The position numbers and the translations under genes are program-made. This document shows, in pieces, positions 1-33,461 of a stretch of DNA of 33,461 bases. The notes beneath the pieces are model-generated. The model ran no database searches. It worked only from the letters and a program-made list of their open reading frames with translations, and was not told where the DNA came from. Position 1 is the first letter of the stretch; each line of letters begins with the position of its first letter. Source of the DNA: a virus; IMG/VR virus record IMGVR_UViG_3300042382_000266, positions 1 to 33,461 of that record; one strand, given 5' to 3'.

Positions 1-127
1 CATATGCGCCAAGTGGTAGCGAGCTGATTGTGTCACCGAGAAGGCGTACGCAAGCATAAACTGTTGACATGCGGATTGCGCTGTTGGCATTGACATCAAT
101 TCCTGAAGGTGCCATGTATGCAGGGCG
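1..127. repeat. Terminal direct repeat, copy 1 (circular contig overlap)
   Basis: Bases 1-127 are identical to bases 33335-33461, compared by eye over the whole length. The portal reading frame continues without interruption from the right copy into base 128 onward, so the overlap marks a closed circle and not two separate genomic repeats. A 127-base overlap is a common assembler k-mer length, so it is probably an assembly artefact and not a biological terminal repeat. Confidence 0.95.
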
Positions 128-208
128 ACCAGGGATCAACGGTTCAACCCATTGACTGTTGTTGGTTCGCTTCTCTCCTGCTCCGCGCAGTCTCTTACTC
201 AAACTCAT
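1..208 (-). CDS. Portal protein, N-terminal part (continues at 33461)
   Basis: This is the start of the HK97-type portal gene whose body is at 31884-33461. Reading the minus strand across the circle gives an ATG at 208-206 and 31 extra residues beginning MSLSKRLRGAGEKRTNNSQW. They run in frame into the downstream MAPSGIDVNAN segment, for a full protein of about 552 residues. The ATG is preceded by AGAAGG seven bases upstream and overlaps the stop of the small membrane gene at 205-357 in an ATGA, which suggests translational coupling. The internal ATG at base 115 (33449) is not the likely start because this longer in-frame extension has its own ribosome site. Portal proteins form the dodecameric ring through which DNA enters the head. 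Confidence 0.9.
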   Translation of the reverse strand, partial: MSLSKRLRGAGEKRTNNSQWVEPLIPGRPAYMAPSGIDVNANSAIRMSTVYACVRLLGDTISSLPLGAY

Positions 209-357
209 TTGTCAACCTTCTCTGTTGCCCATACTAGAAATCCGCCGAGCGCAATGAGCGCAACGGGTACTGAAAGCATCCACAGTCCACTTGTTACCAA
301 AGAGACACCGATGACCTCAATGATGAGTGCATAATCAATCTTCTTCAAGAAGTTCAT
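205..357 (-). CDS. Small two-segment membrane protein between terminase and portal
   Basis: A 50-residue frame starting MNFLKKIDYALIIEVIG and ending in VWATEKVDK. Two hydrophobic stretches (about residues 10-24 and 26-44) suggest two membrane passes with a short basic N-terminus. It has a strong ribosome site, AAGGAG four bases before ATG, and its stop overlaps the portal start as ATGA. It lies 8 bases after the large terminase stop. I do not recognise a family. Small membrane proteins at this position occur in other actinophages, but no role can be read from the sequence. Confidence 0.75.
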   Translation of the reverse strand: MNFLKKIDYALIIEVIGVSLVTSGLWMLSVPVALIALGGFLVWATEKVDK

Positions 358-365
358 TGCTCTCC

Positions 366-1892
366 TTAGACTTGAATCGAAAAGTATCGTGCGGTGGGTG
401 GCTTTGGTGGAGCAGGTTGGGTGGCTCTGTCATAACCAAAGATTGAAGCAACGGCGGCATCCACCTTGCGGCGAGAACTTGCCTTTGCCACCATCACGCC
501 TCGTGATGATTGTTTCGTGACACAGTTTGCAATGTGCCTTGCAAGGCGCTCATCCCCATCATGAGTGAATGATTGATTGACAACGCCTTCATAGAATTTT
601 TGTGTTGCAGGAACCATTCGCTCTGCGCTGTTGGGGTAGGCGAGAACGGGGAGTCCTTCTTCATCAAGAACCATAAAGGTTCGGTTCCATCGGGCAGGGT
701 CGAAAACAATCTCGCGCACATCAAATCGAGTATCACGGGCAAAGCCGATGATCGTCTGTTCAACTTCTGCAATTGGTACATACCATCCTTGCTCTGCATC
801 GTCAGGTTTTTCCCATAACCCAACAACGCTCAAGTGTGGCTTGTCTCCGCCAAGTGACCATGCAACAAGTGCAGTTGAGTCATTGGAGAAAGAGCCATCA
901 AATGCAAGGACAACTTCTTCGCCGGCTATTGGAACTCTTGTTCTATCTTCTATTGCTTCCCATGATCCTGTTGGCAACCATGCAACTGAAGTGCTGACAA
1001 AGCAATTGATTCGCTTGGTTCTAAACTCAGCTTCGGGGGTACGCAACACGGCGCTCTCAAAATCGCCTAAGTCAACGATGTCGCCAAGTCCAGGATTGGC
1101 TTGCGCCCACAGACTTTGATCACGGTGATCGCCTTCAGGCTTTGTTGGTTCCCACCATGCAAAGAAAAATGATTTGTCTTGAACTTCTTCTTTGACGATC
1201 TTCTGTCCGTATTGGTAGAGAGAATAGCAAAGTGAGTCTTGACCATTGGCTTGTGTTTTCACACCTGCCGTTGTAATTCCAAAGAGCAATGAATCAGCTC
1301 GTGCGCCACCTGCAAGTGAAAGTGTGTTCCACAAATCCCAACTTGGTTGTGCGTGAACCTCGTCAAAGATGACAAGCGGTGAAGGGTTCAAACCTTCTTT
1401 TGTGTATGCCTCTGCCGATAGCACCCGATAGACAGATGCCTTTTCCTTGAACTCGATTGCATCGCGGTAGAGAGTAAACATTGATGAGAGTTCTTGATCT
1501 AACTCAATCATTCGCTTGGCGGTGCCAAATACAATTCGCGCTTGATCTCGATCTGCTGCACATGAATAGATTTCTGAACCGTTGCCGCCGACTGTTAGAC
1601 CTGCAAGACCCATTGATGCTGCAAGTGCGCTCTTGCCATTCTTGCGTGCCATTCCGACAAGGGCGGTGCGATGACGAAATCTTCCATCTTCGCGGCGAGC
1701 AAGTGCATGACGAAGAAGTTCGCGTTGCCACGGGCGAAGCGATAGCAGTTTGCCGGCTGGCGATGCGACTGAATCTTTTGTCACTCGACATACGGCTTCG
1801 GCAAAGTCGGCGTACAAGTCACCGTCTCCGCGAAGTTGATCTTCAAGTGGAACTTCAGTCAACCATCGTGGTGGCCAAGAACTCTCAGACAT
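366..1892 (-). CDS. terL: Terminase large subunit
   Basis: This 508-residue protein is the ATP-driven DNA-packaging motor and genome-cutting nuclease. The N-terminal ATPase shows a Walker A-like GMARKNGKS at residues 80-88 and a Walker B LVIFDE at about 173-178. The C-terminal RNase H-like nuclease has candidate metal-binding acidic residues at D332 (AFDGSFSND), D399 (FDPARW) and D478 (RKVDAAVA). Length and layout are normal for phage large terminases. Its start overlaps the end of the small terminase by 8 bases, and the portal follows after one small gene, the usual packaging order. The C-terminus YFSIQV is typical of actinophage terminases as I remember them. Confidence 0.95.
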   Translation of the reverse strand: MSESSWPPRWLTEVPLEDQLRGDGDLYADFAEAVCRVTKDSVASPAGKLLSLRPWQRELLRHALARREDGRFRHRTALVGMARKNGKSALAASMGLAGLTVGGNGSEIYSCAADRDQARIVFGTAKRMIELDQELSSMFTLYRDAIEFKEKASVYRVLSAEAYTKEGLNPSPLVIFDEVHAQPSWDLWNTLSLAGGARADSLLFGITTAGVKTQANGQDSLCYSLYQYGQKIVKEEVQDKSFFFAWWEPTKPEGDHRDQSLWAQANPGLGDIVDLGDFESAVLRTPEAEFRTKRINCFVSTSVAWLPTGSWEAIEDRTRVPIAGEEVVLAFDGSFSNDSTALVAWSLGGDKPHLSVVGLWEKPDDAEQGWYVPIAEVEQTIIGFARDTRFDVREIVFDPARWNRTFMVLDEEGLPVLAYPNSAERMVPATQKFYEGVVNQSFTHDGDERLARHIANCVTKQSSRGVMVAKASSRRKVDAAVASIFGYDRATQPAPPKPPTARYFSIQV

Positions 1893-2349
1893 TGCGCTTT
1901 TGCGAAAGTAGTTCGTCTAACTTACTGCGAACCTTAACTTCTGCAACCCCCAACTTGCTTCTGTCTGAAGGTGTCAAACCTAGAACAGATAGAAGTTTCA
2001 AAATCTCATTCTCTGTTGTGCTGATCATTCCGACAAGCGGGTTTGCGTACGCATAGCCTTTGTCTGTGAAAAGGACATAATCTGTTTCTTTCAACTTTTC
2101 AACAAGTTGAGTTTTGCGATCAAACTTTTCGCATAGTTCAATCAAGGCGATGCCATCTGAGTTTGCAATCCACGGTGCCATTGCACGAATGTCTGCCCAA
2201 AGTTTCTTTGCGCCTTTTGAAAGCTGTGCAGGTGGCTTGTCATCAATGCGTGGAAGGGCGATTACATTGCTCACATCAGGCAGTTTGCGCTTGCCTGGGT
2301 TTCCCAATGCACGCTTGAGTTCAGTTGGTTTCGGTGCTGGCCCTGTCAT
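1885..2349 (-). CDS. terS: Terminase small subunit (P27-like)
   Basis: A 154-residue protein beginning MTGPAPKPTELKRALGNPGK, an opening typical of P27-type small terminases. It should recognise the packaging site and recruit the large subunit. The middle part is helical and charged. The gene overlaps the large terminase start by 8 bases and follows the HNH endonuclease gene after a 138-base gap. The start has a weak ribosome site, GAAGG followed by a run of eight A. The identification combines the N-terminal motif with the unambiguous neighbour. Confidence 0.85.
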   Translation of the reverse strand: MTGPAPKPTELKRALGNPGKRKLPDVSNVIALPRIDDKPPAQLSKGAKKLWADIRAMAPWIANSDGIALIELCEKFDRKTQLVEKLKETDYVLFTDKGYAYANPLVGMISTTENEILKLLSVLGLTPSDRSKLGVAEVKVRSKLDELLSQKRNV

Positions 2350-2396
2350 ATTTTTTTTGCCTTCATATAAATTAAACGCCCCCTATGATAAATTGC

Positions 2397-2408
2397 GGGC
2401 ATATGCCC
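2397..2408. promoter_or_regulatory. Perfect 12-base palindrome upstream of the small terminase
   Basis: GGGCATATGCCC lies in the 138-base gap (2350-2487) between the HNH and small terminase genes, about 50 bases upstream of the terminase start. It is a perfect dyad, and AT-rich sequence (TATCAT, TTTATAT on the minus strand) follows it toward the gene. It could be an operator or part of a promoter. I found no convincing -35/-10 pair, so the role is inference. Confidence 0.35.
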
Positions 2409-2487
2409 AAGCGAATACGCGGGGTTACGCTATCGCACCTCTTTGGCAAATTGTGAGCGTACCCACATGTGCCACCGGGGGGTTCTT

Positions 2488-2784
2488 TTACTGTGAACCT
2501 TTTCGGCTGTTGCATTTGCGGCATAACACTTGCAAGTTGCTTGGAATTGTCAAACCATTTTGTGACAAAGGTTTTATGTGATCAAGAGTCAAGTCTTTGG
2601 TTGAATGACAGATAGTGCAGAAAGGTTGTTGCGCTCGCATTGTGCGCGATAGCTCGTGCCACTTGCTGTCATATCCACGATCTGCACGCTTTGGTCTTTT
2701 GCGTTCTTGTATTCTTTTGCAAGCATCACATCGTGAAGCGCGAACGATAACTCCACAACCATTGCAAGGTCTAGGCAATACCAT
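2488..2784 (-). CDS. HNH endonuclease
   Basis: A 98-residue protein with paired cysteines near the N-terminus (CNGC, CDAC). The core HNH fold has FCTICHS at about residue 55, LTLDHIKPLSQNG at about 65 (the catalytic HxxP-type segment) and NLQVLCRKCNSRKG at the C-terminus, giving a zinc-binding CxxC...CxxC frame. Stand-alone HNH proteins encoded next to terminases are required with the terminase for DNA packaging in HK97-type phages (known for the family). Here the gene lies immediately before the small terminase, which fits. It overlaps the Endonuclease VII gene by 14 bases. Confidence 0.9.
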   Translation of the reverse strand: MVLPRPCNGCGVIVRASRCDACKRIQERKRPKRADRGYDSKWHELSRTMRAQQPFCTICHSTKDLTLDHIKPLSQNGLTIPSNLQVLCRKCNSRKGSQ

Positions 2785-3145
2785 CGGTCTTGATCAGATA
2801 CTCGATTGCCATTGATAACTTTGTTGTGTCATCGCCATAGTAACCAAGACCAACATTGCATCGTGTGCATAAGAGTCCACGAATCTTGTGTGTCTGATGG
2901 TTGTGGTCAACTACTAGACCGCGCTCTGTCTCTGATGTGTGTATGCCACAGATGGCGCATGAATTGTTTTGTGCTTGAAGCAATGAATCATATTGTTGAT
3001 CTGTAATGTTTGTGATGTTGCGATGAATCACTCTGCATTGTTTGCAGATGTCGTATCGCCCATTTGCTGTGCGCTTATCGTTATGAAATGAGTCAAGAGG
3101 TAAATCTAATTTGCAACGCCGACATTTGGATGTCGTGTCACTCAT
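2771..3145 (-). CDS. Recombination endonuclease VII-like protein
   Basis: This frame encodes about 124 residues beginning MSDTTSKCRRCKLDLPLDSF. It has an N-terminal four-cysteine zinc ribbon (CRRC...CKQC), then CAICGI, a catalytic LVVDHNHQTHKIRGLLC segment and CTRCNVGLGYYGDD. This is the hallmark pattern of the T4 Endonuclease VII family, which cuts branched DNA before packaging. I prefer the internal ATG at 3145 over the upstream one at 3196. It overlaps the previous stop by 8 bases and has GAGGAA just upstream, while the longer form would start with a low-complexity methionine run encoded by GATGATGATG that really belongs to the neighbouring acidic gene. Confidence 0.9.
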   Translation of the reverse strand: MSDTTSKCRRCKLDLPLDSFHNDKRTANGRYDICKQCRVIHRNITNITDQQYDSLLQAQNNSCAICGIHTSETERGLVVDHNHQTHKIRGLLCTRCNVGLGYYGDDTTKLSMAIEYLIKTDGIA

Positions 3146-3344
3146 CTTCCTCATCATCATCATCATCGTCTGAAGTATCCAATCCAAGTGCAGCAAGGCG
3201 ATCCTCAGTCGGCAATGACAGGTATGACTGAAGGGTTGCTTGAACTGCTCGGTTCAATAGAGATTCAATTGCATCGAATGAGAGAGATTGATCTGTCATC
3301 AACTCAGTTGCGACATCGCCAATGTTTATGATGATCTTCAGCAT
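3138..3344 (-). CDS. Hypothetical protein with acidic tail
   Basis: A 68-residue protein starting MLKIIINIGDVATELM and ending in a run of Asp/Glu (residues about 58-68). The first 55 residues look like a small helical fold. The acidic tail is encoded by a GAT/GAG tract. The gene is tightly coupled: it overlaps the 31-residue gene before it by 7 bases and Endonuclease VII after it by 8 bases. Family not recognised. Acidic tails often bind basic partners or mimic DNA, but nothing here shows that. Confidence 0.7.
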   Translation of the reverse strand: MLKIIINIGDVATELMTDQSLSFDAIESLLNRAVQATLQSYLSLPTEDRLAALGLDTSDDDDDDEEDE

Positions 3345-3433
3345 TCTAGTGTTCCAAATACTGATGCAGGGATAGCAAAACCTGATAGCGAAAGCGTAGC
3401 ATAATCAATTGCCAACTTTGTCAAATCAATCAT
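3338..3433 (-). CDS. Possible 31-residue peptide
   Basis: A short frame reading MIDLTKLAIDYATLSLSGF and so on to a C-terminal GTLEC. Its ATG overlaps the stop of the 246-residue gene upstream as ATGA, and its stop overlaps the next start. That is the same coupling seen throughout this operon and is the main support. It fills what would otherwise be an 85-base gap. The sequence is mildly amphipathic with no known motif. Confidence 0.45.
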   Translation of the reverse strand: MIDLTKLAIDYATLSLSGFAIPASVFGTLEC

Positions 3434-4170
3434 ATTTGCACCACTTTCAAAATATCCCCGAAGTTGTAAAGGCTTCCACGCTTTTCGATGTCATTGCGTT
3501 TCACAATCCTGTAAATCTCTCTCTGACTTATCTTGAGCCACAAACTGATTGCCTCAACATCAAGAAAGAACTTTCGATTCGGATTGCTCATTGCCAACTT
3601 CACCAATCGAGCTACTGTCCACGATTGCTTACACCCGAAGCAAGAGACCTCATCAGATAAGTTCTCAACATCTATGACAACAAATCGTTTGCAATCATCA
3701 GTAGGACAAGGAATGCGCCGGGCTTGTTCAGAGAACTTCTTTGCTGCTGCTCTGCCTTTGGCGTGGAGACCATAGACATCTGATGCAAAGTCTACCGCCC
3801 ACGGTTGCAACAATGTGTAGTCCAAGTGAGCCAGGTGGAACGAGCAGGTGGCATCCACCTCTGCCTCGATGCTTGGCTCTTTGTCTATGTAGGCAGGTGG
3901 TGTCAGCCCACGCCCGATCCGAATGGGCACCTCATAGCCATGCAGGATGTGGAGCAGGTCAGTTGCCATTGAGAAGTCCAATGCATTGACATTGATGCCG
4001 ATGCTTCTCTCAGAGCTAACCGCGCCCGATCCTGTCCGAGCAGGTGCCAGGTGATTACCTGCCTCATACTGCAATGCAGGAAGTTCGACAAGGCACGCCT
4101 TGACCTTCAACTCACAGGTAAGGCACGCGCCTTCATTCTTGGTTGCTTTGTCGCAGATGGTGCAGTTCAT
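3430..4170 (-). CDS. Zinc-finger and helix-turn-helix protein, function unknown
   Basis: A 246-residue protein with three visible parts. Residues 1-20 hold CTIC...CLTC, a likely zinc finger. Residues about 150-185 hold a second cysteine set (CPTDDCKRF ... CFGCKQSW), a zinc-ribbon. The last 50 residues (DVEAISLWLKISQREIYRIV ... DIEKRG) look like an excisionase/MerR-type winged helix-turn-helix. The middle is unassigned. Such zinc plus HTH proteins lie in replication and regulation blocks of actinophages. A DNA-binding regulatory or replication role is inference. Confidence 0.75.
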   Translation of the reverse strand: MNCTICDKATKNEGACLTCELKVKACLVELPALQYEAGNHLAPARTGSGAVSSERSIGINVNALDFSMATDLLHILHGYEVPIRIGRGLTPPAYIDKEPSIEAEVDATCSFHLAHLDYTLLQPWAVDFASDVYGLHAKGRAAAKKFSEQARRIPCPTDDCKRFVVIDVENLSDEVSCFGCKQSWTVARLVKLAMSNPNRKFFLDVEAISLWLKISQREIYRIVKRNDIEKRGSLYNFGDILKVVQI

Positions 4171-4376
4171 TCCAACTCCTTCTCAATAGCCTGAATGGTT
4201 GGGCAGGGATAAGTCCATGAATGGCATTCCTTGCAGCCATAAGCCCAAGAGCCATTTGGTAATGTAATTTCTTGAGGTGGGTGCAATTCCACTACTGCAC
4301 GAAGGGCATCCTTCATGAAGATAGCATCATTGTTGGTCATGGGTTTTATCATCGCCATCAATTCATCGTGTGTCAT
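4167..4376 (-). CDS. Small cysteine-containing hypothetical protein
   Basis: A 69-residue protein beginning MTHDELMAMIKPMTNNDAIF. The C-terminal half has WAYGCKECHSWTYPCPTI, a partial zinc-binding pattern with three cysteines and a histidine. The stop overlaps the next gene's start and the gene itself starts at the tail of the 38-residue gene as ATGA. It belongs to the run of small zinc-type proteins around 3.4-4.8 kb. No family recognised. Confidence 0.7.
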   Translation of the reverse strand: MTHDELMAMIKPMTNNDAIFMKDALRAVVELHPPQEITLPNGSWAYGCKECHSWTYPCPTIQAIEKELE

Positions 4377-4489
4377 TTGATCTCTTTCCTATAGCCGCAT
4401 TTGGTACATCGGACAATCCAAAAACTCTGTTGTGGGTCTATCACTCGCCATAGGAAGTTTCGGCACAATAGGTGTCGCAGTCGTTTCAT
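4373..4489 (-). CDS. Small basic CxxC protein (38 residues)
   Basis: The frame reads MKRLRHLLCRNFLWRVI and ends with VRCTKCGYRKEIK. One CxxC knuckle plus a third cysteine suggests a minimal zinc-binding or RNA/DNA-contacting peptide. It is rich in Arg/Lys. Its start overlaps the stop of the 116-residue gene (TGATG) and its stop overlaps the following start (ATGA). This two-sided coupling supports it as a real gene although it is short. Confidence 0.55.
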   Translation of the reverse strand: MKRLRHLLCRNFLWRVIDPQQSFWIVRCTKCGYRKEIK

Positions 4490-4839
4490 CAGAAAGGAAC
4501 TCCTTCGTACTCTTTGGATGGCTTTGGCTTTCCCCAATAGGCAGGTGCCATGTCAGGGGTCTCAAACAGGTGCATGGTTGAACAGAGGTGGGTGGCAAGG
4601 GTGACGGCGTTGGGATGGGTTCCCATCTTGATCCGGCTTGAGGTTCTCCTGACTGCCTCAAAGGAGACAACAGTTTTGTGGCACTCATAGGTTCTTGCAC
4701 CCTGCAAAATCTTCACGATCTCTTCGGCAACATTGAGTCGAGCCGTATCAAGTTTGGTATCAAATCCACCCGATGATAAACCGCGCCAAATAAGTTTTCC
4801 ACAGGCTCGACAGTTTATTGGTTCAAAGTTGAAATTCAT
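4489..4839 (-). CDS. Hypothetical protein with N-terminal CxxC
   Basis: A 116-residue protein starting MNFNFEPINCRACGKLIWRG. The N-terminal CRACGK knuckle is followed by a predicted helix-rich segment (DTARLNVAEEIVKILQGA) and a His/Cys stretch. A similar opening occurs in actinophage proteins encoded next to primase/helicase genes as I remember them. It is the first gene after the GC-rich candidate origin and primase, so a replication-linked role is plausible but unproven. Confidence 0.7.
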   Translation of the reverse strand: MNFNFEPINCRACGKLIWRGLSSGGFDTKLDTARLNVAEEIVKILQGARTYECHKTVVSFEAVRRTSSRIKMGTHPNAVTLATHLCSTMHLFETPDMAPAYWGKPKPSKEYEGVPF

Positions 4840-4991
4840 AGAGATTCACCGCGCCCAAGCGTGCCACCGAACCGCGCCCCACGCCCCTCTAAAGAGGGGG
4901 CGTGTCGGCGCGGTTGTCGGCAGTATGCCGAGAAATTAGCGGATCGGTTCGGCGCGGTTCGGCGCGGTTGCATACTCAAGAGTTATCCACA
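4795..4991. other. Candidate replication origin: DnaA-box-like sites, GC-rich dyad and 10-base repeats
   Basis: This non-coding stretch contains several origin-like elements. TTTTCCACA is at 4795-4803 and a perfect E. coli-type DnaA box TTATCCACA is at 4983-4991, inside the end of the primase gene. A large GC-rich inverted repeat pairs AACCGCGCC (4870-4878) with GGCGCGGTT (4907-4915), with an inner stem CACGCCCC/GGGGGCGTG. Tandem 10-mers of the form GGCGCGGTTC follow at 4941-4970. The GC content is clearly higher than in the flanks. The region lies right after the prim-pol/helicase gene. The elements are seen directly. That they form an origin is inference, and a strong terminator is the main alternative. 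Confidence 0.45.
4941..4970 (+). repeat. Three tandem 10-base iteron-like repeats
   Basis: GGATCGGTTC, GGCGCGGTTC and GGCGCGGTTG follow one another without spacing. The same core GGCGCGGTT occurs at 4907-4915 and its complement at 4870-4878, with a partial copy (ACCGCGCCC) at 4848-4856. The even 10-base spacing puts every copy on one face of the helix, as expected for a binding array. Confidence 0.7.
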
Positions 4992-7048
4992 GGCAAAGTC
5001 TCCAAAGGTCGCACATCATTGACCACATATGACTTCAAATGCTTGAACAATTTTTTCTGCCCATCCTCTCTCATCAGTAGGTGATGGCTCATCACAAGGG
5101 ATGTGAGTGCCGTTGAAATCTCGGTGTTGCCGATCTTGTGACCCTCTTTGCGAATCTTCTCTCTGATCTCATTCAGACCCATCTCATAACCATGTGCTTC
5201 CATAAAAGCTGAGACCAACTCAATCCGTGACTCAGACGATGGGATGGCAACGGTGCCACCTGAGATTGAGACAGAGATGGAGTCATCCTTGCCGTTTCGG
5301 ATATTGGCGATGCCAAGTGTCTTTGCATCAGGGCACAGGGCACGGACAAAGCCGGGCCGATCCTTCGTCACCTTCAAGTCAAGGCAACCGTCAATGCCTC
5401 TGCCAAATGGCATTGACACATCACAGGCAATCGCCACCCCATCAATATCTGCTCTCTTGGCTTGAGCGCCGATGGCATAGTTTCCTCGATTGTCTTTACT
5501 CTTGGTCACATGGTCAATGGTCAAGATACCTGCGCCAAATATCTTCAGCGGCTTCAAGACTTTGAGTGAAAAGGTCGTGGCATCCTTATTCTTTTCCAAG
5601 TCCAACCCAAGCAGGTTCATCGCAGCGTTGACACCATCCACGACAATGAGAGTGGGCAGGTACTTGCCAATCTCTGTTTTCATGATCTCTCCGATGCCAT
5701 CACCGAGAGGTTCATCAGGGTTGGCATACTTGAACGACTTGAGGTTGTCCATGTTGCATTGAAGTGTTTTAAGGCGGTTGAAGATGCCTCGTGCAGAGTC
5801 CTCGAAGTCAATATAGAAAACACAGTTGCCTTTGGCTAACTCTTGGCGCACAGCCTCAAGTGCCACCCAAGTCTTGCCTGACTCAGACTCACCAAAGAGT
5901 GCGTTGACCTTTCCTGCATACAAGATGTTATTGCCATCCTCACGGCGAAGCATTGAGGGCGGCAGTTCCTCATCAAAGTCCTCATTCCAAATCTCACGCG
6001 GAATCCAAGAACTTGTGGTGACTTCCTCATTCTCATCATGGAGCTGAACCATTGAGGGTGCGTGGATTTCAAGACCTGTCCAATCGGTCTTTAACTCGTT
6101 ACTTGCTCCGTATCCTTGCGAGCGCAGGGTTTTGGCTGCTTGTTTGAAATCTCCGTTGTGTTCAATCTTGGCGTAGGCGGCGAACTTGGAGTATGAAGAT
6201 TCTGCATCAAAGATGGTTGATGTGGAGAACACATACAGTTTGCCGTTGCCATTGAAGTTTGTGGTGGCAGATATACCTTCATTCTTGCCCGGTCTGCGCC
6301 AAGTGATTGAATCACCCTTTGAATACACCTTTGTCCACCCTAAAGGCTCAAGGATGCTTTCCCAGGTGACTTTGGCGTTGTAATCATCGCCCGGTGTCAG
6401 GATGCCATCGGTGCGAGTGATGACATCCTCTGCCACAGCTTCAACCCGTGGGATTTCATGGAACATTGCAAAGATTGAGTGAAGGGCATCGCGCTCTTCC
6501 ATTGTGATCGTTGGGATTGTCTCAATGGAACCGCCGATGAGTGTCCAATTGCCACCGTTGGGGTGGGTCTTGCCACCTGACGGCGCGGTGATGGAAAAGC
6601 CACCTGTTCCGCGTGTCTCGGCAAGGACACCCCCATCTTCACCTGCTTTTCGAGCAAGTACGGTGTTTCCTGGCACTTGACCGTCAGAAATCCGATAGAG
6701 CCAATGCAACCCACCCGATGGTGTCATCTCAAGATAACCATTGTTCAAACGATTCCATAGATCACCAAGTCGTGAGTTCTTTGCAATCTCGCCAATCTCA
6801 ATGTGCATCTTTTGAGCTACGGCGCGACCTTCCAACTCCAACATCTCAAGGTTGGAAATGTTGCCCGTGACAACGCCGATTCCGTCAACGCCATCTTTGA
6901 ACCACATCAACAACTCATCTGTTGTCGGCATCTCTGTCTCAAACCGCTTCCATGCAAAAGATGGGCGCTTGGAACCGTCATTGGCGGTTGGGATAACGGC
7001 AATGCCTTGTGCCAAGAAGCGCAAGGCGATTGGAAGCAAATTAGTCAC
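4976..7048 (-). CDS. Primase-polymerase / RecA-like helicase fusion
   Basis: A 690-residue replication protein. Residues 1-190 match the prim-pol fold: GIAVIPTANDGSKRPS, GIGVVTGNISNLEMLELEG, then a TPSGGLHWLY segment at about 109-118. The metal motif usually written DxD reads ELE here (about 71-73). Residues about 375-600 form a RecA/RepA-like ATPase with Walker A GESESGKT (385-392), FYIDFED, Walker B TLIVVDG (466-472) and TIDHVTK (510-516). The C-terminal tail has a helix-turn-helix look (ELVSAFMEAHGYEMGLNEI). It should prime and unwind DNA at the phage origin. The candidate origin follows directly downstream, and a FmdB-like zinc gene overlaps upstream by 4 bases. Confidence 0.9.
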   Translation of the reverse strand: MTNLLPIALRFLAQGIAVIPTANDGSKRPSFAWKRFETEMPTTDELLMWFKDGVDGIGVVTGNISNLEMLELEGRAVAQKMHIEIGEIAKNSRLGDLWNRLNNGYLEMTPSGGLHWLYRISDGQVPGNTVLARKAGEDGGVLAETRGTGGFSITAPSGGKTHPNGGNWTLIGGSIETIPTITMEERDALHSIFAMFHEIPRVEAVAEDVITRTDGILTPGDDYNAKVTWESILEPLGWTKVYSKGDSITWRRPGKNEGISATTNFNGNGKLYVFSTSTIFDAESSYSKFAAYAKIEHNGDFKQAAKTLRSQGYGASNELKTDWTGLEIHAPSMVQLHDENEEVTTSSWIPREIWNEDFDEELPPSMLRREDGNNILYAGKVNALFGESESGKTWVALEAVRQELAKGNCVFYIDFEDSARGIFNRLKTLQCNMDNLKSFKYANPDEPLGDGIGEIMKTEIGKYLPTLIVVDGVNAAMNLLGLDLEKNKDATTFSLKVLKPLKIFGAGILTIDHVTKSKDNRGNYAIGAQAKRADIDGVAIACDVSMPFGRGIDGCLDLKVTKDRPGFVRALCPDAKTLGIANIRNGKDDSISVSISGGTVAIPSSESRIELVSAFMEAHGYEMGLNEIREKIRKEGHKIGNTEISTALTSLVMSHHLLMREDGQKKLFKHLKSYVVNDVRPLETLPVDNS

Positions 7049-7212
7049 TTACTTCCCCAACCGTCACCTTTGAAGATTGCACCACCAAGAGAATACTTGC
7101 GTTGCATCAACTTCTTCTTGCAACCTTCACAGATGATTCGCTTTTCATCATCCATTTCAAAAAATACTTCAGCGATGTGTCCACAATCGCAGGTGAATTC
7201 ATAGAATGGCAT
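7045..7212 (-). CDS. FmdB-like zinc-ribbon protein
   Basis: The frame encodes 55 residues starting MPFYEFTCDCGHIAEVFF, with a second pair ICEGCKKK and a C-terminal IFKGDGWGSK. This is the pattern of FmdB-type zinc ribbon proteins (CxCG...CxxC...F.G.GW). I use the ATG at 7212, which overlaps the DUF2061 stop as TAATG, instead of a start 12 codons upstream. The function of the family is unknown; phage and bacterial members are thought to bind nucleic acid or act as small regulators. Confidence 0.8.
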   Translation of the reverse strand: MPFYEFTCDCGHIAEVFFEMDDEKRIICEGCKKKLMQRKYSLGGAIFKGDGWGSK

Positions 7213-7421
7213 TACTTTCCCCTTCTGCCCCAACTTACCAAGTTCCAAGCACGCTCATGTGCGTAATAAATAAAAATCTTGATTACTGTTTCCCAAAAAG
7301 CAATCAAAACTGCCAAAGTTCCCTCGCCTGTAATTACAAAAACAACAGCCCATGAAGAAAGCGTTCCAAAAATGCGATAGGACAATGCCTTGACAAATGA
7401 GCGACTTTTACTGACTTTCAT
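7212..7421 (-). CDS. DUF2061 membrane protein
   Basis: A 69-residue protein with two membrane segments (about residues 16-32 and 34-51). The signature runs from SFVKALSYRIFGTLSSW to a C-terminal ETVIKIFIYYAHERAWN. The K/R-rich start and the YYxHERxW ending are diagnostic of DUF2061 (PF09834). From memory, bacterial members can sit in sulfate-assimilation operons next to APS kinase. Here it is encoded just after an APS-kinase-like gene, which repeats that association in a phage. Its molecular role is not known. Its stop overlaps the FmdB-like start as TAATG. Confidence 0.85.
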   Translation of the reverse strand: MKVSKSRSFVKALSYRIFGTLSSWAVVFVITGEGTLAVLIAFWETVIKIFIYYAHERAWNLVSWGRRGK

Positions 7422-7518
7422 CTTGTTCTTGTCTCAATAAAAGTTGAACCTCTTTGTCGGCAATGTTGTTGATAAAAAAGAAATCAAATACCCATTTCTT
7501 TACGCTTTTGAGTAGCAC
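7408..7518 (-). CDS. Possible 36-residue peptide overlapping the kinase end
   Basis: A frame from a GTG at 7518 reads MLLKSVKKWVFDFFFINNIA and ends in a polar QEQDESQ. It overlaps the last 35 bases of the kinase gene and the first 14 of DUF2061, filling the gap between them. The amphipathic start and polar tail look protein-like, but the ribosome site is weak and the start is a guess. It could be an accidental frame. Confidence 0.35.
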   Translation of the reverse strand: MLLKSVKKWVFDFFFINNIADKEVQLLLRQEQDESQ

Positions 7519-8245
7519 TAACAGCTTCAATTTCATCCCCCAACTTTACTTGTTCAATCTTGTATCCAACATCTCGACCATAAACAATGTTGGTGATGTT
7601 AGGAAGTCGCAAAACCATTGCATCAACCATCACATCATCTTTGGCAATGTATTCTTTTACCTGATCAAATTGAAGCGGGTCTTTTTCACTTGTCTTGTAT
7701 GTATTGCGAACACCCAAAAGGACTTGATCTGTTCTCTTGCACGCCTCATTGTAAAGAGCATGATGACCTTCATGCCAGGGTTGGTATCTTCCAAGCATCA
7801 AAGTTGTTGGAGCAGACCAATCATGAAGATTGAACTTGGCAATGATGAAGGAAGCCTTTTCATTTGCATCAAGGTCGTGATTGACAAAACAAACATCTGC
7901 ATTCTCAGGACTATCAAAAATTCTGTTGGTATCTTCAAACCTGCTTTGTGAAATCGTGTCCATAAACACCAAAATGTCAGGCTTGCCAAAAGCTGCGCGA
8001 GTCACATCAGTTGGGCAAACAAAATCTGCAATGACTGATGCAACCCCTTGCTTTGCAATGAGCCTTGACATTTCACCCATTCGTCTTGCCTGTTCAATTC
8101 TATCTTCAAGGCTAAACCCCAAATCAGAATTGACAGTTGCTCGGACTTCATCTGCATTGAGATGAATGGCATTTATTCTTTCTTTGAGTGCTTTTGCCAA
8201 TTCCGTTTTGCCCGATCCAGGCAATCCGATTATTTGAATGATCAT
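7484..8245 (-). CDS. APS-kinase-like domain fused to a nucleotidyltransferase
   Basis: A 253-residue bifunctional enzyme. Residues 1-140 resemble adenylylsulfate kinase (CysC): Walker A GLPGSGKT (7-14), LNADEVR (29-35), DLGFSLEDRIEQARRMGEM (41-59), VIADFVCPT and an FMDTI..SRFEDTN segment. Residues about 147-253 form an HxGH-type nucleotidyltransferase: LGRYQPWHEGHHAL with H158 and H161, and a VSATQKRKEM near the end that fits the ISTTxxR-like motif. In animal PAPS synthase an APS kinase is fused to ATP sulfurylase, but the second domain here looks more like a NadM/cytidylyltransferase. The substrate could therefore be sulfate activation, NAD repair or another nucleotide-linked compound. DUF2061 follows, favouring sulfate. 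Start chosen at the ATG with GGGGGA upstream. Confidence 0.8.
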   Translation of the reverse strand: MIIQIIGLPGSGKTELAKALKERINAIHLNADEVRATVNSDLGFSLEDRIEQARRMGEMSRLIAKQGVASVIADFVCPTDVTRAAFGKPDILVFMDTISQSRFEDTNRIFDSPENADVCFVNHDLDANEKASFIIAKFNLHDWSAPTTLMLGRYQPWHEGHHALYNEACKRTDQVLLGVRNTYKTSEKDPLQFDQVKEYIAKDDVMVDAMVLRLPNITNIVYGRDVGYKIEQVKLGDEIEAVSATQKRKEMGI

Positions 8246-8284
8246 CTACTTGTTCCCCCGTTCGTTGTAATTATTGCGTGAGGT

Positions 8285-8373
8285 GGTGAGAGTCGAACTC
8301 ACCTGCGCCCTTCCCCAAAAGCGCAAATCCCATCCCTCGTTCCCGTGGCATAAGGAAAGGCAAAAGCCACAGG
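8285..8373 (-). ncRNA. Structured region with an orphan tRNA T-arm
   Basis: In the 135-base gap between the SSB-like and kinase genes the minus strand reads GTGAG-TTCGACT-CTCAC (within 8285-8303), a perfect tRNA T-stem and loop with the invariant TTCxAxT. It is followed by CACCTCACGCA where an acceptor strand would be. Next to it are a 5-bp hairpin (TGCGC/GCGCA, 8304-8325) and an 8-pair hairpin (CCTGTGGC/GCCACGGG, 8342-8373). No matching 5' acceptor strand or D-arm was found, so it is not a normal tRNA. It may be a tRNA relic, an attachment-site core, or a structured leader controlling the kinase gene. Confidence 0.45.
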
Positions 8374-8380
8374 AAGTTTC

Positions 8381-8845
8381 TTATACTGCCTTTGCTCCTA
8401 GTTGTGAAAGCAATGCTTGCACTTCAGGTGGCAGGTTGTTTGTGTCAATTGGCGCGGCAGGTGCGCTCGCCGTGGCAGGTGCATTCGCATTGCCACCGCC
8501 GATGTATGCATTTGCCTTTGCCAAGTCATCAGGATTGCCTGTGGCATCAATGAGAATCCATGGTGCCGATTTTCCGGCTTTTGCCGAACCTTGTCCGATT
8601 CGTGCCAAAACTTTCTGATTGATCTTATTCTTGAGTGCATTCTTCAATGCGATATTAAAGAACAAGATATTGTTGTGTGTTTCGTTGCCATCTAAATCAA
8701 CAATGTTGACCTCGACTGCATCTGTGACCCCATGAACCGTTGTGATTTCTCGCTTGTGTTCAGTCGGTGTGATGATAAGCAGCTTTCCTGCCAAGTCTGC
8801 GACCTTGACTGAATCACCGCCACCTTGCGTTGGTGCTGTGAACAT
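8381..8845 (-). CDS. Single-stranded DNA-binding-like protein
   Basis: A 154-residue protein starting MFTAPTQGGGDSVKVADLAG. The first 110 residues read as a beta-rich fold with a long LLIITPTEHKREITTVHG strand region and a VEVNIVDLDG turn, as in actinophage SSB-like proteins. A Gly/Ala/Pro-rich linker (GGGNANAPATASAPAAP) precedes a short C-terminal helix EVQALLSQLGAKAV. It should coat ssDNA during replication or recombination, which fits its place beside a RecB-like nuclease. It lacks the acidic tail of bacterial SSB. Confidence 0.75.
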   Translation of the reverse strand: MFTAPTQGGGDSVKVADLAGKLLIITPTEHKREITTVHGVTDAVEVNIVDLDGNETHNNILFFNIALKNALKNKINQKVLARIGQGSAKAGKSAPWILIDATGNPDDLAKANAYIGGGNANAPATASAPAAPIDTNNLPPEVQALLSQLGAKAV

Positions 8846-8976
8846 TACTGTTCCCCCTCTTCGTTGTTGTTGTTGTCTAACTCTTGCGGTGAATTACTTT
8901 CCACCCATTCTTTGACACCATCTGAAAGTGCCTTTGTCGGTATGAGACCGCAACTGCATGAATTACATTCACACAT
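8845..8976 (-). CDS. Small cysteine-cluster protein (43 residues)
   Basis: The frame reads MCECNSCSCGLIPTKALSDG, followed by a polar Asn/Glu-rich tail. Four cysteines in the first nine residues (CECNSCSC) could bind zinc or a metal cluster. Its start overlaps the nuclease stop (8 bases) and its stop overlaps the SSB start as TAATG, and GAGGGGGAACAG just before the SSB start serves as that gene's ribosome site. Being wedged between coupled genes supports it. No family recognised. Confidence 0.55.
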   Translation of the reverse strand: MCECNSCSCGLIPTKALSDGVKEWVESNSPQELDNNNNEEGEQ

Positions 8977-9706
8977 CGGTGTCTCCGTTGCACGCCTTAC
9001 TTAAATCTTTACTGTAAGGCAAAAAATATGGGCAATAGTTACAGAGGCGATCACTCTTTGCCGGAATAAGTGACCACATTGCAGGATTTGCTTCAACATC
9101 AACTGTTGAAAGCAGTCCATAAAGACTATCAATGCGAGCAAGTGCATCGAGTGCGACCTGCTCATCATATTCATACATCTCCATATGCATCTCATCGAGT
9201 GACCCCGATGTTGGCAGATACACAAGTGCCACATGGTTGACGGCAACGCCTTGTTGCGCCTTGCCGTAACCATAAAGCTGAGTCTGAATGATCTGTTGTT
9301 TGCTCGCGCCTTCTTTTCTGCGTGTTTCAATTTGCTTTGCAGATGTGGTTTTCCAATCCATCACAATGCCTCGGTTGACATCAAATAAGTCAATCGTGCC
9401 TGATAGACCTGAACGAATGGTCACTCGTTGCTCCACTTCATAGCCATCGAGTTTGCCAAAGACCTCTGCCAAGTAAGCATGAATTGCCGTGCCAACCTGG
9501 GCTGCCCACGATCCATTGCCACCCTCATTGATCTTTTCCCAATCAAGGAGTTTGTATGCAAGACGGCGTGAGCATTCGTGCCCGATTTCTGATGGGCCGA
9601 TGGCAATTTGCTTTGACCGTGGAGACCATTGACCTGCCTTGACGATAATCGCGGCAAGTTCATCGGCAATCACCTTTGACGGCTTATGTGGAGCAACAAA
9701 GGTCAT
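8969..9706 (-). CDS. PD-(D/E)XK nuclease, RecB/Cas4-like
   Basis: A 245-residue nuclease. Motifs in order: SEIGHECSRRLAYKLL near residue 45 (the N-terminal cysteine/arginine region of RecB-like nucleases), GTIDLFDVNRGIVMDWKTTS at about 105-125 with D and DxK catalytic residues, a conserved QTQLYGYG helix motif, and a C-terminal LCNYCPYF with a later cysteine that could complete a Cas4/AddB-type iron-sulfur cluster. It likely resects dsDNA ends for recombination or replication. Downstream are the small Cys peptide and the SSB-like gene; upstream is a 26-residue acidic peptide and a partner protein. Confidence 0.85.
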   Translation of the reverse strand: MTFVAPHKPSKVIADELAAIIVKAGQWSPRSKQIAIGPSEIGHECSRRLAYKLLDWEKINEGGNGSWAAQVGTAIHAYLAEVFGKLDGYEVEQRVTIRSGLSGTIDLFDVNRGIVMDWKTTSAKQIETRRKEGASKQQIIQTQLYGYGKAQQGVAVNHVALVYLPTSGSLDEMHMEMYEYDEQVALDALARIDSLYGLLSTVDVEANPAMWSLIPAKSDRLCNYCPYFLPYSKDLSKACNGDTDV

Positions 9707-9787
9707 TTAGTCCTCATCCTCGTCATCTTCATATGGTGTGAAAGGTGGTTCATCAAGAAGTGGTGCAATGGGCGTGATAATGCTCAT
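9707..9787 (-). CDS. Possible 26-residue acidic peptide
   Basis: A short frame MSIITPIAPLLDEPPFTPY ending in EDDEDED. Its ATG overlaps the stop of the 105-residue gene (TGATG) and its stop TAA lies directly before the nuclease ATG. This perfect fit suggests translation, although it may serve mainly to couple ribosomes between neighbours. A hydrophobic-proline segment followed by a strongly acidic tail resembles a docking peptide, for example for SSB partners; that is inference. Confidence 0.45.
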   Translation of the reverse strand: MSIITPIAPLLDEPPFTPYEDDEDED

Positions 9788-10104
9788 CACTCACCACTCT
9801 CGACAATTGTGAACCTGCGTGAAGTTGTTGGAACTTCTAAAAGCTGAATGACTTGATCAGGCAGGATTTCTCGTGCCTTCTTGACATCAATCCGCTTGGA
9901 TTCGACAAATGACCAACGGACAACTTCATTTCCGTTATACATTGCCACCTCTGCCGTACCCATTGCACTTTCCAAGTGCGAACGAGCAATGTCGGCAACT
10001 TCTTGCCATTCTTTGATGCGACTCAATGCATCTGTGTATTGCTTGAGCCATGAAGCGATGTCATCGTCAAAGACAACACGCTGATGTTCGATTTCAATGG
10101 TCAC
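9787..10104 (-). CDS. Nuclease-partner-like protein, coiled-coil
   Basis: A 105-residue protein starting MTIEIEHQRVVFDDDIASWL. A long helical stretch (residues about 20-50) precedes GTAEVAMYNGNEVVRWSFVE, then a RIDVKKAREILPDQ segment and TTSRRFTIV. The latter half resembles the C-terminal part of YqaJ-type recombination nucleases (pattern: ...RIDxKKLKExxP...R.F.I), here as a separate gene before the RecB-like nuclease. It may be the helical partner of that nuclease. Moderate certainty. Confidence 0.6.
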   Translation of the reverse strand: MTIEIEHQRVVFDDDIASWLKQYTDALSRIKEWQEVADIARSHLESAMGTAEVAMYNGNEVVRWSFVESKRIDVKKAREILPDQVIQLLEVPTTSRRFTIVESGE

Positions 10105-10125
10105 TTAAATTCCCCCGAATCTTTG

Positions 10126-10512
10126 TTAGTACCAATTGAATTTTTGGAAGTGAGACCACGCGATGCATGGATTCACATGCCGCCTGTGGATGTAGGCGAG
10201 CGTGGCCACAAGTTGTGACACACGAGACTCAGAATGTTCCATTCCGAGGTTGCGATAGGTTGAGGACAACAATTGGCCGATGCCTTGTGCTGAACTCGTT
10301 GGATTTTTTGCATCTTTCCAAGCTGATTCTTTTCCAATCAACTGAGAAAAACATTTGTATTGCTTAGTTGTAAGCAAATCACGAGCCACTTCCTTCGGAT
10401 TAACCTGGGCAAGCGGTGGTCGCTCTGTATAAATAATTGAAGCAGGTACGGCAACTTGAGGCGCAAATGCAGCATTGACAACAACTGATGTCAAACCGCT
10501 AACGCTGATCAT
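10126..10512 (-). CDS. Secreted lytic transglycosylase-like protein
   Basis: A 128-residue protein with a hydrophobic N-terminus (MISVSGLTSVVVNAAFAPQV) that may act as a signal or membrane anchor. The catalytic part shows CFSQLIGKESAW with candidate catalytic Glu62, then SSAQGIGQLLSSTYRNLG, the SLT/lysozyme-fold AxGxxQ motif, and a C-terminal YIHRRHVNPCIAWSHF typical of actinobacterial SLT proteins. It would cleave peptidoglycan. It is placed in the early-type regulatory block beside WhiB and away from the lysis module, so it may remodel the wall or help another process. The stop of the WhiB gene overlaps its start (ATGA). Confidence 0.8.
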   Translation of the reverse strand: MISVSGLTSVVVNAAFAPQVAVPASIIYTERPPLAQVNPKEVARDLLTTKQYKCFSQLIGKESAWKDAKNPTSSAQGIGQLLSSTYRNLGMEHSESRVSQLVATLAYIHRRHVNPCIAWSHFQKFNWY

Positions 10513-10979
10513 GATTGCAATCCCCCTGATGAGTTTCTTGTTTTGAGTTGTGATTGGAGTTCTCCCTCTGATTTCACCCCTGCCTTGCGTAAAACCTGTC
10601 CAACATAGGAAAGGTCAACATTCACGGCAACTGAGATTTCTTTTGGTGTTCTTCCTTGCAAATGAAGTCTGCGAATGGTTTCGGCGTTATTTTTGCCGAA
10701 CTTCCTGCGCCTTCTTTGAACATAAACTCCACGCTCCTTCGGTGTCGTTCCTGCCCAAATCCCGAATGGGATGTTTTCTGCAAGTGCGTATTCCAAGCAC
10801 TCCTTTCGTTCTATACAACCTTCGCAAATACTGCGAGCGATTGGGAGACTGTTTGCCTCTTCGACCTTTCCTTCAGGAAAGAAAATGTCGGGGTTTTCGA
10901 TGTCACGGCATTTTGCCTGTAACAACAAAGGTAAAGTTGGGAAGAAGTATGTGAAATTCAATCCCTGGTTCCAAGCCAT
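10509..10979 (-). CDS. WhiB-family regulator with C-terminal HTH
   Basis: Up to 164 residues from the first ATG at 11003; I place the start at the ATG at 10979 because AGGA lies 9 bases before it. WhiB features: KC at C32 (counting from 11003), then ICEGCIERKEC with C60, C63 and C69, the four iron-sulfur ligands, followed by the turn GIWAGTTPKER. The C-terminus adds a helix-turn-helix (AETIRRLHLQGRTPKEISVA) that ordinary WhiB proteins lack. WhiB proteins occur only in Actinobacteria and their phages, so this fixes the host phylum. It probably modulates host or phage transcription through the sigma factor; known for phage WhiB such as TM4 gp49. Confidence 0.9.
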   Translation of the reverse strand: MAWNQGLNFTYFFPTLPLLLQAKCRDIENPDIFFPEGKVEEANSLPIARSICEGCIERKECLEYALAENIPFGIWAGTTPKERGVYVQRRRRKFGKNNAETIRRLHLQGRTPKEISVAVNVDLSYVGQVLRKAGVKSEGELQSQLKTRNSSGGLQS

Positions 10980-11308
10980 TGTTCTAAATCCTGAACGACC
11001 CATGACTTTTCAATGCCGGCATTTCGGCGCTTTATTATGACATAAGCAGGTGGAGTTTGTTTCAATCCACGAGCTACAGCATAATTCTTTGCTTCTGTGA
11101 TGGCTTCATCCCAAAAGGCAGGAAGTGTGATCGCCTTGCGGTTTTTCAACTCAAAGATATAAGTCTTATTTGCAACGACACAAACAATGTCACCTTCATC
11201 TTTGCTTCCTGCCTTTGTTAGTCGCTCGGCGCTGACCCCGCGATCTCTAAGCCACTTCATTACTGAAGTTTCAAAGAGTGCGCCCTTGCGACCATTGGGA
11301 TTTGCCAA
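10958..11308 (-). CDS. Holliday junction resolvase-like PD-(D/E)XK nuclease
   Basis: A 116-residue protein: MANPNGRKGALFETSVMKWL, then GSKDEGDIVCVV and YIFELKNRKA. These are the E...GDI...ExK catalytic pieces of small PD-(D/E)XK nucleases such as archaeal-type Hjc and related phage resolvases. The C-terminal YVIIKRRNAGIEKSWVV completes the fold. Probably resolves branched DNA in replication or recombination. Encoded just upstream of WhiB with overlap. Specificity cannot be read; a simple VRR-type nuclease is the alternative. Confidence 0.8.
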   Translation of the reverse strand: MANPNGRKGALFETSVMKWLRDRGVSAERLTKAGSKDEGDIVCVVANKTYIFELKNRKAITLPAFWDEAITEAKNYAVARGLKQTPPAYVIIKRRNAGIEKSWVVQDLEQWLGTRD

Positions 11309-11309
11309 C

Positions 11310-11669
11310 TTACTTCACCAACTCCAATTTTGTCGTGAGAGGCTGCGAGCGCATGGCGCGTGCATACTTCACGGCGGTGATGAGTTGTTCAGCCAAAGTA
11401 AGTGCCTCGCTTTCGCTAATGCTTGCGAGTTTGATGGCTAGATCAGGAACGGCTGACCTCGCCTTATCCATCATCCGTGCTGCATCCGATGACTTCAAAT
11501 CTGTGATCATGAGGTTTTCAATGGCTTCCAAATCTGCCATTGGAACTGCTGCCAGGACATCCTCGACCAAATCAAGAGCTGCATCGCGCTCTTCAAGATA
11601 AATTGCCACATCCCCATTCAGGGAGTTGTGAACTGAAAATAAAGGGTCGCGGTTGATCAATAGCCCCAC
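11310..11669 (-). CDS. Hypothetical helical protein
   Basis: A 119-residue mostly alpha-helical protein from a GTG start at 11669 with GAGG just upstream. It reads MGLLINRDPLFSVHNSLNGD and then long helices (YLEERDAALDLVEDVLAAVP, SESEALTLAEQLITAVKYAR). It overlaps the 39-residue membrane gene by 13 bases and is followed one base later by the resolvase stop/start junction. No family recognised. First substantial gene of the minus-strand block reading away from the plus-strand cassette. Confidence 0.7.
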   Translation of the reverse strand: MGLLINRDPLFSVHNSLNGDVAIYLEERDAALDLVEDVLAAVPMADLEAIENLMITDLKSSDAARMMDKARSAVPDLAIKLASISESEALTLAEQLITAVKYARAMRSQPLTTKLELVK

Positions 11670-11776
11670 CCGCCCTCTGAGTGTGTAATCTGTGCGGTGA
11701 ACCTGTCCTCAAGGACTAGAAGCCCCCACACAAGCCCTGTGACGGCGATTGCGCCCACTAATAGCATCCAAGCCAT
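11657..11776 (-). CDS. Small single-pass membrane protein
   Basis: A 39-residue frame MAWMLLVGAIAVTGLVWGL with one clear membrane helix and a polar tail ending SEGGWGY. An AGGGGA ribosome site lies six bases upstream of the ATG. It is the first gene of the minus-strand early block, divergent from the plus-strand cassette, and overlaps the following gene. Function unknown; small membrane proteins at the start of early operons sometimes act in superinfection exclusion, which is only a guess here. Confidence 0.6.
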   Translation of the reverse strand: MAWMLLVGAIAVTGLVWGLLVLEDRFTAQITHSEGGWGY

Positions 11777-11821
11777 GATTTATCCCCTTTCCTTTGAGAT
11801 GGCTTAATGGTCGCATGAGAC

Positions 11822-11830
11822 TTATCCACA
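11822..11830 (+). promoter_or_regulatory. DnaA-box-like sequence
   Basis: TTATCCACA, identical to the strong E. coli DnaA box and to the copy at 4983-4991. It lies in the 162-base divergent region between the minus-strand block and the plus-strand cassette, about 40 bases upstream of the cassette promoter. It may link cassette expression or a second origin to host DnaA. A 9-base match can occur by chance, but its position in an intergenic control region is notable. Confidence 0.45.
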
Positions 11831-11868
11831 GGGCAATAAGACTCGCCAAAACTCCTTTGTGTCGTGTA

Positions 11869-11896
11869 TTGACATTCGTATGGATGAGCGTAAAGT
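11869..11896 (+). promoter_or_regulatory. Sigma70-type promoter for the plus-strand cassette
   Basis: A perfect -35 TTGACA (11869-11874), a 16-base spacer and TAAAGT (11891-11896) as a partial -10. It lies 42 bases upstream of the first cassette gene at 11939, which also has GGAG before its ATG. This is the best promoter seen in the window. Confidence 0.65.
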
Positions 11897-11938
11897 TCTT
11901 CTTGTAGGGGGAACGGCTCCCACAGATCGGAGTTCAAA

Positions 11939-12136
11939 ATGCAGTTTGTAAAAGTAGCTTCAAACAATTACATCACTCTTGATGAAAAGTATTCAGTTCG
12001 CAACATTGTTGGTGCAGGTTGGATTGTTGTTCAAAAAAATGAAGGTGAAAAGTATTACAGCCTTCAAATTGTTGAACAATCTTTCAAAAATGCTTTTGAT
12101 GCAATGGCTGCACTCCGCACGAAGGTCGGTGCATAA
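11939..12136 (+). CDS. Hypothetical protein, first gene of the plus-strand cassette
   Basis: A 65-residue protein MQFVKVASNNYITLDEKYSV with a beta-rich look (GAGWIVVQKNEGEKYYSLQI) and a C-terminal helix. The GGAG site and the upstream TTGACA promoter support the start. Its stop overlaps the next ATG (TAATG). No family recognised. Its place at the head of the RHH/primase cassette suggests a co-regulated accessory protein. Confidence 0.7.
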   Translation: MQFVKVASNNYITLDEKYSVRNIVGAGWIVVQKNEGEKYYSLQIVEQSFKNAFDAMAALRTKVGA

Positions 12137-12300
12137 TGATTACAAAGCGCGGAAAGCAAGTTAGAGCAATCGGTATTGTGTTTTTGGTTTATGTGCTTTT
12201 CCACATATCTGCAAATCTGTGGTGGGTTGGTATTGATTCACCGAATGCAGAGTTTCTCGGTTGGTGTTGGGGTTCAATGAGCGAATGTGTGGTGTTGTAA
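12136..12300 (+). CDS. Small membrane protein in the plus-strand cassette
   Basis: The frame encodes 54 residues: MITKRGKQVRAIGIVFLVYV, a single hydrophobic helix (about 12-30), then a Trp-rich outer part (NLWWVG, LGWCWG) with two cysteines. It begins in TAATG with the preceding gene and its stop is immediately followed by the RHH gene's ATG, so translation is coupled. Function unknown. Confidence 0.6.
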   Translation: MITKRGKQVRAIGIVFLVYVLFHISANLWWVGIDSPNAEFLGWCWGSMSECVVL

Positions 12301-12432
12301 ATGGTAGGCAAGAAAGTCAGATCAGTTCGCGTGAGTGACCAACTATGGGCACGGGCGATGGCAAAGGCAAAGTCAGAAGGCAAGTCTGTTTCTGAAGTCA
12401 TTGTTGATTTCTTGAAGGAGTACATCAAATGA
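12301..12432 (+). CDS. Ribbon-helix-helix regulator (Arc/CopG-like)
   Basis: A 43-residue protein: MVGKKVRSVRVSDQLWARAM, then KAKSEGKSVSEVIVDFLKEY. A basic beta-strand (VRSVRVSD) followed by two helices joined by EGKSVSEVI is the ribbon-helix-helix fold. It should bind DNA as a dimer. It starts directly after the previous stop and overlaps the primase start (ATGA), so it probably autoregulates the cassette. RHH plus primase is an arrangement reminiscent of plasmid replication control. Confidence 0.8.
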   Translation: MVGKKVRSVRVSDQLWARAMAKAKSEGKSVSEVIVDFLKEYIK

Positions 12433-12887
12433 CAAAAGCCGACACCGCCATTGCCTTTGCCGAAAAGGGTTGGCACATCCTGCCTGTTGCCCCTTATCAA
12501 AAGACACCCTTCTTTCCCATTGCAAAGAATGGGTACAAATCTGCAACAACTGACATTGCAGAGATCGAGAAATGGTTCACTCGCGCTCCGATGCTCAACA
12601 TTGGCATTGCATGTGCGCCTTCATCATTGGTTGTCTTTGACATTGACTTCCGCAATGGCGGAACCACCGATGGTCTCAACCTTGACACATTCACAGTCGC
12701 AACAGGCGATGGCTTGCATCTGTATTACACCGCCCCTGCCGATGCTAAATTCAAGGGCAAACTTCGTGAAGGCGTTGACATCAAGCACAATGGATATGTT
12801 GTGGGTGCAGGGTCATTGCACGAGTCAGGCAAGTTCTATCAAGTAGTCAAAGACATTCAACCTGCACCGATGATGGAGTGGGTATGA
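12429..12887 (+). CDS. Stand-alone primase-polymerase domain
   Basis: A 152-residue protein that matches the N-terminal prim-pol fold alone: FAEKGWHILPVAPYQKTPFF, SATTDIAEIEKWF, NIGIACAPSSLVVFDIDF with the canonical DxD metal motif, then TGDGLHLYYTAP (the GxxH segment) and GVDIKHNGYVVGAGSLHESG. The phage's large prim-pol/helicase carries ELE in place of DxD, so this small protein could supply the active primase-polymerase activity. The AAGGAG site lies eight bases upstream. It is encoded on the strand opposite to the replication block, after the RHH gene. Confidence 0.85.
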   Translation: MTKADTAIAFAEKGWHILPVAPYQKTPFFPIAKNGYKSATTDIAEIEKWFTRAPMLNIGIACAPSSLVVFDIDFRNGGTTDGLNLDTFTVATGDGLHLYYTAPADAKFKGKLREGVDIKHNGYVVGAGSLHESGKFYQVVKDIQPAPMMEWV

Positions 12888-13129
12888 GTTGGATGAATGT
12901 TCTTGCAGTTCCCATTGTGGCACTCATTGCAATGGGTCGTGGAAGAAGATTTGCGATGTGGTCAATCTCTGCCTTTTTCTTTGGCTTTTGGGTATTGATA
13001 CCGCTTCTTTTACTGCCCAAGCGATCAAAAGCTGAAGTTGAAGTTCCAAAAATCTTCATCGCACTTGCAATCAATCATCACATCAAGAAGGAACTGAAAG
13101 GAATCAAATACCCATCAGACATTCTGTGA
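12884..13129 (+). CDS. Small membrane protein, last gene of the plus cassette
   Basis: An 81-residue protein from the ATG at 12884 (MSWMNVLAVPIVALIAMG), which overlaps the primase stop as ATGA. It has two hydrophobic segments (about 1-18 and 25-45) and a basic cytoplasmic tail (HHIKKELKGIKYPSDIL). The gene ends 7 bases before a strong terminator. Family not recognised; coupling with the primase suggests shared expression and perhaps membrane anchoring of replication. Confidence 0.65.
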   Translation: MSWMNVLAVPIVALIAMGRGRRFAMWSISAFFFGFWVLIPLLLLPKRSKAEVEVPKIFIALAINHHIKKELKGIKYPSDIL

Positions 13130-13136
13130 AAATGAC

Positions 13137-13185
13137 AAAGAAATCCCCTTCACCATGACCGACCAATGGTGAAGGGGATTTCTTT
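13137..13185. terminator. Bidirectional terminator, 20-bp perfect stem
   Basis: AAAGAAATCCCCTTCACCAT (13137-13156), a 9-base loop and its exact complement (13166-13185). T-rich flanks on both sides (ATTTCTTT) make it a factor-independent terminator for both the plus cassette ending at 13129 and the minus-strand epimerase gene, whose stop codon (13184-13186) lies on the stem edge. Confidence 0.9.
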
Positions 13186-14047
13186 ATGAGGCAAGTGCGC
13201 GAGCAATGCCTTCTTCGAGGGAGATTTTTGGTTCATAAACTGCCAACATCCGAGATGGATCGCCCACTCGGTATTCAACACCCACAGGTGCATCAAGATT
13301 GGTCTTTATAGGTGCAAGATAACCTGCTTGCAACATCACCATCTCTGCCAACTCAATGAATGAGGTTGGTCTGCCTGAACAGATGTTCATGGTGGAAACA
13401 TTGTTGGTCACGGCTGCAAAGGTTGCCTGAACCACATCATCAATGTGAACAAAATCGCGAACCTGAGTTCCTGCGCCCCACACTTCAAATGGGTCTGCCT
13501 TGCGCTTTGCTCGTTCAATAAAGGATGGGAATGGGTAGTCAAGTGCTTGATCTGAACCGTATCCGCTAAATGGTCGAAGAACACTTACTCGCAAACCTTC
13601 AGCTCTTGCATAAGAGGCGAGCATTTCACCCGATAACTTTGCCCAACCATAGGTGAAGTCAGGTGTTCGGATGTGTTCAAGATTGATGTCAATTTCACGC
13701 AGTTTTTGTTGGTAGGCAAGTTTCTGCAAGAAGATTGGATATGCAGCAGATGAGGAGAAATAGACAATGTGCTTCGGGCGAGTACGGAGTGCCCATTGGA
13801 ACATGTCTGCATCAATGGCAAGGTCAGAGGCAACTGACAATGGGTTTCCCTCAATGGTCATTCGCCCACCGACAATTGCCGCGAGATGAATCACCACATC
13901 AAACTGAGTCGAATCTGTTGCAAAGAAGTGTCGAACCTCTTTGCCATTGACCAAATCAATGCCTGTAATCTCGTGATTCTTGCCATCAAGTGCGCGGTGA
14001 AAAGCACGCCCGACAAATCCTGCATCACCTGTGATAAGAATTTTCAT
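13184..14047 (-). CDS. NAD-dependent sugar epimerase/dehydratase (SDR)
   Basis: An extended SDR protein of about 287 residues. From the ATG at 14047 it reads MKILITGDAGFVGRAF with the GxxGxxG NAD site (residues 7-13), IHLAAIVGG, FSSSAAYP (the catalytic Ser region) and TYGWAKLSGE (catalytic Y133 and K137). It should modify a nucleotide sugar, for instance as a UDP-sugar 4-epimerase or fucose-synthase-like enzyme; the exact substrate cannot be told. It follows two glycosyltransferase-like genes, with the ATGA overlap at 14044-14047, and ends in the terminator. Confidence 0.9.
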   Translation of the reverse strand: MKILITGDAGFVGRAFHRALDGKNHEITGIDLVNGKEVRHFFATDSTQFDVVIHLAAIVGGRMTIEGNPLSVASDLAIDADMFQWALRTRPKHIVYFSSSAAYPIFLQKLAYQQKLREIDINLEHIRTPDFTYGWAKLSGEMLASYARAEGLRVSVLRPFSGYGSDQALDYPFPSFIERAKRKADPFEVWGAGTQVRDFVHIDDVVQATFAAVTNNVSTMNICSGRPTSFIELAEMVMLQAGYLAPIKTNLDAPVGVEYRVGDPSRMLAVYEPKISLEEGIARALAS

Positions 14048-14769
14048 TCCATCTCCCATTCATATTCGTATCTATCAGCACCCGTCAACAAGACAGACTT
14101 TTGTTGATCCACAGCAAAGATGAACTTATCATTCTCATCAAGGGCTGCGCCAATGTGACTGATGGGGTTGGCAGGGTCGAGCAGGTAAGGCTTGCGAACT
14201 GACTTGCCCTCAACTTGGGTGTCATAGAACTCGTCATGGACAAAGCAGGAAAATTGGATTCTTGGGTAAATCATATTTCGCAAGAAGTCTTGATCTTGGG
14301 TGTAATAGTCTGAAATCTCAACCGACTCAATCAGGGCACGGATGTCCTTAAATAAGGCGCACCGAACTGTGAACATACCTGCATTGATGGGGTAATTGTG
14401 ACCCGTTGGGTGGTCTTTCATGATGTGAGCATCAAGACCTGACTCAAGGAACTGCTCGTGGGCGTTCAACTCACGCAAAGACAGGCGAGCATCGGCATCG
14501 CGGAAGGCAACGATGTCGTAATCTAGCTCACAAGCAAGAAAGCGCCACAACTTGGCGGTGTGATCTTCGGGTGCATCTGTTTGAATGATTCGCACATTGC
14601 TGAACAGATTCAAGGTTGAAATCACCCAGGGTGGAACCGATGCCCCTACGAAAAAGACCAACTCGTATTCATCATCCAAAATCTGTTGGGCGATGATGGC
14701 GTTCTTGATTGCACCAACCGAGTACCGCAAATCTGACCCATAAAGTGAGAATGCAATTGCCTGTTTCAT
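14044..14769 (-). CDS. Glycosyltransferase-like protein
   Basis: A 241-residue protein with a Rossmann-type start MKQAIAFSLYGSDLRYSVGA, LVFFVGASVPPWVI, a metal-site-like FRDADARLS at about residue 90, then MKDHPTGHNYPINAGMF and DQDFLRNMIYP. The DAD motif and the GMF/DQDFL blocks are as in GT-A fold transferases. It probably adds a sugar to a surface glycan. It overlaps the previous GT gene and the next epimerase gene by 4 bases each, so the three form one translational unit. Confidence 0.75.
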   Translation of the reverse strand: MKQAIAFSLYGSDLRYSVGAIKNAIIAQQILDDEYELVFFVGASVPPWVISTLNLFSNVRIIQTDAPEDHTAKLWRFLACELDYDIVAFRDADARLSLRELNAHEQFLESGLDAHIMKDHPTGHNYPINAGMFTVRCALFKDIRALIESVEISDYYTQDQDFLRNMIYPRIQFSCFVHDEFYDTQVEGKSVRKPYLLDPANPISHIGAALDENDKFIFAVDQQKSVLLTGADRYEYEWEME

Positions 14770-15434
14770 CGGCGCAGTTTCTTCAGCAAGACTTCATAGG
14801 CTTCGGATTCAATGTAATTCTTGTACGCAAGAGCATCGGCAGAATAAACTTCTTGTGCATTGACTGCCACATACCCTTCATCCCACGCTGCCTTTCCTGC
14901 CACGGGATGCATATGCTCAACAATGACATCATCAAGATAATGCAGAGAGCCTAAATCCTCGCCCAATTTCTTCCAAAAGTTGTCAAGGTAGAGATGCTTC
15001 ATATTCGGCGGCACCATTCCTTGAAGGGCGCTGACAATATCTGATGTCATCGCAACCATCGTTGGAAGGCGCTTGCCTTGAAGTAGATCATTGCCGTAGG
15101 CAAGTGACGGTGCCTGTTGCAACGCCTCGATCAGTTTTGCATCCCAATCGGCGGTGCGTGGGCGGTGGTCATCGCCCAAGAAGGCGAAATACTTGTATTT
15201 GTCGGCATATTTGTGCGCCACATAATTGAGTGGCTTTGCCATACCGCGTGACTCATTATTGCAGGTGATTACATAGTCATCGCCTAATTCAAAGACATAT
15301 TCATCACCCTTGGGATCGTCATAATCAACAATAAAAAGCAACTGTGATGCAGATGACAGGTCATCGTGAGCAGCAAGTAATTCAACGGCATTTTGTGGTC
15401 TGCCACGGGTTGGAACAAGTGTGATCATTTCCAT
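14766..15434 (-). CDS. Glycosyltransferase family 2-like protein
   Basis: A 222-residue GT-A fold protein: MEMITLVPTRGRPQNAVELL (the classic GT2 opening), LLFIVDYDDPKGDEY, SRGMAKPLNYVAHKYADKY and the FLGDDHRPRTADWD block at about 95 that holds the DxD-like metal site. It then has LAYGNDLLQGKRLPTM. First gene of the three-gene sugar module. Donor and acceptor unknown. Genes of this kind in actinophages have been linked to glycosylated capsids or tails. Confidence 0.8.
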   Translation of the reverse strand: MEMITLVPTRGRPQNAVELLAAHDDLSSASQLLFIVDYDDPKGDEYVFELGDDYVITCNNESRGMAKPLNYVAHKYADKYKYFAFLGDDHRPRTADWDAKLIEALQQAPSLAYGNDLLQGKRLPTMVAMTSDIVSALQGMVPPNMKHLYLDNFWKKLGEDLGSLHYLDDVIVEHMHPVAGKAAWDEGYVAVNAQEVYSADALAYKNYIESEAYEVLLKKLRR

Positions 15435-15694
15435 TGTGATTCAATCTCCCCTGCTATTGCGGCATATGCTGCCAAGTCTACAAATGAATCCTCGTGGTCA
15501 GGTGTCTCAATCAATCGAGCTATTTTGACAAGGCATAAACACAAAGCGACCTGTGAAGGTGTTATCTCGGTTTCAAGATACACACTCCACAGGTCGGCGA
15601 TGCGCTTGTGATTTACATACGGTGATCCATAGTTTTTTTGACGATCAGTATGTGTGAGGCGCTTGGCCTCATCTAAGATTTCCCCCCGGTTCAT
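15425..15694 (-). CDS. DUF6378-like small protein
   Basis: An 89-residue protein: MNRGEILDEAKRLTHTDRQK, NYGSPYVNHKRIADLWSVYL, EITPSQVALCLCLVKIARLI and DSFVDLAAYAAIAGEIES. The RxxxYGxPxxNHxRIAxLW block followed by the K.aRl...hxDS..DlAgYaa segment is diagnostic of this helical phage family (often annotated DUF6378, possibly related to nucleotide pyrophosphohydrolases). Function unknown. It overlaps the GT2 gene start by 10 bases. Confidence 0.8.
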   Translation of the reverse strand: MNRGEILDEAKRLTHTDRQKNYGSPYVNHKRIADLWSVYLETEITPSQVALCLCLVKIARLIETPDHEDSFVDLAAYAAIAGEIESQWK

Positions 15695-15697
15695 TTT

Positions 15698-15895
15698 TTA
15701 CTTGCTACCTTTGCCAAATTCTGTTGCCTTTGGATCAAGTGCCTTCATTACAGGGCCGGCAACTGCTGCCACACCTGCAAAAAGGTAGTTCTTCAAAGGC
15801 TGATTTGGGTTTGCAAGATAGAGAGCTAAAACTGCCGCTGCACCTGCCCGAAGGTAGGTCATAACAATTGCTTGAATTTTGACTGCATCAAACAT
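15698..15895 (-). CDS. Small membrane protein, holin candidate
   Basis: A 65-residue protein with two hydrophobic stretches (VMTYLRAGAAAVLALYLA and YLFAGVAAVAGPVM) and a charged C-terminus ALDPKATEFGKGSK. The AAGGAG site that starts it also ends the endolysin gene. Position directly after a CHAP endolysin, size and hydrophobicity fit a holin, but several other small membrane genes nearby compete for that role. Confidence 0.6.
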   Translation of the reverse strand: MFDAVKIQAIVMTYLRAGAAAVLALYLANPNQPLKNYLFAGVAAVAGPVMKALDPKATEFGKGSK

Positions 15896-15897
15896 CT

Positions 15898-16398
15898 TTA
15901 CTCCTTAAAAGTAGGCTTGCCGAATCCAACGATGAACACGGGCAAGGATGGTTGTAATTTCCCACGATTTTTCTTCTTATAGGCGCGAACCTTACGGCAT
16001 ACTTGCCCACCGTTGCGTTGATCGCCCTTCTTATCAGGTGCCGTGTTGCCCTCGATTGTCACGACAGTTCCATCATCTCGAACCTGCAAGACGATGCCAA
16101 CATGAGAAATCCGGTCAAGATTATCTGATGGGAAATCAAAGAACACGATGTCACCTGGCGCGGGCGTGGCGCTTTCGGCATCTTGCCACTTGCCCTTGGC
16201 TTGGAACGCCTCTGCCCCTGACGGGGTAAAGGTGCAGTTGGGAATCTTCACCCCTGCTTGCTTTGCCACCCAATTGACAAAGGCTCCACACCAAGGTTGG
16301 TTTGCCTTTTGATAGTGAGTTTGATTATCGGCAGGGCCTTCAATAAAACCCTCTTCGCCACGAGCTACATCAAGAAATGCTTTAAGTTGTGCTGACAT
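15898..16398 (-). CDS. CHAP-domain endolysin
   Basis: A 166-residue amidase/endopeptidase of the CHAP family. The catalytic Cys is in QPWCGAFVNWVAKQAG (C37), the His in RISHVGIV (H99), and the third polar residue in TIEGNT (116-118). Between them, APGDIVFFDF is the usual CHAP loop. There is no separate wall-binding domain, only a basic C-terminus (KKKNRGKLQPSLPVF). It is placed among four small membrane or lipoprotein genes, the normal lysis arrangement. It should cleave the peptide part of the host wall. Confidence 0.9.
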   Translation of the reverse strand: MSAQLKAFLDVARGEEGFIEGPADNQTHYQKANQPWCGAFVNWVAKQAGVKIPNCTFTPSGAEAFQAKGKWQDAESATPAPGDIVFFDFPSDNLDRISHVGIVLQVRDDGTVVTIEGNTAPDKKGDQRNGGQVCRKVRAYKKKNRGKLQPSLPVFIVGFGKPTFKE

Positions 16399-16663
16399 TT
16401 TGTTCCCCTTGTTTTGGTTTTGACTTCAATCCATTTGCAGAGACAATCCCTGCCAAAGTTCCTGTGAGAAATACCGTCAATGTTGCCACGAGATCAATGA
16501 AGGCTGCATCGTTGGGTGCTTGCTTCATTGGTTGCGTTACAAATACAAGCGCCCACAGGAGTGAGAAAACCGATCCTGCAAAGACGATTGCCAAGATGAT
16601 GCCAATGGAAACAATCAGGCGAGCGTGTAATTCTTCGGGTGTGTATCTGTCACGGCGTTTCAT
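16382..16663 (-). CDS. Two-segment membrane protein, holin-like
   Basis: A 93-residue protein from the ATG at 16663 (GGAG seven bases upstream): MKRRDRYTPEELHARLIVSI, hydrophobic GIILAIVFAGSVFSLLWALV, a polar loop KQAPNDAAF and a second hydrophobic VATLTVFLTGTLAGIVSANG, ending basic. Two helices separated by an acidic loop and a charged tail suit a class II holin or a similar pore protein. The upstream ATG at 16750 would add an unlikely polar leader. It overlaps the lipoprotein gene by 14 bases. Confidence 0.6.
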   Translation of the reverse strand: MKRRDRYTPEELHARLIVSIGIILAIVFAGSVFSLLWALVFVTQPMKQAPNDAAFIDLVATLTVFLTGTLAGIVSANGLKSKPKQGEQNVSTT

Positions 16664-16838
16664 CGAATATCTCCGGAAGTAGGTCAGAGGTGCAGGTTCC
16701 TGTGATTTCGCATTGCGGTTTGTTGCATTCGGGTTTTCCCCAATTTTCAAACTCTTGGCATGGGTAGCGAACCCAACCTTGATAACTGCAACCGCTAAGA
16801 GTCAGAGCGAGTAAGAAGAATGCGATATATCTCTTCAA
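16650..16838 (-). CDS. Small lipoprotein, spanin-like
   Basis: A 62-residue protein from a TTG start at 16838 with GGAG seven bases upstream: MKRYIAFFLLALTLSGCSYQ, a signal peptide ending in the lipobox LSGC, then WVRYPCQEFENWGKPECN and further cysteines (PQCEITGTC). A TTG at 16859 gives an alternative, poorer start. A short membrane-anchored cysteine-rich lipoprotein in the lysis block resembles Rz1-type outer spanins, but the host is likely Gram-positive, so a surface or exclusion role is also possible. Confidence 0.65.
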   Translation of the reverse strand: MKRYIAFFLLALTLSGCSYQGWVRYPCQEFENWGKPECNKPQCEITGTCTSDLLPEIFDETP

Positions 16839-16998
16839 CTTGTCGCTCCAATCGTGCAACGGAATCTTTCAAACTTGATCCTGAATTTGGCTTCAACTCT
16901 GCCAAGTAATGCTTGACCAACCATCGCACCGCTGTTGCAAATGCTCCAACAATGGTGATGAGCGCAACGGCGAGAGCAGCCCAATCTTGTGCCGTCAT
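16795..16998 (-). CDS. Membrane protein with coiled-coil tail
   Basis: A 67-residue protein from the ATG at 16998 overlapping the preceding stop as ATGA: MTAQDWAALAVALITIVGAF, one membrane helix (about 5-27), a basic middle and a heptad-like SVARLERQVEEIYRILL. Membrane anchor plus coiled coil is seen in phage lysis and inner-membrane spanin-type proteins. The longer form (start 17052) adds cysteine-rich residues and lies inside the neighbouring gene. Role not certain. Confidence 0.6.
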   Translation of the reverse strand: MTAQDWAALAVALITIVGAFATAVRWLVKHYLAELKPNSGSSLKDSVARLERQVEEIYRILLTRSDS

Positions 16999-17249
16999 TG
17001 ATTGACTTCCAAAACATAAACAACGGCGGTGTTGGCTGGCGTTACCGCCCACACCTCAGCCGTTGCAGGTAGGTGCATCACATCGTGTGCCTTTGTTTCA
17101 ACAAGGACACCATTTGTGGTGCTGACTGTGTTATCTCCGCCGATGTAGATGTCTCCATGAACATTGTGAATGTGAACTTCACGAATGATGTTGCCTGTTC
17201 CAACGATCTTTGTTGGTGAGGTTGTAACCGTCACTTGGGAAGTTCGCAT
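16995..17249 (-). CDS. Hypothetical beta-rich protein
   Basis: An 84-residue protein, MRTSQVTVTTSPTKIVGTGN, followed by REVHIHNVHGDIYIGGDNTV and then VLVETKAHDVMHLPATAEVW. The even spacing of beta-type stretches with Gly turns suggests a small beta-sandwich or beta-roll. The start has an AAGGAG site. It is divergent from the sulfotransferase gene, with only 44 bases between. No family identified; small beta-rich proteins at this place often decorate virions. Confidence 0.65.
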   Translation of the reverse strand: MRTSQVTVTTSPTKIVGTGNIIREVHIHNVHGDIYIGGDNTVSTTNGVLVETKAHDVMHLPATAEVWAVTPANTAVVYVLEVNQ

Positions 17250-17293
17250 GTTGCTCCTTGATTTGTGGGGGTGTTGGCTGTTAAAATCAAAAT

Positions 17294-18124
17294 ATGGATA
17301 AAACTTTCTTTTTTATGGCAGGACTCCCACGGTCAGGAAGCACCCTACTTTCTGCAATCTTAAATCAAAATCCTGATATTTATGTCACACCTTCGGCTGA
17401 CACAAGTTTTTTGATTCTTTCACTTTACAAGACTTCGCAGGTTTCAGAGTCTTATCACGCAGGGTTTGCCCCTGAAGGTTATCAAAACATCATGGCAAAG
17501 TTGCCTCATGCCTTCTATGAACACATTGATAAGCCATACATAATTGACAAGAATCGCAATTGGGGAACTGCTGAGAACATAGAGGTTGCAGAACTCTTTG
17601 CCGATAAGGTCAAAATCATTTGTCCTGTTAGACCAATTCTTGAAGTCCTTGCATCTTTTGTGCATTTGGCTGATAAAAACCCTGACAACTTCATTGATAA
17701 ATTTGTTCCCGATTATCCTGTGAGTCAATTCAGGCCACAAAATGATGCTCGTTGTGATGCAATGATGGCTGCCAATCATCATATTGAAAACAACATTTAT
17801 TCATTGGCATCATCGCTTGATCCAAGACATCAAGGCAAATTTCATTTTGTTGCTTATGCTGACCTAATATCAAAACCTGAAAAAGTCATTCAAGCCATTT
17901 ATGAATTCCTTGATATACCTGCATTCCAACACAAGTTTGAAAATCTAAGTTGGACTCTAATGCCTAATGAAAGCAAAATTTTTGGCATTCCTAATATGCA
18001 CAAAATACGGCCCAAGATAGATGCGAGCAAAACTGATACATCTATCCTGTCCGAATATGTACACAAAAAATATGGTCACGCCTTAGATTTTATCTTCCCC
18101 AATGGGATCAAAGATTTTGTTTAA
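17294..18124 (+). CDS. PAPS-type sulfotransferase
   Basis: A 276-residue protein on the plus strand. The 5'-phosphosulfate loop is GLPRSGSTLLSAIL (residues 10-23), and the 3'-phosphate site is in CPVRPILEVLASFV (R113 and S121). The DLISKPEKVIQAIYEFLDIP segment near the end is typical of the family. It should transfer sulfate from PAPS to a hydroxyl on a sugar, protein or small molecule. The gene is more AT-rich than its neighbours, has a weak ribosome site and sits between beta-rich and propeller genes in the opposite direction, all of which suggest horizontal gain. Its stop shares a TTAA with the convergent gene at 18121. Confidence 0.9.
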   Translation: MDKTFFFMAGLPRSGSTLLSAILNQNPDIYVTPSADTSFLILSLYKTSQVSESYHAGFAPEGYQNIMAKLPHAFYEHIDKPYIIDKNRNWGTAENIEVAELFADKVKIICPVRPILEVLASFVHLADKNPDNFIDKFVPDYPVSQFRPQNDARCDAMMAANHHIENNIYSLASSLDPRHQGKFHFVAYADLISKPEKVIQAIYEFLDIPAFQHKFENLSWTLMPNESKIFGIPNMHKIRPKIDASKTDTSILSEYVHKKYGHALDFIFPNGIKDFV

Positions 18125-18417
18125 GACTGCAACACATTCAAAATTGCTTTTGATTTGATCATTTCCAAGGTTTCTGTCTTGATAGCTTTAGAACACTCAT
18201 CTGCGTACCAAAGTTTTGACAACAGTTCAACATCGGCGCTTTCAACACCTGCAATGCTGTCGTGCTGATTCTTTGAACCTCGGTGTTCCAATAATCTTTC
18301 AGGCCACTCTGTCGGCAAAGTTTGCAAGATGCTTTCATACAGGGCGATATTTGCCTCGTATTGTGCCACTTCAGCAATTCTTGCTTGTAGAGGTGTCACC
18401 TGTGTTTGTTCTGTCAT
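18121..18417 (-). CDS. Hypothetical helical protein after the propeller gene
   Basis: A 98-residue protein: MTEQTQVTPLQARIAEVAQY, long helices, SILQTLPTEWPERLLEHRGS and SADVELLSKLWYADECSKAI. It lies downstream of the propeller gene. The phage tail-fibre region often ends with small helical chaperone-type proteins, so a chaperone is possible but not shown. The stop shares the TTAA with the sulfotransferase stop. Confidence 0.65.
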   Translation of the reverse strand: MTEQTQVTPLQARIAEVAQYEANIALYESILQTLPTEWPERLLEHRGSKNQHDSIAGVESADVELLSKLWYADECSKAIKTETLEMIKSKAILNVLQS

Positions 18418-18435
18418 TTGTCTTGCTCCTTTTAG

Positions 18436-19470
18436 TTAGATGAAAGCAACGCCATATCCATTATTTGAAGGCAGCGTTGCCGGGTTTGCATATTTAGTTC
18501 CAAAGCCTGATGACCAAGGATAAGCCGTGACAAATGGAGTAGTTCCATGAGCAACCGCGATTGCCTCACCTGAAGGGCTGAAGTTAACACCCCAACCCGT
18601 ACCTGTCGGCAATGTTGCTGGGTTTGCGTATTTAGTTCCGAAGCCTGATGACCAAGGGTATGCGGTTAGGTAAGGAGAATTTGCGTGTGCAACAGCAATG
18701 ACATCACCTTGAGGTTTGAATGCGACTCGTTTGCCTTCCCCGGCAGGTATTGTTGCTGGGTTTGCATACTTAGTTCCAAAACCTGATGACCAAGGATATG
18801 CGGTGAGATAAGGAGAACTTGCGTGTCCAACAGCAATCGCATTACCCGAAGGACTAAAACTAACACCCCAACCTGTTCCAGCAGGTAGCGTTGCAGGGTT
18901 TGCATATTTAGTTCCAAAACCTGATGACCAAGGATATGCGGTGATATTGGGAGAAATATAGTGAGCAACAGCAATTGCATCACCTTGAGGCTTAAATGCT
19001 AAATCATAACCGACATTGCCAGGCAGCGTTGCAGGGTTTGCGTATTTAGTTCCAAAACCTGATGACCAAGGATACCCTGCAACATAAGGACTTGTTGCAC
19101 TAGAAACTGCAATTGCATCACCTTGAGGTCTAAACTTAACACTCCAACCTGTGCCTGTCGGTAATGTTGCTGGGTCTGCATATTTAGTTCCAAAACCTGG
19201 TGACCAAGGATATGCGCTCACGGCAGGTGGAGCAGCATGAGCAACAGCAATTGCATCACCTTGAGGCTTAAAAGTGAGGTTCAATCCTGTACCTGTGGGC
19301 GCTGTTGCTGGGTTTGCATATTTAGTTCCAAAGCCTGGCAACCAAGGATATGCCGAAACATTAGACCCGCCTGTATGAGAAACTGCTATGTAAGAAACTA
19401 AAGCCGCTGCAAAGCTACGATACCCACGCGCAGAGGCGTTTGCCAATGTTGAAATAATTGGTGACATCAA
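18436..19470 (-). CDS. Seven-repeat beta-propeller protein, probable adhesin
   Basis: A 344-residue protein made of seven tandem repeats of about 46 residues. The repeat unit is AIAVAH..xP.vTAYPWSSG followed by FGTKYANPATLPTGTGW and VxFxPxGD. WD40-like FSPSG and GWGV strands repeat with the same spacing, and the ends complement one another (the protein opens with SYIAVSHTGG and closes with GYGVAFI). This is what a closed seven-bladed beta-propeller needs. It lies downstream of the tape measure and minor tail genes, so it is probably a tail-tip or fibre adhesin. It starts just after the fibre-like gene. No signal peptide is needed for a virion protein. Confidence 0.85.
   Translation of the reverse strand: MMSPIISTLANASARGYRSFAAALVSYIAVSHTGGSNVSAYPWLPGFGTKYANPATAPTGTGLNLTFKPQGDAIAVAHAAPPAVSAYPWSPGFGTKYADPATLPTGTGWSVKFRPQGDAIAVSSATSPYVAGYPWSSGFGTKYANPATLPGNVGYDLAFKPQGDAIAVAHYISPNITAYPWSSGFGTKYANPATLPAGTGWGVSFSPSGNAIAVGHASSPYLTAYPWSSGFGTKYANPATIPAGEGKRVAFKPQGDVIAVAHANSPYLTAYPWSSGFGTKYANPATLPTGTGWGVNFSPSGEAIAVAHGTTPFVTAYPWSSGFGTKYANPATLPSNNGYGVAFI
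18436..19470 (-). repeat. Seven direct 138-base repeats encoding propeller blades
   Basis: About seven near-identical units spaced 138 bases, each with the core ATATTTAGTTCCAAA on the plus strand. Blades differ mainly at short variable loops after IAVAH and in the ATLPxGxG loop, so the repeats look like recently amplified blades under diversifying change. Confidence 0.85.
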
Positions 19471-19476
19471 TCCCCC

Positions 19477-20181
19477 TTATGCAAATTTCGTTTGTGTTTC
19501 AAGAACTGTATATGTTGGAGTTGCTGCTGTCTTAATAATTGTGAACACATATGAATCAATTGAAGATGCGTTTCCTGCTGTTATCGCTGCCGGTACCTTC
19601 GGGGTGACCGCGCTTCCATCAATCTGAATCACATTTGGATAATACGCGGTTGCACCGTTGGTGTTGAGCCATACAAGGGTGATCGCATCGCCGACTGCCA
19701 ATTTTGAGCTGAGAGTGTTTGAACCGTCATAACGGAAATTCAAGGTGTGGTTTGCGGTGGCATTGGTCGTGTAATACCACACCGATGCAGTTGCAACATC
19801 AAAGTTGATTGTGCCTGTTGCAGCACTTGCAACAACATTGACATCTTCTTCAAATCCCTTGATGACCAAATCTGACTGTGAAGATGCGATGGAAAGTGTC
19901 ACGGTGCCTGATGTTCCGCCACCTGACAAACCTGTTCCTGCCGTTACTCCTTCAATATCTCCTGCGCCAATTGCGCCCCATGATGATCCGTCATACTTCT
20001 CAACTGCGTTTGTGTCTTGAAGATATGAAAGCATTCCTTCAGCAAGCACGCCTGACAGGGCTGTTGTTCGAGCTGCTGAGTTTGCAAACACCATCACGCT
20101 CTGTTGCATCAAATAAGTATTCACCTGTGCGGCTGTTAGAACATCGCCTGTGTTGAATAACTTGTATCCTGATCCTGCCAT
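19477..20181 (-). CDS. Tail fibre-like protein
   Basis: A 234-residue protein: MAGSGYKLFNTGDVLTAAQV, MVFANSAARTTAL, SYLQDTNAVEKYDGSSWG and then Gly/Ser-rich beta repeats (GVTAGTGLSGGGTSGTVTLS). The opening is a common actinophage tail-fibre N-terminus. It lies between the minor tail protein and the propeller. AAGGAG site upstream of the ATG. It likely forms part of the tail tip. Confidence 0.75.
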   Translation of the reverse strand: MAGSGYKLFNTGDVLTAAQVNTYLMQQSVMVFANSAARTTALSGVLAEGMLSYLQDTNAVEKYDGSSWGAIGAGDIEGVTAGTGLSGGGTSGTVTLSIASSQSDLVIKGFEEDVNVVASAATGTINFDVATASVWYYTTNATANHTLNFRYDGSNTLSSKLAVGDAITLVWLNTNGATAYYPNVIQIDGSAVTPKVPAAITAGNASSIDSYVFTIIKTAATPTYTVLETQTKFA

Positions 20182-20194
20182 TGTTGCTCCTTAA

Positions 20195-21457
20195 TCAGTA
20201 GGAAAGCACAGAGTTTGCGCCATCCAAAGTTCCTTGTGTTGCCGAGTCCAAGATGAATGCCTGAATTATAGGCTCCGCTGTGAACAATTTTGTTCCCCAA
20301 GTATTGGTTGTGATGTCATGTTGAATGCCCTGAACGAATAGTTCAAGGGTAACACTTCCCGCACCGGGAGTGGATTTTGTAATGTCCACCAAGTCAAAGA
20401 TGTCTAAACTTAACCCTGCAACGATTCGGGCGGTTTCGGCATCATCTGCCAAGTTCAGCCCAATAGAGTCAATGCGGAAAACTGCATCTTTGCGTGATTG
20501 AAGAATCATCGTTGCCTGATCTAAAGACTCTGCATCTGTCTCAATCAACAAACCTTCACGCTTTCCTGAGTGAATGAAGAATGTCTCAATGCTGCTTGTA
20601 TCCTGCACCGTCTGCGCGGTACCACCCACGCGGTTGACAGTCACATCATTGAAGATCAGGGTGTCATCGTAGGCAAAGTCAATGGCCTGATATGAGATTC
20701 CCGTGCCGTCATCTGCAAAATCTGTGGCAGTTCCATCTGCCTTTTGCGCCACCGTATCGCGTGAAAGGAATGTGGCGTTGCCTTCGGGGTCAATATAGAA
20801 CCCACCGAACTCGCTGTTTTCAATTGTCTGCAAAGCATTGAGCAAGTCACGCTCGGTGCCGGGGTCTGCCTGAACGGTACTGTCACCTGTATCAATCACG
20901 CGCATTGAAGTTGGGAACGCTGGCACATCAAGAAGATTCTCCATGCGTGCCCCTGTTGTCTGCCCCGCCGATGTTCCTGCCACCGTTGAGATGGCAACAT
21001 TGGAGAAAAGACGGAATGCATCCACGCATTGCAAGGTTACGCTTGAAATGTTTTCAAGTCCGAGTTGAAAGTTTGTGTCATAGCTCGTGATATACCCTGA
21101 GTAAAGATAGTACCGAACGATTCCTGATCCTGAGTCGTAATCTGCCCAAATGCGAATCTTGCGAAGAGGCACAAGTTTGCCGTAATAGGGAGATGAGGTG
21201 TTTGTTGGCACCCAATCGCCGTTGGTATCTTCAAGGATAACTGTTGCTGTTCCTGCCTCAAACTTGTTGAGGATACGATTTCGACCTCTACGAATTGAAG
21301 CGCGGAGTGTAATGTCTGAAACATCTACAACATCAGATGTGCTATCTGCCAGGATGCCAACGCCAAGTGGCGTTGATTCATCATCAAGAATAAGTGGATT
21401 GCCGAAGGCAGGGCCGTTGGCAAAGTCAACTGAAACTCCAAGTATAGGCAAAGCCAT
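20195..21457 (-). CDS. Minor tail protein
   Basis: A 420-residue protein: MALPILGVSVDFANGPAFGN, then SDITLRASIRRGRNRILNKF, TVILEDTNGDWVP and PLRKIRIWADYDSGS. Next come the YSGYITSYDT strand and ISSVTLQCVDAF. The dense beta and Ig-like or galectin-like pattern with DNGDW loops is that of minor tail/baseplate proteins of siphoviruses that follow the tape measure. Its stop is followed by the fibre gene; its start overlaps the tape measure stop by one base. Confidence 0.8.
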   Translation of the reverse strand: MALPILGVSVDFANGPAFGNPLILDDESTPLGVGILADSTSDVVDVSDITLRASIRRGRNRILNKFEAGTATVILEDTNGDWVPTNTSSPYYGKLVPLRKIRIWADYDSGSGIVRYYLYSGYITSYDTNFQLGLENISSVTLQCVDAFRLFSNVAISTVAGTSAGQTTGARMENLLDVPAFPTSMRVIDTGDSTVQADPGTERDLLNALQTIENSEFGGFYIDPEGNATFLSRDTVAQKADGTATDFADDGTGISYQAIDFAYDDTLIFNDVTVNRVGGTAQTVQDTSSIETFFIHSGKREGLLIETDAESLDQATMILQSRKDAVFRIDSIGLNLADDAETARIVAGLSLDIFDLVDITKSTPGAGSVTLELFVQGIQHDITTNTWGTKLFTAEPIIQAFILDSATQGTLDGANSVLSY

Positions 21458-24171
21458 CAGATTGCCACCGATGACTTTGTGATCACTTGGCCATTGTTTT
21501 GAGCCTGAAGGAGTGCGTTGCGGATGCTTGAAACTAGGTCTGCCTCTGCAATCACCGATCCTGCATTGTTGACTGTGATCGTGATTCCGCCACCAAATCC
21601 GCCACCGCGTGAAAGTGGGATAACCGCTTCAGGCCCGGCTTCGCCGATCAATGCCATCGTTGGCGATGTAACGATTCCGCCGCTTGCAAGAGCAATTAAA
21701 TCGCCGCCAATTGGGTTGACACGATCTCCTGCTGAACCGCCAACTGCTGCGCTGCCGCCAGCCTTGCCACCTAAACCTGCTCCTGCTGCATCTGCTGCAT
21801 CTGCTGCTGCTTGTGCTGCTGCATCCGCTGCTGCTGCTGCAATAGCACCGGCTACTGCATCGGCTGCTGCTTGTGCCGCTGCATCGGTTGCTGCTGCTGC
21901 CGCTGCACCAACTGCTGTTGCTGCTTCTGTTTCGGCAATAATTGCGGCCTTTTCAGCATCAGTCAAACCTGCCATTGCATCGGCTGCTGCGCGTGCTGCT
22001 GCTGCTGCTTCTGTAACTGCTGCTGCATAGGCTGCTGCTGCATCTGCTGCTGCAACCGCTGATGCTGCTTGTTCCGTTGCCGTTGCCGATTTTGAACTTG
22101 CAAGATTTGCATTGTCAATCGCTTTTTGCGTTTCTGTAAAAGCGGCAACGGCGGCGGCGTTGGCTGCTGCCGATTGTGTGATCGCTGTATTGAGCTGCGT
22201 GATATAAGCGGTGAGGGCTGTGTTGGCTTTGTTCCAACCTGCCTCTGCTGCCTCTGCTGGTGTGATGAGAGTTCCTGAATATGAAACAGGAATACCAATT
22301 TGCTCGGTATAGGCAAGAACTTGGTCTTTTGTCAGACCCCATGCATCAGATAACTTTTTGATTTCTTCATCAGAAAGTGTGAAGTCATCTAATTTTCCAA
22401 CAAAGTCTGCATATTGCAGAACTTCTTTATAGGTCAATCCCCACTTGTCTTGAAGTTTTTTGATCTCTTCATCGCTGAGTTTGCCATCGTTGAGTGCTGC
22501 ATAAAAATCGAGATACTTCTGTGCTGCTTCTTTGGAAATGCCCCATGCTGCTGCCAAGAGTCCAACTTCAGAGTCATCAATCTTTGCATCTTTGACGATG
22601 AAGATTGTTGCAAGGTAATTGGTAACTGCTGCATTCGAAATTCCCCATTTGGCTGCCAATACGCCGATTTCTTCAGGGCTGATCTTATTGTCTGCAAGTG
22701 CAACGAGAATATCTGCATACTTTTGAGCATTCTGATTGACCTTCATCTGCGCCTCGGCAGACTTGATCAAGATTTCTATTTTGCGAAGTTCTTCAAGATT
22801 ATTTTGCTTGAGAAGATTCAGGCGTGCTGCTTCGAGCTGAACAGGGTCGGTGTCTGAAACAGACTTGATGCCAAAGACATCCAATCCCGCTTTCTTGATG
22901 GCCGCACGCATCTCTGCCGCCTTCTTTTCAGCGGCGGTGAGTTCTTTGGTGCCCTTTGTGTTGTTGTTGATGATCTTGGTGTTTTTGATGTTGGCTGCTG
23001 CAACCTGCTCTGCAACTTTGCCCAATTCTTTCAAATGTGAATTATATGCTTGAGTAGATGTTGCACCCTTGTCGGTTGCTGCCGTCAACTTGTTGATGCC
23101 GATATATGCCGCACCTGCTGCTGCTACGAATACGCCAATCGCTGCTGCTGCTGCAATTGCCGAAGCACCGCCTGTGGCAAATGCTGTCGCGGTGCCGGCG
23201 GCGGTTGCTGCTGCTGCTTGCTTGACAAAGGCTGCTCGTAAAAGACCAACGGCAGTCACAATGGCATAAATACCTGAAGCCAACTTTGCGCCGACAAAGA
23301 TTGCTGCAAATGCTTTGACAACACCTAAGTTGTCGGCAATGACTTTGAAGAAGCCAACCAACGCCTTGCCAACTGTGACAAGAGTTGTGCCAACATCCTT
23401 CAAACCTGCTGCAAGTTCATCTTTGTTTGAATCAACCCATTGTTGGATTGCAGGTAATACATTTTGAACAACATATTGTGCAAATTCTTCTAAGACAGGG
23501 ATGAGTGCATAGCCAATTTGATCAATGATTTGATTAAATGCCAACTGCAACTTCATCATTCTAAATTCAAATGTTTCAGCGCGTTTTTCTGCCTGACCTG
23601 CAAATGTCTCACCAAGAGATGTCAAAATTGCATTTAGGTCTTTTGCCTTAACTGCACTTGCATCAAGTGGAACACCGAGTTTTGTAAGTGCGCCGACATT
23701 TCCGCCAAGTGCCTTTGCAAGTGCCAAAGAAACAGAGGTCAAATCTTTTGATGTGCCGGCTGAAATATCTAGTGCAAGGCTTTGTAATGCTTGTGCTTGT
23801 GTCACATCTCGTGTTGCCTGAGTTAAGATTTGGAGAGATGGAATCAATTCATTGTTGTCAACACCAACAAGAAGTTCAAGTTTGTCCAAGTATGCAGTCG
23901 TTGCAGCAATAGCCTCATCGGTTGCTCCTGTTGTGTTGCGAAGAGCTGTTGCCAATGCCGCTTGTTGCTTTTGATCTTCCATTGCGCCTTTTACGGCATC
24001 CACACCAATTTTTGTTGCAAATGCGCCAACGGCTAATGTGGCAACGCCAAAAGCTTTTCCAATTTTCTTTCCTGAATCAATAAAGTTCTTTTCAAGTTTT
24101 TTGAGGTCTTTGACAGCTTGCTTGGAACCTTTGTCATTATAGACGGTGACTATGCGCTCGACAATTGACAC
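21457..24171 (-). CDS. Tape measure protein
   Basis: A 904-residue protein setting tail length. The N-terminus is helical (QAVKDLKKLEKNFIDSGKKI), with hydrophobic segments around residues 280-360. Four exact 34-residue units lie at about 485-620, each with an EF-hand-like D.K.S.EEI...WG core. A long Ala/Asp-rich region follows, then a C-terminus SPTMALIGEAGPEAVIPLSR diagnostic of tape measures. It follows the tail chaperones, the usual place. Confidence 0.92.
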   Translation of the reverse strand: MSIVERIVTVYNDKGSKQAVKDLKKLEKNFIDSGKKIGKAFGVATLAVGAFATKIGVDAVKGAMEDQKQQAALATALRNTTGATDEAIAATTAYLDKLELLVGVDNNELIPSLQILTQATRDVTQAQALQSLALDISAGTSKDLTSVSLALAKALGGNVGALTKLGVPLDASAVKAKDLNAILTSLGETFAGQAEKRAETFEFRMMKLQLAFNQIIDQIGYALIPVLEEFAQYVVQNVLPAIQQWVDSNKDELAAGLKDVGTTLVTVGKALVGFFKVIADNLGVVKAFAAIFVGAKLASGIYAIVTAVGLLRAAFVKQAAAATAAGTATAFATGGASAIAAAAAIGVFVAAAGAAYIGINKLTAATDKGATSTQAYNSHLKELGKVAEQVAAANIKNTKIINNNTKGTKELTAAEKKAAEMRAAIKKAGLDVFGIKSVSDTDPVQLEAARLNLLKQNNLEELRKIEILIKSAEAQMKVNQNAQKYADILVALADNKISPEEIGVLAAKWGISNAAVTNYLATIFIVKDAKIDDSEVGLLAAAWGISKEAAQKYLDFYAALNDGKLSDEEIKKLQDKWGLTYKEVLQYADFVGKLDDFTLSDEEIKKLSDAWGLTKDQVLAYTEQIGIPVSYSGTLITPAEAAEAGWNKANTALTAYITQLNTAITQSAAANAAAVAAFTETQKAIDNANLASSKSATATEQAASAVAAADAAAAYAAAVTEAAAAARAAADAMAGLTDAEKAAIIAETEAATAVGAAAAAATDAAAQAAADAVAGAIAAAAADAAAQAAADAADAAGAGLGGKAGGSAAVGGSAGDRVNPIGGDLIALASGGIVTSPTMALIGEAGPEAVIPLSRGGGFGGGITITVNNAGSVIAEADLVSSIRNALLQAQNNGQVITKSSVAI
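22312..22719 (-). repeat. Four 34-residue repeats inside the tape measure
   Basis: 102-base units encode ADNKISPEEIGVLAAKWG, DAKIDDSEVGLLAAAWG, NDGKLSDEEIKKLQDKWG and LDDFTLSDEEIKKLSDAWG, each followed by a helix starting with Tyr. The D-x-[DN]-G-x-[IL]-S-D-E-E loop looks like a calcium-binding or dockerin-type turn. Tandem duplication within the gene is the simplest explanation. Confidence 0.85.
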
Positions 24172-24174
24172 GAC

Positions 24175-24828
24175 TCACACCTCTCTTTGACTGATTGCGG
24201 CATCAACTCGTGCCTGTGCTTTTGCAGAGGCTTTATCAACTGCCTCGCGAATTGCTTGCAATGCTTTGTATCTGTTGTTATCAACAGCACGAATGACTGC
24301 GCGACCTTTATCTTTTCCTTCACCACGAGCAGTTGGCAATGCGCCGTGCTCTCTTTGAATCACGCCAATGAAATGCTGTGAAGCCTGTGGATTGCGTGAT
24401 CGGCTTGTCCTACTGCGTGAACGAGATGCCGCACTTCCTCGACCTGCCGTTTCAAAGATTGCTCCACCTGGGTCACGCTGAATGACTCCGTAAGTGTTGC
24501 GGAAACCGCTGCCGTCTTTCTTAGAAGTTGCAGCAGTTTGTTTGATTCCTGCCTTAGCTCGCTCGGCATCGTAGGCAATGAAGCCACGAGTTTGTTCTTG
24601 ACTTAATGGGCCGATGCCATTGAAGCGTTTGAATCCGCCTTTTTGCCACCCTGAAGGATGGATTTGGTCATTGCTTGGAAGATACCCTTTTGCCTCAAGA
24701 ACAATCGGTGCAAGAATGCCACGAATTTCTTTGTTCAATTCTCTTTTGAGGTCAGGCGCGAAGCGTTCAAGGGCGATGATGTTTTCGGTTAACCCTTGCA
24801 TCTCAATTCGATAATTGATTTCCGCCAC
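24175..24828 (-). CDS. HK97 gp10-like tail completion protein
   Basis: A 217-residue protein from a GTG at 24828: MAEINYRIEMQGLTENIIAL, LKRELNKEIRGILAPIV, LEAKGYLPSNDQIHP. The central GSAASRSRSRTSRSRNPQAS is Arg/Ser-rich, and the C-terminus is helical. The LxRELxKxIRxxxxPIVxEAKxxxP pattern resembles gp10-type neck/tail proteins. The position between chaperone and tape measure is unusual, so the assignment is moderate. Its start overlaps the end of the chaperone frameshift extension by one base. Confidence 0.55.
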   Translation of the reverse strand: MAEINYRIEMQGLTENIIALERFAPDLKRELNKEIRGILAPIVLEAKGYLPSNDQIHPSGWQKGGFKRFNGIGPLSQEQTRGFIAYDAERAKAGIKQTAATSKKDGSGFRNTYGVIQRDPGGAIFETAGRGSAASRSRSRTSRSRNPQASQHFIGVIQREHGALPTARGEGKDKGRAVIRAVDNNRYKALQAIREAVDKASAKAQARVDAAISQREV

Positions 24829-25234
24829 TACTTGCTCCGCGCCTTCGCTCGTTCTTTCATGTATATAACTATTGACTCAAGAATTCCTTCAGGTGCATCA
24901 AGTAATGCAACCGGAGAAATACCTGTCTCCACCGAAATTGCTGCTATGGAATAGGTCAGGCTGTCTCGGTGGATTCGGAATTTGGGTTTGCCACCAACGA
25001 AACTTCTTTGAGTGTGTCAAGGAAGTCTCCGCCGAATGGCTTGATGATATTTCCGTTGTGCTTTAAGGCTAACCAAGCAAGGAAGTAGATATGTTCCAAC
25101 TTCTGCTCTTCGCCAATTAGCTTTGCAAGTCCCTTGTTGTATTTTTGCTCAAAGTCAACAATGATGCGTGGTCGAAGTGAATACACTCTTTCCACATCAT
25201 CATTGGTGACGATTTTGATACTTAATCCATCCAT
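24828..25234 (-). CDS. Tail assembly chaperone, -1 frameshift product
   Basis: A longer chaperone made by shifting -1 near 24980. After the slip the minus strand reads FRIHRDSLTYSIAAISVETG, then ISPVALLDAPEGILESIV, IYMKERAKARSK and the TAG at 24828-24830. The LTYxIA...GISPxxLLxAP pattern is the usual second part (T) of G/GT chaperones, and it lies exactly where that part should be. The zero-frame protein is the short G form. The GT form should chaperone the tape measure during tail assembly. Confidence 0.8.
24956..25234 (-). CDS. Tail assembly chaperone, short (G) form
   Basis: A 92-residue protein MDGLSIKIVTNDDVERVYSL, with IVDFEQKYNKGLAKLIGEEQ, KLEHIYFLAWLALKHNG and GGDFLDTLKEVSLV. This is the pattern of G-type chaperones. 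It ends with TETA and a TGA 18 bases after the slippery site. The frameshifted product is listed separately at 24828-25234. Confidence 0.85.
   Translation of the reverse strand: MDGLSIKIVTNDDVERVYSLRPRIIVDFEQKYNKGLAKLIGEEQKLEHIYFLAWLALKHNGNIIKPFGGDFLDTLKEVSLVANPNSESTETA
24980..24986 (-). promoter_or_regulatory. Probable -1 ribosomal slippery site CCCAAAT
   Basis: The zero frame reads ...GCA AAC CCA AAT TCC. C CCA AAT fits the X XXY YYZ rule, and an A AAC CCA heptamer overlaps just before it. Slipping at this site joins the G frame to the T frame that continues to 24828. Confidence 0.75.
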
Positions 25235-25253
25235 TTGTTTCCCCCTAGTTCAA

Positions 25254-25661
25254 TCAAGTTGTTGTTTTTGTAATTGCGCCGCTGATAGGCCAGGACACAC
25301 TTGCCGTACTTAACTCGCCCACAGCACCGTTGACCGGAGTCCACTCCGAGATAACGGCCGAAAATCCGTACTGGGGATTGATTGTAGTCGTTGTAGCATT
25401 CACAGGCTTGACTGAAATTGTGACCGCTGTTCCAAGTGTTGGATAAATTGTCTGCTCAATGCTTGATGTTGCATAATCCTGATGAAATTCAAGAGTCACA
25501 GAGTTATCTGCAAGACCTGCCACACGAGTTTTTGCTGTTTGCCCGAACGCCGTGGTCTCAACGATGTCATAACTTGAACTGAGTGAAATTGAACTCACAT
25601 GGTCTGAGATGTCAGTTGATCCAAAAAGGACATATGCGTTTGTAAGAACGATTCTTGCCAT
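25254..25661 (-). CDS. Tail tube protein, paralogue 2
   Basis: A 135-residue protein MARIVLTNAYVLFGSTDISD, ETTAFGQTAKTRVAGLADNS, TLEFHQDYATSSIEQTIYP and AVISEWTPVNGAVGEL. It is about 68% identical by hand count (93 of about 135 positions) to the gene just before it in transcription. This small family is the tail-tube (major tail) type. It lies directly before the chaperones. A one-base overlap of stop and start joins the two paralogues. Confidence 0.8.
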   Translation of the reverse strand: MARIVLTNAYVLFGSTDISDHVSSISLSSSYDIVETTAFGQTAKTRVAGLADNSVTLEFHQDYATSSIEQTIYPTLGTAVTISVKPVNATTTTINPQYGFSAVISEWTPVNGAVGELSTASVSWPISGAITKTTT

Positions 25662-26071
25662 TATGCAACCGCCTTAGTGATTGCTCCGCTTACAGGCCAG
25701 GACACAGATGCGCTGGCCAACTCGCCCACAGCACCATTTACCGGAGTCCACTCTGAGATCACCGCGTTGCAGGAATATGAAGGGTTGAATGCGCTTGTTG
25801 TTCCGCCATTTGGCTTCACAATTACTGCTGCAACTGTTCCAAGTAATGGATAAATTGTCTGCTCAACTTCGCCTGTTGCGTAATCCTGATGAAATTCAAG
25901 AGTGATTGAATTGTCTGCAAGACCTGCCACGCGAGTCTTTGTTGCTGATGATGAAAATGCTGTTGTTTCTACGACATCAAATGTTGATGAGAGCGAGACT
26001 GAGCTGACTAGGTCGCTCAAATCTACTCCACCAACAGAGATGAAGGCGTTTGTAAGAACGATGCGTGCCAT
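25661..26071 (-). CDS. Tail tube protein, paralogue 1
   Basis: A 136-residue protein MARIVLTNAFISVGGVDLSD, ETTAFSSSATKTRVAGLADN, EFHQDYATGEVEQTIYP and SEWTPVNGAVGELASASVSW. Immediately precedes its paralogue. Either copy could be the main tube protein; the other may form a minor ring or a tube decoration. Confidence 0.8.
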   Translation of the reverse strand: MARIVLTNAFISVGGVDLSDLVSSVSLSSTFDVVETTAFSSSATKTRVAGLADNSITLEFHQDYATGEVEQTIYPLLGTVAAVIVKPNGGTTSAFNPSYSCNAVISEWTPVNGAVGELASASVSWPVSGAITKAVA

Positions 26072-26253
26072 TAGTTGGTCACTCCTTCTGTTGCTGGTTT
26101 GATGGATGGTGATACTGCATTGCTTGCCTTGATGTGGTTTGCAGCGATGAGTGCGGGTGCGCTCACTCCTGCATCAACAAGTTCTTTGTCGGTGATTGAC
26201 TCACCCTTCTTCTTGCCACAGACCTCTCGATCTGAGATGACGGTGTATGCCAT
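26071..26253 (-). CDS. Small virion-region protein
   Basis: A 60-residue protein MAYTVISDREVCGKKKGESI, TDKELVDAGVSAPALIAANH. The KKKGESITDKEL... pattern with a small helical tail is common between neck and tube genes in actinophages as I recall. It may be a small tail or neck accessory protein. Confidence 0.6.
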   Translation of the reverse strand: MAYTVISDREVCGKKKGESITDKELVDAGVSAPALIAANHIKASNAVSPSIKPATEGVTN

Positions 26254-26262
26254 TGGTTCTCC

Positions 26263-26661
26263 TTATCCCCAAATCGTGATTCTGTAACGATAGGAAAGAA
26301 ATGTGACTCCTTGTGAATCATAAGTACCTGCTTCGGCACCTGTAACTCGCAAAGTGTTGACGGTTCCCCCAAGAGTGCGATCACCTTCAATTGCTGCCTT
26401 TATGGAAGTTGAACCTGAACCTGCAAGGTATGCATCAAGTTTGTCCTGTCCAGCACGCTCTGAAAAGCGTTGCACAATCACAAGGACATCAACCTGCGCT
26501 TGGTCAAGACCGCGAGCATTGTCAATGTCGAATGTGAAATCTAATTGTCCAACTACCGCGCACGGTGGAACAACCGTGTCGGGAATTAAATCATACGCTC
26601 GCAAGCCTGTAATTGTTTGCAGTCTTGTTTTCAAACCATCTCGAACTTGACTTGGGTTCAT
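26263..26661 (-). CDS. Tail terminator / head-tail completion protein
   Basis: A 132-residue protein MNPSQVRDGLKTRLQTITGL, RAYDLIPDTVVPPCAVVGQ, QAQVDVLVIVQRFSERAGQD, then STSIKAAIEGDRTLGGTVNT and GVTFLSYRYRITIWG. The order (connector before it, tube after it) and the fold pattern indicate a tail terminator or tail completion protein. Its stop lies 9 bases before the next start. Confidence 0.65.
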   Translation of the reverse strand: MNPSQVRDGLKTRLQTITGLRAYDLIPDTVVPPCAVVGQLDFTFDIDNARGLDQAQVDVLVIVQRFSERAGQDKLDAYLAGSGSTSIKAAIEGDRTLGGTVNTLRVTGAEAGTYDSQGVTFLSYRYRITIWG

Positions 26662-27269
26662 TACTTAGCCAACCCATTGTTCTTGCGGAAAGGTCGAAGC
26701 AATGCCTCAACATCAGGATCAAGGCGTGAAGTTAAGCGAACAGTTCCAAGTTCAGGTGTTCCTGCGATTCCAAAAGGCGACTGACGGCGAACAAAGATGC
26801 GTGAGGATTGAATCAAGCAAGCAGATTGCACCTCGTAAGGCACCGCGCTCCAACCCCACACACCTGTGATTTTGCAAGCCTGTGGTAAATAGTAAGGCCA
26901 TACATAACGACCTATTGCAAGGATTCGTGTGAAAGGCCACCCTCTTCGTGGGTTGTTGATGGGTTCAACCATGAAATCACTTGTTGCCCATACGGTGTCC
27001 CAAGTCTGATTGAAGTTGTCATCGGTTGCAATCTCTGTGATTGTGGTGATGTCATCAACATTCATTGTCCACGGATCAAGGGCGGTGTAATAGCGAGCAA
27101 CAGGTGCTTGTGTTGTTCCGTCTTTGTAAAAGAATCGCCCTGTGTAGTCATCAATCATGCGACTTGTTGCATTGATGGCTGCTTCAAGAGCTGCATCATC
27201 GGTTGCATCGCTGATTGTCAATGCTGCCTTCAACTCGGCAAGTGTGGAGTACCCGTTATAGATTGCCAC
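26661..27269 (-). CDS. Head-tail connector (adaptor) protein
   Basis: A 202-residue protein starting with GTG at 27269 (AGAGGA seven bases upstream): MAIYNGYSTLAELKAALTIS, then ATSRMIDDYTGRFFYKDG and ITTITEIATDD. Next come INNPRRGWPFTRILAIGR and CLIQSSRIFVRRQSPFGIA. The TYxxLAELK..L start, IDxYTGRxF and IQSSRxFxRRxSP are hallmarks of gp6/gp15-like head-tail adaptors. It follows the capsid module. Confidence 0.85.
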   Translation of the reverse strand: MAIYNGYSTLAELKAALTISDATDDAALEAAINATSRMIDDYTGRFFYKDGTTQAPVARYYTALDPWTMNVDDITTITEIATDDNFNQTWDTVWATSDFMVEPINNPRRGWPFTRILAIGRYVWPYYLPQACKITGVWGWSAVPYEVQSACLIQSSRIFVRRQSPFGIAGTPELGTVRLTSRLDPDVEALLRPFRKNNGLAK

Positions 27270-27375
27270 GCTTTATCCTCTTTTCTGCTTTTGGCAGGAT
27301 TGCTCGTTCTAATTGTGGCTCCGCCGTTGCCGTTTCTTTCGGCTTTCTGCGAAGAAGTTTTTTCAGTCTTTCCAT
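27256..27375 (-). CDS. Possible small basic protein (39 residues)
   Basis: The frame MERLKKLLRRKPKETATAEP and so on to IKRGNL fills the gap between the GT2 and connector genes, overlapping both. It is highly basic at the start. The ribosome site is weak. It may be a genuine small protein or chance. Confidence 0.4.
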   Translation of the reverse strand: MERLKKLLRRKPKETATAEPQLERAILPKAEKRIKRGNL

Positions 27376-28046
27376 GCTTCGTGATGACTCTCATCTAACC
27401 AAAATGACTTTTGGTGGGGAAGTATTACTGATGTGTTCACATGGATTGGGAACCCAAGTGATTTGATTCTTCGTGAGAAAAGTAAATCCTCACCAATCCA
27501 TTCTCCGTTGACAGGCCCATCCCAAAACCAACACCAATCTTTGCCTTGATTTGGGTCTGCAACTTCACGCATCTTTTCCAACACGCTTCGATGCACCATC
27601 AGGCAACCTGTACCTGCTGCATCTATTTCAAAAATTGAGTTCTTGTCATATTTATACAAGGGCAAGAATCCTTGTGGTGAATCCTGAAAGATTGCAGGAA
27701 CGGGTTTTGGATAAGTTTTGCCAGGAACACCGAAACCTGCAAAGACTAGACCTGCAACAACAGGGCGTTCTTTGTCGTGGGCGGTGTCGCATAAAGCATC
27801 AAATGCTTCAACTGAAAGTTGCTCATCGCTGTCAAGCATCAACAACCAATCGGAATCGGTCATTTCTAAAAATTGTTTCACAACACGATTGCGTTGCTTT
27901 GATAATAACCCTGAACCTTTGACTCGCACGAATGGGCCGAGTTTTGAATTCCTAGCTCCTGAAAGTTGAATGAGTCTGTACGCAAAAGCGCCATTGACCA
28001 TTCCTGGGTCGCAAGACCCGATTGTTACTTTGTGACCTGTTTTCAT
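27363..28046 (-). CDS. Glycosyltransferase family 2 in the capsid module
   Basis: A 227-residue protein from the ATG at 28046 (GGGGGA upstream): MKTGHKVTIGSCDPGMVNGA, then SKQRNRVVKQFLEM and DWLLMLDSDEQLSVEAFDAL with the DSD metal site. IDAAGTGCLMVHRSVLEKM, EWIGEDLLFSRRIKSLG and VILPHQKSFW follow. These are GT-A/GT2 features (ED base motif included). Placement directly after the major capsid gene suggests glycosylation of a head or tail protein. The longer frame (28103) adds a segment formed from the hairpin region and is unlikely. Confidence 0.85.
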   Translation of the reverse strand: MKTGHKVTIGSCDPGMVNGAFAYRLIQLSGARNSKLGPFVRVKGSGLLSKQRNRVVKQFLEMTDSDWLLMLDSDEQLSVEAFDALCDTAHDKERPVVAGLVFAGFGVPGKTYPKPVPAIFQDSPQGFLPLYKYDKNSIFEIDAAGTGCLMVHRSVLEKMREVADPNQGKDWCWFWDGPVNGEWIGEDLLFSRRIKSLGFPIHVNTSVILPHQKSFWLDESHHEAWKD

Positions 28047-28068
28047 TTGATTCCCCCGAATCTTAGGA

Positions 28069-28110
28069 GTGAAGAGTGGGTAAGTCGGGGGAGTCCTACC
28101 CACTCTTCAC
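28069..28110. terminator. Perfect 14-bp inverted repeat after the capsid gene
   Basis: GTGAAGAGTGGGTA (28069-28082) and its exact complement TACCCACTCTTCAC (28097-28110) with a 14-base loop lie between the capsid and glycosyltransferase genes. No T-run follows on the minus strand, so it may be a strong pause, RNA stabiliser or processing site and not a classic terminator. Confidence 0.55.
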
Positions 28111-28120
28111 ACTATTAAAG

Positions 28121-28140
28121 AACCTTCAAACTAGAAGGTT
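28121..28140 (-). terminator. 7-bp hairpin with U-rich tail at the capsid stop
   Basis: AACCTTC (28121-28127), six-base loop and GAAGGTT (28134-28140) surround the capsid stop codon (28131-28133). On the minus strand it is followed by CTTTAATAG, so it resembles a weak factor-independent terminator. With the larger repeat next to it, transcripts of the capsid gene may end or be stabilised here. Confidence 0.4.
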
Positions 28141-29477
28141 GGTGCGCTCAATCCGGTTCCTGAGATGATTGAGGCTGCTAGTGGATAACGCTCTGCTGTG
28201 TAAGCAGCGTATCCGTACACGACAGTCTTGATTGTCAAGTTGCCTGCACCTGTTGCATCGTAACGAAGTGTGAATGGTGATCCTGGTTGTTCCCAAAGGT
28301 GAGATTCACCTGCGTTGACAACATAGATTTCATCCTGATTTGTTGTTGTTCCATAAGTTGTTCCGATGTTTGCATCAGTAATGATTGGGAGACCCATCAT
28401 CTGATAGCCGGAGTTTCCGTATGAAGAAGGGCCTGCTCCAACACCTGATGCGTTCATTGGGCCGTTAGCGGCTGGCACAACCAATGGGCGGTTTGTGCTG
28501 TCAACTGCTGCAAGCAAGAATGCAAGGCGGCGTGGGTGCATGATGAAGTGTGTTGGGTTTGTGAATGAGTTTGTCTGAATCTGTTGGATCGCATCTGCGA
28601 GCTTTGGATACAAAAGACCAACTGTTGGTGCTGTTGATGTGAATGTGATTGCGTTTCCGCCTGATGCACGAAGGCCCTTGATTGTGCCTGCTGTACCTGC
28701 ACCGTTAAGAATCTGTGAATCAAGTGTTGTGTGCCATGACTTGATCAAGTCTGCTGCAACAAAAACATCAATGCCTGTTCCACGCTCAATCGCTTGGCGT
28801 GATAGGTCTTGCTGTCCGGCAATTGTACGAACATTCACAGTTAGCAATGTATCGTCAACATCTGTCTCTGATACTGCATCATTCTGTGTAACTTGTACAG
28901 CCGTTGAACTTCCCGTGGTCATGCGGGAAATATTCAGGGTCATTCCACTTGGCGGAAGTGTCATCTTGTTTGTTGCGAAATCCGCGAATGGGCGGCCCGC
29001 ACGAGCAAGAGGTGCTGCTAGGTCAATGAGGTACTGAGGAATTACAAGACCTTCGAACTGTGCAGTTCCAACATCGCGGCGCTCAATCTCTTCTTCGCGC
29101 ATGTGGCGAGCAAGACGATCCTGTGCTGTGAAGTCTGACTTGAATTGTGCGTTGTATGCATCCTTGAAGAATGAAGAATCTGAACGCTCTGAGTATGTGC
29201 GTGATTCGCGTGTAACTGTTGTTCCACCAACTCGTGGTGTTGCAACTGATGCAACTGAAGAGCGAATCTCAGATGCCTTTGCATCTGCATCTGCTTGTGC
29301 CTTCAGCTTTTCGATCTTTGTATCTAGTGAGCGTGCCTCTTCTACGAGAGCATCAACCTTCTCGGTTTCCTCAACAGTAAGGTCGGTGCGATCTTCTGAA
29401 GCAACTGCTTCTAGAACTGCATCCATTTCTGCCTTTACTGCATCACGGCGCTCAACTACTTTGTCAAAGTATGACAT
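28131..29477 (-). CDS. Major capsid protein (HK97 fold)
   Basis: A 448-residue protein MSYFDKVVERRDAVKAEMDA with a coiled-coil delta domain over about the first 90-100 residues, which is normally cut off by the protease during maturation. The body has GLVIPQYLIDLAAPLARAG, FADFATNKMTLPPSGM, LTVNVRTIAGQQDLSRQAI and TNPTHFIMHPRRLAFLLAAV, which are typical HK97-type capsid blocks. AAGGAG five bases before ATG. It follows the prohead protease and a hairpin at 29570-29589. Confidence 0.92.
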   Translation of the reverse strand: MSYFDKVVERRDAVKAEMDAVLEAVASEDRTDLTVEETEKVDALVEEARSLDTKIEKLKAQADADAKASEIRSSVASVATPRVGGTTVTRESRTYSERSDSSFFKDAYNAQFKSDFTAQDRLARHMREEEIERRDVGTAQFEGLVIPQYLIDLAAPLARAGRPFADFATNKMTLPPSGMTLNISRMTTGSSTAVQVTQNDAVSETDVDDTLLTVNVRTIAGQQDLSRQAIERGTGIDVFVAADLIKSWHTTLDSQILNGAGTAGTIKGLRASGGNAITFTSTAPTVGLLYPKLADAIQQIQTNSFTNPTHFIMHPRRLAFLLAAVDSTNRPLVVPAANGPMNASGVGAGPSSYGNSGYQMMGLPIITDANIGTTYGTTTNQDEIYVVNAGESHLWEQPGSPFTLRYDATGAGNLTIKTVVYGYAAYTAERYPLAASIISGTGLSAPTF

Positions 29478-29569
29478 TTGGTCTCCTTGTGAGTTTGTTG
29501 TTTTGGAAGTGAGGTGGTGGCGATGCTTCTCACGGCGCTTTCAGGGTGTGAGTCTCGCTCCGACTTCGA

Positions 29570-29589
29570 TCTGTCAGATTGCTGACAGA
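29570..29589. promoter_or_regulatory. 8-bp hairpin between protease and capsid genes
   Basis: TCTGTCAG (29570-29577), ATTG loop, CTGACAGA (29582-29589) in the 115-base gap ahead of the capsid gene. It could help set a higher level of capsid mRNA or act as a weak terminator after the protease. No clear -10/-35 was identified nearby. Confidence 0.35.
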
Positions 29590-29592
29590 AAC

Positions 29593-31110
29593 TTATTTTG
29601 TGCGATTGACAATCGCTTGTGCTAAGCGAAGAGAAATCTTCCGACCTTCTTCTTCGGTTGCTTCAGGTAATTCCTCAATGTAACGAAGTTCAGACATCTT
29701 GTGTCCGACCAAAGTTTCTGTTGGTCGGTATCCATCACGAAATTCTTCATACACTCGAATCAAGACGGCAGGATCGCCCTCTTCGGCGGTGATGCTGAAT
29801 TCTGTTCCAGGAATACCAAGAACGCCTTCTTCCATGATGTGTTCAATGCGACCTTTTGCAACTCCGCCACTTGAATCCCATTCAACAAAATCGCCAACAT
29901 TCTCGCGTGAATCTTCTTCTTCAATTTCACCTTCGGCGCCTGTGAGCATTGCCATCATTTCAACGGCACGCATGATGTATTCGTGACCTTCACTCAAGTC
30001 ATCAAAAATTGTTTTCAAAACTATCAAAGATTCGCCTGTGACTTCACGACCTTCTTTGATTGCAGACACGGCACTCTTCAATGCCTCTCGTGCCTCAACA
30101 CTTGTTGTTGGGTAAGCAGGGTATGTGACAACTGAAACATCGCCATCTGCAAGTGAAACCTCTGTAAGCACTCGGCGGCTTCTATCCTCTGACCACTTCT
30201 GACGAATCACACGGAAAGCAAATGACATTTGGTCAACATCTCCGCGCTCAACTAGCTTGTAAAGGTCGCGCCCGATTGATGTATCTGCAATCTCTGCATC
30301 CATATACAGACCACGATCATCTTCAGTAAGAGTCAAGGTGCCATTCTTTGTCCGGGCGATAGGCAATCCTTCGTGGTTTATGAGTAATCGAACATCAGGT
30401 GTTTCACTCAATGTCTTGCGAAATGCGCCGGGTGCGATGCTTTCCTTGAAAGGAAGTGGAACGCTTGAGTCGTTAAAGACGGCGGCATACCCTGAAAGGC
30501 GCATTGTGCCATCTTCGGCTTGCCGTGCTTCAACATCGCGCACGGTGAAAGTACGGCGTTCAATTTTTTTCATTTTGCTCCTTGAATCGGATTCGGCATC
30601 GAGCGCATCAATCTTGCGTTGCGCCCAATTTTGCGCCCTGTCAGAAAAGTTGGAATCTCCACCCCACAACAACCAAGCAACAAGACCTGCGCCGGGATAT
30701 TCTGAGTTTGAAGGATCGCTATTTTTTGGTGCTTGTCCATCTACTTGATGGCGAGCGAACCAGGGTGCCATCTTGCGAACTTTGTTTTCGGTGATTCGAC
30801 CTGCTGCCATTTCGCGTGCTTCACGCTTTGTTGCATCAGTTAAACCATCTCCCCCAAAACCTTCTTCAAGGTATTTCAGACCTCGTTGAGCATTTTCACG
30901 AATGAAAGAAGGAACGCTCAAATCAACTGCGCGAGTGTTTATTTCTCCGCCGGGTTCCATATCCTCTGAGATTGATACTGCAACCATCTGATCAATTGCA
31001 CTTTGCTTGTCATCATGGCAACCAATTGTCGTGTATGAGCCGTCAGTTTCTTCTTTGACAGTTGCCCAACCTGCACAATCGCTTTGTTTATCTGAGATGA
31101 AATATGGCAT
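29593..31110 (-). CDS. Prohead protease with N- and C-terminal extra domains
   Basis: A 505-residue protein with three parts. Residues 1-179 form an N-terminal domain (MPYFISDKQSDCAGWATVKE, SEYPGAGLVAWLLWGGD) found in other phage head proteins. Residues 180-350 are an HK97-type serine protease: MKKIERRTFTVRD, RLSGYAAVFNDSSVPL, LLINHEGLPIARTKNGTLTL (His near 246) and DVDQMSFAFRVIRQKW (catalytic Ser near 296). Residues about 400-480 have GDFVEWDSSGGVAKGRIEHI, a DUF2945/Tudor-like barrel. An internal AAGGAG with ATG at 30573 could also start the protease alone. Cleaves the capsid delta domain. Confidence 0.85.
   Translation of the reverse strand: MPYFISDKQSDCAGWATVKEETDGSYTTIGCHDDKQSAIDQMVAVSISEDMEPGGEINTRAVDLSVPSFIRENAQRGLKYLEEGFGGDGLTDATKREAREMAAGRITENKVRKMAPWFARHQVDGQAPKNSDPSNSEYPGAGLVAWLLWGGDSNFSDRAQNWAQRKIDALDAESDSRSKMKKIERRTFTVRDVEARQAEDGTMRLSGYAAVFNDSSVPLPFKESIAPGAFRKTLSETPDVRLLINHEGLPIARTKNGTLTLTEDDRGLYMDAEIADTSIGRDLYKLVERGDVDQMSFAFRVIRQKWSEDRSRRVLTEVSLADGDVSVVTYPAYPTTSVEAREALKSAVSAIKEGREVTGESLIVLKTIFDDLSEGHEYIMRAVEMMAMLTGAEGEIEEEDSRENVGDFVEWDSSGGVAKGRIEHIMEEGVLGIPGTEFSITAEEGDPAVLIRVYEEFRDGYRPTETLVGHKMSELRYIEELPEATEEEGRKISLRLAQAIVNRTK
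30571..30583 (-). promoter_or_regulatory. Internal ribosome site for a short protease form
   Basis: AAGGAG (30578-30583) lies four bases before an in-frame ATG (codon 180), the same spacing used at several verified starts in this genome (for example 357 and 17249). It coincides precisely with the start of the conserved protease domain (MKKIERRTF). Confidence 0.6.
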
Positions 31111-31118
31111 TTTTATCC

Positions 31119-31499
31119 TTAAATCAGAAGCAGAACTTCTGCATCGTCATTGAGTACGGAGAAATCAATCTGTGAAACTGCATTTATTCTGACAACACCC
31201 AATGATGCAGAAGCACCTGCAAGAATCACGCTTGGAATCTTTTGTTCAGGTGTTGGGAGAACAAAGTTAGGTTGAACAAAGTTCGGCATTCCGAACGATC
31301 CAACAACGGCAGTTTCAGGTTGAGGAATTGTTGCCTGTGCTACAAGTCCACCAAGAGGTGCGCTTGCTGAAACAAGGTTGTCAATTCGTGCAGTCGCACT
31401 TGCTTCCAAAGAACCAAGAGTTGCATTTGCAGTTGCAAATGTAATCGGCCCTAAGACATCAACATCAAGTTGGGAAGTATTAAGGACAAACTGCGCCAT
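31119..31499 (-). CDS. Small virion-region protein, beta-rich
   Basis: A 126-residue protein MAQFVLNTSQLDVDVLGPIT, then ATLGSLEASATARIDNLVSA and SVILAGASASLGVVRINAVS. Alternating short beta and small residues resemble repeated LxATA..G.L.A motifs. It lies between the portal-side and protease genes, a position for head decoration or minor virion proteins. Family not recognised. Confidence 0.65.
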   Translation of the reverse strand: MAQFVLNTSQLDVDVLGPITFATANATLGSLEASATARIDNLVSASAPLGGLVAQATIPQPETAVVGSFGMPNFVQPNFVLPTPEQKIPSVILAGASASLGVVRINAVSQIDFSVLNDDAEVLLLI

Positions 31500-31500
31500 G

Positions 31501-31884
31501 TTAGCTCGCGAGTGTCAGAGAAACTGTCAGAGACCCACTTGGGATTGTGAAGGTGTCACCTGCCGTGTATGAGTTGCCTGTGATTGCACCGCTGAACAAG
31601 AAGTTTCCTGTTGTCGCGTTATCCCATGCGGTGAAGAATGTTGCATCCTCTGAACCTGCAATGTTTGTCCAAGAGACATTCGCATCTGAAGTCAATCCGC
31701 CACCTGATGCAGCTCCGAAGGAAACTGATTGACGAGTTGTCTCTGTTGCAGGATTGCCTGTGCCATTTGCGCCAGGATCGCCTGTGTGAAGTTTTACATA
31801 TACATTGGCGGCTGAATAGGCGGTGGCGTTGCCTACTGCATCAAGAAACTTGTTTGCAAGATATGAACTCAGACCTGTTGCCAT
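31501..31884 (-). CDS. Small structural protein, LHTGDPG family
   Basis: A 127-residue protein MATGLSSYLANKFLDAVGNA, TAYSAANVYVKLHTGDPGAN and QSVSFGAASGG, SWTNIAGSEDATFFTAWDNA. The NxYVKLHTGDPGxNGTxNPAxETTRxxVSF pattern is common among actinophage minor tail/virion proteins. Its start overlaps the portal stop by one base. A fibre or head-associated role is possible. Confidence 0.75.
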   Translation of the reverse strand: MATGLSSYLANKFLDAVGNATAYSAANVYVKLHTGDPGANGTGNPATETTRQSVSFGAASGGGLTSDANVSWTNIAGSEDATFFTAWDNATTGNFLFSGAITGNSYTAGDTFTIPSGSLTVSLTLAS

Positions 31885-33461
31885 TATTCATCCCCTTCAA
31901 CAAACTCTTCAATGACCTCAACAATGAGGTTGTTTTCATCACGGATAATCTTCTTGCGAACACGAGTGCGTTCAATTGTGTTTGTCACATTGACAGTTGG
32001 AGCATCAACGGTGACATTCGGTGCCTCGACATTGACCTGTGGTGAATCAAGCATGACCATCGCAGGTTCAATCGTGACATTCGGTGCTGCAACATTGACA
32101 GTTGGTTCAGGTACTTGAAGAACCATATGTGGCTGCTCATTGCGAACTTCGCGGACATCATAAGCAGATGCAGGATCAAGTGGGTCAATTTGAGCAATAG
32201 GTTGCAACTGACTTGAAGGAACGCCTGTGTGTGCCATAGGTGGCAATCCAATCGCAGCCAATACCTCTTCAGGGTCATAGCCAACTTGAACGAGCTGTGT
32301 GACGATCTCAGCACGCAACTTGACACCAACATCCTTCGCATCACCTGCATCAATGTTCTGCAATGGCACGCGATAATTGTCACCATCTGCAATTGGTGCC
32401 ATATCTTCCATTGCGTGAACATCGTTCAGGCTCAAGAAACCTTCACGCAAGCCCTTTGTGTAGGCTTCATAGCGCTCAAGGGTTGTTCCACGAAGGAGTG
32501 CATCAAGGTTGAACTTGATGAATCCGTCAGGTTCAGGAAGTAAAGTGCTGAATGCTTGCTCAAGGCGCTCAAGTAATGGGCGCAAGGAGTGCTGAACAAA
32601 GGAAAGATTCTGTGCTTCAACAGATGCAAATGACATCGCACCTGCAACGGGATGACCCAAGAGGCTGATCGGAACGCGGAACAAGCGTGCAATATCTTCC
32701 ACATTGAAGCGGCGTGTGTCGAGCAACTGTGCATCCTGGGCGTTCAAAGTTAATGGCTTGAAAGAAGCGCCACCTGATAGCACGCCAATCTTTCCTGCAC
32801 GATATGGGCCTGTGTGGGTGATGTTCCAATCGCGCCCAATATCTTGTGCCTGATCTTCAGTCAGTTCGCCGGGAACTTCAATCACACCGCCTGGGTTGGC
32901 TGCATTGCCGAAGTATGAAGCAGCATAAGTATCGGCTGCCATAGCAGCGCCGATTGTTAGACGAGCAGCAGCGATTGGGCCGAGACCATAGTGCGAGCCG
33001 GGCAATCTAAACAATGGGATGTGCAGCATTTCATTCTTTGTCAGAATTTGTGTGAATGCGCCTTCCTCATCACGGGTCTGCACCTCGTACACAAGGGGTT
33101 CATTAGGGCGTAGACGGCGAATGCGGACATCATCAGGGTTGAGGCAATAAAGTTCCACAACCTCGTTGTTTTCATCGCGTACGGTCAAGATGAAGGCGTT
33201 TCCGTGGATGTTAAGTGAGGCAATCACTTGCTCATAAAATTCAATTCGTGATGTTTCAGGGTTTGGAGTATTCACCCAATATGGAGTTTCACCATATGCT
33301 GCTGCATAAGAAATGCGAGCGCGACCACGGCGAACATATGCGCCAAGTGGTAGCGAGCTGATTGTGTCACCGAGAAGGCGTACGCAAGCATAAACTGTTG
33401 ACATGCGGATTGCGCTGTTGGCATTGACATCAATTCCTGAAGGTGCCATGTATGCAGGGCG
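31884..33461 (-). CDS. Portal protein, main part
   Basis: The body of the HK97-type portal, continuing to the start at 208. It has MSTVYACVRLLGDTISSLPL, then RIEFYEQVIASLNIHGNAF and VELYCLNPDDVRIRRL. Further in are LHIPLFRLPGSHYGLGPI, SGGASFKPLTLNAQDAQLLD and FRVPISLLGHPVAGAMSF, the hallmark portal blocks. The C-terminus carries repeats of the type VNVxAPNVTV (about the last 80 residues), then a charged tail ending EEFVEGDE. It forms the entry ring of the head. Confidence 0.92.
   Translation of the reverse strand, partial: RPAYMAPSGIDVNANSAIRMSTVYACVRLLGDTISSLPLGAYVRRGRARISYAAAYGETPYWVNTPNPETSRIEFYEQVIASLNIHGNAFILTVRDENNEVVELYCLNPDDVRIRRLRPNEPLVYEVQTRDEEGAFTQILTKNEMLHIPLFRLPGSHYGLGPIAAARLTIGAAMAADTYAASYFGNAANPGGVIEVPGELTEDQAQDIGRDWNITHTGPYRAGKIGVLSGGASFKPLTLNAQDAQLLDTRRFNVEDIARLFRVPISLLGHPVAGAMSFASVEAQNLSFVQHSLRPLLERLEQAFSTLLPEPDGFIKFNLDALLRGTTLERYEAYTKGLREGFLSLNDVHAMEDMAPIADGDNYRVPLQNIDAGDAKDVGVKLRAEIVTQLVQVGYDPEEVLAAIGLPPMAHTGVPSSQLQPIAQIDPLDPASAYDVREVRNEQPHMVLQVPEPTVNVAAPNVTIEPAMVMLDSPQVNVEAPNVTVDAPTVNVTNTIERTRVRKKIIRDENNLIVEVIEEFVEGDE
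33335..33461. repeat. Terminal direct repeat, copy 2 (circular contig overlap)
   Basis: Exact copy of bases 1-127. Removing one copy leaves about 33,334 unique bases. The repeat lies inside the portal coding sequence, which is not where a packaging-site terminal repeat would be expected. Confidence 0.95.

Follow-up and report, generated by a model that had tools for sequence, protein, structure and literature searches.

When the two ends of a viral contig are identical, the question arises whether the repeat belongs to the genome or to its assembly, and what form the packaged DNA takes. The window considered here, i.e. the whole stretch of 33,461 nt that was analysed, begins and ends with the same 127 bases, and an earlier note had read this terminal overlap as the mark of a complete circular genome cut inside the portal gene. 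On alignment of both ends, the identity between 1-127 and 33335-33461 proved exact, 127 was the sole length of prefix/suffix overlap in a check up to 2 kb, and a random origin of such an identity is excluded (about 4^-127). Joined at this overlap, the window forms a circle of 33,334 bp, the relevant features of which are collected in Table 1.

The join is crossed without gaps by three independent IMG/VR assemblies, namely L003 (100% over 5,031 nt), L024 (99.99% over 7,335 nt) and L004 (99.94% over 5,388 nt), the latter also crossing the cos region discussed below (2413-2424). When a contig of 24,291 nt (L083/L221) that is 100% identical and spans 26714 down to 2424 is added, other assemblies account for the entire circle, and the closed 33,334-bp map is well supported. 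As had been claimed, the portal frame continues over the junction: on the circle it runs on the minus strand from 208 over 1/33334 to 31884 as 552 stop-free codons, and the encoded protein matches PF04860 over the whole profile (residues 48-380, E 8e-88) as well as phrog_12 (E 4e-105), the start at 208 being supported by the same 552-aa protein found at 100% identity in independent contigs. The gene set is that of a complete siphophage, with TerS, TerL, portal, S78 protease, capsid, connectors, tail and tape measure, besides endolysin, primase-helicase, exonuclease and RusA. The earlier proposal of a likely complete genome of about 33.3 kb is borne out: the genome is complete, with a unit of 33,334 bp.

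Table 1. Coordinates, in the window, of the assembly overlap, the portal gene, the packaging genes and the predicted cos element.
Feature	Position	Strand	Remarks
Assembly overlap, copy 1	1-127		Inside the portal gene; identical to 33335-33461; 127 nt is a standard metaSPAdes maxK
Portal gene, 5' part	1-208	-	Start codon at 208; continues at 33334
Terminase large subunit (TerL), ATPase and nuclease domains	366-1892	-	PF03354, PF20441; structure 6z6d, E 3.5e-14
Terminase small subunit (TerS)	1885-2349	-	PF05119 Terminase_4, E 3.9e-13; phrog_83, E 8.4e-26
Predicted TerS-side physical end, first base, after end repair	2413	-	CGCTTGGGCATATG...; 8 close-relative contigs, one 100% identical
Predicted 10-nt cos single-stranded extension (3' overhang)	2414-2423	-	5'-CCCGCGTATT-3'; single-copy in the genome
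Predicted HNH-side physical end, last base, after end repair	2424	-	...ATAGCGTAAC; 5 close-relative contigs, one 100% identical (L083)
HNH endonuclease beside cos	2488-2784	-	PF01844, E 4.7e-12; phrog_144, E 4.7e-20; HK97 gp74-like by position
Second HNH-type nuclease, recombination endonuclease VII family	2771-3196	-	PF02945, E 5.3e-21
Portal gene, 3' part	31884-33334	-	552-aa frame across the join
Assembly overlap, copy 2	33335-33461		Redundant with 1-127, exact identity; related record G012 likewise 127 nt, other cut

Regarding the repeat itself, it is an assembler overlap and not a terminal redundancy of the phage. Overlaps between contig ends in metaSPAdes assemblies are exactly maxK in length, and the k list 21, 33, 55, 77, 99, 127 is in use (COBRA paper, PMC10914622). 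In the related circular record G012 (34,403 nt), the overlap is again exactly 127 nt and the circle is opened at another site; since the overlap has the length of a k-mer and this same length occurs elsewhere, 127 is an assembler parameter, and the choice of the portal gene as cutting point is arbitrary and carries no meaning. From the length alone we infer that k was 127 in the window's own assembly. Another related closed record (G016) has an overlap of 123, outside the usual metaSPAdes k list, and a paper stating a 127-bp circular overlap by number was not found in the literature search. In such a de Bruijn-graph artefact, a circular path would have been opened at an arbitrary point and one k-mer printed twice, the closed path arising from the 33,334-bp unit with its two ends linked in a fraction of the DNA that was sampled, be it as intracellular circles, concatemers or annealed cos ends. 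Of the terminal overlap described in the earlier note, the exact identity stands and its status as a property of the genome does not.

A true direct terminal repeat of 127 bases on a linear virion genome, of the T7-like or short-DTR type, would also make a record start and finish with identical sequence. Yet the length coincides with that of the assembler k-mer and recurs at a different cut in G012, the repeat sits within portal coding sequence, L003, L004 and L024 read straight through 1-127 and no recurrent contig end of close relatives falls there, all of which makes this origin extremely unlikely. As exact repeats are able to close a graph wrongly, the window might also be part of a larger phage falsely closed by a repeat of 127 bases or more. 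The probability of this is negligible, however, considering that the repeat lies within one portal gene that is restored intact, that the gene set includes structural, packaging, lysis and replication functions, that relatives with both cos ends are of the same size (e.g. 30,598, 32,188 and 33,411 nt), and that three contigs cross the join.

To locate the ends of the packaged molecule, the contig ends of relatives at least about 85% identical were placed on the circle, physical ends being read here from assembled contigs. Among close relatives, 2413 is the sole recurrent left end (8 of 34) and 2424 the sole recurrent right end (5 of 37), with bounds under uniform breakage of 4e-25 and 4e-13, respectively. 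Both ends are carried by IMGVR_UViG_3300031758_000372 (30,598 nt; L048/L165 and L092), and in the window's own population from other samples, L003 begins at 2413 and L083 finishes at 2424, both with 100% identity. Some ends of relatives are a few to tens of bases off (2396, 2404, 2412, 2422, 2446 and 2447), a scatter near the cos site (2396-2447) that is to be expected from incomplete coverage or noise. Judging from these positions, the packaged DNA appears to end about 2.4 kb from the repeat, between the HNH and small terminase genes, and the virion probably contains a linear molecule. In other words, the designation of circular genome holds for the map, whose closure is real, and fails for the virion molecule, for which the recurrent ends at 2413 and 2424 indicate a linear, cos-ended form.

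The gap between the two end types is always 10 nt, and the candidate cos extension that fills it, CCCGCGTATT, is absent at both types of contig end and present in contigs that read through the site (L004, L007, L017, L023, L085, L094 and L095). It is situated inside the 138-bp gap from the HNH to the TerS gene and is unchanged in relatives with flanks only about 72% alike. The same 10-nt gap is found with a second cos allele, ATAAAC/CCCGATGCCC/TGCAAACGCAG, and with a third, GATAC/CCCGACGCCC/TG[AG]C. In addition, divergent relatives (L028, L033, L036, L170-L174 and L197-L219) exhibit recurrent left contig ends of their own, and CCCG is the start of each of the three 10-nt cos sequences known to date. 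In L214 (1-13) and L216 (1-11), the left end is preceded without any gap by an adapter remnant, GCTCTTCCGATCT, which we take to be the terminal part of the Illumina adapter; these are the sole remnants among the loci compared, and the fusion is direct evidence that the DNA of these relatives physically ends there. Two fixed ends were thus found at one site together with a predicted complementary extension of about 10 nt, as read from assembled ends. The predicted overhang bases are missing at both ends, where a filled-in 5' overhang would show at both; because T4-polymerase end repair would remove a 3' overhang from both ends in just this way, the extensions would be of 3' polarity.

The same ends might result from graph breaks due to strain variation or to a repeat beside the HNH gene, HNH genes being mobile and variable among relatives and variable sites often breaking contigs. 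Such breaks would leave an overlap of maxK (PMC10914622) and not a constant 10-nt gap, which is moreover equal in groups with three different 10-mers; as the 10-nt element is single-copy in the genome and adapter sequence is located at an end, non-physical ends of this sort are very unlikely. Headful (pac) packaging, where permuted and terminally redundant virion DNA gives a circular map, agrees with the present record being a closed map without fixed ends. It is nonetheless very improbable as well, since pac phages have at most one preferred end, with neither a matching opposite end nor a constant gap, whereas eight contig starts and five contig ends flank one 10-nt element here and relatives have adapter fused at the end. 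The account retained, that is a k-mer overlap artefact in the record and a linear virion genome with cos ends, is given a probability of about 0.93.

For this linear, cos-ended genome, HK97-type cos packaging with 10-nt 3' overhangs would be the best account. The genes follow the order HNH-cos-TerS-TerL-portal, TerS belongs to Terminase_4 and the structure 6z6d matched by TerL is that of HK97 TerL, all in agreement with HK97; for TerS a PDB relative was not found by sequence. TerL, guided by TerS and assisted by the HNH protein, would nick cos in a staggered fashion 10 nt apart, generating 10-nt 3' extensions that would read as given in Table 1 on the strand of the transcribed direction, and after injection the ends would anneal and be ligated into a circle. 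In HK97 (TerS gp1, TerL gp2, HNH gp74), the cos overhangs are 3' and of 10 nt according to a legend and of 12 nt in the discussion, and the HNH protein gp74 promotes cos cleavage (PMC9410871). Both phages share the HNH nuclease, TerS and TerL, the latter through the 6z6d match, 10-nt single-stranded ends, presumed to be 3' overhangs in the window phage, as well as an HK97-type portal, S78 protease and capsid. They differ in the overhang sequence and in most protein sequences, and in the window phage the HNH gene is a neighbour of cos and TerS.

The closest isolate by TerL (49%) is the Pontimonas phage phiPsal1 (MG835450, 31,069 bp, actinobacterial host), described in the searched text of PMC6106888, where no cos is reported, as lytic with a circular map. 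It has the same order of HNH, record origin, TerS, TerL and portal, with the HNH homologue in the same place, and likewise a circular map without integration, whereas much of its replication region and its capsid gene are without detectable relationship. The origin of its record, ...CTAC/CCGCCGCCTG/ATGCTTTCGCACATACCCGCAG, looks like a cos of the kind found in the window phage; the window cos 10-mer was not found in phiPsal1, the origin sequence there being different. By description, the isolated Nanopelagicales actinophages of Planktophila, E7 and F5 (PMC10202952), resemble the window phage as freshwater actinophages with 45% GC, a WhiB-like regulator and a glycosyltransferase, and differ by a genome of about 39 kb and by a sigma-70 factor that was not seen in the window. 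The WhiB-like regulator encoded in the window, a factor considered as an actinophage marker (PMC10202952), points to a host in the Actinomycetota.

Since the genome is complete, the lack of an integrase can be taken as a real absence, as had been judged beforehand: in a six-frame search of the window in which the controls were detected, tyrosine and serine integrases (PF00589, PF00239) gave no match at E <= 1, and no integration PHROG was present among the proteins scanned. This absence alone is not proof of a lytic life style. A TerL search of bacterial genomes for integrated relatives returned one match of 58% on an 11-kb MAG contig, which is not evidence of a prophage. On a MAG contig (L220, 1059-3662), TerL is split by an in-frame, intein-like insertion of ~320 codons in an open frame of 868 aa. 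That the joined molecule is also a circular, integrase-less episome persisting in an actinobacterial host is unlikely; if true, the closed form would reflect carriage and not lytic growth alone.

Besides packaging, several features of the window deserve mention. Small overlapping ORFs (65, 54, 43, 152 and 83 aa) form an island on the plus strand (11939-13129) within a minus-strand genome; by eye, the 43-aa ORF has a ribbon-helix-helix look, and the 152-aa ORF encodes a free-standing Prim-Pol domain (PF09250, E 6e-30), besides which the window has a 690-aa Prim-Pol/AAA protein encoded at 4976-7048. The perfect inverted repeat at 13137-13185 (20-nt arms, 9-nt loop), which separates the convergent ORFs at 12878-13129 (+) and 13184-14059 (-), is probably a two-way terminator. 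The 344-aa protein encoded at 18436-19470 (-), with about seven 46-aa repeats (138-nt period in the DNA) and weak beta-propeller matches, is perhaps a tail adhesin. Two adjacent paralogues of the major tail protein (25254-25661 and 25661-26071, -) are 80-87% alike in DNA stretches, and a gene of the sulfotransferase family (PF13469; 17294-18124, +) is a lone plus-strand gene beside the tail and lysis genes. Rfam and tRNA searches of the window gave no matches.

The phage is ordinary in kind, and its cos site adds modestly to what is known. The site provides an abundant group of uncultured actinophages with a cos that can be tested. Setting assembler artefact apart from genome biology is of relevance as the two are often blurred in counts that class 'DTR' contigs with the terminally redundant phages. 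Beyond this phage, cos sites can be recognised without any reads from contig ends that recur in public assemblies with a gap of constant length between them.
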